Below are positions 1 to 62,137 of a stretch of 62,137 nucleotides of DNA, one piece after another. The stretch comes from Spirochaetia bacterium (GTDB lineage: Bacteria > Spirochaetota > Spirochaetia > CADAEX01). The DNA lies in NCBI GenBank assembly GCA_017535435.1, contig JAFXTY010000049.1, positions 1-62,137 of the forward strand, in the 5' to 3' direction. Below the pieces are notes generated by a model, which was given only the letters and a program-made list of their open reading frames with translations, made no database searches and was not told the DNA's origin. The position numbers and the translations under genes are program-made. Within the stretch, counting starts at the first letter, position 1. Each line of letters opens with the position of its first letter.

Positions 1-793
1 CGTCTGACTTCGCCTCGGGCAGGTTTCCCATCTTATAGGTTCCGCTCCCTATTCCCCGTCCGAATAAACCGCCGGCAAGCAGCGCCTCCTTGGCCTGGAG
101 GATCTGGTAACTGCTTCCCTCTGCATCGGTGTTTCCCGACATATGGGAAGTAAGGCGCTCCATACGGTATGGCTCCATAATTATGAAAAGGAGGAACAGA
201 AGCACCAGGGCGCCGCCCAGAAGGAGCAGCATCCTGAAACGGAACTTAGACACAAAGAACATGGCCGCACAGAGCCCCACTATGAACAGTGTGGTGGAAA
301 GGTCGGACTGCATGAATACTATCTGGATCACAACCAGCATTACGGTGAACACAGATGTGGAATAATGCTTTTTATGTCCGCTCTCCACCCTGACGAAGTC
401 GGAGGCCAGATAGAGGACCAGGACTATCTTGTAGAACTCTGAAGGCTGCAGGGAAAGAGCTCCGATACGTATCCACCGGGAAGCTCCGTTGACATCCCCA
501 TACAGCGGAGGCAGCAGGTTGAGGACAAATACTATCAGGAGGAAAATCTTGTTGCACCTGCTGAATATCTTCATAGGCATATAGGCCACAATTATGGCAA
601 GAATGGAACCCATGCAGAACATGAGAGCCTGGCGGGAAATAAAGTATGTGAAGGGTTTTCCTGTGTTGACCGCATCGGGGTAGGATGCGGAGAACAGCAT
701 AGCCATGCCGCTGCCTGCCAGAAGCAGGATCACTGCCAGCAGCATTGTGTCAAATGAGTTGCCACGCTGTCTTTCCATCAAGAAACCGTCCAT
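1..793 (-). CDS. ftsW: FtsW/RodA-type peptidoglycan polymerase, 3' end outside window
   Basis: Polytopic SEDS-family glycosyltransferase that polymerises lipid II at the septum with a class B penicillin-binding protein. The visible 264 residues show several hydrophobic segments and the SEDS signature ASRWIRIGALSLQPSEF at about residues 104-120; a later GRGIGSG stretch also fits. The ATG at 793 is chosen because GGAAGGAG lies 5 nt upstream. It starts 13 bp after the mraY stop in the same operon, with no murD or murG between. RodA is the alternative, but position in the dcw cluster favours FtsW. The C-terminus lies beyond base 1. Confidence 0.88.
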   Translation of the reverse strand, partial: MDGFLMERQRGNSFDTMLLAVILLLAGSGMAMLFSASYPDAVNTGKPFTYFISRQALMFCMGSILAIIVAYMPMKIFSRCNKIFLLIVFVLNLLPPLYGDVNGASRWIRIGALSLQPSEFYKIVLVLYLASDFVRVESGHKKHYSTSVFTVMLVVIQIVFMQSDLSTTLFIVGLCAAMFFVSKFRFRMLLLLGGALVLLFLLFIIMEPYRMERLTSHMSGNTDAEGSSYQILQAKEALLAGGLFGRGIGSGTYKMGNLPEAKSD

Positions 794-806
794 CAGTCTC
801 CTTCCA

Positions 807-1889
807 TCACTGCAGTTTCAATGTCGAGAGGGCAAGCACTACAAAAAGCCCTCCTATAATCCAGAACCGGGTGACCACCCGGGTCTCCTTCCAGCCCATC
901 TTCTCAAAATGATGATGCAGCGGAGTCATAAGGAATATCCGTTTCCCCTCATGGTCCGCGCTGTGCTTCTTTGTATATTTGAAATAAAGACACTGGATGA
1001 TGACCGACAGAGCCTCAATCACAAATACACCACCTATGAAGACAAGCAGGATCTCCTTCTTCAGGAGAAGTGCCATAAGTCCGATAATGCCGCCCAGGGA
1101 AAGGCTTCCGGTATCGCCCATGAACATCTCGGCAGGATGGCAGTTGAACCAGAGGAACCCGATGGATGCCCCGATAAGAGCAAGGCTGAGCACCGACAGC
1201 TCACTGCAGCCAGCCATGAACGGAATATTAAGGTAAGCCGCAAAGTCTGCACGGCCTGTGATATATGCAAGGATCGCAAACCCGATTGCCACCAGGAACA
1301 CAAGGCCTATGGCAAGGCCGTCCAGCCCGTCGGTCAGGTTCACGGCATTGGATGCGCTCACCAGGATAAGAACTCCAAAGGGAATATAGAGCACGCCCAT
1401 GTCACACACCGGATATTTGCAGAAGGGGATATAGAGCAGTGTTGTGTTCTCGTTCCTGCCCATATAGATAAGCAGGACTATGATAAGAGAAACTATGATC
1501 TGCCACATCATCTTGCGCCGGGGGTTGAGCCCTTCGGTATTCTTTCTTGTTATCTTGAGCCAGTCGTCGGTAAAGCCGATGCAGCCGAAGCCCAGGACTG
1601 CAAAAAGGGAAAGCCATGTGAAGCTGTTGCGCAGGTCCTGCCACAGAAGGACAGATATGACAATTGCGAAAATGATCAGGATACCGCCCATGGTAGGAGT
1701 TCCCTCCTTGACCAGATGGGTCTGGGGACCGTCTGTCCGCACTTCCTGTCCCATCTTCTTCCTCTTGAGCCAGCGGATGACACCAGGTCCCAGGATAAGG
1801 GAAATGATAAGCGCTGTGACTGCAGCATAGGATGCCCTGAAGGTGATATACTTAAAAATGTTTATTTGGGAGGCTAACTCTTTTAACAC
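807..1889 (-). CDS. mraY: Phospho-N-acetylmuramoyl-pentapeptide transferase MraY
   Basis: Integral membrane enzyme that transfers phospho-MurNAc-pentapeptide from UDP to undecaprenyl phosphate, giving lipid I. Its 360 residues match the family length. Visible signatures are the N-terminal TPTMGG motif, the aspartate pair in GFTDDWLK, the catalytic NLTDGLDGLA motif, and the HHHFEKMGW histidine motif near the C-terminus. About ten hydrophobic helices are evident. It begins 1 bp after murF and ends just before ftsW, so it is co-transcribed. No key residue appears to be missing. Confidence 0.97.
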   Translation of the reverse strand: MLKELASQINIFKYITFRASYAAVTALIISLILGPGVIRWLKRKKMGQEVRTDGPQTHLVKEGTPTMGGILIIFAIVISVLLWQDLRNSFTWLSLFAVLGFGCIGFTDDWLKITRKNTEGLNPRRKMMWQIIVSLIIVLLIYMGRNENTTLLYIPFCKYPVCDMGVLYIPFGVLILVSASNAVNLTDGLDGLAIGLVFLVAIGFAILAYITGRADFAAYLNIPFMAGCSELSVLSLALIGASIGFLWFNCHPAEMFMGDTGSLSLGGIIGLMALLLKKEILLVFIGGVFVIEALSVIIQCLYFKYTKKHSADHEGKRIFLMTPLHHHFEKMGWKETRVVTRFWIIGGLFVVLALSTLKLQ

Positions 1890-1890
1890 T

Positions 1891-3285
1891 TCACTTACCC
1901 CTGCTCTTGAGTTTTTCCACTACCCGCTCCATCGCCATTCCTCTGGAGCCTTTGACCACGACCAGATCCCCTGGTCTGACAAAATCTATGACAGCCTTTT
2001 CCAGCGCCTCGTACTCAGGGCTCCAGAAAGGACTTTTACCTGCATCTATAAGTGCATCGTATGCAGCTTTCATCTCGTTCCCGAAAAGGAAGATTCCTGC
2101 CGCATCGGAATAAGAGAGCTTGCGCCCGATCTTAGCATGGATGCTGTCGGACTCTGCTCCCTGTTCCAGGAGAGAGCCAAGCACAAACACCACCCGCTTC
2201 ACGCTGGAAGCCGCCTCGGCCGCAAAATCCACCACAGCCATCACTGCCTCCAGGTTGGCGTTGTAGCAGTCGCACAGCACCTGGATGCCGCCGGCCTCGT
2301 ACAGCTCGCCCCGGCCGAACATGGTGCTGGCCCCTTCCAGAGCCTCCTTTATCTGGGCATCGGTTGCACCGAAGTAGCGCCCTACTGCAGCAGCGGCCAT
2401 TGCATTCAGGAAGTTATATTTTCCCATAAGGGGGAAATGTATCCGCTCCTCTCCAAGTGTGAACTCAGAGCCTGCGGTCCCCTTGAGCTCAAAGCCTGTG
2501 GCCATTGAGCAGCCATATGTAAAGTACTGCCGCCCCTCTCCCACCTGGTGCTCAAGGTAATCGGCGTAATCGTCTTTCTCATTCACAAAGCCGGCTTCCA
2601 GCGACGGGTTTGCGGAGAAAATCTTTCCCTTCTCTATGGCAATGTTGTCCTGGGATCCCAGGATGCCGATGTGGGCAGTGCCGATATTGGTCACAACCCC
2701 CACCTGCGGATGGAGAACACCCACCAGGGCATCCATCTCTCCCTTGTGGTTTATACCCATCTCGAACACGCCGAACTTATGGCATGACCGGATGGAGAAC
2801 ATGGAGAGGGGAAGGCCTATCTCGGAATTGAGGTTGCCCTTGGAGCACACAGTGCTTCCCAGCTTGGAAAGGATGGAGGCGGTAAGCTCCTTGGTGGTAG
2901 TCTTGCCGCTGGATCCGGTTATTCCCACCATTCTTATCTCCGGGAACTTGTCACGGTAGAACCGGGCCAGATCCTGGAGGGCCTTGAGGGTGTCCTGCAC
3001 CTTAAGTATGCAGCCATCTCCGGATTCGATGGTCTTCTGAATATCAGGAGTCACGTGCTCCACCACACACAGAGCCGCTCCCTGCCCTGCTGCGGCAGGC
3101 ACAAAGAGATGACCGTCGGTCTGTTCCCCCTTCAATGCGAAGAAGATGGAACCCGGACCGGCCATCCTTGAGTCTGTGCATGCATTTGTAAAATAAGTCC
3201 CCTCCCCAGAAGACAGCAGCTGACCAGCAGTTGCCTTAACTATTTCATCTATGGAAAGAGCTAGTTCATTCTTTCCCCTCTGCAT
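1891..3285 (-). CDS. murF: UDP-MurNAc-tripeptide--D-alanyl-D-alanine ligase MurF
   Basis: Cytoplasmic Mur ligase that adds D-Ala-D-Ala to the UDP-MurNAc tripeptide. Its 464 residues carry the ATP-binding P-loop GITGSSGKTTTKE at residues 121-133, a central Mur ligase domain with NIGTAHIGILGS, and the C-terminal domain ending in DLVVVKGSRGMAMERVV. The start overlaps the upstream small ftsL-like gene by 20 bp. The GGAG 14 nt upstream is rather far, so a slightly different start is possible. In this cluster murF follows ftsL directly; ftsI and murE, often between them in other bacteria, are absent. Confidence 0.95.
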   Translation of the reverse strand: MQRGKNELALSIDEIVKATAGQLLSSGEGTYFTNACTDSRMAGPGSIFFALKGEQTDGHLFVPAAAGQGAALCVVEHVTPDIQKTIESGDGCILKVQDTLKALQDLARFYRDKFPEIRMVGITGSSGKTTTKELTASILSKLGSTVCSKGNLNSEIGLPLSMFSIRSCHKFGVFEMGINHKGEMDALVGVLHPQVGVVTNIGTAHIGILGSQDNIAIEKGKIFSANPSLEAGFVNEKDDYADYLEHQVGEGRQYFTYGCSMATGFELKGTAGSEFTLGEERIHFPLMGKYNFLNAMAAAAVGRYFGATDAQIKEALEGASTMFGRGELYEAGGIQVLCDCYNANLEAVMAVVDFAAEAASSVKRVVFVLGSLLEQGAESDSIHAKIGRKLSYSDAAGIFLFGNEMKAAYDALIDAGKSPFWSPEYEALEKAVIDFVRPGDLVVVKGSRGMAMERVVEKLKSRGK

Positions 3286-3574
3286 CCGATTCTATCTGAC
3301 TCCTTGTATCTATAATGATAGTCTGCCCCACACTTGCGTTGGACAGCTTCATTGTTTCCTTGACCTCTTTCACATGCTGCGGTGAGCTGTAGGCTGACAG
3401 CGATGTAAGCTCCTGCTTGTTCTTCTCGAACCACTTCTCCTGTGTGTTCTGGTATTCATTCACCTCGGCCTGAAGCCGCTCGTACTTATACCCCTGGTAG
3501 ATATTAAGGGCAAAGAGCCCCATTATTGCTATGACAAGAACCAATACAGTAAAGCTTCCCATTTTTCCTTTCAT
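3266..3574 (-). CDS. ftsL: Small bitopic membrane protein, FtsL-like
   Basis: A 102-residue protein with a short basic N-terminus, one transmembrane helix at about residues 7-24, then a polar, probably helical extracytoplasmic stretch (YERLQAEVNEYQN). This topology and its place right after rsmH are those of FtsL, the divisome protein that pairs with FtsB and FtsQ. FtsL sequences diverge strongly, so the name rests mainly on synteny and topology. It overlaps rsmH by 4 bp (ATGA) and murF by 20 bp, indicating translational coupling. Confidence 0.7.
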   Translation of the reverse strand: MKGKMGSFTVLVLVIAIMGLFALNIYQGYKYERLQAEVNEYQNTQEKWFEKNKQELTSLSAYSSPQHVKEVKETMKLSNASVGQTIIIDTRSQIESDAEGKE

Positions 3575-4512
3575 ACAGCCACCTTTTCAGCAACCCTGAG
3601 CTTGGAGCTCCTGGATGCCGCATTCTCCGCTATTTCCGCATCGGACGGAACTACCGGCTTCTTGGTGATGATATTCACCACCCTGTGATTTCTGCCGCAG
3701 GTGCACCGAGGCGCTGAGTCCGGGCAGATACAATCTTTCTCTTTATCTCTGAAAAAATTCTTGACTATTCTGTCTTCCAATGAATGGAATGTTATTACCC
3801 CTATCCTGCCACCGGGAGAAAGGACCTCCAGCGCCTTATCCAGCGCCTCGGCCAGCCGCTCCAGCTCGCCGTTCACGGCGATGCGCAGCGCCTGGAAGGT
3901 GCGGGTTGCCGGGTGAATCTTGCCATGCCGGTATCCTTCCGGCACTGCGCGGTAGACTACGTCTGCCAGCTGGGCGGCTGTGGTTATAGCCCCCAGTTCC
4001 CGGGCCTCTGTTATGGCCTTGGCGATGCGGCGGGAATAGCGTTCCTCACCATAGTTGTAGATGATGTCGGCCAGGCGCTCTGCCGGATAGTTGTTGACCA
4101 TGTCGGCGGCAGAGACCACCAAGTCGCCACCGAGCTCCATGCTCAGGGGCTCATCCTTGCGGAAGGAGAACCCCCGGCCTGATTTCTCGTAGTGGTATGT
4201 GGAAATTCCCAGGTCGAACAATATCTTGTCCGGTCTGGGGGATCTGGTGGGATATTCAGCGAAATATCGGTTGAACCAGGTGTTGCAGAACTGCACCCGC
4301 CCTTTGAAGGGGGCAAGACGCTCCTCTGCAACCTTGAGTATATGGTCATCTGCATCAAGGCAGACCAGCTTGATGTCGGGGTAAGCAGAAAGAAGGGCCT
4401 CTGAATGGCCCCCTTCTCCGGTGGTGCAGTCGATGAAAAGCTCACCCGGCTTTGAGGGTTTTAAATAGGAGAGAACCTCGTTCTTAAGCACCGAATAGTG
4501 AACGACTTCCAT
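3571..4512 (-). CDS. rsmH: 16S rRNA (cytosine(1402)-N(4))-methyltransferase RsmH
   Basis: SAM-dependent methyltransferase (MraW) modifying C1402 of 16S rRNA at N4. The 313-residue length is typical. The SAM-binding loop is at residues 27-42 (DCTTGEGGHSEALL), followed by FDLGIS and, toward the C-terminus, the family motif VITFHSLEDRIVK. It starts 2 bp after the mraZ stop, in the second position of the dcw operon, as in most bacteria. The four cysteines between the FHSLEDR motif and the C-terminus (CICPDSAPRCTCG) are typical of many homologues. Confidence 0.96.
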   Translation of the reverse strand: MEVVHYSVLKNEVLSYLKPSKPGELFIDCTTGEGGHSEALLSAYPDIKLVCLDADDHILKVAEERLAPFKGRVQFCNTWFNRYFAEYPTRSPRPDKILFDLGISTYHYEKSGRGFSFRKDEPLSMELGGDLVVSAADMVNNYPAERLADIIYNYGEERYSRRIAKAITEARELGAITTAAQLADVVYRAVPEGYRHGKIHPATRTFQALRIAVNGELERLAEALDKALEVLSPGGRIGVITFHSLEDRIVKNFFRDKEKDCICPDSAPRCTCGRNHRVVNIITKKPVVPSDAEIAENAASRSSKLRVAEKVAV

Positions 4513-4514
4513 AC

Positions 4515-4949
4515 TTACTGCAGATCCAGATTGCCAATGCTTTCCAATGCGGCATCAACCTCGGCCACATTATCCTCAAGATATTTGTCATAGCGGCTTC
4601 TGTTCCAGATGTCGATATGCTCCTCCACACCTACGCAGATCGAGCATTCTTTCTCCAACTGGGCATAGTCGCGCAACGGCTGGGATATATTTATACGGCC
4701 GGTCTTGTCAATCTCGGTCTCCTGGACAGATACCAGGAACTGGTTGCGCAGCACACGTCCGTATTTCGAGAAGGTTGAGGTGTTATCCAGAATCCGCTTC
4801 TTGAAGCGTTCCCACTGCTCGGGAGTGAACATCCACAGGCATTTCTCGGCTCCCCGGGTTATGTAGACAGTACTGCCCTCCACACCGGCCCTGAGCCCTG
4901 CCGGAAGCATGATTCTTCCCTTTGTATCCAGATTATTCCAATAAACCAC
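4515..4949 (-). CDS. mraZ: Transcriptional regulator MraZ
   Basis: A 144-residue protein with two tandem AbrB-like SpoVT/MraZ repeats, each with the D-x-K/T-G-R core: DTKGRIMLP near residue 8 and DKTGRINIS near residue 81. MraZ is an oligomeric DNA-binding protein that represses its own dcw operon. The start codon is GTG at 4949, preceded by GGAGAAGA. It is the first gene of the operon, and the repeats it probably binds lie directly upstream. An N-terminus starting with VYWNNLDTKGR agrees with family members. Confidence 0.95.
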   Translation of the reverse strand: MVYWNNLDTKGRIMLPAGLRAGVEGSTVYITRGAEKCLWMFTPEQWERFKKRILDNTSTFSKYGRVLRNQFLVSVQETEIDKTGRINISQPLRDYAQLEKECSICVGVEEHIDIWNRSRYDKYLEDNVAEVDAALESIGNLDLQ

Positions 4950-4957
4950 TCTTCTCC

Positions 4958-4993
4958 ACCACTAATATCCAAAAATTACCACTTTTTACCACT
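4958..4993 (-). promoter_or_regulatory. Putative MraZ operator: AGTGGT boxes in 10-bp phase
   Basis: On the minus strand AGTGGT occurs at 4988-4993, 4978-4983 and 4958-4963, that is at phases 0, 10 and 30 bp, with a degenerate unit (TTTGGA) at the 20-bp position. A fourth AGTGGT at 4945-4950 overlaps the GTG start. MraZ proteins are known to bind short GTG/TGGG-type repeats spaced by 10 bp upstream of mraZ. The array lies just downstream of the -10 box, where bound MraZ would block transcription. Confidence 0.7.
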
Positions 4994-5000
4994 TATGGAC

Positions 5001-5030
5001 ATTATGGGGGATAGTTGGGAAAAATGTCAA
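5001..5030 (-). promoter_or_regulatory. Sigma70-type promoter of the dcw operon
   Basis: On the minus strand TTGACA (5025-5030), an 18-bp spacer and CATAAT (5001-5006). The predicted transcription start falls near 4994, immediately before the AGTGGT boxes. Confidence 0.65.
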
Positions 5031-5092
5031 CTATTTTTTTCCACAATTCTATAAAATTTTTTTTGGGAACTTTTTTGCCCTCCCCTCCGCAG

Positions 5093-5121
5093 TTGTCACA
5101 CTTCTCTTTTTTTTGTATGCT
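5093..5121 (+). promoter_or_regulatory. Sigma70-type promoter of hisS
   Basis: TTGTCA (5093-5098), a 17-bp spacer and TATGCT (5116-5121), about 28 bp before the hisS start. It diverges from the dcw promoter. Confidence 0.6.
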
Positions 5122-5148
5122 ATATATAGAATTAATAAGGAAAAACCC

Positions 5149-6462
5149 ATGAACATCATAGAACCAAAAGTCCTCAAGGGATTCAGAGACTCACTTCCTG
5201 CAGAGGAGACAGAGAAAAAGCGGCTTTTCGCCATCCTGGAGAAAACTTTCACCAGCTTCGGCTTTGCCCCCATCGACACCCCGGTGCTGGAGTACACCCA
5301 GGTTCTCTTGGGCAAGGGTGGCGGCGAGACCGACAAGCAGATCTACCGCTTCACCGACAACGGCGACCGTGATGTTTCCATGAGGTTCGACCTTACAGTT
5401 CCCTTTGCCCGGTTTGTCAGCGCAAACATGGACAAGCTGCCCCTCCCCTTCAAGCGGTACCACATAGCCAAGGTATGGCGTGGGGAGAACACCCAGAAAG
5501 GGCGCTACCGGGAATTCTACCAGTGCGACTTCGACATAGTGGGTGTGGATTCCGCCGCCGCAGACCTGGAGATCCTTACCATGATCTGCCAGTCCCTAAA
5601 GAACATCGGTGTGGAAGGATTCAAGATCCACCTGGCAAGCAGACAGGTGTTCAACCGGTTCCTGGCTTCCCTGGGAATCCAGGACAAGCTTACAGATATC
5701 CTCCGGCTGGTGGACAAGCTGGCCAAGATCGGCGAGGAGGAAGTGGCAAAGCAGCTGGCCGAGATTGCCGGCAAGGATGCTGCAGATAAGATACTGGGCT
5801 ATATAAAGATGGAAGAGAGCTTCGACAAGACTCTGGATAAGATAACTGCCCTGGCAGGGGGCGAGGCTGAGGACACCGCCCGGCTCCACACCCTGAAGAA
5901 GGCACTGGAGGAGAACGGCCTTGCAGGCAACTTTGTCCTTGACCCATCCATCACACGTGGCCTTGACTACTACACCGGCATAGTGTACGAGACCTTCCTG
6001 GACAAGGCTCCCGAGTTCGGCTCTGTCTGCTCTGGCGGCAGGTACAACAACCTGGCATCGCTGTACACCAAGACCCAGCTTCCGGGTGTGGGCGCATCCA
6101 TCGGCATAGACCGCCTTATCTCCGCCCTTGAGGCACTGGGAAAGAAGAACGACAGCAAGGCCCTTTGCGACACAATCATCTTCAATATTGACGAGTCGCT
6201 CTTAGGGCATTACACAAAGATCGCGCTGATGCTGAGGGAAAAAGGCATCTCCTGCGACCTCTACCCCGAGACCAAGAAGCTGAACAAGCAGTTCGGCTAC
6301 GTGGAGAAGAAGCACATTCCTGTGGGAATCATCTGCGGCTCCGAGGAGTACAGCTCCGGCACCATCACCATAAAGGACCTGACCACCCGGGAGACCTACG
6401 AGAAGCTGCCGCTGGCCGAAGGGATAGAGAAGATTATTTCACTACTTAGACACGAGGCATAA
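5149..6462 (+). CDS. hisS: Histidine--tRNA ligase
   Basis: Class II aminoacyl-tRNA synthetase charging tRNA-His. The open frame begins earlier, but the ATG at 5149 is chosen because AAGGA precedes it by 7 nt and the protein then begins MNIIEPKVLKGFRD, the normal family N-terminus; this gives 437 residues. Class II motif 1 with TPVLEYTQ, the histidine-specific motifs GLDYYTG and CSGGRYNNL, and a C-terminal anticodon-binding domain are all present. The stop overlaps the following helicase start (TAATG), so the two are probably co-transcribed. Confidence 0.96.
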   Translation: MNIIEPKVLKGFRDSLPAEETEKKRLFAILEKTFTSFGFAPIDTPVLEYTQVLLGKGGGETDKQIYRFTDNGDRDVSMRFDLTVPFARFVSANMDKLPLPFKRYHIAKVWRGENTQKGRYREFYQCDFDIVGVDSAAADLEILTMICQSLKNIGVEGFKIHLASRQVFNRFLASLGIQDKLTDILRLVDKLAKIGEEEVAKQLAEIAGKDAADKILGYIKMEESFDKTLDKITALAGGEAEDTARLHTLKKALEENGLAGNFVLDPSITRGLDYYTGIVYETFLDKAPEFGSVCSGGRYNNLASLYTKTQLPGVGASIGIDRLISALEALGKKNDSKALCDTIIFNIDESLLGHYTKIALMLREKGISCDLYPETKKLNKQFGYVEKKHIPVGIICGSEEYSSGTITIKDLTTRETYEKLPLAEGIEKIISLLRHEA

Positions 6463-8939
6463 TGCAAGCACATGATCTGCCGGTCTACCGGCACAAAGAG
6501 ACAATTTTAGAGTACATAAAGAACAATAAAGTAATAGTAATAGAGAGCCCCACCGGAAGCGGAAAGACAACCCAGCTTCCTATGATCCTGTACGAGGCAG
6601 GATATGCAGACAAAGGAATCATCGGAGTGACTCAGCCCCGGCGTATCGCCACCCTTTCGGTATGCGACTACATTGCACGTCAGCTGGGCTGCGAGGTTCC
6701 AGGCACTGTGGGCTACAAGATGAGGTTTGCAGACCAGACCATATCAAGCACAAAGATCAAGATAATGACAGACGGCATACTGCTGCAGGAGATCAAGTTC
6801 GACCCCTACCTGTCCCAGTACAGCTGCATAATTGTGGACGAGGCCCACGAGCGGAGCCTCAACATAGACTTCATCCTTGGTCTCCTGAAGCGCATCTCCA
6901 ACGTCAGGGACGACTTCAAGATCATCATATCCTCGGCCACCATCAACACATCGGTGTTCTCCGAATATTTCGGAGGATGTCCTGTGGTCCACATCGACTC
7001 CAAGATGTATCCGGTGGGAGTTATCTACGACCCTGTTCCGGAGGATGCAAAGCCCGAGGAGCTTCTCCTCAAGGTGGGCGACATTGTGGAGCGGTGCATA
7101 GAAGAGGAGCGGGAGGGAGACATCCTTATATTCCTCTCGGGTGAGAAGATGATAAAGGACTGCATAACCATGCTGGATGCAAGCCCGGTGCGGGACAAGC
7201 TTATGCTCTTGCCTCTGTACGGAAGGCTATCCAAGGAGGAGCAGGAGCGGATCTTCATAGAGACACCCCCTGACAAGACCAAGGTGATAGTTGCCACCAA
7301 CATTGCCGAGACCAGCGTCACCATCGACGGAATCACCACAGTAATAGACTCAGGACTTGCCAAGATAAACACATACAATACACGGACATTCACATCCTCC
7401 CTTCTGGAGGCCCCTATATCAAAGGCTTCCTGCAACCAGAGGAAAGGAAGGGCGGGACGGACCCAGGCAGGGACCTGCTACAGGCTCTACACCAAGCAGA
7501 GCTTCGAAAGCCGTGTCATGTTCACCAAGGAGGAGATTTACCGCACCGACCTGTCGGAGGTTATCCTGCGTATGGCAGAGCTGGGGATCACAGACTTCGA
7601 GTCCTTCGACTTCATATCATCCCCGGAGAAGAACGGCATAAAGAGCGCCATCGAGACACTGGTGATGCTGGATGCCCTCAACGACAACAACACACTTACA
7701 AAGATAGGCGAGATGATGGCAGCCTACCCTCTTCTGCCACGGCTATCCAGAATGCTGGTGGAAGCTATCCTCAAGTATCCCGACGTGATCGAGGAGACTA
7801 TCATAGCTGTCACATTCCTCTCCACCAACAGCCCGTTCCTCCTGCCCCAGGGGATGGAGATGGAGGCAAGGAAGGCACATCACTCCTTCCGCAGCAAATA
7901 TGGGGACTTCGTATCCTACATCGACATTTACGACTCCTTTGTGAACGCCGAGAACAAGGAGGAGTTCTGCGACTCCAACTTCCTGGACCTGAAGGTGATG
8001 AACGAGATTGTGAGCATCAAGGAGCAGCTTGAGGACATTGTGGGGGAGCAGGGAATTCCTGTGTCAGGAGGCGGCAGCGTGGAGAACTACCTGAGCGCTG
8101 TGGCCAAGGGTCTTATCCAGTTCGTGTGTGTCCGCACCGGCAAGGGAGCCTACTCAAGCCTTACAGCAGAGCGGATCTTCATCCACCCGGGCTCTGTCAT
8201 GTTCCACGAGAATCCCGATTTCATCGTAGCCGGCGAGATAGTGCGCACCAGCCGCATGTATGCCCACTCCGTATCGCCTCTGAACACCGAGATACTCAAG
8301 AGGATATCCCCGGAGCTGGCAACAAAGCTCACCACCGCCATCCAGAAGGAGGCCAAGGGCAGGGAGAAGGCAGACAACGCTTGGCAGATCAAGATAGGCA
8401 ACCAGTTCTTCGAGCTCAAGAAAGGCAAGGGAAACAAGAATAAGACAGCCATACTCCAGTGGGAGAACCTGGCCAAGGTGATAAAGTCCGGCAGCTTTGT
8501 GGTGGATCCTCAGTCCAAGGACCTCAAGTGCATTGTCATATGGCGGGACATGGAGTTCCTTAGCAATGAGAAGCTGCGGGATGTGAAGCGCATGCTTCCA
8601 TATATAAATCCGGAGCGGAAGTTCAAGGAGGAGCTGCCCTTCATGGGGAGCATAAGCGCCAACAAGCACTTTGACCAGCTGGCCGACTGCATGGATATCC
8701 TGCTGTGGCTGTGTCCAAAGAAGAAGAACGGCAAGATACTGGGCTTCCTGACACTCCACACCGACGAGCGTGGCAACTACTGGGTAAAGGCGGACCGGAG
8801 CTTCGACAACTCTGTGCTCACCACACTGGGAAGCCTCGAGATGCTTATGGACCAGGTGCCAGACAAGGCAAGCCCCAAGAGCATAAAGAAGGTGAACTCC
8901 ACCTACCGGTTCTTCAGCGAGATATTGAAAAAGTATTAA
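6462..8939 (+). CDS. DEAH-box ATP-dependent RNA helicase, HrpA/HrpB type
   Basis: An 825-residue superfamily 2 helicase. Motif I is GSGKTTQLP (residues 32-40), motif II is DEAHERS (126-132), motif III is SAT (158-160), and motif V/VI are TNIAETSVTIDG and QRKGRAGRTQAG. A helicase-associated HA2 domain follows, then an OB-fold-like region with IFIHPGS. It is shorter than E. coli HrpA (about 1300 residues) and close to HrpB in size, but the family assignment within DEAH proteins is not certain. Such enzymes remodel RNA or ribonucleoprotein in the cytoplasm. Its start overlaps hisS by 1 bp. Confidence 0.9.
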   Translation: MQAHDLPVYRHKETILEYIKNNKVIVIESPTGSGKTTQLPMILYEAGYADKGIIGVTQPRRIATLSVCDYIARQLGCEVPGTVGYKMRFADQTISSTKIKIMTDGILLQEIKFDPYLSQYSCIIVDEAHERSLNIDFILGLLKRISNVRDDFKIIISSATINTSVFSEYFGGCPVVHIDSKMYPVGVIYDPVPEDAKPEELLLKVGDIVERCIEEEREGDILIFLSGEKMIKDCITMLDASPVRDKLMLLPLYGRLSKEEQERIFIETPPDKTKVIVATNIAETSVTIDGITTVIDSGLAKINTYNTRTFTSSLLEAPISKASCNQRKGRAGRTQAGTCYRLYTKQSFESRVMFTKEEIYRTDLSEVILRMAELGITDFESFDFISSPEKNGIKSAIETLVMLDALNDNNTLTKIGEMMAAYPLLPRLSRMLVEAILKYPDVIEETIIAVTFLSTNSPFLLPQGMEMEARKAHHSFRSKYGDFVSYIDIYDSFVNAENKEEFCDSNFLDLKVMNEIVSIKEQLEDIVGEQGIPVSGGGSVENYLSAVAKGLIQFVCVRTGKGAYSSLTAERIFIHPGSVMFHENPDFIVAGEIVRTSRMYAHSVSPLNTEILKRISPELATKLTTAIQKEAKGREKADNAWQIKIGNQFFELKKGKGNKNKTAILQWENLAKVIKSGSFVVDPQSKDLKCIVIWRDMEFLSNEKLRDVKRMLPYINPERKFKEELPFMGSISANKHFDQLADCMDILLWLCPKKKNGKILGFLTLHTDERGNYWVKADRSFDNSVLTTLGSLEMLMDQVPDKASPKSIKKVNSTYRFFSEILKKY

Positions 8940-9331
8940 AGGACAGAAACTCCCAGAGATTTTGCCAGGGCCTTGAGCTTTTTGTCCGTGGTCAGAAGAG
9001 TAGCCCCGTTATGCCGGGCAAGCACCAGATAGAACATATCGTAGATGCTGTGTCCCAGCCGTATTCCCTCGTGCAGGGCTTCTATTGCCAGCTCGCTGGT
9101 GTCAGTGTATTCATCCACCATCTGCAGGAGATAAGCGAGAGTCTTCCTTGCATTCTCCTCATCTATCGCACCATTCCTTGCATATTTCCAAAGCACATTG
9201 GTCACCTCAGAGTCAAACAGAGAAGGTGCAATAACTTTCTCTGCGCCGGCAACCGCATTCATGAAGAGACTATATTTCGGCCCATGAAAAGCAATCTCAA
9301 AGGCAGCGCAGGTATCTAAGACATAAATCAT
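8936..9331 (-). CDS. PIN-domain toxin (VapC/FitB family)
   Basis: A 131-residue PIN-domain protein, presumed Mg-dependent ribonuclease. The acidic active-site residues are seen in VLDTC (D6), in SEVTN around residue 43, in SIYDMFYLVLA and in LLTTDKKL. It overlaps the upstream antitoxin by 4 bp (ATGA), the normal arrangement for these pairs. The 3' end overlaps the converging helicase gene by 4 bp, so the pair sits exactly at the end of that operon. Confidence 0.9.
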   Translation of the reverse strand: MIYVLDTCAAFEIAFHGPKYSLFMNAVAGAEKVIAPSLFDSEVTNVLWKYARNGAIDEENARKTLAYLLQMVDEYTDTSELAIEALHEGIRLGHSIYDMFYLVLARHNGATLLTTDKKLKALAKSLGVSVL

Positions 9332-9600
9332 CTCAGCCTGCCTCCCTTACTGCGCCCCTCCCTGTCCTGCCGCACCAGATCAGCCGGAGAAGGAAAACGG
9401 GAAGGCAGATGAAGCTCCAGAGCATCAAGATCATCCAGCACCCTGCGGCGCCTCGCACCGTTCTTGTCATCATCTGCGTTCAGTATGGAAGAAAGCAAGA
9501 AAATAACCTGCTGGGGAACTGTGCGGTTCTGCTCCTTGGCCACCCGGGCCAGAATCTGATATGTCTCCTGGGGAAAATCCCGGACCTGCAATAATGCCAT
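9328..9600 (-). CDS. FitA/VapB-like antitoxin
   Basis: A 90-residue cognate antitoxin of the PIN toxin. The frame is open to 9630, but the ATG at 9600 follows AAGGAG by 5 nt and gives the N-terminus MALLQVRDFPQETYQIL, which resembles the ribbon-helix-helix start of FitA proteins (short strand, then E-T helix). The C-terminal half should wrap the toxin. The upstream palindrome at 9611-9640 is a fitting operator for repression by the antitoxin-toxin complex. Confidence 0.85.
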   Translation of the reverse strand: MALLQVRDFPQETYQILARVAKEQNRTVPQQVIFLLSSILNADDDKNGARRRRVLDDLDALELHLPSRFPSPADLVRQDREGRSKGGRLR

Positions 9601-9610
9601 AACTGCTCCT

Positions 9611-9640
9611 TGTATGCAAAATGATATCAACTTGCATACA
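9611..9640 (-). promoter_or_regulatory. Operator palindrome of the FitAB-like pair
   Basis: Perfect 9-bp arms TGTATGCAA (9611-9619) and TTGCATACA (9632-9640) surround a second perfect palindrome TGATATCA (9622-9629) sharing the same centre. It lies between the antitoxin start and its promoter, where binding would repress transcription. Confidence 0.75.
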
Positions 9641-9645
9641 ATAAT

Positions 9646-9674
9646 AATTTAAAGCATTTTATGGCTTTTGTCAA
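9646..9674 (-). promoter_or_regulatory. Promoter of the FitAB-like pair
   Basis: Minus strand TTGACA (9669-9674), a 17-bp spacer, and TAAATT (9646-9651). The start of transcription would fall at the edge of the operator palindrome. Confidence 0.6.
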
Positions 9675-9693
9675 ATTTCCAACTTTTTTCTCC

Positions 9694-9729
9694 AAAGTCA
9701 AATCAAAATGAACTTTTTCGCAGTATATA
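9694..9729 (+). promoter_or_regulatory. Conserved promoter-like element, copy 1 of 3
   Basis: AAAGTCAAATCAAAATGAA (9694-9712), 10 bp, GTATATA (9723-9729). The same block with the same 10-bp gap occurs at 11426-11461 and 58600-58635. A strong ribosome-binding site (AGGAGG) and an ATG follow within 17 bp. If TATATA is a -10 box there is no recognisable -35, which suggests an activator or an alternative sigma factor. Confidence 0.65.
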
Positions 9730-9745
9730 CAGGCAGGAGGAATAT

Positions 9746-9826
9746 ATGAGAAAAACAATTGACAAATCACTTTTCCGTGATATGATATTAATAAGCAGGG
9801 GGAAAGCCTATGCCTGTATTATCTAG
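9746..9826 (+). CDS. Possible 26-residue leader ORF upstream of the DUF4160 gene
   Basis: ATG at 9746 follows AGGAGG by 6 nt and opens a frame MRKTIDKSLFRDMILISRG..., 26 residues, that ends 17 bp inside the DUF4160 gene in another frame. The overlap would allow translational coupling. I do not recognise the peptide. It could also be the 5' remnant of another gene, since a second promoter for the DUF4160 gene (9759-9786) lies inside it. Confidence 0.35.
   Translation: MRKTIDKSLFRDMILISRGKAYACII
9759..9786 (+). promoter_or_regulatory. Sigma70-type promoter of the DUF4160/DUF2442 pair
   Basis: TTGACA (9759-9764), a 16-bp spacer, and TATGAT (9781-9786), 23 bp before the DUF4160 start. Confidence 0.5.
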
Positions 9827-10061
9827 GTTCTATGGAATTATAATCCGTATGTACTTCCAGCAGGCAGAGCATAATCCGCCACATATCCACGCCATCTATG
9901 ATGAGGATGTTGCTGTCATTGATATTCAGGAGAACAATGTTATTGAGGGACAGCTTCCATCCAAGGCCCTGACAATGGTGAAAGAATGGGTAGCAATCCA
10001 TAAATGTGAACTGCTGGATATATGGAACACACAGGAGTTTAAGACTCTCCCTCCGCTGTAG
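9810..10061 (+). CDS. DUF4160-family protein
   Basis: An 83-residue protein with the DUF4160 hallmark HNPPHIHAIYDE at about residues 21-32 and the C-terminal WVAIHKCELLDIWN. The family is usually paired with a DUF2442 protein, as here, and such pairs are generally regarded as toxin-antitoxin-like, though the biochemical role is not established. AGGGGG lies 7 nt before the ATG. It is followed after 14 bp by the DUF2442 gene. Confidence 0.8.
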   Translation: MPVLSRFYGIIIRMYFQQAEHNPPHIHAIYDEDVAVIDIQENNVIEGQLPSKALTMVKEWVAIHKCELLDIWNTQEFKTLPPL

Positions 10062-10075
10062 AAGGAGTTTTGTAT

Positions 10076-10516
10076 ATGTTCCATAAAGTAAAAACAGTAA
10101 GCGCCCTACCAGATTTTCAGCTTAGCGTACAGTTCGCTGAAGGTGTGACAAAAATTTATGATATCAAACCACTGTTTAAGAAATGGAAAAACTTCGGTAT
10201 TCTGAAGCAGAAATCAGACCTATTCTACAACGTGATTGTAGATAAAGGCGGGTATGGAATCATCTGGAATGATAATCTTGACCTGTCCTGCGATGAACTT
10301 TTTGAGAACGGAAAAACAGTCAAAACTCCTTTTGATGGGCTTATAGCCTTTACAGATGCTACACAGCTTTGGGGACTGAACGAAAGTACACTTCGGAAAG
10401 CAGTTTCATACGGAAAGCTGAGAAACGGAATTGATGTCTGCAAGTATGGGAAACAATGGATTATCTCTGTAGATGCCATGAAACGTGAATACGGCCCGGC
10501 ACTTGAGCAGGTTTAA
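10076..10516 (+). CDS. DUF2442 protein with C-terminal DNA-binding-like region
   Basis: ATG at 10076 is 8 nt after GAAGGAG; a TTG at 10070 would be too close. The protein has 146 residues. The first 75 match the DUF2442 pattern (FQLSVQFAEGVTKIYDIKPLF). The last 55 residues (DATQLWGLNESTLRKAVSYGKL) resemble the short winged helix of excisionase-type proteins, so it may bind its own promoter. With DUF4160 it forms a two-gene unit of likely toxin-antitoxin type; which partner would be toxic is not known from the sequence. Confidence 0.72.
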   Translation: MFHKVKTVSALPDFQLSVQFAEGVTKIYDIKPLFKKWKNFGILKQKSDLFYNVIVDKGGYGIIWNDNLDLSCDELFENGKTVKTPFDGLIAFTDATQLWGLNESTLRKAVSYGKLRNGIDVCKYGKQWIISVDAMKREYGPALEQV

Positions 10517-10525
10517 AAGTTATAA

Positions 10526-10975
10526 TCACCACTCGATATAGGGCACGCCCAGCTGTTCCTCAAGCCACAGCGCTATCTCGCCCGCTATGTTCTCCAGCTT
10601 CTGCTTCTGGCTGCTGCCGGTGATTGAGCATTCCCATACCACCCCTACCCTCCAGCCCAGGTCCATCAGGGCAGAAACATTCTCCCGGTCACGCTCTCTG
10701 TTGCGGGCAAACTTGTGGCGCCAGAAGGCTGCATGAGTGGATGGCACCCTGAACTTGGAGCAGTGCCTGTGACCATGCCAGAAGCAGCCGTTCACAAAAA
10801 CCACAGCGCGGAACTTGGGGAACACGATATCGGGACTCCCGGGTAGCTTCCTGTCATTCTTCCGGAACCGCAGACCAAGGGCAAACAGACGGCTCCGGAG
10901 CAGCACCTCGGGCTTTGAGACGCTCTTTATGCGGGACATGTTGCTGTGCCGGGCCTCGGCGGAAAGGTGATCCAT
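10526..10975 (-). CDS. vsr: Very short patch repair endonuclease Vsr
   Basis: A 149-residue mismatch endonuclease of the Vsr family that nicks 5' of T in T:G mismatches left by deaminated 5-methylcytosine. The family landmarks are MSRIKSVSKPE (13-23), LPGSPDIVF with the catalytic Asp49, FVNGCFWHGH with metal and active-site His residues (60-69), and GWRVGVVWEC. Vsr genes normally accompany a C5 cytosine methyltransferase; the only one here is at 18467-19684, more than 7 kb away, so the pairing may be disrupted. It is convergent with the DUF2442 gene. Confidence 0.94.
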   Translation of the reverse strand: MDHLSAEARHSNMSRIKSVSKPEVLLRSRLFALGLRFRKNDRKLPGSPDIVFPKFRAVVFVNGCFWHGHRHCSKFRVPSTHAAFWRHKFARNRERDRENVSALMDLGWRVGVVWECSITGSSQKQKLENIAGEIALWLEEQLGVPYIEW

Positions 10976-11003
10976 ACCAAAAGTATACCACAGAAATAAA
11001 ACA

Positions 11004-11032
11004 TTGACATCTCAAACCATGACAATTATATT
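11004..11032 (+). promoter_or_regulatory. Sigma70-type promoter of the peptide precursor gene
   Basis: TTGACA (11004-11009), a 17-bp spacer, and TATATT (11027-11032), followed by GGAGA and the ATG at 11053. A near-consensus, probably strong promoter. Confidence 0.75.
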
Positions 11033-11052
11033 TACTATATAAGGAGATAAAT

Positions 11053-11289
11053 ATGCCAATCGATAAGACAAAAATAACAAAAGAGATGCTTGAGAAAGCA
11101 GCAAAGTGCAAGACTGCTGATGAACTGATTGCTCTGGCCAAGACCGAAGGCTTTGAGCTCACAAAAAATGAAGCTGTGGCTTATCTTGAAGAACTCCAGA
11201 ATGTGGAACTGGATGAAAAGGCCCTGGATAAGGTAGCTGGCGGTGGCTGTTATCCAGATTGTCCAAAAGATTATTGCTTTGAAAATTGA
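11053..11289 (+). CDS. Nif11-type leader peptide, RiPP precursor (orphan)
   Basis: A 78-residue protein whose first 60 residues have the Nif11-like leader pattern (KCKTADELIALAKTEGFEL, then AVAYLEEL) ending in VAGG, a double-glycine cleavage site. The remaining core is short and Cys-rich, GCYPDCPKDYCFEN, with three Cys and two Pro. Such precursors are modified and exported by dedicated enzymes, but no lanthionine synthetase, radical SAM enzyme or peptidase-type ABC exporter lies in this window. It is a one-gene unit with its own strong promoter, AAGGAG site and terminator. The final modification is not predictable. Confidence 0.78.
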   Translation: MPIDKTKITKEMLEKAAKCKTADELIALAKTEGFELTKNEAVAYLEELQNVELDEKALDKVAGGGCYPDCPKDYCFEN

Positions 11290-11347
11290 TGCTTGACAGA
11301 TAAGCAATTAAAGTCTCTTTTACTATTTATAACCGGTTATATATTAT

Positions 11348-11374
11348 AAAGCCCCTTAATCGGGGCTTTTTTTT
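11348..11374 (+). terminator. Rho-independent terminator of the peptide precursor gene
   Basis: AAAGCCCC (11348-11355), 6-nt loop, GGGGCTTT (11362-11369) and a T run to 11374. Confidence 0.9.
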
Positions 11375-11378
11375 ATTT

Positions 11379-11403
11379 GCAGGGCCTAGTCCTACCCCTG
11401 CTA
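11379..11403 (+). repeat. Hairpin repeat, left copy, flanking the AT-rich island
   Basis: GCAGGG (11379-11384) can pair with CCCTGC (11396-11401). The last 16 bp, AGTCCTACCCCTGCTA (11388-11403), recur exactly at 19731-19746 within another hairpin; over 25 bp the two copies agree at 21 positions. They bound the segment with relB, sbcDC and the restriction-modification genes. Confidence 0.5.
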
Positions 11404-11425
11404 AAAAATTTGAAAAAGTTTTCTA

Positions 11426-11461
11426 AAAGTCCAATCAAAATGAAAAAATTTTGAGTATATA
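11426..11461 (+). promoter_or_regulatory. Conserved promoter-like element, copy 2 of 3
   Basis: AAAGTCCAATCAAAATGAA (one mismatch to the other copies), 10 bp, GTATATA. AGGAGG and an ATG (11489) follow after a longer gap than in the other two copies. Confidence 0.6.
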
Positions 11462-11488
11462 CAAGTAGTCCAATTTCAGGAGGAAAAA

Positions 11489-11515
11489 ATGAAAAAGATT
11501 ATGTCATATATGTAA
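11489..11515 (+). CDS. Possible 8-codon leader peptide upstream of relB
   Basis: AGGAGG is followed after 5 nt by ATG and the short frame MKKIMSYM, stopping inside the left arm of the inverted repeat before relB. It may be a leader peptide or a remnant of a gene once driven by the conserved element; nothing proves it is translated. Confidence 0.25.
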   Translation: MKKIMSYM

Positions 11516-11545
11516 AGCTATATATTGACATTTGCTTTACATATA
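11507..11545 (+). promoter_or_regulatory. Inverted repeat upstream of relB, probable operator
   Basis: Perfect 12-bp arms TATATGTAAAGC (11507-11518) and GCTTTACATATA (11534-11545) enclose a TTGACA (11525-11530). RelB-type antitoxins bind inverted repeats over their own promoter, which fits this placement 25 bp before the gene. Confidence 0.6.
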
Positions 11546-11570
11546 CTTTACAGTTAGGAGGTAAGGAGAA

Positions 11571-11834
11571 ATGGAAATGGCACAGACTATGGTCAACTTC
11601 AGGATGGATTCTGAGGATAAACACAACATGGAGACTGTTTGCAGGGAACTGGGAATGTCAATGACTACAGCATTCACTATCTTCGCAAAGAAAGTCAGCC
11701 GCGAGAAACGTATCCCTTTTGAAATCTCTATCGATCCATTCTATTCAGAAAGCAATGTCTCTTACCTGAAGAAACTGGTATCAGATATTGATTCTGGAAA
11801 AACAAAGCTTGTTGAGCATGACCTTATTGAATAG
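11571..11834 (+). CDS. RelB/DinJ-family antitoxin, without a linked toxin
   Basis: An 87-residue ribbon-helix-helix antitoxin: MVNFRMDSEDKHNMETVCRELGMSMTTAFTIFAKK is the RelB/DinJ N-terminal dimerisation and DNA-binding domain, followed by a flexible tail that would bind a RelE/YafQ toxin. Starts at 11571 or 11577 both have a suitable ribosome-binding site. No toxin gene follows; a terminator begins about 50 bp after the stop. It may be a solitary antitoxin, a remnant, or act in trans. Confidence 0.85.
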   Translation: MEMAQTMVNFRMDSEDKHNMETVCRELGMSMTTAFTIFAKKVSREKRIPFEISIDPFYSESNVSYLKKLVSDIDSGKTKLVEHDLIE

Positions 11835-11887
11835 TTAAATCTTAGTTGTCAAAAATCATTATTGATACAGACTAAGCCCGCATAAAG

Positions 11888-11914
11888 GCCAGTCACACCG
11901 GTGGCTGGCTTTTT
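11888..11914 (+). terminator. Rho-independent terminator after relB
   Basis: GCCAG (11888-11892) pairs with CTGGC (11905-11909), with further inner pairs, followed by TTTTT. Confidence 0.7.
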
Positions 11915-11973
11915 ATACCCTGTAGCATTATTTGACACACCCAGGCTGTAAAATGACCACAGGAGGACAGTAT

Positions 11974-12090
11974 ATGGAGATAAATTTCACCCTTACCCTG
12001 ACCGATAACAGCATGGTAGCCTGTGTCGTCGGTCTTTCAGTCATATTCTTAATCGTATTCGGGGTTAAAGCCCTAAGAGAAACGAAATAA
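11974..12090 (+). CDS. Small membrane protein, 38 residues
   Basis: ATG at 11974 follows AGGAGG after 7 nt. The 38-residue product starts MEINFTLTLTDNS, has one strongly hydrophobic helix (VACVVGLSVIFLIVFGV), and ends in a basic tail (KALRETK), so it should be a single-span membrane protein with its C-terminus inside. I do not recognise it. Small hydrophobic peptides of this size can be type I toxins, but nothing here shows an antisense RNA. It is convergent with sbcC, 84 bp away. Confidence 0.5.
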   Translation: MEINFTLTLTDNSMVACVVGLSVIFLIVFGVKALRETK

Positions 12091-12174
12091 AAGTTTATCA
12101 GAAGTGAATAAATTCTTGTTTCAATGCTGATATATCAGATCAATTCCGAGACTTCGATGGAAAGTACCTTGTAG

Positions 12175-15100
12175 TTATGCTCTAGAACTTACACCTGCTC
12201 CTTTAAGTTCACTGCGTCCACTTCCACGAGGTATTACATCAATACGTACTGGTAGTTCATCTTTAAGTAAATCAACATGAGTTATAATACCAAGCATCTT
12301 GCCTCTTTCTTGTTGTAATTTCTGTAAGGAAACAACTGTTTCCTGAAGTATTTTGTTATCAAGTGTACCAAACCCCTCATCAAGAAACATTGAATCAATA
12401 CTTACATTCTCACTTGCAAGTGTTGAGATGGCTAATGCAAGAGAAAGACTTGCAAGGAACCCTTCACCGCCCGAAATATTAGTTACTGGATGCACTTCAT
12501 CACTATTATCATGGTCAATCAACTGAATCTCAAGCGAATCATTCGTAGCAACAAGTTCATATCGAGGCCATATTTCACGAAGATGAACATTAGCTATAGA
12601 AAGCAAATTGCGAAGTGTAATTACTTGAATAAATTTAACAAAAGCATCACCCGAACCATTATCTAGCCGTTTATCAGCAACAAACCACAACTGCATCTGT
12701 TCCCAACGATGTTGTTTTTCCTTAAGTTTTTCAAGCGTTTTTTGAAAAATAGCATATCTTTCACGACATTTATCATCATTTCTCTGCTGTAATAGTAATT
12801 CATTATATTCACTTGATAATTTATTTAAATGCACCCTGCCCTGTTCTAGTTCTTGTTTTGCAATATCTTCAGCATCAACAAAATCACGTTTAGCTATATG
12901 ATTTTTAAGTCTTAAATTAATATCATTAAGTGAAGTTTGAGCAGATACAAGTGAATCACTAATATTTTTTTCACGGGTTGAAAGATTTTTCCGAACCTTC
13001 TCATCAAGACGTGCTGTCAAAAATGAATTTTCATTGTCAAATCCTTTTTCCTGTAGTTTCACAACGAAATCTTTTTCCATACTTATTATTATTGGTTCTA
13101 TATCGGCTATTGCTTCCCCATACTCAATAATACTACTTTCTAACCCTCCTACAATTTTGCTCTTTTTCATTTTTATTTCAATTACTTTTTTCAAATCAAT
13201 ATCAGCATCATCACGCAACTTTGCCACTGTTTTACGCTCATTTTCAACTCTTTTATCGCCAAACAGTTCTTTTCTAATTTTGACAAAGCTATTATACTCT
13301 TGATTTTTGCTTTCATAATCTTTTTTACATTGTACAAAGTAATCTTTTTCAATTTCTAATTGATCTTGCAATAATTTACGATTCGATTCATCTGTTTGTA
13401 GAGTAACTTTAAGATCTCTTTGTTTTTCTTGCTTCTCTTTCCATTTTTTATTTTTGTTATCAAGTTCAAGTAGAAGTTTATCGATATCATCTTCTTTAAC
13501 ATTCAAAAACCATACAGAAAGATTACTTTTAAGCTCAGACAGAATATCCTTTTCATTTTCCAAAGCCATCGCAAGATTTTCCTGTATAGAATCAAATTTA
13601 TTAGAAAGAGAATATCGTTTAACATCAGTATTCTTTAATTTGTCTGCCAATTTTGAATACTGTATTTTTTTCCCTTCAAATACCTCGCTTCTTTTAGTTA
13701 AATTTGCAAGAATTGTTCTCTCTTCACCCGAAGAAACAATAATAGACCAAGGTTTTAATGATTCATTAAATGACGCAAGTATTGAACAAATTGAAGACTT
13801 CTCTTTTTCTAATTTATCTATGTCTATCTTTTTGGTTCGCTCAATCGTTTCTTTCTGGGATTCAAATTTATTAATATTATTATGAAAATTATCAATATTC
13901 TTATCTAAAGAGCGCAATTTTTCAGCAAAATCATTCAATGTGGCAACCGAGCCAGAAACTGCTTCCTTACAAGAACAGGCCGGATGTTCTTTTGATCCAC
14001 AAACAGGGCATTCCACCCCATTTACCAAACGTTTGCGTAATTCTGCGACTATTATAGGAATATCGTTTTTTATAATCTCATCTTTTTTATTTTTTAAATC
14101 ATTTAGTGACTCTGATGATTTTTTTAATTTGATTAATAATTCTTCAAGTGACTTTTCTCCATTATCAATTTCTTTCTGCAAGCGTTTCGACTCATCATTA
14201 TGCCCTTTAATACTATTTAAAAAGCCCTCTATCTTAGGCAACACACTCACCAGTTCAGCATCAATATCATAATCATTCAAATACTTTTTTATCTCATCAT
14301 ATTGCTTTCGCGTTATCTCGTTCGACTTGTCAAAATTTGACAAATCTTTTTCAGCGTTAGAAGCATCATTCTTAAGATTTTTACAACGATTTAGTAATGT
14401 ATGCCATTGGTTTACTTTAGATTTAAGAAGTGATATTATTGAATCAATTCTTGCATCAGTCTCATTTTTCACAATATATTTATCAATTTCCAAAAGTTCA
14501 GCTGAAGATTTTTCAATTCTTTTATTCAATGAAGAAATCTTTTTCATCACTTCATCGACCTTTTTTTGAGCCTTTTCCACTAAACAGTCTGAATCATCAA
14601 GCTGCTTTTTTGCACTTTTAATTTGTTCATCTAGCTGAGAAACTTTATGCCACAAAGATTCATTTTTCTCATATTCTATTTTATATTTGTCGAATTTTTC
14701 TTGTGCATGTTTTTCCTTGCGCTCAACAATTTCAAGACTATCCTTTGCTTCTTTAAGTTCATCACTCTTCTCAACAAGTTTATCCTTAAAACTCTCCAAG
14801 CTTTTACGCTTTTCTTTAAGTTCAGAATAAATAGCGTCTATTTCTTGAGCACGACGAGCTTTTTCAAGGTGTTCTTTCTCTGGTAAAAAATCTTTTTCTT
14901 CCTGTTTTGCTTTCATAAGATTTTTTTCTGCAGATTCTTTTTCTTTTTTAAACCCATGTAAGATGTCATACCATTGACAAACTGAAACTAATCGATTATT
15001 TTCCTTTTCTTGTTTTTCTTTTGCATTTTTTTGGGTACTAATATTCTCATCCAGTATTTTCCTATTTTCATCATCCATCGGGACATCATCGTCCATTTTA

Positions 15101-15717
15101 CTCATCACATTTTTCACATCATCGCAGCTCTTTGTATAAAGCATATAGACCGATTTAGCAATCTTTCTATGCAGGGAATCTCCAGTCAACTTCTCCAAAA
15201 TTTCAGCTCGTTCTTTTTCTCCACATTTAAGAAACTCATTAAAGCGACCTTGGGCAAGCATCATAGACTTAGTAAACTGTTCAAAATCCAGACCAATAAG
15301 TTTACTAATTTCTTCTTCTATAGCTGTCTGATTTGCATACGATTTAGCATCCCCCCCGCTTTCATTAGCAAGAAGCCAAGAATACCCCTGAAGGTTGCCA
15401 TGACTACAATCCCTTGCACGATGCTGACTCCAACATGCAGAATATTTTACACCATGGTTTTCAAATATAACCTTTGCCTGGCATACCCCTGTGCCACGGG
15501 TCATAATTTCATTTGAGGTCTTGTTAACTCTTTCTTGTCGAGGGGTTCTTCCATAGAGTGCAAGGCAAATTGCATCCAATATAGATGTTTTTCCAGAACC
15601 AGTTGGTCCTGAGATACAGAACATTCCTACATTTTTATAATCAGGACTTTCAAAATCAATAATCCAACTACCAGCAAGAGAATTGATATTGGTAAATTCT
15701 ACTTTTAGTATCTTCAA
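12175..15717 (-). CDS. sbcC: SbcC, Rad50-like ATPase of the SbcCD nuclease
   Basis: An 1180-residue SMC-like ATPase that partners SbcD to cleave hairpins and process DNA ends. The Walker A GPTGSGKTS is at residues 37-45. Two long Lys/Glu-rich coiled-coil arms flank the zinc hook CPVC (570-573). The ABC signature NISGGEGF and the Walker B/D-loop FLDEGFGTLD lie near residues 1078 and 1109. The start codon is TTG at 15717, 6 nt after AGGAAGG. It begins 11 bp after the restored end of sbcD and is the last gene of the operon. AT-rich codon use suggests acquisition from elsewhere. Confidence 0.95.
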   Translation of the reverse strand: MKILKVEFTNINSLAGSWIIDFESPDYKNVGMFCISGPTGSGKTSILDAICLALYGRTPRQERVNKTSNEIMTRGTGVCQAKVIFENHGVKYSACWSQHRARDCSHGNLQGYSWLLANESGGDAKSYANQTAIEEEISKLIGLDFEQFTKSMMLAQGRFNEFLKCGEKERAEILEKLTGDSLHRKIAKSVYMLYTKSCDDVKNVMSKMDDDVPMDDENRKILDENISTQKNAKEKQEKENNRLVSVCQWYDILHGFKKEKESAEKNLMKAKQEEKDFLPEKEHLEKARRAQEIDAIYSELKEKRKSLESFKDKLVEKSDELKEAKDSLEIVERKEKHAQEKFDKYKIEYEKNESLWHKVSQLDEQIKSAKKQLDDSDCLVEKAQKKVDEVMKKISSLNKRIEKSSAELLEIDKYIVKNETDARIDSIISLLKSKVNQWHTLLNRCKNLKNDASNAEKDLSNFDKSNEITRKQYDEIKKYLNDYDIDAELVSVLPKIEGFLNSIKGHNDESKRLQKEIDNGEKSLEELLIKLKKSSESLNDLKNKKDEIIKNDIPIIVAELRKRLVNGVECPVCGSKEHPACSCKEAVSGSVATLNDFAEKLRSLDKNIDNFHNNINKFESQKETIERTKKIDIDKLEKEKSSICSILASFNESLKPWSIIVSSGEERTILANLTKRSEVFEGKKIQYSKLADKLKNTDVKRYSLSNKFDSIQENLAMALENEKDILSELKSNLSVWFLNVKEDDIDKLLLELDNKNKKWKEKQEKQRDLKVTLQTDESNRKLLQDQLEIEKDYFVQCKKDYESKNQEYNSFVKIRKELFGDKRVENERKTVAKLRDDADIDLKKVIEIKMKKSKIVGGLESSIIEYGEAIADIEPIIISMEKDFVVKLQEKGFDNENSFLTARLDEKVRKNLSTREKNISDSLVSAQTSLNDINLRLKNHIAKRDFVDAEDIAKQELEQGRVHLNKLSSEYNELLLQQRNDDKCRERYAIFQKTLEKLKEKQHRWEQMQLWFVADKRLDNGSGDAFVKFIQVITLRNLLSIANVHLREIWPRYELVATNDSLEIQLIDHDNSDEVHPVTNISGGEGFLASLSLALAISTLASENVSIDSMFLDEGFGTLDNKILQETVVSLQKLQQERGKMLGIITHVDLLKDELPVRIDVIPRGSGRSELKGAGVSSRA

Positions 15718-15728
15718 TCTAGACCTTC

Positions 15729-17058
15729 CTAGTTAGTCTCATCAGGTGTATCAGTTGCTAACGCAACAGCTTCGTCAAACATATCAAGGTAATCAGTATA
15801 CAAATTCTTTACTTCATCAGAATCTGCATCTTTTCCAACTTTCGAAGCGATTAACATTTTAAAATAATCCCTTGGTGTAAATTCTTTTGTAGTCTTTGCA
15901 AAATTTTTTTTTCAAACCATCATAATTCTGAAAAATCTCACGTGCAATTCTATGACGTTTTACCACAAAAAGTTTATCTTTTTCTTCTGCCTCAAGTTCA
16001 GCATTAAGGTTAACAATATTACCTGAAGTTAAAATGACATCGACATATGTTTCCTGTGGATTCTGCTTAAGGTCATGCTCCAAATATCGCAATTTTTGCT
16101 TAAGTGTATCTAAATCACCTTCAAATTGTTCATAACGTATTACAGTTCTTGGCACATTAATTATATGAACACTTGGTAAATTCTCATGACTTACATCTAC
16201 AACAAGTATGTTTTGTGCATGTTTGGCCTCATCAAAGCCCATCACAAATGGGGAACCTGAATAACGTACCCTTTCGTTCTTTGCTACACGTGTTGAATAA
16301 TGGATATGTCCAAGTGCAACATAGTTAAACCCTTTAGGGAAAATATCAATTGAAACATTTCCAATTGTACCCACTACATCACGAACCCCATTATCAATTG
16401 CAAAGTTTGAAAGATTACGACCTTCTAAATCAGCAGCATAAAGATGTCCTGTTGCCAGTAAAGGAATATCACGACCTGCTCGTAATTCCTCAGCCTTCGT
16501 ATACACATCTTCATAGAGACGTTTCAGCAGGTTATCATCAGAAAAATCTTTGTCACTAATGTTAGAAACACCTTCTTTTATAGGGTTTTCACCTTCATAA
16601 ACTAAATTTTTTCGTTTATAAAAATCCACCAGCTCCAAATCACGCATAAAAGGCACAGCGCAACAAATCCCTATTATTTCACCTTTATCATCTTTCAGTT
16701 CAAATACCAAATCTTCTATAGTACGATTGCATATAGACCCCACCACTTTAACATTAAGGAATTCGAGAATCTCAGCCGGGGCATCAAGTAACGCACCTGA
16801 ATCGTGGTTTCCACCTACAACAACAACATTAGTACAAGAGGTACCCTGCAATGATGCTAAAAACCTATAGTACTGGCTTTTGGCGATATTTGACGGATTT
16901 ACTACATCAAAAATATCACCAGCAATTATGAGAGCCTGCACCTCTAAATCCATAATTTGTTTTCTCAACCAGCATAAAAAAACTTCTGATTCTTTTGAAC
17001 GATCAATTTCATGCATTGAATTACCGAGATGTAAATCGGCAGTATGAATAAATTTCAT
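15729..17058 (-). CDS. sbcD: SbcD nuclease subunit, interrupted by a frameshift near its C-terminus
   Basis: Mre11-like metallophosphoesterase with TADLHLG (residues 6-12), GDIFDVV, GGNHDSG and ALGHIH metal-binding motifs. The uninterrupted frame stops after 399 residues at 15859. Just before this, a run of nine A on the coding strand (15904-15912) shifts the frame: with eight A the protein would continue through FAKTTKEFTPRDYFKML... to a stop at 15729, about 442 residues, placing the end 11 bp before sbcC. The mismatch may be a base-calling error, a true mutation or a slippery site. Catalytic motifs are intact either way. Confidence 0.85.
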
Positions 17059-17065
17059 TTTAATC

Positions 17066-18463
17066 CTATTTTATTTTATAAATTTTATTAATTACATTTT
17101 TTTGGATATACTGTTTATTAATCCAGAAACACATTTTCTTTTCTTTTGTTCCCTGCGGAGAAAGAACTAATTTATAGGAATTTTGAGCATGAGGTCTTAC
17201 ATGAGATGCAGGATTATCTTTTATCTTTGAGAAGTGTTGATAATCTCCCTGTTTAACTTTTTCTTTTGTATCTGACCAGACTTTTTCGAATTGTTTATAA
17301 TCATCTTCCGGAATCTGCCAAAATACGACTCTATCTAAGTAATATTCACTTTCAGCTGAATCTTTTTTAAACAGTGCAAAAATAAACTTGCTTGTTATTG
17401 CACTATAGAAATAACTGTCTTCCCATTCTTCATCAATAATCTCAAAATAATCTATAGCCTTGAATGAAATATGTTCTGTTATTCGTCCATTGGGTTCAAC
17501 CCTGATAGTTTTCAACTGTATTCCAGAAGCATTAAACTCATAGCAATTATCTTCTTTCTTATTAAGTCCAACTATACTACGTGCCAAGTTTGCATATCGA
17601 CTTTTTTCTTTAGGATTATATTTCTTATTAAGCAACTTAGCTATTTCATCAGCAGACATTTTCATAAAAGGTTCAAATAAAGAAAAAATTTTTTGCTCAA
17701 ATTTTTCATTTTCATCCAAGAGCCGTTTTTCGGGGGAACGACCTTTTCTTTTTCGTTCCATAAGAACTTGGAAGATATGATTAATATACCCAAGCTTAAA
17801 ACAAAAAGCTCTTCCCCTAGCCTTTACAGCTGAATGAGGCTGAACCTGCATACTTGAAGCAGAGGTTGCTCCCTTTGTGCAAGCTCCAAGATAAAGGGTA
17901 TCCCCTTCTGATATTTCATGAGCTTTGCCATTGTGCACTTTTTCTACAATTGTTTCCCAATCGCACTTAATTTGATATTCATCTTCCTTCAGACATTGCC
18001 ATAAATCAACAAGTTCTATATGCAAATCATCAACAGCTAAATCAGCATTATGTTCATAAAAGACAAGGAGAATATTCTCGTTTTTGTCTTTGAAATGTGA
18101 CTGTTCAAAAACTTCTTTATCCAAATCATTATAAGTGAAATGACTCAACACTAACCTTTCTTTTACTTTTACTTCGTGGTTGTCACCAAGAGCTTTTAAT
18201 GGTGAAGTTTTCAATTCTAGTTTTGCTTTAGGAAAATCAGGCTGTGATTTATTATCATTTTCTTTCCCGAAATAAGCTGTTTCCAAGTAGTTTCCGAGAG
18301 AACCTTTATGTTTAGGGATTATTTCACTTTCAGGAATATCCTGGTCTAATCCTGCATATGTATGATGCTCAAAATTTGTCTCATGAATTGTACTTGACTC
18401 AAGACGTCTCGCAAAATCCATGATTGAATCAATATTTGAATCATCATACACAAGTTTTTTCAT
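17066..18463 (-). CDS. Sau3AI/MutH-like type II restriction endonuclease
   Basis: A 465-residue protein whose N-terminal domain has the MutH/Sau3AI catalytic layout: LGNYLETAYFG with Glu61, then D76-x6-E83-x-K85 in QPDFPKAKLELKTS, the same D-x6-E-x-K spacing as MutH. Sau3AI-type enzymes cut GATC, and their C-terminal half is a second, catalytically inactive MutH-like domain; the 465-residue length fits. It starts 3 bp after the methyltransferase stop, as expected for a restriction-modification pair, and ends 7 bp before sbcD. Recognition of GATC is inferred from the family. Confidence 0.85.
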   Translation of the reverse strand: MKKLVYDDSNIDSIMDFARRLESSTIHETNFEHHTYAGLDQDIPESEIIPKHKGSLGNYLETAYFGKENDNKSQPDFPKAKLELKTSPLKALGDNHEVKVKERLVLSHFTYNDLDKEVFEQSHFKDKNENILLVFYEHNADLAVDDLHIELVDLWQCLKEDEYQIKCDWETIVEKVHNGKAHEISEGDTLYLGACTKGATSASSMQVQPHSAVKARGRAFCFKLGYINHIFQVLMERKRKGRSPEKRLLDENEKFEQKIFSLFEPFMKMSADEIAKLLNKKYNPKEKSRYANLARSIVGLNKKEDNCYEFNASGIQLKTIRVEPNGRITEHISFKAIDYFEIIDEEWEDSYFYSAITSKFIFALFKKDSAESEYYLDRVVFWQIPEDDYKQFEKVWSDTKEKVKQGDYQHFSKIKDNPASHVRPHAQNSYKLVLSPQGTKEKKMCFWINKQYIQKNVINKIYKIK

Positions 18464-18466
18464 GCA

Positions 18467-19684
18467 TTATTCCTTAGCAAAAATCTTGTTAAGCGTTTTT
18501 CCCATTCTCTCGACCATACCGACAACAAGTGCATTTCCCATGCAGAAATATCTGAACCTTTCAGGCATTCCAGTGTTTGTCCAATCATCAGGGAATCCTT
18601 GAATTCTTTCTGTTTCAACAGGAGTCAGAATACGAAGCTTTTTACTTTTTATATCTTTAACAACATGAGTACTTCTATTTAATGTTCCTTCTGATGTAAG
18701 CATCGTCCGAGCAGGGCTATCTAAGTTGTCAGGAAAAGCTATTGGCCCTTCGCTAAAAGTGTATGAAAAACCAGTCTTAGCTTTTCTTTCTATTCTTTTG
18801 GCACCTTTAAGGAAAACCCATTTTTCCATAACTTTGTCATCAATAAAATATTTTTTATCAGCACTTTTTTCCAATATGCTTCTAAGTGGTATTGGCAACT
18901 CAAGTATAGGAGATGTTTTTGCTGTAATAATCTTTCCTTTTGACATATATCCAGAATTCTCAAAAGCAAATTTGAAATTATCTGAAACATCTGAAATATC
19001 ATCAGAGTCAATCTCGCACTCTGTAAACTTTTTAATGACCTCTATCGGAAATGTTTTTGCAAAAAAACCTGCTTTCTGCATGATATCTTCAGCTGTCTTC
19101 TTTTTCTGAGTTATCCCATATTTTGCGCTGTTTTTATATGCAAAAATATAGGTTCTTCTTCTGCGCTGTTGACCACCATATTCTGCAGCATTAACAACCC
19201 GCCATTCTACTGAATAATCCAATGCATCAAGACAAGCTAAAATAATACCAAAATCACGACCTCTCTGTTTTGAAGGAGACTTTAGCAGCCTATCAACATT
19301 CTCAAGAAGCACAAAAGGTGCATTTTTAGCAATCAAGGTATCTCTAATCTGCCACCAAAGGACACCCTTTTTACCCTCAATGCCTTTTTCGCCGTAAAGA
19401 GATCTTGCTACAGAATAATCCTGGCATGGAAATCCACCCACCAAGAGATTATGATCAGGAATTGTACTTTTATCGACACAAGCAATATCAATACCAGTAT
19501 CAGAATTGACATCACCAAAATGCCTTACATAACAGTCATGAGCCCACTGCACCTTCTTCCCTGGCTCCCATTGCGAGAACCATACAGTTTTCCATTCTTT
19601 TGAGGCAGCTTCTAATCCAAGCCGGAATCCTCCGACTCCTGCAAATAACTCACATACTGTTTTTTTCAACATTTTTATATCCAT
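18467..19684 (-). CDS. DNA (cytosine-5)-methyltransferase, Sau3AI-like modification enzyme
   Basis: A 405-residue m5C methyltransferase. Motif I FAGVGGFRLG (14-23), motif IV GGFPCQDYS with catalytic Cys87, motif VI ENV (128-130), motif VIII QQRRRRTY, and motif X with GNALVVGM are in order. The region after PCQ (SVARSLYGEKGIEGKKG) is like that of GATC-specific M.Sau3AI relatives. The start may be ATG 19684 or ATG 19672; the latter has GGATAT 4 nt upstream. First gene of an operon with the restriction enzyme, sbcD and sbcC. Confidence 0.92.
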   Translation of the reverse strand: MDIKMLKKTVCELFAGVGGFRLGLEAASKEWKTVWFSQWEPGKKVQWAHDCYVRHFGDVNSDTGIDIACVDKSTIPDHNLLVGGFPCQDYSVARSLYGEKGIEGKKGVLWWQIRDTLIAKNAPFVLLENVDRLLKSPSKQRGRDFGIILACLDALDYSVEWRVVNAAEYGGQQRRRRTYIFAYKNSAKYGITQKKKTAEDIMQKAGFFAKTFPIEVIKKFTECEIDSDDISDVSDNFKFAFENSGYMSKGKIITAKTSPILELPIPLRSILEKSADKKYFIDDKVMEKWVFLKGAKRIERKAKTGFSYTFSEGPIAFPDNLDSPARTMLTSEGTLNRSTHVVKDIKSKKLRILTPVETERIQGFPDDWTNTGMPERFRYFCMGNALVVGMVERMGKTLNKIFAKE

Positions 19685-19719
19685 TTGAATTTATAACATA
19701 TTTTTTTACAAAAAAAAAG

Positions 19720-19746
19720 TAGCAAGGGTGAGTCCTACCCCTGCTA
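19720..19746 (+). repeat. Hairpin repeat, right copy, flanking the AT-rich island
   Basis: TAGCA-A-GGG (19720-19728) pairs imperfectly with CCC-C-TGCTA (19738-19746). It shares AGTCCTACCCCTGCTA with the copy at 11388-11403, in the same orientation. Confidence 0.5.
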
Positions 19747-19788
19747 TAAGTTTCTTAATCCAGACTTTAACTGCAACTGAAAAACTTC

Positions 19789-19950
19789 CTAGTCTGGGAT
19801 GATTTCATAGCCTTCCTCAATGTCATCACCGCACCATTCGCATGTCTGCCCTTCATCCTTATCAAAGCTGACTTCCAAGGTTGCAACTTTCCCTTCTCTG
19901 CTCTCAATAGCTCTCAAACAATCAAAACAAACTATCATGTTTTCTATCAT
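19789..19950 (-). CDS. Small putative zinc-ribbon protein, 53 residues
   Basis: The start at 19950 follows AGGAGA closely. The product, MIENMIVCFDCLRAIE... to ...TCEWCGDDIEEGYEIIPD, has two CxxC pairs about 28 residues apart, the spacing of a small treble-clef or zinc-ribbon fold, and is acidic overall. I do not recognise a family. It is divergent from the Nudix gene, with 49 bp between. Its conserved Cys pairs and good ribosome-binding site support that it is real. Confidence 0.6.
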   Translation of the reverse strand: MIENMIVCFDCLRAIESREGKVATLEVSFDKDEGQTCEWCGDDIEEGYEIIPD

Positions 19951-19999
19951 AACAATCTCCTCTTTTCTTATATCTTCTTTCCCGATATACTTCTCCCAT

Positions 20000-20386
20000 A
20001 TGAAGACCATCCATGTAGTAGCAGCCATCATTATCAAGGACCACAAGCTCTTTGCCACCCAGCGGGGTTATGGCGAGTTCAAGGATGGCTGGGAGTTCCC
20101 AGGTGGCAAGGTGGAGCCAGGTGAGACTCCTCAGGATGCCCTTAAACGGGAGATCCGGGAAGAACTGGCCACAGAGATAGCGGTGGACAACTACATCAGT
20201 ACCATCGAATACAACTACCCCACTTTTCACCTCTCCATGGAGTGTTATGCCTGCTCAATAATTTCCGGCAGGCTGGAACTTCTGGAGCACGAGAACGCAG
20301 CCTGGCTTTCTAAGGAAACCCTGCGATCTGTCTCATGGCTCCCGGCAGATATCTGCATACTGGATAAGGTAGAAAGGTTACTTTAG
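20000..20386 (+). CDS. Nudix hydrolase, MutT-like
   Basis: A 128-residue Nudix pyrophosphohydrolase. The ATG at 20000 gives the usual N-terminus KTIHVVAAIII. The Nudix box runs from Gly36 (GKVEPGETPQDALKREIREEL) with the metal-binding REIREE; the final glycine of the consensus is Ala57. The pattern ATQRGYGEFKDGWEFPGGKVE resembles MutT/CTP pyrophosphohydrolases that clean up oxidised or unwanted nucleotides. The ribosome-binding site is weak. The 3' end overlaps the converging ADP-ribosylglycohydrolase gene by 4 bp. Confidence 0.9.
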   Translation: MKTIHVVAAIIIKDHKLFATQRGYGEFKDGWEFPGGKVEPGETPQDALKREIREELATEIAVDNYISTIEYNYPTFHLSMECYACSIISGRLELLEHENAAWLSKETLRSVSWLPADICILDKVERLL

Positions 20387-21282
20387 TCCTTATGCCGTTC
20401 ATCTATCATTTCATCGATTGCTTCATTATTCTTCCAATCCTTTGCACCTGGTTTGAGACCGCCAAGATCAAGTGGTTTCCACTTATTTAATCCTATCGCT
20501 TTATCGAACCGGTCCAGCACTTCCATCATGTCTGGCATAAGATAGTCCCGGCACTCGGCCAGCAGCTTCTTTGGCATGCCGTAGAAAGCCTCGGCAATAC
20601 CTCCGGTGATGCAGGCCTGGGTGTCGGCATCGCCGCCCAACGACACAGCAAGCCGTATGGCATCCTCGTAGTCCCTGCTGTCCAGGAAGGCCACTATTGC
20701 CTCGGGCACTGTCCCCTGGCAGGTCTCGTCGAACTCGTAGTCGGGCCTTATCTGGTCGCAGGTGCGTTCCAGGTTGTAGTCGAACTCCTTCTGGATGTAG
20801 TCCTTTATCTCATCCTTGCTCTTTCCTGTGCGGGCCAGGAATATAGCGGCCGCTGTGGCATCTGCACCGTCAATTCCGAAGGGATGGTTATGGGTCACCT
20901 CCGCAGTCCAACGGGCCACCTTCCTGGTTGTCTCCAGAGTATCGTAAAGCCAGCCTGCCGCCGACACCCGCATGGCGGAACCGTTGCCATAGCTGCCGTA
21001 AGGCTCGGTCATATCGGAGAAAAGCCAGTGATGGAACCGCCCGCCGTACCCTGCGAATGGATACTTTGCTCCCCACTTCTTGAAGCTCTTGATCAGGGCC
21101 TTCTTCACCTCTTCCTCCCCGGGATTCTTCCCGAACATCATAAGGGCTTCAGCCACAGCTATGGTCATGACCGAGTCGTCGGTGAACATGGAATCGTCGG
21201 TTAAAAGAGGGAAATCTGTTGTCTCTATGGGGTCAAACTCGTAGGGAGATCCTACGATGTCGCCTAAAATTGCTCCGTACAT
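20383..21282 (-). CDS. ADP-ribosylglycohydrolase family protein
   Basis: A 299-residue protein with the ARH/DraG signatures: GAILGDIVGSPYEF at the N-terminus, the metal-binding TDDSVMT, GNGSAMRV, and SLGGDADTQACITGGIAEA near residue 215. Members remove ADP-ribose from modified proteins or nucleic acids, using two Mg ions bound by these Asp residues. The substrate is not known. It forms a tail-to-tail overlap with the Nudix gene; both deal with nucleotide derivatives, but there is no evidence that they act together. Confidence 0.9.
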   Translation of the reverse strand: MYGAILGDIVGSPYEFDPIETTDFPLLTDDSMFTDDSVMTIAVAEALMMFGKNPGEEEVKKALIKSFKKWGAKYPFAGYGGRFHHWLFSDMTEPYGSYGNGSAMRVSAAGWLYDTLETTRKVARWTAEVTHNHPFGIDGADATAAAIFLARTGKSKDEIKDYIQKEFDYNLERTCDQIRPDYEFDETCQGTVPEAIVAFLDSRDYEDAIRLAVSLGGDADTQACITGGIAEAFYGMPKKLLAECRDYLMPDMMEVLDRFDKAIGLNKWKPLDLGGLKPGAKDWKNNEAIDEMIDERHKD

Positions 21283-21388
21283 ATCTGCTCCTTTTTAAAT
21301 AATATAACACCTGGGGTGTAGCAAATAATGCTACATATAACAATTTTTTTATGGACAATTTTAATAGGCAGGAATAATATGGGGATAT

Positions 21389-22684
21389 ATGGAACAGCGG
21401 CTCAAAGTTTCTACCTTCCTTAAGTTCTGGGCACCACTTGCGCTCATGCAGGTGATAATGAGCTTCGAGTTTCCTGCCATAATCGCCTTCATCTCCCGCA
21501 TAGGAGATGCCAAGGAGAACCTGGCCATATTCACTGTGGTCACATCCCTCTCCCTTCTTCTGGAAGGTGTCATAATCCAGATGCTGTCCGCCGCCACTGC
21601 CCTCTGCGACAGCTGGAACAACTACCAGCGGGTGAAGCACTTCCTTCTCATAGTGCTGGCCCTGCTTGTGGCAACCCACCTTTTCTGCATCCTCCCGGGA
21701 CCTTTCGGCTTCATCGCAACCACGCTGCTGAGGATTGAGCCCGACTACATAGAGAGCACCCGCATAGCCTTCCTCCTCATGCTGCCCTGGGTTCCCACCA
21801 TAGGGGTGCGCCGGCTGTGGCAGGGTGTCCTGATACGGAACGGCAGGACAGGACTGGTCTCCATGATAACTGTCATAAGGATAATAGTCTGCATCGCGGC
21901 CCTTGCTTTCATGCTATCATTCAGGAACGTGCCTGGCTGCTATGTGGCCTCCATCGCTCTGAGTCTGGGTGTCACAGCCGGCGCCATATCGGCATACCTC
22001 TTTGCCCGCCCTATCCTTAGGGAGCTCCGCAATGTAGTGACCCCCGAGACCATGAGCTGGAGGGAACTGACCCTCTTCTACCTGCCCCTGGCCATGACAT
22101 CTTTCGTCACCGAGGCAGACCGCCCTATCATAGCCGCCGGCATATCCCGGGGACTGCTCCCTACCGAATCCCTGGCCGGATGGGGCGAGGTAATCTCCAT
22201 AATCTCTGTCTTCCGGGCCCTCTGCTACTCCACCCAGGAGGCATCAATAGCGCTGTTCAGCACAAAGGAGAACAACCAGGTGATCCGCAGGGCTGTGTTC
22301 AGGATCTGCGCCGTTGTATGCGGAACCTGCTTCTTCTGCATCTTTGTACCGCCGGTGCGGCAGTATATATTCATAAACATATCGGGTCTCACCCCGGAGC
22401 TTGCCCAACTCTGCAAGGTGCCTCTCATGGTAATCTCCATCACCCTGTTCACCTTCCCTGTGATTGCATGGCTCCGATCCGTGAACATTTACAACAAGAC
22501 AACACGGAACATAGGCTGGGCTGTCTTCATGAACCTGATCGCAGTGACCTTGGCTGTAGTCGTGCTGGACAACGGTTTCTCCATGCTGGGCCTTATGGTT
22601 GGTGCCATCAGCTACATCTTTGCCATGACAGCTGAGTCCGGCTACTTGACAATCAAGAACATTAGTAGTAATAATTCTTACTAA
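21389..22684 (+). CDS. Multidrug/oligosaccharidyl-lipid (MOP) superfamily-like membrane transporter
   Basis: A 431-residue protein with about twelve hydrophobic helices. FLKFWAPLALMQVIMSFEFP at the N-terminus and the internal FYLPLAMTSFVTEADRPIIAAGISR resemble MATE-like exporters and especially ANK-type (progressive ankylosis) relatives, but I cannot assign a substrate. It overlaps the perR gene by 1 bp (TAATG), so it belongs to the perR-rubrerythrin unit and may be controlled by peroxide stress. Confidence 0.65.
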   Translation: MEQRLKVSTFLKFWAPLALMQVIMSFEFPAIIAFISRIGDAKENLAIFTVVTSLSLLLEGVIIQMLSAATALCDSWNNYQRVKHFLLIVLALLVATHLFCILPGPFGFIATTLLRIEPDYIESTRIAFLLMLPWVPTIGVRRLWQGVLIRNGRTGLVSMITVIRIIVCIAALAFMLSFRNVPGCYVASIALSLGVTAGAISAYLFARPILRELRNVVTPETMSWRELTLFYLPLAMTSFVTEADRPIIAAGISRGLLPTESLAGWGEVISIISVFRALCYSTQEASIALFSTKENNQVIRRAVFRICAVVCGTCFFCIFVPPVRQYIFINISGLTPELAQLCKVPLMVISITLFTFPVIAWLRSVNIYNKTTRNIGWAVFMNLIAVTLAVVVLDNGFSMLGLMVGAISYIFAMTAESGYLTIKNISSNNSY

Positions 22685-23088
22685 TGAAAGCACAGAGATA
22701 TTCAAAACAGCGTGAACTTGTACTAAAGACTGTAAAGGCCAACCTAATACACCCTACTGCCCTGGAGATATATGGAATGACCAGAGCGGTGGACCCCACC
22801 ATAAGCATGGGAACTGTCTACCGGAACCTGAACCTTCTGGCAGAGCAGGGAAAGATACTCAGGATAAAGGTGCCCGGCGGTGCCGACCGTTACGACGGAA
22901 CCATAGAGCCCCACAACCATGCGGTGTGCACAAAATGCGGCATGGTCATGGACTACACCTTTGATTTTGACGGCTTGAGCAGTCAGCTGGAGAAGAGCGG
23001 CTTCAAGTGCGAGGAGCTGAACATCACAGTGCGCGGAACCTGTAAAAACTGCCTGACAAAGGCTTTAAATAACGACATGGAGGAATAA
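22684..23088 (+). CDS. perR: Fur-family regulator, PerR-like
   Basis: A 134-residue Fur-family repressor. The winged helix covers [27 protein letters not shown] (23-49). Two CxxC pairs (Cys82/85 and Cys120/123) bind structural zinc, and His77/79 with nearby acidic residues form the regulatory metal site. The rubrerythrin gene follows after 1 bp, the usual PerR context: Fe-dependent oxidation by peroxide releases the repressor. Assignment as PerR rather than Fur rests on size and neighbours. Confidence 0.88.
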
Positions 23089-23089
23089 G

Positions 23090-23656
23090 ATGGCTAAATT
23101 TGTATGCCCTGTTTGCGGTTATGTATTTGAGGGAGCTGCTGCACCTGCAGTATGCCCTGTTTGTAAGTATGCTGGACCTGACTGGAAGAAGGTCGAGGGC
23201 GAGATGAGCTGGGCTGCAGAGCATGTAGTAGGCGTAGGAAAGAAGTTCGGACCAGACGTTCCGGCAGATGTCCAGGAGCAGATCATCAAGGGTCTCAAGG
23301 CTAACTTTGACGGCGAGTGCTGCGAGGTTGGTATGTACCTGGCTATGGCACGTGTTGCACACAGAGAAGGATATCCTGAGGTCGGACTCTACTGGGAGAA
23401 GGCTGCTTTCGAAGAGGCTGAGCATGCAGCTAAGTTCGCAGAGCTTCTGGGCGAGGTTGTAACCGACAGCACAAAGAAGAACCTGCAGATGCGTGTAGAC
23501 GCAGAGAACGGCGCAACAGCTGGAAAGACAGAGCTTGCCACCCTGGCCAAGAAATACAACCTGGATGCTATCCACGACACAGTTCACGAGATGGCACGGG
23601 ACGAGGCTCGCCACGGAAAGGCACTCAAGGGTCTTCTGGAGAGATATTTCAAATAA
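23090..23656 (+). CDS. Rubrerythrin with N-terminal rubredoxin domain (reverse type)
   Basis: A 188-residue non-haem di-iron peroxidase. The rubredoxin-like Fe(SCys)4 domain is at the N-terminus (CPVC at 6-9, CPVC at 22-25), the reverse of classical rubrerythrins, and the ferritin-like domain follows with its ExxH-type iron ligands (EAEHAAKF and [11 protein letters not shown]). It reduces hydrogen peroxide in the cytoplasm of anaerobes. It lies directly after perR and before a strong terminator. Confidence 0.93.
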
Positions 23657-23679
23657 TCTGCTGCTTTATGCACGCAAGG

Positions 23680-23708
23680 GGCCAGGGTATACACTCTGGC
23701 CTTTTTTT
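23680..23708 (+). terminator. Rho-independent terminator after the rubrerythrin gene
   Basis: GGCCAG (23680-23685) and CTGGCC (23696-23701) form the stem, followed by seven T. Confidence 0.9.
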
Positions 23709-23724
23709 ATGTTATTTTATAAGT

Positions 23725-25449
23725 ATGAAATGGAATCTTACAAACATCTACAAGGGCTTTGACGACAGCGCCTATGAGGGCGATATAAAGGACTTTGCCG
23801 CTATCTGTTCTGAACTTAAGGAGCTGCTCTCCAAGGGTAAGAAAGAGAGCCTTGAGGAGGCGGTGCAGCTTATGGGACGGGCCATGGACCTGTTCGAGAA
23901 CCTCTACTCCTACGCCTATGCTGTGTTCTCTGTGAACACTGATGATGAGCGGGCCCTGCGGGAGATATCCCGTCTGGAGGAGGCACACCAGAAGCTGGCT
24001 GAGTGCGATGTCCTGTTCAACAGTCTGGTTAAAAAATACAAGAAATCAATTCCTGACATGCTGAGGAAAAGCCCAATCCTGGCAGAGCGTGCCCAGTTCA
24101 TAAAGGACTCTTTAGCAGAATCAGAGCACCAGCTTTCCGATGCTGAGGAGTCTCTGGCCCAGGCCATGAAGGCTGCCGGCGGCGATGCCTGGGGAAGACT
24201 GCAGGAGGCTGTGTCAGCTGCCCTGACCGGGGATGGCAAGAGCATAACAGAGCTGCGGAACCTGGCCTTCGACAAGAGCCGCAGTGTGCGCAAGAAGGCA
24301 TACGAGGCAGAGCTGGCCGCATGGAAGAGCATGGAGATTCCCCTTGCCTACTCCCTTAACGGAGTTAAGAAGACTGCGGCCACACTGGACTCCCGCCACA
24401 GCTGGAAGAACGCCCTGGACAAGGCTCTGTTCCAGTCCAGGATGTCGGCCAAGACTCTGGATGCCATGATCTCTGTGATGGAGGAGTCCCTCCCTGAGTT
24501 CCGCAAGTATCTCAATAAGAAAGCGGAGCTCCTTGGCATAAAGAAGCTGGCTTTCTACGACCTTTTCGCCCCTATCGGGGAGAAAGGCTTTGCACCAAAG
24601 GTATGGAGCTTTGAGGAGGCAAAGGATTATATAATCGAGACCTTCGGCAGCTTCTCTGAGGACATGGGGCTCTTTGCAAAGAACGCCTTTGCCAACAGCT
24701 GGGTGGATACACCGCCCCATGCAGGCAAGGTGGGAGGCGCCTACTGCACATCCTTCCCCATCGCCAAGGAATCAAGGGTTATGTGCAACTTCAGCCCTAC
24801 ATTCTCGGGAGTATCGACTATTGCCCACGAGCTGGGGCATGCATACCACTTCCACCTGCTGCGGGAGGAATGCGCCTTTGCCCGGGCCTACCCTATGACA
24901 CTGGCCGAGACTGCCTCCATTTTCTCCGAGACCATGCTGTACAACACGACAATCAGCAGGGCAAAGGGCTTTGAGAAGAAGTACCTTACCGAGATGTTCC
25001 TTATGGAGGTGACCCAGGTGATTGTGGATATCCTGTGCCGCTTCTATTTCGAGAAGGCTGTGTTCGAGAAGCAGAAGGATGGCCCCCTCTCCGCAGCAGA
25101 TCTGTGCGGCATGATGCTTGATGCCCAGAAGGCCACCTACGGCGATGCCCTGGATCCGAAGCTTCTCCATCCATATATGTGGGCTGTGAAGTGCCACTAC
25201 TACAGCTGCGACCTGGGGTTCTACAACTACCCTTATGCCTTCGGGCAGCTCTTCTCCATAGGGCTTTATGTAAAGTATCTTGAGGATAAGAAGAGGTTCC
25301 CTGCCCTCTATAAGAAAGTGCTCATGGCCACAGGACGCACCGACATAAAAGGTGTTGCCAAGATTGCCGGCATAGATGTGGAGAAAAAGGATTTCTTCCA
25401 GGAGAGTATGGGCTTTATAACCAGGATGATACGGAGCTTTCTGCGCTGA
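23725..25449 (+). CDS. pepF: Oligoendopeptidase F (M3 family metallopeptidase)
   Basis: A 574-residue cytoplasmic zinc peptidase of family M3 that cleaves oligopeptides. The HELGH zinc motif is at residues 368-372 (STIAHELGHAYHF), with the downstream glutamate in AETASIFSETM. The start at 23725 (MKWNLTNIYKGF) matches the family N-terminus; earlier in-frame codons lie inside the terminator of the preceding gene. There is no ribosome-binding site; a TATTTT box ends 6 nt before the ATG, so the mRNA may be leaderless. The 3' end overlaps the converging antiporter gene by 35 bp. Confidence 0.92.
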   Translation: MKWNLTNIYKGFDDSAYEGDIKDFAAICSELKELLSKGKKESLEEAVQLMGRAMDLFENLYSYAYAVFSVNTDDERALREISRLEEAHQKLAECDVLFNSLVKKYKKSIPDMLRKSPILAERAQFIKDSLAESEHQLSDAEESLAQAMKAAGGDAWGRLQEAVSAALTGDGKSITELRNLAFDKSRSVRKKAYEAELAAWKSMEIPLAYSLNGVKKTAATLDSRHSWKNALDKALFQSRMSAKTLDAMISVMEESLPEFRKYLNKKAELLGIKKLAFYDLFAPIGEKGFAPKVWSFEEAKDYIIETFGSFSEDMGLFAKNAFANSWVDTPPHAGKVGGAYCTSFPIAKESRVMCNFSPTFSGVSTIAHELGHAYHFHLLREECAFARAYPMTLAETASIFSETMLYNTTISRAKGFEKKYLTEMFLMEVTQVIVDILCRFYFEKAVFEKQKDGPLSAADLCGMMLDAQKATYGDALDPKLLHPYMWAVKCHYYSCDLGFYNYPYAFGQLFSIGLYVKYLEDKKRFPALYKKVLMATGRTDIKGVAKIAGIDVEKKDFFQESMGFITRMIRSFLR

Positions 25450-27514
25450 AGACTTTAGCTATATCCTCGGCGTTCCTGGCCTCCAGTATCTTCTTCCTGT
25501 TCTCTTCCTGGCTCAGCACACCAGATACTGCAGCAAGCACCTGAAGGTGGGGCGCCGCCTCATCTGTTGGTGATGCTATAAGTACAAAGATCTGGGATGG
25601 CAGACCGTCCAGGGAGTCGAACTCGATTCCGCTCTTCTTCCTTCCTATTGCGATTGTAAGATGCTTGACTCCCTCGCTCTTGGCATGTGGGAATGCTATT
25701 CCGTGCTCCATGCCTGTGCTCATCTTCTGCTCCCGCTGCATTATGTCGTCCAGCAGGACCTGGCGGTCGGTGATGTTGTCCGATGTGCTCACAAGGTCCA
25801 CAAGCTCCAGGATTGCCTCGTCCTTGTTGGTGGCCTTAAGGTTGCAGATGATAAGGTCCTTGGAGATACGTCCCTGGAGAACCTCCATATCCACCTTCTT
25901 CTCCTTGGTCTCCGCCGATTCCTTCCTTGCCTCGGCAACAACCTCACGCTGATGCTGGTTGCTCTGCTCGGTGTCCATGAACCGCAGGAGAACTTCATAC
26001 ATAGAGGTCTTGAGGAACTGCTCGTGGCGCTCCTTGGTGGTTATGTCTATTCCCCTGCCATGCTGGGTTATCGTGAACACCATACGGTTCATACGGGCAT
26101 GGTAGATACCTTTGTCGCTGTCGATGGTGAGTACGAAGAAACCATCCTTGCGCAGGTCTGTGATAAGCATGTATGTAACCAGGTCGGCAATCTCCCTGGT
26201 CTTGAAATCCCAGTGGCAGGTCTTGGTGGCAGAGCTCTTGAGCTCTTTCCTTGTACCACGCTGGTTGCTCTTGAGGATTATGCTCAGGGCCGGAGGCGCT
26301 ATGATTGTGGTCACCAGTGTCATCATGATGACAACGCCGAAAAGCTGCTCGTTCAGAATTCCTGCTGTAATTCCGATACCTGCTATGATAAGGGCAACCT
26401 CACCACGAGGCACCATGCCGCATCCGATACGCATAGCACCGTGGATATTGAAGCCCAGGTAGAGTGCAGGCCAGCCGCATCCTATAAGCTTTCCAAGGAT
26501 ACAGGCCACTGTGTAGACCAGACCGAAGAGAAGGACATGGGCATCGAAAAGCTTGGCCACATGGACCATCATACCCATTACGCAGAAGAACAGCGGCACC
26601 AGGAATGCGGTGACACCCTCAAGCCGGTCGTGGATTATTGGCGCTATGTCGGTGCCGGAGAGGGCAAGGCCTGTTATGTAGGCGCCGATGATCATTGCAA
26701 GCCCCTGTTTCTCGAATATTCCTGCAAGGAGGAGGGCTATTCCGAAAGCGAATATGGAGAAGTCGTAGGAACTGCGGAATTTCTTCAGGAAGAAGGCAAT
26801 GCTCTTTGAACAGATAAGTGCCAGAGCAGAAAGGCCCAGCCAGATACCAAAGGCACGGATTGCTATGTTGAGTATGGAAGCGGCATTCAGATGGCTGCTG
26901 CTTCCGGACTGGTTCACTGCTGCCACAAGACCCATGACTATGGCCAGGAGCACGATACCCAGGACATCGTCGAACACAGCTGCGGCCAGGGTGGTGACTC
27001 CCTCGGGGGAATCCATCTTCTTCCTGTCCGATATTATGCGGGCTGTTATACCTACAGATGTGGCGGTGGACATTATGCCGAAGAAAAGGCACCGCTCGTC
27101 CCAGAAATGGGTGTGGAGGACTGCCATGCATGTTGCTGCGCCGAAGATGAAGGAGAATACTACACCGGAGATACCGATTATTCCGCCTCTTACCGAATAG
27201 CGGAGGAAAAGGCCCAGGTCGGTCTCAAGGCCGGAGTTGAACAGAAGGATGATGGAGGCAACCATGGCAAAGCCATAGAGCTCCGGAGTCACAGCCAGGG
27301 ATTCGGAATAGACAGGGAAAAGGCCCTGGGGGAAACCTGGGAGAGGAATGGCACCCAGGGCAAAAGGCCCTATCACAACACCGGACAGGAGCTCCCCTAT
27401 CACCGACGGGAATCCCAGCCTTTCTACAAGGCTGCCGAATATCTTTACTGCGAAAATAATTATGCTGATCTGAAATATAAGGGTGGTCATAAGACCTGTG
27501 ATATTTCCTTCCAT
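25415..27514 (-). CDS. CPA2-type cation/proton antiporter fused to a PTS EIIA domain
   Basis: A 699-residue fusion. Residues 1-400 hold about twelve membrane helices of a KefB/NapA-type antiporter (FGSLVERLGFPSVIGELLSGVVIGP at the N-terminus). Residues 430-530 form a cytoplasmic linker region with a conserved LITDLRKDGFFVLTIDSDKG. The last 140 residues are a fructose/nitrogen-type EIIA domain with the phospho-accepting His610 in HGIAFPHAKSEG. Phosphorylation there could tie ion transport to the phosphotransferase system. The transported ion is not known. Confidence 0.88.
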   Translation of the reverse strand: MEGNITGLMTTLIFQISIIIFAVKIFGSLVERLGFPSVIGELLSGVVIGPFALGAIPLPGFPQGLFPVYSESLAVTPELYGFAMVASIILLFNSGLETDLGLFLRYSVRGGIIGISGVVFSFIFGAATCMAVLHTHFWDERCLFFGIMSTATSVGITARIISDRKKMDSPEGVTTLAAAVFDDVLGIVLLAIVMGLVAAVNQSGSSSHLNAASILNIAIRAFGIWLGLSALALICSKSIAFFLKKFRSSYDFSIFAFGIALLLAGIFEKQGLAMIIGAYITGLALSGTDIAPIIHDRLEGVTAFLVPLFFCVMGMMVHVAKLFDAHVLLFGLVYTVACILGKLIGCGWPALYLGFNIHGAMRIGCGMVPRGEVALIIAGIGITAGILNEQLFGVVIMMTLVTTIIAPPALSIILKSNQRGTRKELKSSATKTCHWDFKTREIADLVTYMLITDLRKDGFFVLTIDSDKGIYHARMNRMVFTITQHGRGIDITTKERHEQFLKTSMYEVLLRFMDTEQSNQHQREVVAEARKESAETKEKKVDMEVLQGRISKDLIICNLKATNKDEAILELVDLVSTSDNITDRQVLLDDIMQREQKMSTGMEHGIAFPHAKSEGVKHLTIAIGRKKSGIEFDSLDGLPSQIFVLIASPTDEAAPHLQVLAAVSGVLSQEENRKKILEARNAEDIAKVFSAESSVSSWL

Positions 27515-27554
27515 TTCTGCAACTCCGCCTGAATGTTATCCCTTTTTCCCAAAC

Positions 27555-27583
27555 TTTACAACTCGCTTTTACCATGATATAAT
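27555..27583 (+). promoter_or_regulatory. Promoter giving a leaderless transcript of the 27591 gene
   Basis: TTTACA (27555-27560), a 17-bp spacer, and TATAAT (27578-27583). Only 7 bp separate the -10 box from the ATG, so transcription should start at or next to the start codon. Confidence 0.75.
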
Positions 27584-27590
27584 TCAATAG

Positions 27591-28247
27591 ATGAGGAAAA
27601 TATTTCCCATTTTCTTTATTATCCTTGTCTCTGCTTACAGCTTGTCTGCCCAAGGGATAAGCCGTATGACTTATTTTGCCAACCTGTTCGGCCTTTCCTT
27701 TGACACAAGGCAGGAGATCCCCCTGAGAGAGCTTTCCATCATCTACTTTATCCTGGACAACACCGAGGAATACCATATCCACTGCATGAGGGGCGAGGAG
27801 CAGAACCAGGTCTTTGTCAACACCGACGGCACAGTGGTGGTGCTGGACAAGCACGGCAATCCGGTGACCAACTACAACCGGGGAACCATACGGATAGCCC
27901 GTAAGAGCGACCCTATAGGCCATTTCATCCTTGACACCCAGCCCTGGCTCAACTTCGGTGTGGACTCAAACGACCCCACCACTATCGAGGAACGGCTTGA
28001 GGCCTATCTCAAGGATGTGCAGAACGCCATCTTTGTATTCCTGTTCCACCGGCGGAACGACCCCATAAAGCAGATCAGCTACAGCGACCTGGACCAGGTG
28101 GACAAAGAGGTGTGCCACTTCTTCTATCAGATACTTTTCAACAGATCCTACAAGATACAGCTGACCGACGAGAATATAGCCAAGATGCACAAAAGCCCAA
28201 ACCTGTGGGCCAAGTACTGTCATCAGATATTCAATCTTTTCTTCTAG
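27591..28247 (+). CDS. Exported protein of unknown function
   Basis: A 218-residue protein with a clear Sec signal peptide (MRKIFPIFFIILVSAYSLSAQG; likely cleavage after residue 21). The rest is soluble and without membrane spans or repeats: SRMTYFANLFGLSFDT, then a region with two aromatic-rich segments (IFVFLFHRRND, VCHFFYQILFN). I do not recognise a family. There is no ribosome-binding site and the promoter abuts the ATG, consistent with leaderless translation. It is divergent from the antiporter gene. Confidence 0.7.
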   Translation: MRKIFPIFFIILVSAYSLSAQGISRMTYFANLFGLSFDTRQEIPLRELSIIYFILDNTEEYHIHCMRGEEQNQVFVNTDGTVVVLDKHGNPVTNYNRGTIRIARKSDPIGHFILDTQPWLNFGVDSNDPTTIEERLEAYLKDVQNAIFVFLFHRRNDPIKQISYSDLDQVDKEVCHFFYQILFNRSYKIQLTDENIAKMHKSPNLWAKYCHQIFNLFF

Positions 28248-28261
28248 AAAATCAAAAGTGC

Positions 28262-28298
28262 AAAAAAAAAACGTCACACCGAAAAATTCAGTGTGACG
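28262..28298 (-). terminator. Terminator of the tRNA operon
   Basis: On the minus strand CGTCACAC pairs with GTGTGACG (28291-28298 and 28272-28279), followed by ten T (28262-28271). Confidence 0.93.
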
Positions 28299-28308
28299 CA
28301 AGCATAGG

Positions 28309-28380
28309 CATCTCCTACTGGAATCGAACCAGTGTTGACGGGATGAAAACCCGTTGTCCTAACCCCTAGACGAAGGAGAC
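28309..28380 (-). tRNA. tRNA-Glu(TTC)
   Basis: 72-nt cloverleaf: acceptor GTCTCCT/AGGAGAT, anticodon stem ACGGG/CCCGT with loop TTTTCAT, anticodon TTC, T-loop GGTTCGATTCC. CCA is not encoded. Third gene of the tRNA operon. Confidence 0.96.
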
Positions 28381-28386
28381 GCGTCT

Positions 28387-28459
28387 TGAGCTGCAATGGA
28401 TTCGAACCATTGACCCACGCCTTAAAAGGGCGTTGCTCTACCAGCTGAGCTAGCAGCCC
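28387..28459 (-). tRNA. tRNA-Lys(TTT)
   Basis: 73-nt cloverleaf: acceptor GGGCTGC/GCAGCTC, D-arm GCTCAGCTGGTAGAGC, anticodon loop CTTTTAA with anticodon TTT, T-loop GGTTCGAATCC. CCA is not encoded. Second gene of the operon, 6 bp before tRNA-Glu. Confidence 0.97.
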
Positions 28460-28528
28460 AAACAATAAATGCAACGACAAAAATCTATCAAGAAAGAGCG
28501 ATAATGTCAATAATACATTTATTTAATA

Positions 28529-28614
28529 TGCCGGAGGCGGAACTCGAATCCGCAAGGCTTTTAAGGGCCGGGGGATTTTAAGTCCCCTGTGTCTACCAAT
28601 TTCACCACTCCGGC
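28529..28614 (-). tRNA. tRNA-Leu(TAA)
   Basis: 86-nt class II tRNA with a long variable arm (CGGCCCTTAAAAGCCTT): acceptor GCCGGAG/CTCCGGC, anticodon stem GGGGA/TCCCC with loop CTTAAAA, anticodon TAA. First gene of the operon. Confidence 0.96.
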
Positions 28615-28624
28615 AGGTCTTATT

Positions 28625-28653
28625 ATTTTACTTTTCCAGGCCCTGACCGTCAA
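28625..28653 (-). promoter_or_regulatory. Promoter of the tRNA-Leu-Lys-Glu operon
   Basis: Minus strand TTGACG (28648-28653), a 17-bp spacer, and TAAAAT (28625-28630); the predicted start is a few bases before tRNA-Leu. Confidence 0.75.
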
Positions 28654-28708
28654 GGGTTAATTTGAATAAACCATTTACAAAACAGGATAAAAGGAATAAC
28701 TTTTTATC

Positions 28709-29545
28709 ATGAGCATGACAGAAGAAGTTGCCGGCCAGGTCCACCTGTACCCCGGCATTGCAGATACACACACCCACCTTATACTCTGGCAGACCAAGGA
28801 GATGGAGTGGAAGACTCTGTTCCAGACCTGTGTGGAGGGCGGCCTTGAGCTGGCCCTGGATGTGGGGACAAACACCGACACTTTCCAGGAGCGTCTTGCC
28901 ATGGTGAACCAGTTTGACCAGCTCTATATAACAGACGGCCTTTCGGTGAGCAAGTCGGAGTTGCCCCAGGAGGACCTTGAGAGGCGGCTTGATGAGCTGG
29001 AGAAGCAGGTGGCAGCAAATGTTGGCGGCGGCAAGCTTGTGGCTGTGGGAGAGATCGGCCTTGACAACCACTTCGAATATGGCGGAGTTGAACGGCAGAA
29101 GGAGCTGTTTGCTGCCCAGCTGGATATTGCAAATCAGTTTGACCTTCCTGTGGTAATACATACCAGAGAGGCTGACCCGGACACCTACTCCATGCTGGCC
29201 GGTGCAAAGCTGGGCCGGGGAGGAATTATACACTGCTTCTCCAGCGGCTGGGACTGGGCAAGGAAGTACCTGGACCTGGGGTTCTGCATCTCATTCTCCG
29301 GCAATGTCACATACAAGAAATCAGAATGCATTCAGGAAGCTGCAGCCAAGGTGCCGCAAGACCGGATACTGGCCGAGACCGACGCTCCATTCCTCACACC
29401 CCAGAAGGTGCGGAAATACCCTAACTGGAGCGGCTTCATAGGCTACACCTACGACTGCATAGCCGGTCTGCGCGGCACCTTGCCGGAGGAGCTGGCGGTA
29501 CAGGTGACCCGGAATTTCAAGACCTTGATGAGGCTGCCGCTGTGA
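28709..29545 (+). CDS. TatD-family hydrolase
   Basis: A 278-residue amidohydrolase-fold metal-dependent hydrolase. The metal-binding landmarks are DTHTHL (residues 19-24), GEIGLDNH, VVIHTREAD, IIHCFS, and ETDAPF near the C-terminus. TatD proteins act as Mg-dependent 3'-5' deoxyribonucleases in several bacteria, but the TatD family is broad and the substrate here is inferred. The following HAD gene starts inside the stop codon (GTGA), so the two are translationally coupled. Confidence 0.88.
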   Translation: MSMTEEVAGQVHLYPGIADTHTHLILWQTKEMEWKTLFQTCVEGGLELALDVGTNTDTFQERLAMVNQFDQLYITDGLSVSKSELPQEDLERRLDELEKQVAANVGGGKLVAVGEIGLDNHFEYGGVERQKELFAAQLDIANQFDLPVVIHTREADPDTYSMLAGAKLGRGGIIHCFSSGWDWARKYLDLGFCISFSGNVTYKKSECIQEAAAKVPQDRILAETDAPFLTPQKVRKYPNWSGFIGYTYDCIAGLRGTLPEELAVQVTRNFKTLMRLPL

Positions 29546-30183
29546 TAAAGCATATACTTATGGACGTGGACCACACCCTGTACCCCCGCTCCTCCGGGGT
29601 CGAGGGTGCTATGGTGAAACGTATAAACAAGTTCGTGGGCGACTACCTGGGAGTGACCGCCCAGGAGGCGGCCCGGATGCGTGCCCAGCGCCCCGCCGGG
29701 GTCTACGCCAGCACCCTCGACTGGCTGCAGCGGAAGTATGGCTTCACCGACATCTACGGCTACTTCAGGGCTATCCACCCCACCCGGTTCTGGGAGCATT
29801 TTCCAAAGAATGCAGAGCTCATAACCATGCTGGACAACCTCAAAGTCCCCTGCTCCATATATACAAACTCCTGGGCCAACCATGCCCTTAACGTAATGGA
29901 CTACCTGGAGATAACACCTTATTTCAAGAAGATCTACGACCTCCCCTTCTGCCACTTCATAGGAAAGCCTGATCCCCGCTCCTTCCGCTATGTTCTTGAC
30001 GACCTTAAGCTGGATCCAAGCGAGGTGCTGTTGGCAGACGATGCGCCAGAGACAATCATCGCATACACAAAAATAGGGGGCAAGGGAGTACTGGTGGATG
30101 AGAATCTCAAACCACGGCAGAACTTCCCTGCCCCCATCATCAAAGAAATAACTCAGCTAACTCAGCTCACCGAGATTTTCTAA
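29542..30183 (+). CDS. HAD-superfamily hydrolase, pyrimidine 5'-nucleotidase-like
   Basis: A 213-residue phosphatase with the HAD motif I DVDHTLYP (nucleophile Asp8, acid Asp10), motif II YTNS, motif III KPDPRSF, and motif IV LLADDAPETI. The sequence TLYPRSSGVEGAM resembles SDT1-type pyrimidine 5'-nucleotidases. The start codon is GTG at 29542, overlapping the tatD stop. It probably acts in nucleotide turnover, in line with its neighbour, but the substrate is unproven. Confidence 0.85.
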   Translation: MIKHILMDVDHTLYPRSSGVEGAMVKRINKFVGDYLGVTAQEAARMRAQRPAGVYASTLDWLQRKYGFTDIYGYFRAIHPTRFWEHFPKNAELITMLDNLKVPCSIYTNSWANHALNVMDYLEITPYFKKIYDLPFCHFIGKPDPRSFRYVLDDLKLDPSEVLLADDAPETIIAYTKIGGKGVLVDENLKPRQNFPAPIIKEITQLTQLTEIF

Positions 30184-30184
30184 A

Positions 30185-30544
30185 TCACATATTTCTAGTT
30201 ACAACAATATTCACATCTGTGTCCAGGATGTTTGCAGCAACCACATCGCCTGCTGTAACCGGCGACTTAAGGTTCAGAGCGTTGATCACATCCATGCACT
30301 TGAACTTAAGCTTCTCCGGAATAGGCTTGTCTGTCTTGACAGGAACCACAGGATGCACACCGCCCTGGATCCGGGCTGTGGAGCAGATCATACGGCGGGG
30401 GTCTGTAACCTCGTTCTTGCCGTAAACCTCGCCCCTCTTGCAGGTGTTGCCTGTAACGGTGATCTCATCTCCGCATATCTTTACTGTAAGTCTGCAGCCC
30501 ATAGGACAGGAGACACATACTAATTTCTTCTCAACGCATTCCAT
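30185..30544 (-). CDS. DUF1667 protein, GlpABC-like operon partner
   Basis: A 119-residue DUF1667 protein. Its N-terminus has a Cys cluster (CVEKKLVCVSCPMGC) and a further CKRG, suggesting an iron-sulfur or zinc site. This family regularly follows two FAD-dependent dehydrogenases, as here; the trio is thought to be a soluble relative of GlpABC. The role of DUF1667 is not established; an electron-transfer function is an inference from the Cys residues. It starts 1 bp after the second gene. Confidence 0.85.
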   Translation of the reverse strand: MECVEKKLVCVSCPMGCRLTVKICGDEITVTGNTCKRGEVYGKNEVTDPRRMICSTARIQGGVHPVVPVKTDKPIPEKLKFKCMDVINALNLKSPVTAGDVVAANILDTDVNIVVTRNM

Positions 30545-30545
30545 A

Positions 30546-31814
30546 TTATTTCTCCTCCTCAGGCTCTACAGTGATTCCGATCTCTTTTCCTTCCATTCCC
30601 TTGAAGATAGAGGATGGAACTGTAAGCTTTATCATCTCGCCAGGGGTCAGGAAAGGCTTCTTATAGCGTCCAAGTTCCCTGCCCTCCTCGGTGATCACCA
30701 GATAGCACTTGCCGAACACACGGTCCACTCTCATAAGGATGTCGAACTTATCGTCCAGGTTCTCGGGTCTGAACATGTGGGGAACTGCATAGGAAAGACC
30801 GCCTGTCACCTTGAAGGTGTTAGGCTTTGAGTTCTTGGTTATCTCCCCCTTGATATACTTTGCAGCATTTCTTCCTGCCTTCCGGCTCTCCTCGGTGACA
30901 AAGTCGACCAGGTCGTGGACATGCACTACGTTTCCGCAGGCGAACACACCCTCCATAGAGGTCTCCATGGATTCGGTGACAACAGGGCCCGATGTCTTCC
31001 TGTCGATCTTGATTCCAACCTGCCGTGACAGCTCGTTCTCGGGGATAAGTCCTACAGAGAGGAGCACTGTGTCGCAGGCATATTCCTTCTCGGTGCCGGG
31101 GATGACAGCCTTGGTCTTCTTGTCGCACTCTGCCACAACTACTTTCTCTACCCTTTCCTTGCCGTAGATTCCTACGATGTTGTGGCTGTACCACATCGGA
31201 ATATTGTAGTGGTCAAGGCACTGCACCACGTTTCTGGTAAGTCCCTTGGGGAATGAGCTTCTTGCAACTACTGCGATGACCTGGCCACCCTCAAGGACTA
31301 TACGGCGGGCCATGATCATTCCGATGTCTCCGGAGCCCAGGATGATGACTTTCTTTCCCACCATCTGCCCTTCGATGTTGATGTACCGCTGTGCAGCTCC
31401 TGCAGTGAATACTCCGGAAGGTCTGTCTCCTGCGATTCCGATACCGCTTCTTGTCCGCTCCCGGCAGCCCATGGCCAGCACTATTGCCTTTGCCTTGAGC
31501 TCGAAGATGCCCTGCTTGCTGTTCATGACAGTGAGGGTCTTGTCCTGGGATATATCCAGCACGATTGTATCAAGGAAGTACTTGATCTCTGTCTCCTTGG
31601 TCATGTTGATGAAGCGCTGTGCATACTCCGGGCCGGTGAGCTCCTCCTTGAAAACGTGGAGTCCGAATCCGTTGTGGATGCACTGCTGCAGGATTCCGCC
31701 CGGCTCAACATCACGCTCTACAATGGCGATGCTCTTGATTCCGTTGTTATATGCTTCCAGGGCAGCTGCCATTCCGGCAGGTCCGCCGCCTACTACTACA
31801 AGATCAAAATTCAT
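30546..31814 (-). CDS. FAD-dependent NAD(P) oxidoreductase, GlpB-like operon member
   Basis: A 422-residue pyridine nucleotide-disulphide oxidoreductase. The N-terminal FAD motif is VVVGGGPAGMAAALEA (residues 6-21), followed by the central NAD(P)-binding GSGDIGMIMARR and the late FAD motif GVFACGNVVHVHD. No redox-active CxxC is obvious, unlike thioredoxin reductase. It lies between the glycerol-3-phosphate dehydrogenase-like gene and the DUF1667 gene with gaps of 9 and 1 bp, so it probably passes electrons from the former. Its acceptor is not known. Confidence 0.86.
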   Translation of the reverse strand: MNFDLVVVGGGPAGMAAALEAYNNGIKSIAIVERDVEPGGILQQCIHNGFGLHVFKEELTGPEYAQRFINMTKETEIKYFLDTIVLDISQDKTLTVMNSKQGIFELKAKAIVLAMGCRERTRSGIGIAGDRPSGVFTAGAAQRYINIEGQMVGKKVIILGSGDIGMIMARRIVLEGGQVIAVVARSSFPKGLTRNVVQCLDHYNIPMWYSHNIVGIYGKERVEKVVVAECDKKTKAVIPGTEKEYACDTVLLSVGLIPENELSRQVGIKIDRKTSGPVVTESMETSMEGVFACGNVVHVHDLVDFVTEESRKAGRNAAKYIKGEITKNSKPNTFKVTGGLSYAVPHMFRPENLDDKFDILMRVDRVFGKCYLVITEEGRELGRYKKPFLTPGEMIKLTVPSSIFKGMEGKEIGITVEPEEEK

Positions 31815-31823
31815 TCTGCCCTC

Positions 31824-33251
31824 CTACTTTGTCTTTCCTGTAAGGATGTATGAACCTTTCTTGTCCAGCACAATATCCTTCCATTCGCATCCAAGCTCTC
31901 TTGCCAGGATCTCGTGCACCTTAGGTCCGCAGAAGCCTCCCTGGCACCGGCCCATTCCAGGGCGGCAGCGCCGCTTTATGGCATCCAGTGTCACTGCAGG
32001 GATCGGGCGGTGGATCTCATCCACAATCTCCCCTTCTGTTATCCGCTCGCAGCGGCAGATGATCCGGCCGTAGCGCGGGTCTTTCTTTACAAGAGCAGCC
32101 TGCTCTGCAGGAGAAAGCTCCATGAAGACTGTCCGCTTTACAATGGGGTTGAACTCTTTCTTGGCCTCCAGCTTTATGCCGCAGTTCCTCACAATGTCCA
32201 CAACATAGAGGGCAATGGCAGGGGCTGCGGAAAGACCAGGGCTCTTGATGCCGGCCACATCGATGAACTTAGGAGCATCCTTGACTTCTCTGATGATGAA
32301 GTCCCCGGTGGAAGGCTCGGCCCGCATGCCTGCGAAGTTTCTGATGCAGTTTCTGGTGGTGATGGTAGGAACCAGCTTGGAGCAGCCCTGGCGCACTCTG
32401 TTAAGAGCCTCGTCGGTTGTTCCTGTGTCGTCCCTGTCCTGGTCCACGTCGGATGTAGGTCCCAGGATTACGTTGCCATGGACGGAGCGTGCCACCAGGA
32501 TACCTTTTCCATTCTTGTCAGGACATGGGAAGAGGACAGACTGGATCTTGTCGTTCTCGCTCTTGTCCAGCAGGAAGTACTGGCCGATCTTCGGTGTTAT
32601 GCTGAAGTCAGGGGATGCAACCATGTTATGGATGATGTCTGAGTATACGCCTGCTGCGTTGATGACGCACTTGGCCTCAACCGGGCCGCTGGCGCTGTTG
32701 ATCTTATATCCATCCTTAGTCTTGTCGATGGAGTCAACTTTGTAGTTCAGCTTATAGTCGGCTCCGTTCATCACAGCGTTCTCCATGAGGGCTGTGGTAA
32801 GGAGCATAGGGTCCACTACTCCGGCAGTAGGAGCATAAAGGGCAGCCTTAGCCTCGGGGCTTGCCGCAGGCTCCTTCTCAAGAAGCTTCTTCACATCCAC
32901 AATCTCAAGGCCTGGGATGCCGTTCTTCTTTCCGCGTTCCAGGAGCACCTTCAATGTCTCCACCTGCTCGTCGGTGAAGGCAACTACAAAAGAGCCGCAC
33001 CGGTTGAAGGGCACAGAAAGCTCCTTGCAGAGTTTATCAAACATCGGGTTGCCTTCGCTGTTAAGCTTGGCCATAAGTGTACCCGGCTCTGGATCGTATC
33101 CAGCATGTACTATAGAAGAGTTGGCTTTGGATGTTCCTGCGCAGACATCGTTTCCCTTGTCAACCACAATAAGCTTGAGCTGATATCTGGAAAGCTCTCT
33201 GGCAATGGCAGCACCTACAACACCAGCACCTATGATTGCTATGTCGTACAT
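31824..33251 (-). CDS. GlpA-like FAD-dependent glycerol-3-phosphate dehydrogenase
   Basis: A 475-residue DAO-family flavoprotein. FAD-binding IIGAGVVGAAIARELS is at residues 5-20; the body resembles GlpA and LhgO-type hydroxyacid oxidases. The C-terminal BFD-like [2Fe-2S] domain carries CRCE (about residue 407) and CRPGMGRCQGGFC. With the two downstream genes it forms the three-gene dehydrogenase operon seen in many anaerobes. Glycerol 3-phosphate is the expected substrate but is not certain. GGGGGAAC precedes the start. Confidence 0.87.
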   Translation of the reverse strand: MYDIAIIGAGVVGAAIARELSRYQLKLIVVDKGNDVCAGTSKANSSIVHAGYDPEPGTLMAKLNSEGNPMFDKLCKELSVPFNRCGSFVVAFTDEQVETLKVLLERGKKNGIPGLEIVDVKKLLEKEPAASPEAKAALYAPTAGVVDPMLLTTALMENAVMNGADYKLNYKVDSIDKTKDGYKINSASGPVEAKCVINAAGVYSDIIHNMVASPDFSITPKIGQYFLLDKSENDKIQSVLFPCPDKNGKGILVARSVHGNVILGPTSDVDQDRDDTGTTDEALNRVRQGCSKLVPTITTRNCIRNFAGMRAEPSTGDFIIREVKDAPKFIDVAGIKSPGLSAAPAIALYVVDIVRNCGIKLEAKKEFNPIVKRTVFMELSPAEQAALVKKDPRYGRIICRCERITEGEIVDEIHRPIPAVTLDAIKRRCRPGMGRCQGGFCGPKVHEILARELGCEWKDIVLDKKGSYILTGKTK

Positions 33252-33314
33252 AGTTCCCCCATTTTATTAGTCTATATAACCAATATATACCCTTTGGTGG
33301 AAAATAACTACTGG

Positions 33315-33343
33315 TTTACAGGTGGTTTTTTTGGGTTTATAGT
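33315..33343 (+). promoter_or_regulatory. Promoter giving a leaderless transcript of the EamA gene
   Basis: TTTACA (33315-33320), a 17-bp spacer, and TATAGT (33338-33343). The ATG at 33352 is only 8 bp after the -10 box. Confidence 0.65.
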
Positions 33344-33351
33344 AGTGATAG

Positions 33352-34227
33352 ATGAATCTGACCATCTTTGTCCTGACACTCATATCCGGCATCCTCAACG
33401 CGACATGGAACTTCTTCAGCAAGAAAAAGTCGGGGGATTATTCGGTCATGGTCACCGGACTAGCATTATCCCATCTTATAATACTGCCTGTGACTTTGGT
33501 CCTGATGGCCATTTATGGTCTTGATCCAAAGGCTATCCCGGTCATATTGCTATCAGGCTTATTTGCGGGGCTAAACACCCTGCTGCTGGTATTCATGTAC
33601 GAAAGCTCGGACATCTCCATGGCCTACCCTGTCACCCGGGGAACCGGCGTCATGTTCATCGCCATATTAAGCTCCATACTCCTGGGCGAGCATGTATCAC
33701 GCATGGCAATAGTGGGCATCTTCCTGGTGCTTCTGGGGGTATTCCTCTTTGCCCTCTCCCGGGGAAGAAGGCTTTCTGACATCTGGGAGAGCATAAAGAG
33801 GCAGAAGATCGCGTTCTTCAACGGACTTTCCATGGTGGGCTACAACCTAGTGGACAGGGTTGCAGTGCAGAGCATAAATCCCCTCTTCCTCTACAACTTG
33901 CGGGGTGTTGTGGCCATGAGCTTCGCCATCGGATTCCTTATGCTTAAGCGGGGTTACACCTTCAGCCATATGAGGGACACCTTCCGATGCGAATGGAAAT
34001 ATTCCTGCATAATAGGCTACGGCAGCTTCATCGGCTATACCATAATCCTCCTGATCTACTACCTGTTTGCCGAGGCCAAGGCCAGCTATGTCACCCCTAT
34101 CCGGGAGACCTCCATAGTCATAGGTGCAATCCTGGGATTCATCTTCCTTAAAGAGAAAGCCACCATAAACAAGATTGCTGGCATCCTCTCCATCGTACTT
34201 GGTGTAATTCTTATCAAAATCGGCTGA
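33352..34227 (+). CDS. EamA/DMT-superfamily transporter
   Basis: A 291-residue protein with ten predicted membrane helices in two EamA repeats; the first starts ISGILNATWNFFSKK, the second ends with IGAILGFIFLKEKATINKIAG, a typical EamA C-terminal pattern. Members export or import small metabolites such as amino acids or nucleotides, and the substrate cannot be told here. There is no ribosome-binding site in front; the promoter suggests a leaderless mRNA. Confidence 0.88.
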   Translation: MNLTIFVLTLISGILNATWNFFSKKKSGDYSVMVTGLALSHLIILPVTLVLMAIYGLDPKAIPVILLSGLFAGLNTLLLVFMYESSDISMAYPVTRGTGVMFIAILSSILLGEHVSRMAIVGIFLVLLGVFLFALSRGRRLSDIWESIKRQKIAFFNGLSMVGYNLVDRVAVQSINPLFLYNLRGVVAMSFAIGFLMLKRGYTFSHMRDTFRCEWKYSCIIGYGSFIGYTIILLIYYLFAEAKASYVTPIRETSIVIGAILGFIFLKEKATINKIAGILSIVLGVILIKIG

Positions 34228-34230
34228 CAT

Positions 34231-34298
34231 AAACATAACATAGTCCGAATAAAACAGTAATTTTCTCCTATCGGTTATAAAAATTGAAATCATATAAT
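34231..34298 (+). promoter_or_regulatory. Duplicated 40-bp activator site and -10 box, copy 1
   Basis: The 40-bp stretch at 34231-34270 (begins AAACATAACATAGTCCGAA) recurs at 36015-36054 with one mismatch. In both, exactly 22 bp separate it from TATAAT (34293-34298 here), and there is no -35 box. This fits a binding site for the AraC-type response regulator encoded at 45113-45838. Confidence 0.7.
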
Positions 34299-34317
34299 TT
34301 AATAAAGGAGATGGGGA

Positions 34318-35355
34318 ATGAAGATCTTCTTTTCTGCAGAATATGATGAAAAAGAACTGAAGCCTTTGTATGAGCTGGGAGATGTGGACAAACAGGGCTG
34401 GGCCCTGGGCCTTCCTAAATTCAGCGAAGATGAGCTTGTAGCCAAGACCATAGATGCAGATATCATTATAACAAGTTATGATGATATAACCAGAAAAGTC
34501 ATTGAGAGAGCCCCGAATCTGAAACTGATTGCCTGCACAAGGGCAACCCCGGTCAATGTTGATATGCAGGCGGCCAAGGAAAGAAACATCCCTGTCATTT
34601 ACACTCCTGGTAGAAATTCAGACTGTACTGCCGAGATGACAATAGGCCTTATGCTGGCAGTTGCCCGTAACATTCCCCAGACATACCGGGCTCTGAAGGA
34701 AGGCAGATATACTGCAGATCCTGAATTCCGCAAAGAAACACATGCAGGACTGAAGAAAGATGTAATATGGGACATGACTATGGATTCTCCCTATATGGTC
34801 TTCAAGGGGACACAGCTTAAGGGAAAGACCCTGGGCATCCTTGGATATGGCAGCATTGGCCGTCGCGTAGGTAAAATTGCCCGTGCCATAGGTATGGAAC
34901 TTCTTATCTACGACCCTTATGTAGGGGAAATAGATGTGGAGGAGTTCGGTGTACGGAAGGCAGAAAGTGTCGCTGATCTTATGAAAGAATCTGATTTTGT
35001 CACCTGTCATCTGAAGGTCACACCTGAAACTACAGGCATTGTAAGCAGGGAGATGATCTCTCTTATGAAACCGACTGCATATTTCATAAATGCATCAAGA
35101 GGCGCAGTTATTGACGAGGAAGCACTTATAGATGCACTTCGTGAGAAAAAAATACGCGGTGCCGCCTTTGATGTATATTCAAGCGAACCTATACGCAGCA
35201 ACCATCCCTATATAACGGAACTGGACAATGTTGTCATTACACCCCACATCGCCGGAGCAACCGATGATGTCCTGGTAAATCACACCAGGATGATTGTCGC
35301 AGATATAAAACGTTTCCTGAAAGGGGAACACATGCTGTATCAGTATCGCTATTGA
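34318..35355 (+). CDS. D-isomer-specific 2-hydroxyacid dehydrogenase
   Basis: A 345-residue NAD-dependent dehydrogenase. The NAD-binding LGILGYGSIGRRVG is near residue 177; the catalytic Arg is in NASRGAVID, the Glu in the SSEPI region and the His in TPHIAGATD. Such enzymes reduce 2-keto acids or oxidise 2-hydroxyacids. It is followed after 10 bp by a class II aldolase in the same unit, downstream of the shared 40-bp site, suggesting a role in a sugar-acid or tetronate-type pathway. The ribosome-binding site GGAG lies 8 nt before the ATG. Confidence 0.9.
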   Translation: MKIFFSAEYDEKELKPLYELGDVDKQGWALGLPKFSEDELVAKTIDADIIITSYDDITRKVIERAPNLKLIACTRATPVNVDMQAAKERNIPVIYTPGRNSDCTAEMTIGLMLAVARNIPQTYRALKEGRYTADPEFRKETHAGLKKDVIWDMTMDSPYMVFKGTQLKGKTLGILGYGSIGRRVGKIARAIGMELLIYDPYVGEIDVEEFGVRKAESVADLMKESDFVTCHLKVTPETTGIVSREMISLMKPTAYFINASRGAVIDEEALIDALREKKIRGAAFDVYSSEPIRSNHPYITELDNVVITPHIAGATDDVLVNHTRMIVADIKRFLKGEHMLYQYRY

Positions 35356-35365
35356 GGAAAAGAAG

Positions 35366-36022
35366 ATGAACAGAGAAAAAGCAAAGCTGGCACAGGCAGA
35401 AGTCTATAAAACCGCATTGGATATGTACAGCAGCGGCCTGGTCTCTGGCACCTGGGGGAATATCTCTGCCAGAATAGATGAGACATTCATGGTGATCACT
35501 CCGTCGGGAATGGCCTATGAGAGTCTTAGCCCGGATCTGATGGTCGTAGTGAATATGGATACACTGAAGTACGAGGGATCCCTTAAACCTTCTATCGAGG
35601 CAATTGTTCATGCTGATATCTATAAGAATCGGCCCGAAGTGAATGGTATCGTGCATACCCATTCCACATATGCCCTGACAGTGGCAACCGCCAGAAAAGA
35701 AATTCCACCTATCTGCGAGGATCAGGTGCAGATTCTGGGAGGCTCCATACGGGTGGCAGACTATGCCATGCCGGGAACAAAGGAGATGGCGCTTGCCTGT
35801 TTGAAAGCGCTGGACGGCAGGCAGGGAGCCCTGATTGCCAATCATGGGGCTATAAGCTGCGATGTCTCGCTGGCAAAGGCTTTTATCGGATCCCAGATTA
35901 TTGAGAAGACTGCAATGGTCTATATAAATTCTATGGCTATCGGCGGGCCTGTCGAGATATCCCAGAAAGATGTGGCCTTTTTTTCAGATTTCTTCCGTAA
36001 TAAATACGGACAAAAAACATAA
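35366..36022 (+). CDS. Class II aldolase/adducin family protein
   Basis: A 218-residue zinc aldolase or epimerase related to L-fuculose-1-phosphate aldolase, L-ribulose-5-phosphate 4-epimerase and OtnC-type decarboxylases. The zinc ligands are in VHTHST (His residues near 92-94) and NHGA; the catalytic acid lies in SIEAIVHA. Together with the preceding dehydrogenase it probably cleaves or decarboxylates a phosphorylated sugar acid. The last codons overlap the second copy of the 40-bp site. Confidence 0.88.
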   Translation: MNREKAKLAQAEVYKTALDMYSSGLVSGTWGNISARIDETFMVITPSGMAYESLSPDLMVVVNMDTLKYEGSLKPSIEAIVHADIYKNRPEVNGIVHTHSTYALTVATARKEIPPICEDQVQILGGSIRVADYAMPGTKEMALACLKALDGRQGALIANHGAISCDVSLAKAFIGSQIIEKTAMVYINSMAIGGPVEISQKDVAFFSDFFRNKYGQKT

Positions 36023-36082
36023 CATAGTCCGAACAAAACAGTAATTTTCTCCTAACCCCTCCTCTTTTCCCTGCCATATAAT
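36015..36082 (+). promoter_or_regulatory. Duplicated 40-bp activator site and -10 box, copy 2
   Basis: 36015-36054 equals 34231-34270 with one mismatch (C for T at 36034). TATAAT (36077-36082) follows after exactly 22 bp. It drives the ABC transporter unit starting at 36103. Confidence 0.7.
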
Positions 36083-36102
36083 TTCAGCAAAAGGAGATGA
36101 AA

Positions 36103-38148
36103 ATGAAGAAACTAACATTTACCTGTTTGATGCTTTTCATAGCATTGAGCCTGTTTGCCGGCGGTAAAGGCGAAAAGGCCTCAGGCAGCGCAAGTAAAGC
36201 TTCTAAATCCAACAGCAGCGCTCCTACAATCGCAGACATGAAGGGAATACCTGAAGGAAAATACAAAGGACAGTATGACCTTGCAGAGTATGAAAAACTG
36301 AGCGGCAAAAAGCTTGAGTTCAAGCAGAACCCGATCTTTGACAACGCTGGACTTCCACCGGTAGCAGACAGACTGCCAAAGGACGTTCTTGTTCTTCCTC
36401 CATACAATGATATCGGAAAATATGGCGGAACATACAGAGCTATGTCCAGAGGACCTGAGTCTGGAACATCAGAAGTTCTTTCCATACGCCATGTAAACCT
36501 GGTAAGGATGACAGATGACCTTAAGGCTATTGTTCCAGATATTGCAAAAGATTATGAATGGAACAGCGACTTCACAGAGCTTACATTCCATCTGAGAGAA
36601 GGACACAAGTGGTCTGACGGTGAGCCTTTCACAACAGAAGATATCCGCTTCTGGTGGGAAGACATCAAACTTAACAAAGAGCTTACAGGAAAAGTAAACA
36701 GCTTGTTCAGATTCGGCGGAGAGCCTATGAAGGTTACAGTTGTAGACAAATACACTGTAAAGTTCGGATTCAGCGTACCAGCTCCTGGATTCCTGCTCAT
36801 GCTTGCAAGCTACTACTGCCAGCCATTCCAGCCAAAGCATGTTCTTATGAAATATCATAAGAAATACAATCCAGATGTAGACAAACTGGCCGCTTCCTTA
36901 GGATTCGAGAACTGGGTAATGCTTTTCGGCGTTTATTATAACGACTGGAAAGACTGTGTTCATTGCCTGTCCGGCAAGCTCCCTGTTGCTGTACCGACAC
37001 TGGAATCCCATGTTCTGGTTGAGGAGACAACAGAGCACAGACTGTTCAAAGCCAACCCATTCTATCATATTGTAGATACAGCAGGAAACCAGCTTCCATA
37101 CACCAATGAGATTGATGAAGTATTCCACGAGGATCAGGAAATCATGACCCTTAAGGTATTGAACGGCGAAGTTGACCGCAAGAACCAGGGTATGAGCCTG
37201 CAGCAGTACACTGCTCTTAAAGAGAATGAATCAAAGGGACTGTATAAGGTTAAGCTTATCCAGAACGGCCTGACATCTGCAAAAACATTTGCTCTCAACC
37301 CGACCCACAAGGATCCAGTTCTCAGAGAGCTCTTCAACAATATCAAGTTCAAGCAGGCATTGTCACTGGCTCTGAACAGAGATGAGATCAACGAGATTGT
37401 TTACCTTGGAATCGGTACTCCAGCACAGTACACACCAGGTAACCCATTGACCTGTTCCTTCATCACACCAGAGATGACCAAATATATGGCAGAGTACAAT
37501 CCAGAGAAGTCAAAGGCTCTCCTGGATGAGATCGGCCTCAAGACTGGCAAGGACGGTTTCCGCCTGCGCCCAGATGGCAAGCCTCTGGTAATCTATGCAA
37601 CATTCACAACTCAGGGCTCACCTGCAATCATGGTTGAGATGCTTAAAGAGTATTGGGATGCTATCGGTGTAAGAACAGAGATCAAGGAAGTAAACACTGA
37701 CCTGTATAAGCAGCTTCTGGCTAACAATGACCATGATATCGGAATATTCTCTCCTACAACAACTGAGATTTCAAGTTTCTACAACAGAGAGTATTCTCCA
37801 TTCATTCCTGAGTTCGGAGACTCATTCGGCTGCGGAGTTGAATGGCTGAATTGGTACAATACCAACGGAAAGGAAGGCATGGAGCCACCTAAGGATGTAA
37901 AGAAACTCTTTAACCTGTATGAGAAGTTCCTGACAACTGAGTTCGGTACTCCGGAATATTACAAACTGGCTGGACAGATGTCAGAAATTGTAGTTAAGAA
38001 CCTGTTCCTGATCGGTACAGTTTATGACCTCAAGGGACCAATAGTAGTTGGATCCAGACTTAAGAACGCAATCGATCCTGCTATGAAGGGATACACATAC
38101 TACTACGAATATTCAATAAAACCATGTCAGTGGTACCTTGAACAGTAA
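36103..38148 (+). CDS. ABC transporter substrate-binding protein, family 5
   Basis: A 681-residue family 5 periplasmic binding protein. The start at 36103 is 6 nt after AAGGAG; an ATG at 36097 would touch that site. The signal peptide ends in LFAGG and the protein has no lipobox Cys. The family signature is in the WSDGEPFTTEDIRFWWE segment and IKFKQALSLALNRDEI. At this size, and next to isomerases and an aldolase, an oligosaccharide or sugar-derived ligand is more likely than a peptide. First gene of the importer operon. Confidence 0.9.
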   Translation: MKKLTFTCLMLFIALSLFAGGKGEKASGSASKASKSNSSAPTIADMKGIPEGKYKGQYDLAEYEKLSGKKLEFKQNPIFDNAGLPPVADRLPKDVLVLPPYNDIGKYGGTYRAMSRGPESGTSEVLSIRHVNLVRMTDDLKAIVPDIAKDYEWNSDFTELTFHLREGHKWSDGEPFTTEDIRFWWEDIKLNKELTGKVNSLFRFGGEPMKVTVVDKYTVKFGFSVPAPGFLLMLASYYCQPFQPKHVLMKYHKKYNPDVDKLAASLGFENWVMLFGVYYNDWKDCVHCLSGKLPVAVPTLESHVLVEETTEHRLFKANPFYHIVDTAGNQLPYTNEIDEVFHEDQEIMTLKVLNGEVDRKNQGMSLQQYTALKENESKGLYKVKLIQNGLTSAKTFALNPTHKDPVLRELFNNIKFKQALSLALNRDEINEIVYLGIGTPAQYTPGNPLTCSFITPEMTKYMAEYNPEKSKALLDEIGLKTGKDGFRLRPDGKPLVIYATFTTQGSPAIMVEMLKEYWDAIGVRTEIKEVNTDLYKQLLANNDHDIGIFSPTTTEISSFYNREYSPFIPEFGDSFGCGVEWLNWYNTNGKEGMEPPKDVKKLFNLYEKFLTTEFGTPEYYKLAGQMSEIVVKNLFLIGTVYDLKGPIVVGSRLKNAIDPAMKGYTYYYEYSIKPCQWYLEQ

Positions 38149-38157
38149 TTATCTTCC

Positions 38158-38189
38158 GCTGCACTGCCCACCGGCAGTGCAGCCTTTTT
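38158..38189 (+). terminator. Intra-operon terminator/attenuator
   Basis: An 11-bp perfect stem GCTGCACTGCC (38158-38168) / GGCAGTGCAGC (38173-38183) and a CTTTTT tail lie between the binding-protein gene and the first permease gene. Partial termination here would give more binding protein than permease. Confidence 0.85.
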
Positions 38190-38202
38190 AATGGAGATAT
38201 TG

Positions 38203-39198
38203 ATGGTAAATTTCATTCTTAAAAAACTTTTATCGACATTAATCACAATATTCTTTGTTTCCATAGTTGTATTTATAATAATAGAGTTACCCCCAGGAGA
38301 CTTTACAGACAGTTTTGCGGCAGGACGGTCAGATCAAGGCGAAGTGGTCTCTAAGGCTGAAATAGAGAACATGAGAGCACTATATGGATTGGACCGGCCG
38401 GTACATGAACGATATTTCAAATGGATATGGGGCATAGTAAGCCGCGGAGACTTTGGAATATCTTTCAGGTATAAAAGCCCGGTTCTGTTTGTGATCGGTG
38501 AAAGAATATCCTTTACAACTTATCTTGCTCTCCTGACCATGCTTTTTACATATCTGATAGCCATACCTATAGGAATCTATTCTGCCATGCGGCAGTATAC
38601 TTTAGGAGATTATTTCTTCACATTCGCCGGATATCTTGGACTTTCTATTCCATCTTTCCTGCTGGCATTGCTTCTCCTATACTTCAGCACAAAGTATACC
38701 CATACCACTGTAGGTGGCCTCTTCTCGCCGGAATTCAAGAATGCGGCCTGGAGCATGGCAAAGGTAGTGGACATGCTCAAGCATATCTGGGTTGCTGCTG
38801 TAGTTCTGGCTGTGGCAGGAACTGCAAAGGTAATAAGAACCTTGCGCGCCACACTGCTGGATGAGAAAAGCAAGCTGTATGTGACAGCTGCTAAGGCCAG
38901 AGGTGTATCGGGAAATGCCCTGATTATGAAATACCCTGTCAGAGCTGCAATGAACCCCATTGCCAGTACCCTTGGCTGGGAACTTTCATATGTAATTTCC
39001 GGTTCCCCTATTGTAGCAGTTGTCCTCTCTATCCCAGACATGGGACCGCTATATCTTACAGCTCTCTTAAGCCAGGACATGTACCTTGCAGGAACGCTGC
39101 TTATCTTTATGAGCCTGATGACAATTATCGGAACCTTTGTTTCTGATATCCTTCTTGCCATCTTGGATCCAAGAATCAGACTGGGGATAAAGATATGA
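38203..39198 (+). CDS. ABC transporter permease, DppB-like
   Basis: A 331-residue inner-membrane permease. The start at 38203 is 4 nt after GGAGAT. Six helices are visible; the N-terminal LLSTLITIFFVSIVVFIIIEL and the binding-protein-dependent transport motif (RTLRATLLDEKSKLYVTAAKARGVSGNALIMKYP region), including the EAA-like AAKARG, are typical of DppB. It overlaps the next permease gene by 4 bp. Confidence 0.93.
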   Translation: MVNFILKKLLSTLITIFFVSIVVFIIIELPPGDFTDSFAAGRSDQGEVVSKAEIENMRALYGLDRPVHERYFKWIWGIVSRGDFGISFRYKSPVLFVIGERISFTTYLALLTMLFTYLIAIPIGIYSAMRQYTLGDYFFTFAGYLGLSIPSFLLALLLLYFSTKYTHTTVGGLFSPEFKNAAWSMAKVVDMLKHIWVAAVVLAVAGTAKVIRTLRATLLDEKSKLYVTAAKARGVSGNALIMKYPVRAAMNPIASTLGWELSYVISGSPIVAVVLSIPDMGPLYLTALLSQDMYLAGTLLIFMSLMTIIGTFVSDILLAILDPRIRLGIKI

Positions 39199-40310
39199 AG
39201 ATACAAGACGATAATTCAAAAATCAAATATTATACCGCGTCCCAATGGCAGCTCATCTGGTGGAGATTCCGCAAACACAGACTTTCAATCGTCGGAATAA
39301 CAATTCTTTCTATATTCCTCATATTTGCCCTGTTCCCTGAATTCTTTGCCCCCTATGGCCCCACCCAGAGAAATGGGGAAAATGTATTCTGCCCTCCTTC
39401 AAAAGTAGTATTCAAAAACGAAGATGGAAAATTCTCTCCTGTTCCACATGTCTATGGCTTCAAAAGAGAAAGGAACAAGGAAACCCTCAAGATGGAATAT
39501 GTGGTTGATGAGACCAATATGCAGCCGCTTAAATTCTTTGTGAAAGGGGAAAAGTATAAGCTTTTCGGAATCCTGCCAGGTTCCATTCATATCTATGGTG
39601 TGGAGAAAGGATTTGTCCACCTGTGGGGAACTGATAACATGGCCAGGGATGTTTTCTCCCGTACTATATTTGCCACCAGGAGTTCTCTCTCCATCGGTGT
39701 CCTGGGTCTTTTCATCGCATTTGTAATTGGCCTTGTCATAGGTGGTATTTCGGGCTACTTCGGAGGATGGGTAGATAACTTCATCCAGCGCCTGACCGAA
39801 TTCATACGTTCTATTCCTACCTATCCGCTGTGGATGGGTGTTGCGGCCGCCATGCCCAAGGAATGGAGCCCCAAGACAGTTTACTTCATGATGACCATAA
39901 TCCTGGGATTTATCGGCTGGACCACCCTGGCCCGCCGTATAAGAAGCCAGATCATATCTATCCGGGAAGCAGACTTCATAATAGCTGCAAAGCTGTGTGG
40001 AGCCAGTGACATGCGCATTATATTCAAGCATATGATACCTACTTTCATAAGCTATATCATAGTTGACCTGACTATATCGTTCCCTAACATGATATTGAGC
40101 GAGACCTCCCTGAGCTTCCTGGGCTTGGGCCTCAGACCGCCGGTGACCAGCTGGGGAGTTCTGCTTAAGGCGGCACAGAATATAGATACTATAATGAGCA
40201 GCCCATGGATGCTTATTCCTTCTATCTTTGTAATACTTGCAGTTCTCTCATTCAGCTTTGTAGGCGACGGACTCAGAGATGCTGCCGACCCTTATTCAGA
40301 AAAGTCTTGA
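39195..40310 (+). CDS. ABC transporter permease, DppC-like
   Basis: A 371-residue permease with an N-terminal helix (RLSIVGITILSIFLIFALF), a long extracytoplasmic insertion of about 80 residues with DGKFSPVPHVYGF, and the C-terminal five-helix core with the EAA motif AAKLCGASDMRIIFKHM. Permeases with such an insertion often belong to sugar-type importers. The long insert could contact the binding protein. Confidence 0.92.
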   Translation: MKIQDDNSKIKYYTASQWQLIWWRFRKHRLSIVGITILSIFLIFALFPEFFAPYGPTQRNGENVFCPPSKVVFKNEDGKFSPVPHVYGFKRERNKETLKMEYVVDETNMQPLKFFVKGEKYKLFGILPGSIHIYGVEKGFVHLWGTDNMARDVFSRTIFATRSSLSIGVLGLFIAFVIGLVIGGISGYFGGWVDNFIQRLTEFIRSIPTYPLWMGVAAAMPKEWSPKTVYFMMTIILGFIGWTTLARRIRSQIISIREADFIIAAKLCGASDMRIIFKHMIPTFISYIIVDLTISFPNMILSETSLSFLGLGLRPPVTSWGVLLKAAQNIDTIMSSPWMLIPSIFVILAVLSFSFVGDGLRDAADPYSEKS

Positions 40311-40318
40311 GGTGAATT

Positions 40319-41326
40319 ATGGATGAAAAAACACTGCTTGAAGTAAAAGATTTATCAGTATATTTCAACCTTAGGGAAGGTGTATTGAAGGCTGTCGATG
40401 GAGTAAGCTTCAACGTTGACAGAAATTCGACTGTGGGAATTGTAGGAGAAAGCGGATCCGGGAAAAGTGTGACAGCCCAGGCCTTCATGCGAATTCTGCC
40501 CGAGACAGCAGAGATAAAGACCGGTGAGATCAACTATTATAAAGATCCTGACAATCCTATAAAAATTCATGCTCTTCCCGACAGAAGCCCTATCCTAAGC
40601 AATATCAGAGGCAAAGAGATAAGCATGATATTCCAAGAGCCTATGAGCGCCTTCTCGCCGCTCCACACCATAGGACATCAGATGATCGAATGCCTTATGC
40701 TCCACACCCCCATGACAAAGCAGGAGGCCCGAGAGCGGTCGATAGAGATGCTGGCAAAGGTGGGAATATCGAATCCGGATAAGCGTATAGACCAGTACTC
40801 CTTTGAGCTGTCCGGCGGTATGCGGCAGAGAGCCATGATCGCAATTGCCCTCTCCACAAATCCTTCCATAGTCATAGCTGATGAGCCCACCACATCCTTG
40901 GACGTGACAATACAGGCACAGATACTTAAGCTTATGAAGGATATGCAGGAAGAGTTCAACATGAGCATCATCTTCATAACCCATAACCTGGGTGTAATTG
41001 CCCAGATGGCAGATATGATACAGGTTATGTACCTGGGCAAGATAATGGAAGCCGGAACTGCCGAGGAGATTTTCTACGAGCCCCGGCATCCTTATACCAT
41101 CAACCTGCTCAAGGCTATACCGAAGATAGGAAGCCATGTGAACAGCAGACTGGAAGCAATACCAGGCCAGATACCTGGTCCGTTTGATGTCCAGAAAGGG
41201 TGCAAGTTCTGCACCAGGTGCCCTTCGATGATAAAAGGACTGTGCGACCTCAGGACCCCTGATATCAAAAAGTACTCAGACACACACAGCGTATACTGCT
41301 GGAGATGCCTTGAACAGGAGAAATAG
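40319..41326 (+). CDS. ABC transporter ATP-binding protein, DppD-like
   Basis: A 335-residue ATPase. Walker A GESGSGKS, signature LSGGMRQR, and Walker B VIADEPTTSLD are present. The C-terminal oligopeptide-transport domain has a Cys cluster, GCKFCTRCPSMIKGLCDL, with four Cys in the pattern known from DppD/OppD, where a cluster or zinc may bind. It is 8 bp after the permease gene. Confidence 0.94.
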   Translation: MDEKTLLEVKDLSVYFNLREGVLKAVDGVSFNVDRNSTVGIVGESGSGKSVTAQAFMRILPETAEIKTGEINYYKDPDNPIKIHALPDRSPILSNIRGKEISMIFQEPMSAFSPLHTIGHQMIECLMLHTPMTKQEARERSIEMLAKVGISNPDKRIDQYSFELSGGMRQRAMIAIALSTNPSIVIADEPTTSLDVTIQAQILKLMKDMQEEFNMSIIFITHNLGVIAQMADMIQVMYLGKIMEAGTAEEIFYEPRHPYTINLLKAIPKIGSHVNSRLEAIPGQIPGPFDVQKGCKFCTRCPSMIKGLCDLRTPDIKKYSDTHSVYCWRCLEQEK

Positions 41327-41328
41327 AT

Positions 41329-42339
41329 ATGGAAGACAACATTCTTGTGGTAAAAAACTTAAGCAAAGAATTTCCTATTTATAAAGGTTTTCTCAGAAAA
41401 AGCACCATGTCTGTAAAGGCTGTGAACAATGTCTCCTTCGAGATAAAACGGGGCGAGACTCTGGGGCTTGTGGGCGAGAGTGGCTCGGGAAAGACCACAT
41501 TGGGGCGTCTTATTCTGCGTGCTATAGAGCCTACCTCCGGAGAAGTGATTTATAATTTCTCCGATGAGAATCAGGTGGATTTCCTTAAGCTGAACAAAAA
41601 GCAGCTGAAGAAAACCAGGACAAAGATTCAGATGGTATTCCAGGATCCATACTCATCTTTGAATCCAAGAATGACAGTCCGGGATATAATTGCAGAGACT
41701 CTGGTGGCAAACAAGACCATGAGCCGAAATGAGATTGATGAACGGGTCCGGGAAATTGCAGATCTCTGTAAGCTTAACCTGGAGCATTTAAGGCGTTTCC
41801 CCCACGCCTTCTCCGGCGGCCAGCGCCAAAGAATCGGCATAGCCAGAGCACTGGCCGTAAACCCGGAGTTTGTAGTGTGTGATGAATCAGTATCGGCCCT
41901 TGATGTGTCGGTTCAGGCCGAAATCATCAACCTGTTCAAGGAGATGCAGGCAATCAAGGACATCACCTACCTTTTCATTGCCCATGACCTGAGCATCGTA
42001 GAGCATATAAGCGACAGAATCATTGTAATGTACCTGGGGCAGATTGTGGAAGAAGCCGACAAGAGGACTCTGTTCGAGAACCCGATGCATCCATACACCG
42101 AGGCACTTATGTCTGCAATCCCGGAGCCTGATCTACTCCGCAAGATGGCACCTATCTTCCTGGAGGGTGAGATTCCGAACCCTATGAACCTTCCTACAGG
42201 ATGCTATTTCCACCCGAGGTGCCACTATGCAACAGAGAAGTGCAGGAAGGAAATGCCCTGCATGCGCTGTTTCGGCAACCACAAGGTGGCCTGTCATCGT
42301 GCAGAAGAACTTCATTTAAAGCAATACATTAAATATTAA
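41329..42339 (+). CDS. ABC transporter ATP-binding protein, DppF-like
   Basis: A 336-residue ATPase with Walker [10 protein letters not shown], signature [10 protein letters not shown], and Walker [12 protein letters not shown]. The C-terminal domain also has Cys residues ([15 protein letters not shown]). It completes the importer and is followed after 18 bp by three isomerase genes in the same unit. Confidence 0.94.
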
Positions 42340-42357
42340 ACAACTCTGGAGTGAAAA

Positions 42358-43254
42358 ATGGAAAACAATCTTAAGAATTTGCGTTTTGTTCCCTGCTACG
42401 ATGGTTTTCTTTCTGGCAATAAATCTGCCTCTGAGATTATCGACATCTGTAAGACTTCCGGTTTCTACGGAATCGAAGGACATGCTGAATACGGCATATT
42501 CAACGGCACCATAGAAGAACTTACCAAGACAGGAGAGGCTTTCAAGGCTGCCGGACTTTCTTTGGACACATATCATCTTCCATGGGAAGACAAGGAACTG
42601 GACGATATCTCTAACCTCTATGAATGCGACCGCCGCAGAGTTGTTGAAAAAGCAAAGCGGTGGATAGAGAAGGCTGTGGCTGTGGGCAGCTCCATCGGAA
42701 TAATGCATCCATGCAACCGCCGCCGCCATAACGGACTCCTCTGCTACGATGTAGCAGTCGAAGGTGAAGACCGCATTTTCGGGCAGGTTCATAAATCCCT
42801 TCAGGATCTCTTGAAGTTCTGCGAGCAGTTCAATTTCAAGATTGCAGTTGAGAACTTTGTTCCATATTCCGGTGGTATGCTTGGAAGCCGTAACGAACAT
42901 ATGACCAGGATATACGAGGAGAACAAGCACCCTCTATTAGGTTTCTGTCTTGATACAGGCCATGCCCTTATGGCATACGGGAAAGATGTGATGAGCGCTT
43001 ACTATGCTATGGAAGAGCATATAATTGCATTCCACCTGGCAGACAATGCCGGAGACAGAGATTCCCATATCCTTCCTGGTCATGGCAACTTCCCATGGGG
43101 TGACTTCTTCAAGGCTCTGAACAAACGGGGATTCACAGGCAATGTCTGCGTAGAGACTCCTCCCTTTGACATAGGGCCAAACTACTCAATGGAAGCATGG
43201 TGCAAGATGTTCAGAGAACTTAATGAACTGGTGGAGAAATCCCTGGAGGAATAA
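42358..43254 (+). CDS. Sugar phosphate isomerase/epimerase-like TIM barrel, paralogue 1
   Basis: A 298-residue AP endonuclease 2-type TIM barrel. Metal or substrate residues are in AVENFVPYSGG, LDTGHALMAYGK, FHLADNAGDRDSHILPGHGNFPW, and VETPPFDIG. These enzymes interconvert or hydrolyse sugars and sugar derivatives with a divalent metal. The central Cys-rich stretch present in some relatives is absent. It is the first of three tandem, clearly related copies that follow the importer genes. Confidence 0.87.
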   Translation: MENNLKNLRFVPCYDGFLSGNKSASEIIDICKTSGFYGIEGHAEYGIFNGTIEELTKTGEAFKAAGLSLDTYHLPWEDKELDDISNLYECDRRRVVEKAKRWIEKAVAVGSSIGIMHPCNRRRHNGLLCYDVAVEGEDRIFGQVHKSLQDLLKFCEQFNFKIAVENFVPYSGGMLGSRNEHMTRIYEENKHPLLGFCLDTGHALMAYGKDVMSAYYAMEEHIIAFHLADNAGDRDSHILPGHGNFPWGDFFKALNKRGFTGNVCVETPPFDIGPNYSMEAWCKMFRELNELVEKSLEE

Positions 43255-44154
43255 TTGGAAAACAACATTAAGAATTTACACTTTGTACCATCCTATGATA
43301 CAGGCGTCATGCAGTCCAAAACCACTCCCGAGGAAATAATTGAGCTGTGTCTTAAAGCAGGCTTCTACGGAATAGAAGGAATTTCTGGAGAAGGTTTTTT
43401 CAATGGATCTATCGAGGAAGTCACCAAGATCGGCGAAGCCTTCAAGGCGGCAGGCCTTTCCATAGGCACGTTCCATCTTCCGTACAGTCATGCAGAGATG
43501 AATGATATAGCAAACCTGTATGAATGCGACCGCAGAAGAGTTGTGGAGAACGTAAAGAGATGGATTGAGAAAGCTGTTGCAGCAGGAAGCTCCATAGGAA
43601 TAATCCACCCTTGTTCACGCCGCCGCTGGAACGGTCTTGAGAGCTATGACGTCAAGATTGAAGGCGAGGACAGACTTTTCGGCCAGGTGAGCAAATCGCT
43701 CCAGGAGCTTTTAAAATTCGGAGAGCAGTTCGGTTTCAAGATTGCAGTGGAGAATATAGAGCCATACGGAGGCTGCATGCTGGGACACCGGGGAGAGCAC
43801 CTCAAGAGAATTTACCAGGAGAACAAGCACCCCAACCTGGGTTTCTGCCTTGATACAGGACACGCACTTATGGCATATGGATATGATGTGATGGATCTTT
43901 ATCATGATATGGAGGAACACCTTATAGCCTTCCATCTGGCTGACAACGCAGGCGACCGGGATTCTCATATCCTGCCGGGACATGGCAACTTCCCCTGGGG
44001 TGACTTCTTCAAAGCTCTTAATAAACGGGGATTCAAAGGCAATGTATGTGTAGAGGCGCCACCCTTCGACATAGGTCCTAAATATTCCGATGAATCCTGG
44101 TGCCAGATGTTCAGGGAAATGAATGAACTAGTTGAAAAATCTCTGGAGAATTAA
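43255..44154 (+). CDS. Sugar phosphate isomerase/epimerase-like TIM barrel, paralogue 2
   Basis: A 299-residue homologue of the preceding gene, starting with TTG directly after its stop; GGAGGA lies 5 nt before. The metal-site motifs are conserved (FHLADNAGDRDSHILPGHGNFPW), but the loop after AVEN reads IEPYGGC rather than FVPYSGG, and SHAEMNDIANLYE replaces the corresponding segment. This suggests a different ligand or step within the same pathway. Confidence 0.86.
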   Translation: MENNIKNLHFVPSYDTGVMQSKTTPEEIIELCLKAGFYGIEGISGEGFFNGSIEEVTKIGEAFKAAGLSIGTFHLPYSHAEMNDIANLYECDRRRVVENVKRWIEKAVAAGSSIGIIHPCSRRRWNGLESYDVKIEGEDRLFGQVSKSLQELLKFGEQFGFKIAVENIEPYGGCMLGHRGEHLKRIYQENKHPNLGFCLDTGHALMAYGYDVMDLYHDMEEHLIAFHLADNAGDRDSHILPGHGNFPWGDFFKALNKRGFKGNVCVEAPPFDIGPKYSDESWCQMFREMNELVEKSLEN

Positions 44155-44155
44155 C

Positions 44156-45055
44156 ATGGAAAACAGAATAAAGAATTTACACTTTTGTCCTTCGTATGAT
44201 GGCTTTGTCGCTGGTAACAAATCTGTATCCGAGACCATCGACATCTGCAGGAAAGCTGGATTCTATGGAATAGAAGGCTGGGCAGATCATGGATTTTTCA
44301 CAGGTTCCCTGAAGGATTTTACCAAACTGGGCGAAGCCTTCAAGGCGGCTGGACTGGTGATAAACACCTTTCATCTGCCGTATGAACAACCTGTTTTGGA
44401 TGATATTGCAACTTTGTACGAGCTGGACAGGACCAGGGTTGTAGAAAGGATGAAATATTGGATTGAGCGGGCTGCGGCATGCGGAGCCAAGATAGGTATT
44501 CTCCATCCTACTACCAGAGCGGCCATCAATGGTCTAAGCTGCTATGATGCTGATAAAGAGGGTCTGGACAAGCTTTGCGGACAGGCTAATAAATCGCTGC
44601 AGGCTATGCTTAAGTTTGGCGAGCAGTTCGGTTTCAAGATTGCAATCGAGAACATGCCGCCCCGTTCCGGTGGCCGGCTGGGCAGCAGGAATGAGCATAT
44701 GATAAAGCTGTATGAAGAGAACAAGCATCCCAATTTAGGCTTCTGTCTCGATACTGGACACGCCCTGTTATCATATGGAAAAGATGCAATGAAAGCCTAC
44801 TATGCTATGGAAGAACACCTTATCGCTTTCCACCTGGCCGATAATGCAGGGGACAGGGATTCTCACCTGCTGCCGGGGCATGGACACTTCCCATGGAACG
44901 ACTTCTTCAAGGCTCTTAATAAAAGAGGATTCAGCGATACTGTATGCGTAGAAACACCACCCTTCGACATCGGTCCTGATTTTTCAACAGATGCATGGTG
45001 CAACATGTTCAAGGAACTTAATGAGCTAGTCGATAAATCTTTTAAAGAGAATTAG
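44156..45055 (+). CDS. Sugar phosphate isomerase/epimerase-like TIM barrel, paralogue 3
   Basis: A 299-residue third copy. The ATG at 44156, 7 nt after GGAG, gives the same N-terminus (MENRIKNLHFCPSYDG) as its two neighbours, so it is preferred over the upstream ATG at 44132. It is the most diverged: AIENMPPRSGGRLG, RTRVVERMKYWIERAAAC, and GHGHFPWNDFF. All metal-site motifs are kept. A strong terminator closes the operon 29 bp later. Confidence 0.87.
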   Translation: MENRIKNLHFCPSYDGFVAGNKSVSETIDICRKAGFYGIEGWADHGFFTGSLKDFTKLGEAFKAAGLVINTFHLPYEQPVLDDIATLYELDRTRVVERMKYWIERAAACGAKIGILHPTTRAAINGLSCYDADKEGLDKLCGQANKSLQAMLKFGEQFGFKIAIENMPPRSGGRLGSRNEHMIKLYEENKHPNLGFCLDTGHALLSYGKDAMKAYYAMEEHLIAFHLADNAGDRDSHLLPGHGHFPWNDFFKALNKRGFSDTVCVETPPFDIGPDFSTDAWCNMFKELNELVDKSFKEN

Positions 45056-45083
45056 CAATAGTTAATTCTCCTAAGATTTGTTT

Positions 45084-45114
45084 CCCTCCTGTGTAAAAGC
45101 AGGAGGGTTTTTTT
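45084..45114 (+). terminator. Rho-independent terminator of the importer-isomerase operon
   Basis: CCCTCCTG (45084-45091), 8-nt loop, CAGGAGGG (45100-45107), seven T. Confidence 0.95.
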
Positions 45115-45838
45115 ATCTGCGGCTGTCTCTGAACTCTATAGGGGTGAAACCTGTATATTTCTTGAACAGCCTGCCGAAGTAAGAAGGGTCGTCATATCCC
45201 ACTTTTTCTGAAACATCATAAGCTTTCTGCTCTGTCTCCAGAAGCATCTTCTTCGCTTCTTCCATCCGTATCCTGATAAGATAATCCCAGATGGTCACCC
45301 CTGTCTCTTTCTTGAAGATGTTGCAGAAATAATTCTTGCTCAGAGAGACATAGTTGGATATTTTATTCAGATTTATATCCTCTTGGAAATTCTTTTCGAT
45401 ATACTCACAGGCCAGCCTTACCGGCAGGGTATAATTGACAGAATCCCCATGCTCTGCCTGCTTTAAGTTCTGGTTGATATTTATAATCGCTTTATTGAGA
45501 AGATCCTTGAGCTCTGCCTCGTTGATAGGCTTAAGCAGATACCCGGTCACTCCGAAATCAAGCGCCTTCCTGGCATATTCAAAGGTACCATAAGCTGTAA
45601 GAATAATAATCTCGCAGTTGTAGCTGTTGGTCTTGATCCACTCTATAAGCTCAAAGCCGTCAATACCGGGCATCATTATATCGGTAAGGACAATATCGGG
45701 CATCTCCTGCTTGATCTTATCCATTGCCGCTACGGCACTCTCGGCATATTCCGGCACAATGTCAAAAGATTTCCAGTCTATAGTCGCCTTGACTATCTCG
45801 AAGCTGGTCGGTTCATCATCAATCATCAATAATCGCAT
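45113..45838 (-). CDS. Response regulator with AraC-type DNA-binding domain (YesN-like)
   Basis: A 241-residue regulator. The receiver domain has DDEPTS at the N-terminus, the phospho-accepting Asp55 in VLTDIMMPGIDG, and Lys in GYLLKPI. The C-terminal AraC/XylS helix-turn-helix pair runs from about residue 135 (CEYIEKNFQEDINLNKIS) to DPSYFGRLFKKYTGFTPIEFR. It overlaps the sensor gene by 13 bp. It is a natural candidate for binding the 40-bp sites at 34231 and 36015, since the operon converges on this gene pair. Confidence 0.93.
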   Translation of the reverse strand: MRLLMIDDEPTSFEIVKATIDWKSFDIVPEYAESAVAAMDKIKQEMPDIVLTDIMMPGIDGFELIEWIKTNSYNCEIIILTAYGTFEYARKALDFGVTGYLLKPINEAELKDLLNKAIININQNLKQAEHGDSVNYTLPVRLACEYIEKNFQEDINLNKISNYVSLSKNYFCNIFKKETGVTIWDYLIRIRMEEAKKMLLETEQKAYDVSEKVGYDDPSYFGRLFKKYTGFTPIEFRDSRR

Positions 45839-47427
45839 AGCTCATCCGGTATCCTTATAGTTATCGTAGTACCTTCCCCTATCCTGGAGCTGATACTTAG
45901 TCCATATCTGATTCCATATTGCATCTTTATCCTGCTGCTTACATTTATAAGTCCAAGGTTGTGGGAGAAACCCACTGCTTTTTCAGCCTCAAGGCACCCC
46001 TGGATATACTTGAGTCTTCCCTCTTCTATACCATTTCCATTATCGGCAATCACAAAGGATGTCACCCGGCTGCTGCTGGAGACTGAAATCTTTATTTCAA
46101 GGGGCCTGTCTGCTCTGAATCCATACTTGATGGAATTCTCCACCACTGGCTGCAGAAGCAGCTTGAGGGTCTGATGGCTCAGGAGCTTTTCAGGGCACTC
46201 CACAGAAAGAAAAATATTCTTCTTGAACCGTATCTGGTTTATTGCCACATAGTTTCTGACACTCTCCAGCTCTTCCTTTACAGAGACCTTCTTATCCTGG
46301 TCATAAAGCCCGTAGTGCATAAGATTCCCAAGGGTGTCGATTGTCTTGATGATATCTGCATTCTGGCCGTTCACAGCCATAAGCTTAAGCGAATTCAATG
46401 TGTTCAGAAGGAAATGAGGATTGATCTGGTCCTGGAGTGTCTTTATATTCGCCTGTGTGGCAAGTATCTCCTTCTCATAGACTTCCTTGGTGAGATTGGA
46501 AACTTTCTCTATCATCATATCCAGTTTGTCGCTCAGATCCTCTATCTCCTGATAGCTGTCATCGTGGAGCTTTATGTCAAACCGTCCCCGGGATATGAAT
46601 GTTATAAGCTCCTTCATGCGGTTTATAGGATGGAAGACCCTCTTCTCCAGGATTATGTTCTGGATGAAGAGCCATACGAGGAAAACAAGGAATACAACCA
46701 GAATTGATATCTTCAGCTTCGATACATCATCTTCGACCTTGGAGAAATCCACATGGAGCTCGAAATACAGATCATTCTTGAGCGCATATCTGTAGACTCT
46801 GTCATATTCGCTGTTATAGAAATGATTCTCCAGAGTTATATAGTTTTTTGCAGAATCATATATCATGGATTTCTCCAGGACAGCACCTGCATTCTTCAAT
46901 GTAGCCAGGAGACCGTTTATATATGTCCTGTCCAGGAAGACGATGATAAAAAGATTATTCTCCAGCGGGTAAATGATTGATATCTCCTCATATGTGGAGG
47001 AATCATATAAATCCCTGACCGGTGATGTGGAGAAGAAGTATGAATCACTGTTGCTCTGGAAACTGCCTGATGGGAAGAAGGTACCGGGATTCACTGGATA
47101 ATATCGTACCGGGACAGGATATTTTCCATGGGTTTTCTCCAGGAAGCCTGAACGGAGCACTGCCTTGGATTTGGATATCGCTCCAATCTTTCTTTCCATA
47201 GGAGTGTCTGAACTGATTATCTTGAGAAATGATTCGGCAGTGTTGTCAAAGAACATGTCCAGATATTTTGCAGTCATCTGAACTTCGTTCTCATACTTGG
47301 AGTTGTTTATGTCATATATGATAGTGATTGATACATTATAGACAATGATAAATATGGAGAACAGTAGAAGGAGAAGGGAGATGATGGCGTGCCTGAAAAT
47401 AATGTTCTTAAGGCTTCTGCCTGTCAC
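45826..47427 (-). CDS. Sensor histidine kinase, YesM-like
   Basis: A 533-residue membrane sensor. An N-terminal helix (residues 12-33), a periplasmic region to about residue 235, a second helix (ILVVFLVFLVWLFIQNI), a HAMP domain, then the YesM-type kinase with phospho-accepting His in QINPHFLLNTLNSLKLM, the N box VVENSIKYGF, and the G1 box DNGNGIEEG. YesMN systems commonly sense carbohydrates and control nearby uptake genes, which fits here. Confidence 0.92.
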   Translation of the reverse strand: MTGRSLKNIIFRHAIISLLLLLFSIFIIVYNVSITIIYDINNSKYENEVQMTAKYLDMFFDNTAESFLKIISSDTPMERKIGAISKSKAVLRSGFLEKTHGKYPVPVRYYPVNPGTFFPSGSFQSNSDSYFFSTSPVRDLYDSSTYEEISIIYPLENNLFIIVFLDRTYINGLLATLKNAGAVLEKSMIYDSAKNYITLENHFYNSEYDRVYRYALKNDLYFELHVDFSKVEDDVSKLKISILVVFLVFLVWLFIQNIILEKRVFHPINRMKELITFISRGRFDIKLHDDSYQEIEDLSDKLDMMIEKVSNLTKEVYEKEILATQANIKTLQDQINPHFLLNTLNSLKLMAVNGQNADIIKTIDTLGNLMHYGLYDQDKKVSVKEELESVRNYVAINQIRFKKNIFLSVECPEKLLSHQTLKLLLQPVVENSIKYGFRADRPLEIKISVSSSSRVTSFVIADNGNGIEEGRLKYIQGCLEAEKAVGFSHNLGLINVSSRIKMQYGIRYGLSISSRIGEGTTITIRIPDELCDY

Positions 47428-47436
47428 GCCGCCTCC

Positions 47437-48555
47437 TTATTTTACATAAATCCGAGGAACCCGTGGGTTGATGTTGCAGAGCAGCTCGTAGGAGATGGTG
47501 CCACAGATATCAGCTGCCTCAAAGGCATCCATTGCACCCTTCTCTGCTCCGAACAGAATGACCTCGTCATCCGGCTTTACGCCATAGGGGTTGGTCCCCA
47601 GGTCCACCATGAACTGATCCATGCAGACTCTTCCGGCCAGGGGATAGCATTTCCCATTTATGCAGACTCTTCCTTTGTTGGAGAGAAGCCTGTTGTAGCC
47701 GTCTGCATACCCCGCCCCGATGACAGCGATGGTGGTATCTTCCTTTGCCTGCCAGGTAAAGCCGTAGGAGACCTTCTCCCCTTTCCGTACATCCTTGACC
47801 TGCAGCACATGGGATACAAAGTCCATGACCGGCCTAAGATCCAGCTTGCCTTCGGTCTCCCGGCTTGGAGCATAGCCATATACCAGTATGCCGGGACGCA
47901 CCATGTCGAACCAGGTCTCCGGATAAGAGATAATGGCCCCAGATGCGGCACAGTGGACAACAGGGATGGTTATACCTGCTCCCTTTACGCTGTCTATTGC
48001 TCTGTTGAAGTTTTCTATCTGCTTTTTAGTGTCTGCCACATCCACATCGGAGAATGTGTCGGAAACTGCAAAGTGGGTGCAGGCTCCGGCCAGCTCCAGA
48101 TATGGGCTTGCCTCGATATACCGTGCAAGGGGAAGGGCATCCTCCCAGCGGCAGCCTGCCCGGCTCATACCTGAGTCCACCTTGAGATGGACTTTCACTT
48201 TCTTGCCGGCTTTCTCACCTGCCTGCTCCACAGCCTTGGCATATTCCAGGCTGGAGACAAAGGGCTGGATATCGTATTTAACAACATCAGCAATCCCCTC
48301 GGTTATACAGCCGCGGTAAATAAGAATCGGCAGCTTGACCCCTGCCTCCCGGAGCCTGATTCCCTCCGAGACATCGGCAATCCCTGCCGCATCCGCCAGG
48401 CCGCTGTCCTCGGCAGCCTTCACCAGTACAGTTGAACCATGGCCATAGCAGTCGGCCTTTGCAGCCATACAGATCTTACGGCCAGTCACTCTTTTTATCT
48501 CCCCAAGGTTGTGGAGGAAGTTTGAAACATTGATTTTCGCATATGTTACAGGCAT
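47437..48555 (-). CDS. alr: Alanine racemase
   Basis: A 372-residue PLP enzyme making D-alanine for peptidoglycan. The PLP lysine is Lys33 in AAKADCYGHG; the catalytic Tyr is in GAGYADGYNRLLSNKG. The C-terminal DQFMVDLG and ISYELLCNINPRVPRIY motifs are typical. It is placed between the sensor kinase gene (9-bp gap) and a MATE exporter gene; a shared transcript is possible but not required. Confidence 0.95.
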   Translation of the reverse strand: MPVTYAKINVSNFLHNLGEIKRVTGRKICMAAKADCYGHGSTVLVKAAEDSGLADAAGIADVSEGIRLREAGVKLPILIYRGCITEGIADVVKYDIQPFVSSLEYAKAVEQAGEKAGKKVKVHLKVDSGMSRAGCRWEDALPLARYIEASPYLELAGACTHFAVSDTFSDVDVADTKKQIENFNRAIDSVKGAGITIPVVHCAASGAIISYPETWFDMVRPGILVYGYAPSRETEGKLDLRPVMDFVSHVLQVKDVRKGEKVSYGFTWQAKEDTTIAVIGAGYADGYNRLLSNKGRVCINGKCYPLAGRVCMDQFMVDLGTNPYGVKPDDEVILFGAEKGAMDAFEAADICGTISYELLCNINPRVPRIYVK

Positions 48556-48567
48556 GGTTTTATTGTA

Positions 48568-49902
48568 TCAGTCTGGAATTGATTTGTAAATCTTAAGAAA
48601 ATAAAAAATTGCCGCTGCCCCTGTGATTATCCAGGAGAAAATATAGAGCAGATACAGGGACTCGATAGTCTTGAAGAATGCGAAGACAGTGAATATCCAG
48701 ATGAGACGGAAGACGCAGGATCCCATTATTATTATGAAGGATGGCACCAATGTCTTTCCCAGCCCCCGGGCCGCAGCCACAGAGCCGTCCATCAAAGCCG
48801 AGATGCAGAAGGAGAATGACATGATGAAAAGCTTTTTCATACCAGCATCAACAACTGCGCTGTCGCTGGAGAATATGCCTATAAGAGCCCTTCCGTTGGC
48901 GTAGAACACACCGCCCAGGACCGCCCCGGCCAAAAAGGCAAGGCCGGTGCTTATAAGGTAGGAATGGAATATACGCTTCTTGTCCCCGGCACCGTAGTTC
49001 TGCCCCACGAATGTGGCACCTGCTATGTAGAATGCCGCCATAGTCTGGTAGACCATGATATCCAGGCGGTCCTCGGCGGCGACCCCCGCAACTGTGATTG
49101 CGCTGAAGGAGTTTACTCCCATCTGCACAAAGCTGTTGGCAATGGCGAAGACAGAGTGCTGCAGCCCCGCAGGGAGCCCCACCCTGAGTATATGCAGTGC
49201 GCTTTTGCCGTTGAAGTACATCTGGGAGAACTTCACATCCAGTTGCGGGGTCCGGCGGAACACAGCATTCAGTACCAGCCCCGCAGACACCATCTGGCTC
49301 AAGGAGGTGGCCAGGGCTACACCTGCCACCCCCATCCTGAAGGGAACAATAAAAAGTATATCCAGCGCCACGTTTATGACCCCGGCCACCAGCAGGTAGA
49401 TAAGGGGTCTGCGGGTGTCGCCGATGGCATTGAGCACTGCGTTCCCGAAGTTATACAGCGCCAGTGCCGGCAGTCCCATCATACAGATGCAGAAGTAGAG
49501 CACCGCGTTCTCCATGAGCTCGGGCTTTGTATTCATGGCTGTAAGCACAGGCCGGCACAGTATGATTCCCAGGGCCATAAGGACAATGCCAGCGGCGAGG
49601 CAGACAAAGAATGCGGTGTAGATGGTGGAATTCCGCAGATTGTCCCGTTTAGCCCCTACATAGTAGGCCACTATGGCGTTTACACCGCTGGCTATTCCAA
49701 TGAGCATTCCTATATAGAAAAATATCGGTGTCGTGGTGGAGCCTACAGCTCCCAGGGCCGCAGCCCCTGCAAAACGGCCAGCCACCGCCACATCTGCGAT
49801 GTTGAACAGCACCTGCAGCATGTTGGTGAAAATAAGAGGCAGACTGAATATTAAAATACCTTTATACAGAGACCCCTGGCAGGGATCCAGAGCATTGCTC
49901 AT
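48568..49902 (-). CDS. MATE-family efflux transporter
   Basis: A 444-residue protein with twelve predicted helices in two halves, starting with LPLIFTNMLQVLFNIADVAVAGRFAGAAALGAVGSTT, the usual MATE N-terminal pattern. Members export drugs or metabolites using Na or H gradients; no substrate can be assigned. It starts 1 bp after the stop of the upstream lipoprotein gene. Confidence 0.93.
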   Translation of the reverse strand: MSNALDPCQGSLYKGILIFSLPLIFTNMLQVLFNIADVAVAGRFAGAAALGAVGSTTTPIFFYIGMLIGIASGVNAIVAYYVGAKRDNLRNSTIYTAFFVCLAAGIVLMALGIILCRPVLTAMNTKPELMENAVLYFCICMMGLPALALYNFGNAVLNAIGDTRRPLIYLLVAGVINVALDILFIVPFRMGVAGVALATSLSQMVSAGLVLNAVFRRTPQLDVKFSQMYFNGKSALHILRVGLPAGLQHSVFAIANSFVQMGVNSFSAITVAGVAAEDRLDIMVYQTMAAFYIAGATFVGQNYGAGDKKRIFHSYLISTGLAFLAGAVLGGVFYANGRALIGIFSSDSAVVDAGMKKLFIMSFSFCISALMDGSVAAARGLGKTLVPSFIIIMGSCVFRLIWIFTVFAFFKTIESLYLLYIFSWIITGAAAIFYFLKIYKSIPD

Positions 49903-50460
49903 TTATTCTTCGGTTTCCCGCTTCTTCTTTGCAGCCTTCTTTGCTGCCTTGCGCTGCTCTTTCTCCAGTTTGGCCTTGGCCTTGGCCTCTTTCCGTCTCT
50001 GCTTGAACTCTTCCTCGGCCGCCTTCTCTTTCTTGGTCTTCTTGTTGAACAGCCGTTTCCAGAAACCACCCTTCTCCCGCTCTTCGGCTATATTCTCAAT
50101 CCCTTTGGTGGACATAAGGGCTGGCCATGAAGGATAGTAGACAGCCTCGTCAGTATTGTATTTATCAAGAATCTGGTTGAACCGATCCTCAGCTTCGTCA
50201 AACTTTCTCTGCTTGAATTTTATGAATGCAATCTCGTACTCTGCCTCGATAATCTTGTTCTTCATATCAGGATACCGGCGCATGAACTCCTCGTAGAACT
50301 GGATTGCCAGCTTATACCGGTTCCAGTCTATCACTGCCTCCTGGGCCTTCTGGAAGAATTCCTCAGGTGTAAGGTCCGGATTATCCAAGTCCTTCTTAAG
50401 AGAATGACAGGAGGTGAGCAAAAGTACAATCAACATCATAAAAAGTAAAACTTTTTTCAT
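49903..50460 (-). CDS. Outer-membrane-type lipoprotein with TPR-like repeats (BamD-like)
   Basis: A 185-residue protein starting MKKVLLFMMLIVLLLTSC, a lipoprotein signal with lipobox LLTSC. The mature part has helical repeats like those of BamD (DLTPEEFFQKAQEAV, YKLAIQFYEEFMRRYPD, KFDEAEDRFNQILDKY). The last 60 residues are highly charged, rich in Lys, Ala and Glu. BamD helps to insert outer-membrane proteins; the protein is shorter than E. coli BamD and the charged tail is unusual, so it may be a related TPR lipoprotein. Confidence 0.65.
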   Translation of the reverse strand: MKKVLLFMMLIVLLLTSCHSLKKDLDNPDLTPEEFFQKAQEAVIDWNRYKLAIQFYEEFMRRYPDMKNKIIEAEYEIAFIKFKQRKFDEAEDRFNQILDKYNTDEAVYYPSWPALMSTKGIENIAEEREKGGFWKRLFNKKTKKEKAAEEEFKQRRKEAKAKAKLEKEQRKAAKKAAKKKRETEE

Positions 50461-50488
50461 ATTCTTACCATCTTTCATATAATCACAT

Positions 50489-51163
50489 TTAGAAGAAGTA
50501 GTAAACCTCCGGCTCAAACTCTTCCCGTTTCTCCGACGGGGCAGTCATCTCCTCCAGATTGCCTGAGAAGCTCTTGACTTTCCACTTTGCCCCATCCTTA
50601 GCCATGACAAACTCGCATATGCAGTCGCCATCTCCCATGAAACACCTGGCAGTCACCTTGGTCTCTCCCCCGGCGGCAATGCCGTTGCCAATCCTTACCT
50701 CTGCAGGGAAAAATCTTGAGTTATGCCATTCATCAAAAAGCATGGTCAGCAGGGTACTGTTATCGCCCATAAAATAGTCGGCAGGGCTCTTGGATATCTT
50801 TCCAGCCCTGTAACCATCAAAAAACAGGGCCACAGCAGCCTCGGCCGAATCCGGTTTAAGCCCCGCATCCACAATTTTCCCTAAAACAAAGTCCTCCGGC
50901 ACCACCGGATTTGACTTCCCTGCCATAAGGAAACGCTTTTCGCCGTAATTTTCTATTGTAATCACATTCTGGTGACTTTTCTTCTTCGCCCGGGATGCAG
51001 TTATGCTCTGCTCAATGCTGTTGACCCGGTCCTGGCTTCTCTGGGGAACCTCGGCTTCGGCTGCAGGAGCAGTATCGGAGACACCATTGGTGCTGACAGC
51101 CCTGTTTCCGTCGCAGGAGACCATGATGAGTATCATTATAAGAAAAGACAACAGTTTTCTCAT
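50489..51163 (-). CDS. Lipoprotein of unknown function
   Basis: A 224-residue protein beginning MRKLLSFLIMILIMVSCDG, a lipoprotein signal with likely lipidated Cys17. A low-complexity, Ala/Glu-rich linker is followed by a globular part (DFVLGKIVDAGLKPDSAEAAVALFFDGYRAG) and KWKVKSFSGNL. I do not recognise a family. No ribosome-binding site is present; the -10 box TATATT ends 7 bp before the ATG, suggesting a leaderless mRNA. The next gene starts 28 bp downstream. Confidence 0.7.
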   Translation of the reverse strand: MRKLLSFLIMILIMVSCDGNRAVSTNGVSDTAPAAEAEVPQRSQDRVNSIEQSITASRAKKKSHQNVITIENYGEKRFLMAGKSNPVVPEDFVLGKIVDAGLKPDSAEAAVALFFDGYRAGKISKSPADYFMGDNSTLLTMLFDEWHNSRFFPAEVRIGNGIAAGGETKVTARCFMGDGDCICEFVMAKDGAKWKVKSFSGNLEEMTAPSEKREEFEPEVYYFF

Positions 51164-51170
51164 TATATTT

Positions 51171-51199
51171 AATATATCATATAAATAAAACAATGTCAC
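51171..51199 (-). promoter_or_regulatory. Promoter giving a leaderless transcript of the 51163 lipoprotein gene
   Basis: Minus strand GTGACA (51194-51199), a 17-bp spacer, and TATATT (51171-51176). Seven bp lie between the -10 box and the ATG. Confidence 0.6.
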
Positions 51200-51225
51200 C
51201 CTGAAGTAGTTTCAAGGCTTGTGAG

Positions 51226-51254
51226 TTGACATTGGGCTTTTTGCGTGGGATAAT
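51226..51254 (+). promoter_or_regulatory. Promoter of the fructose-bisphosphate aldolase gene
   Basis: TTGACA (51226-51231), a 17-bp spacer, and GATAAT (51249-51254), 30 bp before the ATG with a normal ribosome-binding site. Confidence 0.8.
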
Positions 51255-51284
51255 AGTAGAAACAAACAAATAGGAGCGTGCTAT

Positions 51285-52277
51285 ATGACAAGTTACAAAG
51301 AGCTTGGCTTGGTGAACACCAGAGAGATGTTCAAGAAAGCAGTGAAGGAAGCTTATGCAGTTCCTGCATACAACTTCAATAACCTTGAGCAGCTGCAGGC
51401 AATTATTCAGGCTTGTGTAGAGACAAAATCACCTGTAATCATCCAGGTTTCCTCCGGCGCAAGAAAATATGCCAATGCAAACCTTCTCAAGAACATGGCA
51501 AAGGGTGCTGTAGAGTATGCACACGAGCTGGGATACGACATTCCAATCTGTCTGCATCTGGACCACGGCGACACATTCGAGCTGTGCAAGGACTGTATCG
51601 AGAAAGGCTTCTCTTCAGTAATGATCGACGGTTCAAGCAAATCCTTCGAGGACAACATCGCAATCACAAAGAAAGTTGTTGATTTTGCACATCAGTATGA
51701 TGTTACAGTAGAGGGAGAGCTGGGAGTTCTGGCAGGTGTCGAGGACGATGTGGCAGCAGAGAAATCACACTATACAAGACCTGAGGATGTAGAGGAGTTT
51801 GTAAAGCGGACAGGCGTTGATTCCCTGGCTATCTCCATCGGAACATCCCATGGTGCAAACAAGTTCCGCCCGGAGCAGTGCACACGGAACGCAGAAGGCA
51901 TCCTTATTCCTCCTCCACTCCGCCACGATATTCTGGCCGAGATTGAGAAGAGAATCCCTGGATTCCCGATTGTTCTCCACGGATCATCCTCTGTTCCACA
52001 GGAATATGTGAAGATCATCAACAGCTACGGCGGAAAGCTTAAGGACTCTGTAGGAATTCCTGAGTCTGAGCTCCAGAAGGCTGTAAAGTCAGCTGTATGC
52101 AAAGTCAACATCGACTCCGACGGAAGACTGGCTATGACAGCTGCAATCAGAAAATACCTGGTGGAAGATCCTGCCGCATTCGACCCAAGAAAGTATCTGG
52201 GCCCTGCACGGGACGAGCTTAAGAAGCTTTATATGCACAAGAATATCAATGTTCTGTTCTCAGCCGGCAAGGCTTGA
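51285..52277 (+). CDS. fba: Class II fructose-bisphosphate aldolase
   Basis: A 330-residue zinc aldolase splitting fructose 1,6-bisphosphate in glycolysis. The zinc ligands are in HLDHGD (about residue 88), EGELG and IVLHGSSSVP; phosphate-binding residues follow in KVNIDSDGRLAMTAAIR. The length and sequence pattern agree with spirochaetal aldolases. It is transcribed alone from a strong promoter and ends in a bidirectional terminator. Confidence 0.95.
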   Translation: MTSYKELGLVNTREMFKKAVKEAYAVPAYNFNNLEQLQAIIQACVETKSPVIIQVSSGARKYANANLLKNMAKGAVEYAHELGYDIPICLHLDHGDTFELCKDCIEKGFSSVMIDGSSKSFEDNIAITKKVVDFAHQYDVTVEGELGVLAGVEDDVAAEKSHYTRPEDVEEFVKRTGVDSLAISIGTSHGANKFRPEQCTRNAEGILIPPPLRHDILAEIEKRIPGFPIVLHGSSSVPQEYVKIINSYGGKLKDSVGIPESELQKAVKSAVCKVNIDSDGRLAMTAAIRKYLVEDPAAFDPRKYLGPARDELKKLYMHKNINVLFSAGKA

Positions 52278-52302
52278 TTCAGACAGTACGCGTTTTGACA
52301 AT

Positions 52303-52336
52303 AAAAAAGCCATCCTCCCGGGGATGGCTTTTTTTT
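52303..52336. terminator. Bidirectional terminator between fba and the amino-acid ABC operon
   Basis: AAAAAAGCCATCC (52303-52315) and GGATGGCTTTTTTTT (52322-52336) form a stem with a 6-nt loop and T runs on both strands. Confidence 0.95.
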
Positions 52337-52349
52337 GCCTTGGCAGCAG

Positions 52350-53090
52350 TCAAAGGACTGCGTTCAGGAACTGCTTAAGCCGTGGACTCTTGGGATGGTC
52401 GAAAATATCCTCGGGAATTCCCCCTTCCTCCACAACTCCACCGTGAATAAAAAGGACACGGTCTGCCACTTCCCGGGCGAAGCCCATCTCATGGGTGACC
52501 ACTGCCATGGTCATACCGGCTTTGGCCAGATCCTTCATTACATTGAGAACCTCCCCTACCATCTCAGGGTCCAGGGCCGATGTAGGCTCGTCGAAAAGCA
52601 TTACATCAGGATTCATCGCCAGGGACCGTACAATAGCAATACGCTGTTTCTGGCCTCCCGAACAGGTTGAAGGATATTTATCTGCCTTATCCTCAAGACC
52701 AACTCTCTTAAGGAGCTCCAAGGCAATTTTCCTTGCCTCCTCCTCGCTCTTAAGACCAAGGGTCACAGGGGCAAGGGTAAGATTCTGCATTATAGTAAGG
52801 TGTGGGAACAGGTTGAAGTGCTGGAACACCATTCCCATCTTCTGGCGGCATTTATCCAGGTCAGTCTTGGGATCGGTGAGCACAGTTCCCTCGAAGGTTA
52901 TGCTTCCTCCTGTAGGTGTCTCAAGCATGTTCAGACACCGCAGGAATGTGGATTTACCACATCCGGAGGGGCCTATTATTACTATTTTTTCTCCCCGGCG
53001 GATATCTATGGAGATATCCTCAAGGACATTGCGCCCGCCGTTGAAAGATTTCTGGAGATGGCTGACTTTAATTAAAACTTCATCTGTCAC
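52350..53090 (-). CDS. glnQ: Polar amino-acid ABC transporter ATP-binding protein
   Basis: A 246-residue ATPase of the GlnQ/HisP family. Walker [10 protein letters not shown], signature [10 protein letters not shown], Walker [16 protein letters not shown]. The start is taken as GTG at 53090, 9 nt after AGGATGG, so that it overlaps the permease gene by 11 bp; the frame is open further upstream inside that gene. It energises the importer with the permease and binding protein next to it. Confidence 0.93.
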
Positions 53091-53745
53091 TTTTAGCCAT
53101 CCTTTTCTCGAATATATCAAATACCTTGGTAAGTCCCAGTGTCAGGATAAGGTAGATGATGGCACATGTCAGAAGAGGGATCCATGCATTGTAGGTTGCG
53201 TTGCGGATCATGTCTCCTGCCTTGGTCATATCTGTTACTGCGATGAAGCTGGCTACCGATGTCTCCTTGATAAGCACGATGAACTCGCTGGTGTAGGTAG
53301 GAAGCACTGCCTTTGCAGCCTGGGGAAGGATAATCTTGAACAGGGTCTGCCGCTTGGAAAGTCCAAGGGAGCGGCCTGCCTCGGTCTGACCGATATCCAC
53401 ACCCTGGATTCCGGCACGGAAAATCTCGGTGCAGTAGGCTCCTGAGTTGAGGCCGTATGCCAGGATAGCAACTAGAAGCTTAGGCAGATGCAGCGGGGCA
53501 AACACAACAAAGTAGAAGATCATGAGCTGTGTGGCCAGCGGCAGACCTCGGAGCACTGTGGTGTACAGAGTTCCTATTCCTTTAAGGATTCTGTTGTCGG
53601 AGATTTTCATCAGGGCCAGGATGCAGCCCAGGATTGTTCCTATTATGATAGCGCAGAACGCAATGAGCAGGGTGACGCCCAAGCCCTGGAAAATCAGGAC
53701 ATAGCGCTGCCCCGCTATCATTGTGTCGTATATGGATTGAAACAT
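53080..53745 (-). CDS. glnP: Polar amino-acid ABC transporter permease
   Basis: A 221-residue permease of the HisMQ/GlnP type with five helices and the motif [22 protein letters not shown], then the EAA-like segment [22 protein letters not shown]. It begins in the stop codon of the binding-protein gene (TAATG) and overlaps the ATPase gene at its 3' end. Confidence 0.94.
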
Positions 53746-54530
53746 TATTTCCTTACGATGATGACCTGCTCAGATGCATAGTATGGAACTGAGAAGTCAA
53801 CATTCTTCTTTCTCTCTTCGGTGATTGACATACCAGCTGCGATGAAGTCGATGGAGCCTGCCTGCAGTGCAGGAATAAGGCTGTCGAATGCCATGTCCAC
53901 AATCTCAAGCTTTACGCCAGCTTTTGCTGCGATGAACTCACCCATGGAGATATCGAAACCTGCAATATCCTTGCCCTCTACATACTCGAATGGAGGGAAA
54001 GCAGCATTTGTTCCCAGCTTGATTGTGCCGGCTTTTGCATTGTTGGCAATGGTAGGAATGACAATCTTTCCATCTGCTGGCATGAAAGCTGCAACCAGCT
54101 TCTCGTAACCGCCGTTTGTCTGGAGCTCTTTGATTGTTGCGTTCACAATATCCAGAACTGCCTTGTTGCCTTTCTTTACTGCGATAGCATACTCTTCCTT
54201 GTTTGCAGAGAACTCAGCATCACGGATGATAGCCAGTCCAGGGTTCTTGTCTACAATTGCCTGTGCAGGAAGCTCGTCGATTACAACACAGTCGATGGCG
54301 CCGTTCTTAAGGTCAAGGGCTGCATCGATACCGCTCTTGAAGGAATTAAGCTTAACACCCTTAACATTGTCCTGAACCCAAGCCTCGCCTGTTGTTCCGG
54401 TCTGAACACCGATCTTAAGACCTTCCAGGTCTGCGATTCCATTGATAACTTTTTTCTCTTTGCTTCCGCCTGCAAAACATACACTTGCTGCAAGAAGAAG
54501 AACCAAAGCAAACAGCAATACTTTCTTCAT
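53745..54530 (-). CDS. Amino-acid-binding protein of family 3, apparently circularly permuted
   Basis: A 261-residue exported protein (signal peptide to about residue 20, then GGSKEKK). Residues 29-150 hold what is normally the C-terminal half of family 3 binding proteins (INGIADLEGLKIGVQTGTT, VIDELPAQ, EYAIAVKKGN, YEKLVAAF). Residues 168-261 hold the normal N-terminal half (GTIKLGTNAAFPPFEY, AFDSLIPALQAGSIDF, MSITEERKKNVDFS, ASEQVIIVRK) and end there. Ligand residues Arg240, Thr46/47 and Asp85 are kept. It overlaps the permease gene by 1 bp, so the order is real within the operon. Confidence 0.9.
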   Translation of the reverse strand: MKKVLLFALVLLLAASVCFAGGSKEKKVINGIADLEGLKIGVQTGTTGEAWVQDNVKGVKLNSFKSGIDAALDLKNGAIDCVVIDELPAQAIVDKNPGLAIIRDAEFSANKEEYAIAVKKGNKAVLDIVNATIKELQTNGGYEKLVAAFMPADGKIVIPTIANNAKAGTIKLGTNAAFPPFEYVEGKDIAGFDISMGEFIAAKAGVKLEIVDMAFDSLIPALQAGSIDFIAAGMSITEERKKNVDFSVPYYASEQVIIVRK

Positions 54531-54568
54531 TTTTCTCTCCTAAATTATGTGAAAAAGTGTTTTTTTGT

Positions 54569-54597
54569 TTTATACCACAATAATTATAATAATTCAA
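54569..54597 (-). promoter_or_regulatory. Promoter of the amino-acid ABC operon
   Basis: Minus strand TTGAAT (54592-54597), a 17-bp spacer, and TATAAA (54569-54574). It overlaps the end of galE. GGAG precedes the ATG at 54530. Confidence 0.65.
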
Positions 54598-55565
54598 TTA
54601 TGTTTTTTATACATATTCCAGGAGGTGAATATCAGGTTCTCCACACTGCTGTGAACTGCCTTCCAGCCTAAAAGCTTGAGAGCCTTGCCCGAGCTGGCCA
54701 CCAGGTTTGCCGGGTCGCCAGGCCGCCGAGGTGCATACTCAACCTTAAAGTCGACCCCTGTTATAGCCTTTGCTTTGTCTGCCATCTCCTGCACGCTTAT
54801 GCCGTTGCCGGTCCCCAGATTCACAGTCAGGCTCTGCCTGTTCTTCAACAGGTACTCGGCGGCTGCCAGATGGCCGGTGGCCAGGTCGGTGACATGGATA
54901 TAATCCCTTATGCAGGTTCCGTCCGGGGTCGGGTAGTCGTTGCCGAATATGGCGAGCCTGCTTCTTATGCCGGCCGCCGCCTCCATGATAATGGGGAGCA
55001 GATTCGCAGGATTCTTCTCAAGCCCCTTGATGCGTCCTTGGCCGTCGTAGCCTGCCGCATTGAAGTACCTCATGGCGGCGTACTTAAGCCCTTTAAGCTT
55101 GTCGTACCAGCCAAGGAACTGCTCTATAGCCAGCTTGGTGTAGCCGTAGTAGTTGGCCGGGTCCTTGGGATGCTCCTCGTCTATGGGCAGGTAGGCAGGC
55201 TCGCCATACACGGCGGCGGAGGAGGAGAATACCAGGTTCTCTATCCCTGCCTTGACTGCTGCATTAAGTATGTTGATGGTGCCTGTGATGTTGTTCACCG
55301 AGTATTTCTCCGGCTTCTCCATGGACTCCCCCGCCGCCTTGAATGCAGCCAGGTGTATGATCAGGTCATAACCAACCGCCATGGCGCTGTCCAGCTCGGC
55401 CGGGTTAAGGATATCCCCTTTTATGAAATCCTCGTCGGGAAAGATGTTCACCATCTGCCCGGTGGAGAAGTTGTCAAATACAGTGACCTGGTGGCCGTTG
55501 TCCAGAAAATGACGGGCCACATGGGAACCGATATATCCTGCGCCGCCTATGATGAGTGCTCTCAT
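54594..55565 (-). CDS. galE: UDP-glucose 4-epimerase
   Basis: A 323-residue short-chain dehydrogenase-fold epimerase interconverting UDP-glucose and UDP-galactose. NAD-binding GGAGYIGSH at residues 7-15; the catalytic YxxxK is in YYGYTK; the sugar-binding GTCIRDYIHVTDLA motif is present. It is 12 bp after the TIGR03545-like gene and probably co-transcribed. Its product may feed envelope glycan synthesis. Confidence 0.94.
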   Translation of the reverse strand: MRALIIGGAGYIGSHVARHFLDNGHQVTVFDNFSTGQMVNIFPDEDFIKGDILNPAELDSAMAVGYDLIIHLAAFKAAGESMEKPEKYSVNNITGTINILNAAVKAGIENLVFSSSAAVYGEPAYLPIDEEHPKDPANYYGYTKLAIEQFLGWYDKLKGLKYAAMRYFNAAGYDGQGRIKGLEKNPANLLPIIMEAAAGIRSRLAIFGNDYPTPDGTCIRDYIHVTDLATGHLAAAEYLLKNRQSLTVNLGTGNGISVQEMADKAKAITGVDFKVEYAPRRPGDPANLVASSGKALKLLGWKAVHSSVENLIFTSWNMYKKHN

Positions 55566-55577
55566 TATCTACTCCTG

Positions 55578-57824
55578 TCAGAAGAGACCCTTGAGGCTCT
55601 TCTTCATCTCCTTCTGCATATCCTTTGTTGCCTTATCAAGCTCTTTCTGCATATTCTGGGTCTGCTTGTCCACCTGCTTCTGAGCCTCTTCCTTGGCCTT
55701 GTTGATCTGCTTCTCAGCTTCCTTCTTGATCATCTTCTCAACCTCTTTCTGCAGCTTCTTCTGCTGGTTGTCCAGGTCTGCCACAAAGCTCTTGAGGTCG
55801 CTTACATTGGTGAACACCACAGTCTTCATGCCGGTGTATTTCTCAACCTGTTCCGAGAACTCCTTGGAAATCTTCTCAAGCCGGCTGTTTACCTCTTTCT
55901 CCAGCTGCTTCTTGAATTTATCCAGCTCTTCGCTCATCACCTTCTTCAGCCCCCGGACAACCTGCTTGTCCACATCGGTCTCCAGGGAGAAATCCAGCTT
56001 GTCCTGCTGGGAATAAGCAAAGCCGATACCGAAGTCCACTTCTTTTATTGTGGCCAGAACACGGGCATAGAGATCATAGATGAAATCCGGCTTGAATGAT
56101 TTTGCACTGATTGTTGCCGGATCGATCATAAGGTATGCTGATGTGCCGAATTTCTCATTCTTATCATAGAAGATACTTGCCTTTACCAAAGCTTTTCCGT
56201 CGATGACCGGTATACCTTTGATATTCTTGGTGTTCGGAACCTGAAGTTTGATAGGATAGGTCTTTCCTGTGAAGTTCATATCAACCATGTTTCCCTTGGG
56301 ATTGGTCCTGAAGTCTCCCAGGAAATCCAGGTTCTCTGTATAGCCGCCGCGGAGCAGGTCGATGGCTCCGGTTATAGGTTTGTCCAGCAGGTCTGCATCG
56401 TTGCAGATGTTGAAGATTGTCCCTTCAATAGAGAATTTCTTGTCAGGCGAGTTGCCTCCCAGCCGTATCTCCCGCATCAGGAACGACGGCAGGTCCTTAC
56501 GGTAGGTCACATCCCGGCCCTTGAGCCGTACCACCAGCTTTTTCTGCTTCTTCTGCTTTTCAGGCAGTTTAGGCAGCGTCTTTCCCGACTGCTGGAAATC
56601 CTTGGCCATGTCTATGCCGTCTTTGATGTAGGGATACCACTTGCCCAGCAGTGTGGCGAAGAATGTGTCAAAGCTGCTGGAGATCAGGCGCTTGCCATCA
56701 TCTATGTTCGGAATTTTGATAGATTTGATCCGGTTCTGGATATAGCTGGAGTCATGCTTCACAGAACTCTGGAACTTGTCTGCAAGACCCTGCACTGTCT
56801 TTGTATCCCGGACAAAGTGGTCCGATATATCCTCGGCCCTCTTCTCAAAGGCCTGGGCCTTCATCTTGGTCTCGTTTATCTGCACTATAAGGTCGTTCAG
56901 CTCCTGTGGAGTATCAATCTTGCTGATATCCATCTTGGTGTACTTCTTGACCTCCTTGCCGAAATCCTTCACCTGCTCCTTTGTGGACTCAATCTCTTCC
57001 TGCCAATCATTGTAGATAGTGGTCATGTCAGAGACAATCTCGTCCTTCATGGCTGGAGTCTGGAGAGAATTGAGGGACTCGTTGAGGAACTCTTCCGGAT
57101 CATAGAACCCGATAATATCGGTGATCTCGTTTTGGGCATTGGCAGCCAGGGCAGCAAGGAGCTCCTCTTTCTTTTTCTCGAAAGCTTCGTCCCGCTTACG
57201 CTGTTTTTCCTTCTTGGCCTTCAGCACCGAATCGGGCAGAGCGCCGGATGTCTTTCGCGGAGTGCCATAGGTTATCCCTGTGCACTGGGCCAGGTCCATC
57301 ACAAATTTCTTCTTAAGGAGCTCCACCAGATTGAAGTCCACCGAGATGTTGCCCACCTCGAAGAGGTTCTCCATAGGCTTGTCCTTGTTGGCCACTGCCA
57401 CGCCCTTGATCACCAGGCTGGAGTCGAATATCTTAAGGTTCACATAGTCGATGTCGGCCCTTGCCCAGAAGATGTTCTCCAATGCGTATTTAAGCCCTCT
57501 CTTGACCAGAGGGTTCTTGTAGATGTTCACAAGTGTCACCATGGTGGCGATAAGAATTACCAGGGTGGCAATCCAGATGATGTGGACTCTCCCCTTCTGG
57601 CTCTTGATCTGAGAAGCCATCTCCTTGAGCCGTTTGACCTCAGCCTTGTCGAAGGTGCGGCTGTCAGGAATCTGGAGAACCTTGTCGTCCTTCTCAAAGA
57701 GAGCTTCCACGTATTTCCGGTCATCATCTATGTAGATGCGGGAAAGAAGCTTGCGCTTGAGGCTCTTGGTATTGTATTTTTTTCTGAAGATTTTAGGAAG
57801 CTTGTCCCTGTTGAAATCACTCAT
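55578..57824 (-). CDS. TIGR03545-family membrane-anchored protein
   Basis: A 748-residue protein with one transmembrane helix (about residues 76-97, IIWIATLVILIATMVTLV), an AsmA-like stretch right after it (ENIFWARADIDYVNLKIFDSSLVIKGVAVAN), long acidic/basic coiled coils in the middle, and a C-terminal coiled coil ending in KEMKKSLKGLF. The pairing with the next gene matches the TIGR03545/TIGR03546 neighbours of spirochaetes and a few other groups. Its role, perhaps in envelope biogenesis, is not established. It overlaps its partner by 8 bp. Confidence 0.8.
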   Translation of the reverse strand: MSDFNRDKLPKIFRKKYNTKSLKRKLLSRIYIDDDRKYVEALFEKDDKVLQIPDSRTFDKAEVKRLKEMASQIKSQKGRVHIIWIATLVILIATMVTLVNIYKNPLVKRGLKYALENIFWARADIDYVNLKIFDSSLVIKGVAVANKDKPMENLFEVGNISVDFNLVELLKKKFVMDLAQCTGITYGTPRKTSGALPDSVLKAKKEKQRKRDEAFEKKKEELLAALAANAQNEITDIIGFYDPEEFLNESLNSLQTPAMKDEIVSDMTTIYNDWQEEIESTKEQVKDFGKEVKKYTKMDISKIDTPQELNDLIVQINETKMKAQAFEKRAEDISDHFVRDTKTVQGLADKFQSSVKHDSSYIQNRIKSIKIPNIDDGKRLISSSFDTFFATLLGKWYPYIKDGIDMAKDFQQSGKTLPKLPEKQKKQKKLVVRLKGRDVTYRKDLPSFLMREIRLGGNSPDKKFSIEGTIFNICNDADLLDKPITGAIDLLRGGYTENLDFLGDFRTNPKGNMVDMNFTGKTYPIKLQVPNTKNIKGIPVIDGKALVKASIFYDKNEKFGTSAYLMIDPATISAKSFKPDFIYDLYARVLATIKEVDFGIGFAYSQQDKLDFSLETDVDKQVVRGLKKVMSEELDKFKKQLEKEVNSRLEKISKEFSEQVEKYTGMKTVVFTNVSDLKSFVADLDNQQKKLQKEVEKMIKKEAEKQINKAKEEAQKQVDKQTQNMQKELDKATKDMQKEMKKSLKGLF

Positions 57825-58335
57825 GGGTCACCTCCGAAATCTTGATGATAAGCTTTATGAAAGGCACCTTCATAAGGAACTGATAAGCCTTGCTCCGTAC
57901 AAAGTACTGATACAGTGTGTTGCGCCATACCCGGATGAATATGCGGGCCAGGATGTAGAGGGGTATGTAGAGGAGGATGCCCCAGGCCAGGCCGCCCATG
58001 ACTATGGTGTTGTTGAAGCGGGTGAATGCAACAAATGGGGTGTCCAGCAGCTTGGCAAAGGTGGGTGTCAGAGCCGGATGAGTCAGGATAGCATAGCCGG
58101 TGGTGTCAAACAGCGGGTCTACCAGCGGGATGAAGATAGAGCCCAGGATGATGCTGAGGAACAGAGTTCCCCTGTTGATTCTCAAAAAGAATGTGAATAT
58201 GAAAAGGAATATCCAGAGCAGATTCCCTTTGGGAACAAATGCCAAGAGCATTCCCAGCGAAAAGGCGTGTGCCAGCTCCCCCGGCGCCCTATTGGCGTTC
58301 AGGGACTTGAACAACTGCTTGAAATAGTTTACCAC
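57817..58335 (-). CDS. TIGR03546-family (DUF2062-like) membrane protein
   Basis: A 172-residue membrane protein with three or four helices and the conserved start APGELAHAFSLGMLLAFVPKGNLLW. It begins with GTG at 58335, 9 nt after AGGAGG. It forms an operon with the TIGR03545-like gene. The function is unknown; the conserved pairing implies that the two proteins act together in the inner membrane. Confidence 0.82.
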   Translation of the reverse strand: MVNYFKQLFKSLNANRAPGELAHAFSLGMLLAFVPKGNLLWIFLFIFTFFLRINRGTLFLSIILGSIFIPLVDPLFDTTGYAILTHPALTPTFAKLLDTPFVAFTRFNNTIVMGGLAWGILLYIPLYILARIFIRVWRNTLYQYFVRSKAYQFLMKVPFIKLIIKISEVTHE

Positions 58336-58382
58336 CTGTGCAGCCTCCTAATAAAATTATATTATAACAGTATTATCTATAA

Positions 58383-58521
58383 ATCAAGGCACAGATAAGG
58401 GTACGGCCTCGGTAGATGGGTACCCCGTAGACAAGTTCATGTCACACTGGACTTGCTTCAGTGCGACGAACTTGTTGCTACGGAGCCCAATACCTCGCCG
58501 CACGCCTTTCTGTGCTTTGAT
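58383..58521. repeat. Long imperfect palindrome, 139 bp
   Basis: ATCAAGGCACAG (58383-58394) and CTGTGCTTTGAT (58510-58521) open arms of about 65 bp that are complementary with small gaps, through CCGTAG/CTACGG and ACAAGTTC/GAACTTGT, to a CACTG/CAGTG stem and a 9-nt loop (58450-58458). No open frame of note. The rest of the 316-bp gap before 58652 holds only the conserved promoter-like element. Confidence 0.75.
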
Positions 58522-58599
58522 TTTATACTATCCTATTTAATTCTATTGCTTGCAAAGCAGGTGCAAACTATATTCTTTTTTTTTGAAGTTTTTTTTCAA

Positions 58600-58635
58600 A
58601 AAGTCAAATCAAAATGAAATTTTATTGTGTATATA
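58600..58635 (+). promoter_or_regulatory. Conserved promoter-like element, copy 3 of 3
   Basis: AAAGTCAAATCAAAATGAA, 10 bp, GTATATA, identical in the 19-bp block to the copy at 9694. AGGAG and the ATG at 58652 follow closely. Confidence 0.65.
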
Positions 58636-58651
58636 AGGCAGGAGACTGTTT

Positions 58652-59251
58652 ATGCACAAACTAGTTTTATATGAAAACATAACAGATGATGAATTGAAAA
58701 AATTGTTTGAAGACATCAGACATACCCTCCAGAGACTTGACTATATTAGGCGATACTATACTGAAAGAAAAGACGAATATGAAATTAGGAACTTTTCTTC
58801 AAGTGATAAAAAGTTATTGGGTAAAATAGAGGTTTTCAAAAATAGAGATATAAAAAAACATGAAATCGATGAGGCTTTGTTCTTTATAAATAAGGGATAT
58901 GATGTGACTCTGCTGCCAGAAGGTGAAATACAGCATGAAAAGAATGTTGATGCCCTGTTCAATTCTTCTTTTCTTGTTGAATTTAGGCAGGTTAAAACAG
59001 ATAAAGCTAAAAATATTGCTGATGAGATCCGTCGTGCGGCCAACAAAGGAAACAGCGAAATAATATCGGTTTTCTTCGTCGAAAATGCTATAAATACACA
59101 AAATGATAGAATCTTATATGAAGTCAATGAAAAAATAAAAAAAGGAGATTTTACAGGAGAATTTTATTCTTTGTTATTAATAAATTCTGGGAAGATAACC
59201 CATATAAAAAACATGGTAAGCTCCACCGAAGTGAATACCTACCATAATTAA
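58652..59251 (+). CDS. Unknown protein, possible CdiA-CT-like nuclease domain
   Basis: A 199-residue soluble protein with AT-rich codon use. Its second half (EIDEALFFINKGYDVTLLPE, NVDALF, SFLVEFRQVKT, ADEIRRAANKGNSEIISVFFVEN) has the order of elements of PD-(D/E)XK-like tRNase domains found at the C-termini of contact-dependent toxins: an acidic residue, a glutamate strand and an amphipathic helix followed by a hydrophobic strand. The catalytic residues are only partly recognisable (the Lys is replaced by Arg in EFRQ), so the activity is unproven. No immunity gene is recognisable. Confidence 0.45.
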   Translation: MHKLVLYENITDDELKKLFEDIRHTLQRLDYIRRYYTERKDEYEIRNFSSSDKKLLGKIEVFKNRDIKKHEIDEALFFINKGYDVTLLPEGEIQHEKNVDALFNSSFLVEFRQVKTDKAKNIADEIRRAANKGNSEIISVFFVENAINTQNDRILYEVNEKIKKGDFTGEFYSLLLINSGKITHIKNMVSSTEVNTYHN

Positions 59252-59281
59252 AAAATACAACGCTCTGATTGATTTGTCAAT

Positions 59282-59310
59282 AAAAAACCAGCCGCTGACT
59301 GCGACCGGTT
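59282..59310 (-). terminator. Terminator of the 59317-60303 gene
   Basis: Minus strand AACCGGTCGC, 5-nt loop and GCGGCTGGTT, mostly paired, followed by TTTTTTA. Confidence 0.65.
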
Positions 59311-59316
59311 GAAAAG

Positions 59317-60303
59317 TTATTTTATATTACGTACGATACGGAAGCCATTGTAGTCCCAACCAGACATAGTAGCATCCCAATACCTGTAGTAAACTTGGCA
59401 TTTTTGACCTTCGGTATCCGAATAACAGCCTCCGCGTAAACTACGTTTTACTTCATCATTCGGATCAACATCCCAACACCATTCAGATACATTACCACTC
59501 ATATCATAAAGGCCATAACCATTAGGCTTTTTAAGTGCCACTGCATGAGTTTTATTACCACTATTACCCGCAAACCAAGCCACCTCATCTATATTGTCAC
59601 TTCCAGCATATTTATAGTTTTCCCCTCCTTTTGCAGCATACTGCCATTCTTCTTCTGTTGGAAGACGAAAGCCATCAGCCGAATGATTCCAAGTTACACC
59701 CCCATACCAATTTTCTTTGATTGTATATACTGGGGTCAGTCCCATCCTGATACTTAACTCATTGCAAAACTCAATAGCTGCATACCAAAAAACTGCATCC
59801 GCAGGAAAACTATAATTATCTTTTTCAAAATGATACGGATTAGAAATATATTTTTTATCAGCCATAACAGCATAATAAAGAGCTTGAGTTACCTCTGTCC
59901 TTAACATCTTAATGTTTTTACCGGGGATATCAACCATATCAAGATCAGCCCCTGCATTTATGAACGCATTAAAGATCAAACTACTTCCACTTGCCACGGT
60001 AGCTATTAGAGGTGTAAGACCATTATTACAATCGTGATTTACATCTGCACCTGATTTAATCAGAGTGGTTATGACATCAATATTAGGTTTTTTACTATAT
60101 AATGCTGCAAAAAGAGGTGTAAGCACAACCTCTCCTACCTCAAATTTAGCATTTACATCTGCACCTGATTTAATCAGAGCATTAATCTCTTTTAGATTTG
60201 GAGTATCAGACAAACAGGCAGAATACAACTTTTCATCTTTAGATAAAGCAAAAGTATTTGACACCCAAAAAAATAATAAAAACAATATCAGTACTTTTTT
60301 CAT
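59317..60303 (-). CDS. Exported ankyrin-repeat protein fused to a formylglycine-generating-enzyme-like domain
   Basis: A 328-residue protein. Signal peptide (residues 1-19), then about three ankyrin repeats (29-122; KEINALIKSGADVNAKFEVGEVVLTPLF is cut here by its repeat pattern SGADVN, seen twice, and NAGADL). A complete SUMF1/FGE-like domain follows (121-328): MVDIPGK, TEVTQALYYAVM, PVYTI, GFRLPTEEEWQYAAKGG, GLYDMSGNVSEWCWD, RGGCYSD. FGE-like domains include sulfatase-modifying enzymes and many binding-only relatives; the ankyrin fusion in an exported protein is unusual. Confidence 0.85.
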   Translation of the reverse strand: MKKVLILFLLFFWVSNTFALSKDEKLYSACLSDTPNLKEINALIKSGADVNAKFEVGEVVLTPLFAALYSKKPNIDVITTLIKSGADVNHDCNNGLTPLIATVASGSSLIFNAFINAGADLDMVDIPGKNIKMLRTEVTQALYYAVMADKKYISNPYHFEKDNYSFPADAVFWYAAIEFCNELSIRMGLTPVYTIKENWYGGVTWNHSADGFRLPTEEEWQYAAKGGENYKYAGSDNIDEVAWFAGNSGNKTHAVALKKPNGYGLYDMSGNVSEWCWDVDPNDEVKRSLRGGCYSDTEGQKCQVYYRYWDATMSGWDYNGFRIVRNIK

Positions 60304-60324
60304 ATTTTTAGTTTTCCTTAATAA

Positions 60325-61065
60325 TTATGCTTTTCCAGCTTTAGCTGTATTTCTGACTTTGGTCGAAACAGAGAAAATATTTCCTTTAGGTGTTTTTACA
60401 TAAAATTCTGAGTTTGACTTTTGCCATACGATGTAACTTTTTTCATTAAGAAGAACTTTTGAAGAACTAGAAATATTACTTTCCCATGATAAATCTAATT
60501 GTTTGGTTTCTTTATAAATTGTAGCCTGATTATGCTTGCTATTAGCGATGTAGAGATAGAAAACCCATTTTGAATCTTTAGTAAGAAATACATTATTGGT
60601 ATACACTAATGGAGTCAATTTATTATTGTTGATATCATCTTCCAGCATCTCCAAGAAAGTCTGTCCCTCAGCTACATTATTTGTTGCTTGATATGTAGTG
60701 TTTGATTCCTGTGAGTAACTGTATTCATCCGACTCAAATAGAGTTATCATTATTGCCGCGGGAATACAAATCAAAAGAACACAGCAAATCAACTTAGGCA
60801 GAACTCGCCATGCAAGCAGATAAAAAGAACCTTTAATTGCACTATCGGATATCACGGCATCAGGACAGAAAAGAGCTGTAATTGCGCTCCCTATTTTATA
60901 TCCTATTTTACCTAATGGAATAAATCCAATCAAAGATAAAATAGTAGTTAAAACCTTAACAAAGGTACTACATTCAGCTTCCCACGGAGCAACAAGTGCA
61001 AAGATTAATCCAATAACAATATAAAGAGTCTGGCCACCACATGAATCTTGTCTTTCATCGCTCAT
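60325..61065 (-). CDS. Membrane protein of unknown function
   Basis: A 246-residue protein. Three hydrophobic segments lie in the first 115 residues (YIVIGLIFALVAPW; VLTTILSLIGFIPLG; LICCVLLICIPAAIMITLF), followed by a 130-residue soluble C-terminus, Asn/Ser-rich, without known motifs. GGAGATAACAG gives a good ribosome-binding site. It starts divergently from the small HTH gene and ends 21 bp before the exported ankyrin-FGE gene, with which it may share a transcript. Confidence 0.6.
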   Translation of the reverse strand: MSDERQDSCGGQTLYIVIGLIFALVAPWEAECSTFVKVLTTILSLIGFIPLGKIGYKIGSAITALFCPDAVISDSAIKGSFYLLAWRVLPKLICCVLLICIPAAIMITLFESDEYSYSQESNTTYQATNNVAEGQTFLEMLEDDINNNKLTPLVYTNNVFLTKDSKWVFYLYIANSKHNQATIYKETKQLDLSWESNISSSSKVLLNEKSYIVWQKSNSEFYVKTPKGNIFSVSTKVRNTAKAGKA

Positions 61066-61089
61066 TCTGTTATCTCCTTTTCAGTACCA

Positions 61090-61131
61090 TAACCGATATT
61101 GGTTAATATCATATATATACCAAATCCGGTT
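61090..61131. promoter_or_regulatory. Paired operators between divergent genes
   Basis: TAACC-GATATT-GGTTA (61090-61105) and ACC-AAATCC-GGT (61119-61130) have centres 27 bp apart, with TATATATA between them. This is a suitable arrangement for autoregulation by the adjacent Cro/C1-type protein. Confidence 0.5.
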
Positions 61132-61167
61132 ATCATATGTCAAGAAGAACTTGGCTGGAGGAAATGC

Positions 61168-61365
61168 ATGATTTCTTATGATCGGCTGTGGGAAACCATG
61201 CGTCAAAAAGGAATATCACAATATACGCTGATTCATAAATTTAATGTCAGTCCCGGTCAGCTGACACGTATGAAGCGCAATGAAAGCGTAAGTACCCACA
61301 CAATCGAGATGTTTTGCTCTATCCTTCAATGCCGAGTAGAAGAAGTTATGGAGTATATTCCATAA
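61168..61365 (+). CDS. Small Cro/C1-type helix-turn-helix regulator
   Basis: A 65-residue single-domain DNA-binding protein. The ATG at 61168 is 6 nt after GGAGG; the open frame extends upstream without a useful start. ISYDRLWETMRQKGISQYTLIHK, then SPGQLTRMKRNESVSTHTIEMFCSIL, is the HTH pattern of the Cro/C1 YozG-like group, ending in CRVEEVMEYIP. It probably represses itself and the divergent membrane-protein gene via the operators upstream. Confidence 0.85.
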   Translation: MISYDRLWETMRQKGISQYTLIHKFNVSPGQLTRMKRNESVSTHTIEMFCSILQCRVEEVMEYIP

Positions 61366-61393
61366 TCCATCCCACCATATAGTGCAAAGACTA

Positions 61394-61547
61394 ACCACAA
61401 AAACCTGACAGATGAAAATAGTAATAGAATGCCAGCAAAAGACACCCCTGGCGATATTGCGGCCCGAAGGGAGCGCACTTTATCGAGCAGGGGTGCCTTA
61501 TTGCTGGCAGCAGATTGCTGGTTATAGCTTGTCAGGTTTTTGGTGGT
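61394..61547. repeat. Long imperfect palindrome, about 154 bp
   Basis: Outer arms AAAAACCTGACA (61399-61410) / TGTCAGGTTTTT (61530-61541) with ACCAC/GGTGGT next to them, and an inner hairpin from GCCAGCAA (61431) to TTGCTGGC (61508) including ACCCCTG/CAGGGGT and a GAAG loop. It lies between the convergent HTH gene and glmS; no gene is seen in it. Confidence 0.75.
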
Positions 61548-61558
61548 TTGCAGAGCAG

Positions 61559-62137
61559 TTACTCTACAGTGACGCTTTTTGCCAGGTTCTTGGGCTGGTC
61601 CACATCACGGCCAAGCTCCAGTGCGGAGTAATAAGCCAGAAGCTGCAGAGGCACGCTCATCAGGAACGGGTAGATGTACTCCACAGTTTTCGGAACTTCA
61701 ATAACATCATCAGCAATACCGTACACATCTTTGTCTCCTTCTGCCGCAACTGCGATAATCTTGCCGCCCCGGGATTTAACTTCCTTCATGTTGGATATGA
61801 TCTTGTCGTGGAGCCGGTCGTCGGTAACCAGGAACAAGGACGGTGTCTTCTCGTTGATAAGAGCGATAGGACCGTGTTTGATCTCTGCCGCGCTGAAGCC
61901 CTCTGCATGGATATAAGAAATCTCCTTGAGCTTCAGAGCTCCCTCCATGGCTACAGGGTAGTTGATACCGCGGCCAAGGAACAGGAAGCTTTCGGTATGG
62001 CAGTATTTCTTTGCAATCGCCTCAATCTTAGGTGCGGATTTGAAGATGGTCTTAAGCTTCTCAGGCACTGCCTCCATCTCGTCGATGAACTCAAGACCAT
62101 CCTCGAAGGACATGTTCCTGAGCCGTGCCATGATAAG
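61559..62137 (-). CDS. glmS: Glutamine--fructose-6-phosphate aminotransferase, C-terminal part
   Basis: The last 193 or so residues of GlmS, open across the window end. They contain the second SIS (sugar isomerase) domain: FLFLGRGINYPVAMEGALKLKEISYIHAEGF, the AAEIKHGPIAL motif, and the C-terminal LAYYSALELGRDVDQPKNLAKSVTVE, with its DQPRNLAKSVTVE-type end. GlmS makes glucosamine 6-phosphate for peptidoglycan. The N-terminal glutaminase domain and any upstream ribozyme lie outside the window. Confidence 0.96.
   Translation of the reverse strand, partial: LIMARLRNMSFEDGLEFIDEMEAVPEKLKTIFKSAPKIEAIAKKYCHTESFLFLGRGINYPVAMEGALKLKEISYIHAEGFSAAEIKHGPIALINEKTPSLFLVTDDRLHDKIISNMKEVKSRGGKIIAVAAEGDKDVYGIADDVIEVPKTVEYIYPFLMSVPLQLLAYYSALELGRDVDQPKNLAKSVTVE

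Follow-up and report, generated by a model that had tools for sequence, protein, structure and literature searches.

A duplicated putative operator at two promoters beside an AraC-type two-component system in a gut spirochaete

Background

At the araBAD promoter of E. coli, AraC occupies two direct half-sites (I1-I2) that lie about 21 bp apart, with the nearer one at -35. Related DNA-binding domains also occur in response regulators. The AraC-type two-component regulators of Caldicellulosiruptor bescii have tandem-repeat sites with large spacers, which lie upstream of promoter elements in three of five systems, and the proteins are predicted to be activators (PMC8579813). In XydS/XydR of Clostridium (Ruminiclostridium) cellulolyticum, an AraC/XylS-type response regulator and its kinase control adjacent plant-polysaccharide genes (PMC3572039).

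The locus described here lies on a contig of 62,137 nucleotides (the window), part of a 1.70-Mb Spirochaetia MAG (G000) of 82 contigs and 99% completeness, which was compared with six congeners (G001-G006). The window is of ruminant-gut origin, and its AraC-type response regulator is found at 83-88% identity on contigs of other ruminant-gut Spirochaetia MAGs. Two almost identical 40-bp blocks precede two promoters of the locus. From sequence comparison, the duplicated block is very probably an operator, plausibly made of two half-sites, for the phosphorylated form of the YesN-type regulator encoded at 45113-45838, which would activate both promoters.

The two sites and their promoters

The first-pass annotation described two 40-bp sequences, at 34231-34270 and 36015-36054, that differ at one base and are each followed by 22 bp and TATAAT. 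The single difference is borne out (T/C), and the spacing is exact, with TATAAT beginning at 34293 and 36077. The features are:

34231-34270, forward strand: site 1, putative operator for the dehydrogenase-aldolase unit, with 34234-34270 as its conserved core
34293-34298, forward strand: -10 hexamer of promoter 1 (TATAAT), 22 bp beyond site 1
36015-36054, forward strand: site 2, putative operator for the importer unit, with 36018-36054 as its conserved core
36077-36082, forward strand: -10 hexamer of promoter 2 (TATAAT), 22 bp beyond site 2

The aldolase gene ends within site 2, its stop codon being the TAA at 36020-36022. A match to the core never arose in dinucleotide shuffles of the window. 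The search for further genomic copies that the annotation had proposed as a check returned just these two in the 1.70-Mb genome, with up to three mismatches allowed, and a whole-genome scan with a sequence-only profile built from all known sites likewise found no third site (66 and 63 bits vs. 10 for the next best). A match of 18 bits in G005 (C95) looks like chance; it falls where a small, lipoprotein-like reading frame begins.

Neither promoter has a recognizable -35 box, as had been claimed: in a comparison with chance covering the two window promoters, the best -35-like hexamers at 15-19 bp spacing agree at 2 and 3 of 6 positions, vs. a random mean of 2.9. Each -10 element was also said to be followed by GGAG and an ATG, and both motifs are present (GGAG at 34307 and ATG at 34318; GGAG at 36093 and ATG at 36097 or 36103). 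Since ATG 36097 immediately adjoins the Shine-Dalgarno GGAG at 36093, and importer orthologues align from residue 3 (that is, they begin at the codon equivalent to ATG 36103), the true start of the importer gene is probably 36103 rather than 36097.

Gene content of the locus

The two promoters precede genes for a putative catabolic pair and for an ABC importer with isomerase-like proteins:

34318-35355, forward strand: D-2-hydroxyacid dehydrogenase, dh (PF02826/PF00389)
35366-36022, forward strand: class II aldolase family protein, ald (PF00596), with its stop codon within site 2
36097-38148, forward strand: family 5 solute-binding protein, sbp (PF00496), with the likely start at 36103
38191-42339, forward strand: oppB, oppC, oppD and oppF, importer permeases and ATPases
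42358-45055, forward strand: xi1-xi3, three paralogous xylose-isomerase-like TIM-barrel proteins (PF01261)

The three xi paralogues match one another at 66-77%, and paralogue number varies among the genomes, with three in G000, G003 and G006 and two in G002 and G004. Among solved proteins, T. maritima OppA (5IPW) and pectin-binding SPH1118 (PMC9314435) come nearest to sbp, which suggests that the ligand of the importer may be an oligosaccharide. The SPH1118 match pointed to pectin as the substrate, but this candidate was set aside, KduI and GH88/105 being absent from the genome.

Conservation of the core and its distance to the -10 element

The site is found in five of the six congeners, for a total of eight sites in six genomes when G000 is included; outside the genus, a search of 91 genomes from its family and class found none. 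Alignment of all eight defines a 37-bp core, CATAACATAGTCCGAAYAAAACAGTAATTTTCTCCTA, and in every one of them TATAAT or TATACT stands exactly 22 bp past the site. Pairwise identity averages 0.95 for the core and 0.42 for the 22-bp spacer, of which the length is kept and the letters are not. The sbp gene that follows exists as two alleles that are just 53-58% identical to each other at four-fold degenerate sites, and the core is therefore under strong constraint. The distance from the -10 element to the start codon ranges across the genomes from 6 to 31 bp. A spacer of constant length and variable sequence, together with this variable distance downstream, is what would be expected of an operator-promoter unit acting at the DNA level, not of a leader RNA. 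The dehydrogenase promoter of G006 (L122:3328-3342) reads TATACTGATAATATG; its start codon begins 6 bp past the -10 element, and the mRNA may therefore be leaderless.

Half-site anatomy

Within each core, two direct half-sites may be discerned:

34236-34248, forward strand: distal putative half-site of site 1, TAACATAGTCCGA, a direct repeat with 34258-34270
34258-34270, forward strand: proximal putative half-site of site 1, TAATTTTCTCCTA, centred near -41 of the presumed transcription start
36020-36032, forward strand: distal putative half-site of site 2, on the direct-repeat reading
36042-36054, forward strand: proximal putative half-site of site 2, on the same reading

The repeat has a period of 22 and identity at 8 of 13 positions; it was chosen by eye, and a permutation guided in this way gives p 0.0043. 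Variable columns of the alignment cluster between the half-sites, with four of six in the 9-bp linker (Fisher p 0.022). An unguided period scan of the core for direct repeats was not significant (p 0.87), and a core made of two direct half-sites 22 bp apart is for that reason plausible rather than proven. The site adjoins the -35 location of promoters that are poor in this element. On the assumption of a transcription start 7 bp beyond the -10 element (34305), the core would end at -35, as in the geometry of class II activators.

The regulator and its kinase

Downstream of the isomerase genes, on the opposite strand, are two overlapping reading frames:

45113-45838, reverse strand: response regulator of the YesN kind, receiver plus AraC-type double HTH (PF00072 and PF12833 above cut-offs), the proposed activator
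45826-47427, reverse strand: YesM-type sensor histidine kinase (His_kinase PF06580 plus HATPase)

The response regulator is the sole HTH_18 protein of the genome in G000, G002, G003, G004 and G006. Among these five orthologues, residues 162-180 and 214-233, which include both recognition helices, are invariant, and identity in the interdomain linker is 46-71%; the phosphoacceptor aspartate, assigned by sequence position as D53, is present in all five. The predicted structure of the kinase (mean pLDDT 45) is too poor for its sensor fold to be assigned.

The order site-sbp-oppBCDF-isomerases-regulator-kinase is kept wherever contigs are long enough; the G003 locus is divided between two contigs. 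In G005 the site is present and no HTH_18 protein was found in the assembly. The contig of this genome stops within the isomerase genes, and its regulator is thus probably just unassembled. G001 has no HTH_18/AraC protein, the kinase and regulator do not come after alr there, and the site and importer are also absent. This joint absence of site and regulator amounts to one event, the whole locus being missing, and weighs little alone.

The annotation's choice of the linked AraC-type two-component system as candidate activator gains support from the regulator's status as sole HTH_18 protein, its kept linkage, the co-absence in G001, the conserved site and its distance to the -10 element, and a position like that of class II activator sites.

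Evolution of the locus

In G002, G004 and G005 a single site lies between eamA and sbp. The dehydrogenase-aldolase pair occurs only in G000, G003 and G006, at the same eamA-sbp position, and has its own copy of the site in G000 and G006. The proposed regulon of dehydrogenase-aldolase plus importer-isomerases thus holds in these two genomes and not in G003, whose dehydrogenase gene has a -10 element and no site; it begins 34 bp after eamA and retains TATAATTTC and a Shine-Dalgarno sequence.

The sbp-oppB-oppC block has 93-95% DNA identity among G000, G003 and G006 (together with the dehydrogenase-aldolase pair, window 34318-40310), and in their flanking genes G003 and G006 stand no nearer to G000 than the other species do; because the block is near-identical while its neighbours are no closer, it seems to have moved between species. 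The junction of eamA and the site carries, in three congeners, pieces of large polyvalent or phage-type proteins (L122:1216-3240, L120:4455-5219 and L117:5192-5617, all on the reverse strand; ART-PolyVal plus LPD3, LPD3, and MuF_C), and the 3' end of eamA is present a second time just upstream of the site in G004 and G006. It is as if DNA inserted repeatedly at the end of this gene.

The importer leader of G000, from the -10 element to the start codon (window 36077-36110), is of the dehydrogenase type, unlike that of all congeners: its alignment score is 22 against the G003 dehydrogenase leader and 3 against the G003 importer leader. The likeness of the two G000 promoters (TATAATTT...GGAGATG) is for this reason probably due in part to recent copying. 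Copying of the leader would not explain the core and the 22-bp distance, since both recur in every species and with either type of leader.

Proposed mechanism and alternatives

In the proposed mechanism, the kinase (45826-47427) would signal to the response regulator (45113-45838), of which two molecules, presumably as a dimer, would occupy the direct half-sites, the nearer reaching up to the point at which a -35 box would start. The bound regulators would recruit RNA polymerase to promoters that have a good -10 element and no -35 element. Promoter 1 would drive the dehydrogenase-aldolase pair, and promoter 2 the oligosaccharide-type ABC importer and three isomerase-like proteins. The second operator-promoter would have come with the dehydrogenase-aldolase pair as it joined an older importer-regulator locus.

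Other readings of the same DNA have to be weighed. The site might be bound by another regulator encoded elsewhere, whether one-component or a different response regulator, with the linked two-component system controlling something else or acting indirectly. There are other receiver-domain proteins in the genome, and G005 has the site with no regulator in its assembly; against this, the genome encodes no second AraC-HTH protein, the site occurs nowhere else in it, AraC-type activators typically have a long site in two parts at the -35 position, and the regulator is linked to the site in every genome with a sufficient contig, all of which makes this reading unlikely. It is less likely still that the regulator binds the site and represses, or plays a dual role. 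Some AraC-family proteins do repress when their signal is absent, and the site adjoins the promoter. It ends upstream of the -10 element, however, and leaves the start uncovered, and promoters without a -35 element should be weak unaided. AraC-type regulators of such geometry are, moreover, mostly activators (PMC8579813).

There is very little to recommend the idea that the match between the two copies is a mere scar of recent duplication or recombination around the dehydrogenase-aldolase cassette, devoid of a regulatory role. The copies do flank a cassette found in three of the six site-bearing species, and the dehydrogenase-type importer leader of G000 (22 vs. 3) would be a trace of such an event, but species that lack the cassette conserve their one copy equally well, at the same 22 bp from its -10 element; duplication accounts for the origin of the second copy and not for a fixed core beside diverging flanks. 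An equally improbable reading takes the block for part of a longer 5' leader that acts as RNA (a riboswitch or attenuator), as the conservation of non-coding DNA ahead of transport genes might suggest. The block, however, lies upstream of a conserved -10 element at a fixed distance across a variable spacer, and the interval from -10 to start codon varies, down to the possibly leaderless case in G006. The operator reading, with activation by the linked regulator, fits these observations best.

A wider view, to which about even weight for and against is given, is that a reduced gut spirochaete would here have a closed regulon under one factor. The sole AraC-family protein would read the 37-bp site at its own locus alone, and the catabolic genes would have joined through duplication of an entire operator-promoter module, with the module lost again in a sister species.

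Comparison with known systems

The two putative half-sites resemble those of E. coli AraC in being direct and in placing the nearer at -35; the period here is 22 bp. E. coli AraC is a one-component, ligand-binding protein, whereas a phosphorylated receiver domain is proposed here.

A literature search for mapped sites of such kind among AraC-type response regulators yielded nothing closer than the two systems of PMC8579813 and PMC3572039. As in the C. bescii systems (PMC8579813), a kinase and an AraC-HTH response regulator lie beside importer genes, here putatively for a sugar, and the sites may be read as tandem repeats; unlike them, the present case concerns another phylum and other operons, with one AraC protein per genome and two sites. 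XydS/XydR (PMC3572039) shares the pairing of an AraC/XylS-type response regulator with a kinase and the control of adjacent genes, but gave no binding-site consensus, in contrast to the sharply conserved 37-bp core seen here. Predicted activation of adjacent sugar-import genes by AraC-type two-component systems is already known, and knowledge of the mechanism is unchanged by the present case. What a spirochaete lineage known here from MAGs alone would gain is a sharply defined putative operator and a nearly unambiguous predicted pairing of regulator and site, together with sister species that illustrate the gain and loss of such a module, operator and promoter together, as genes join a regulon.
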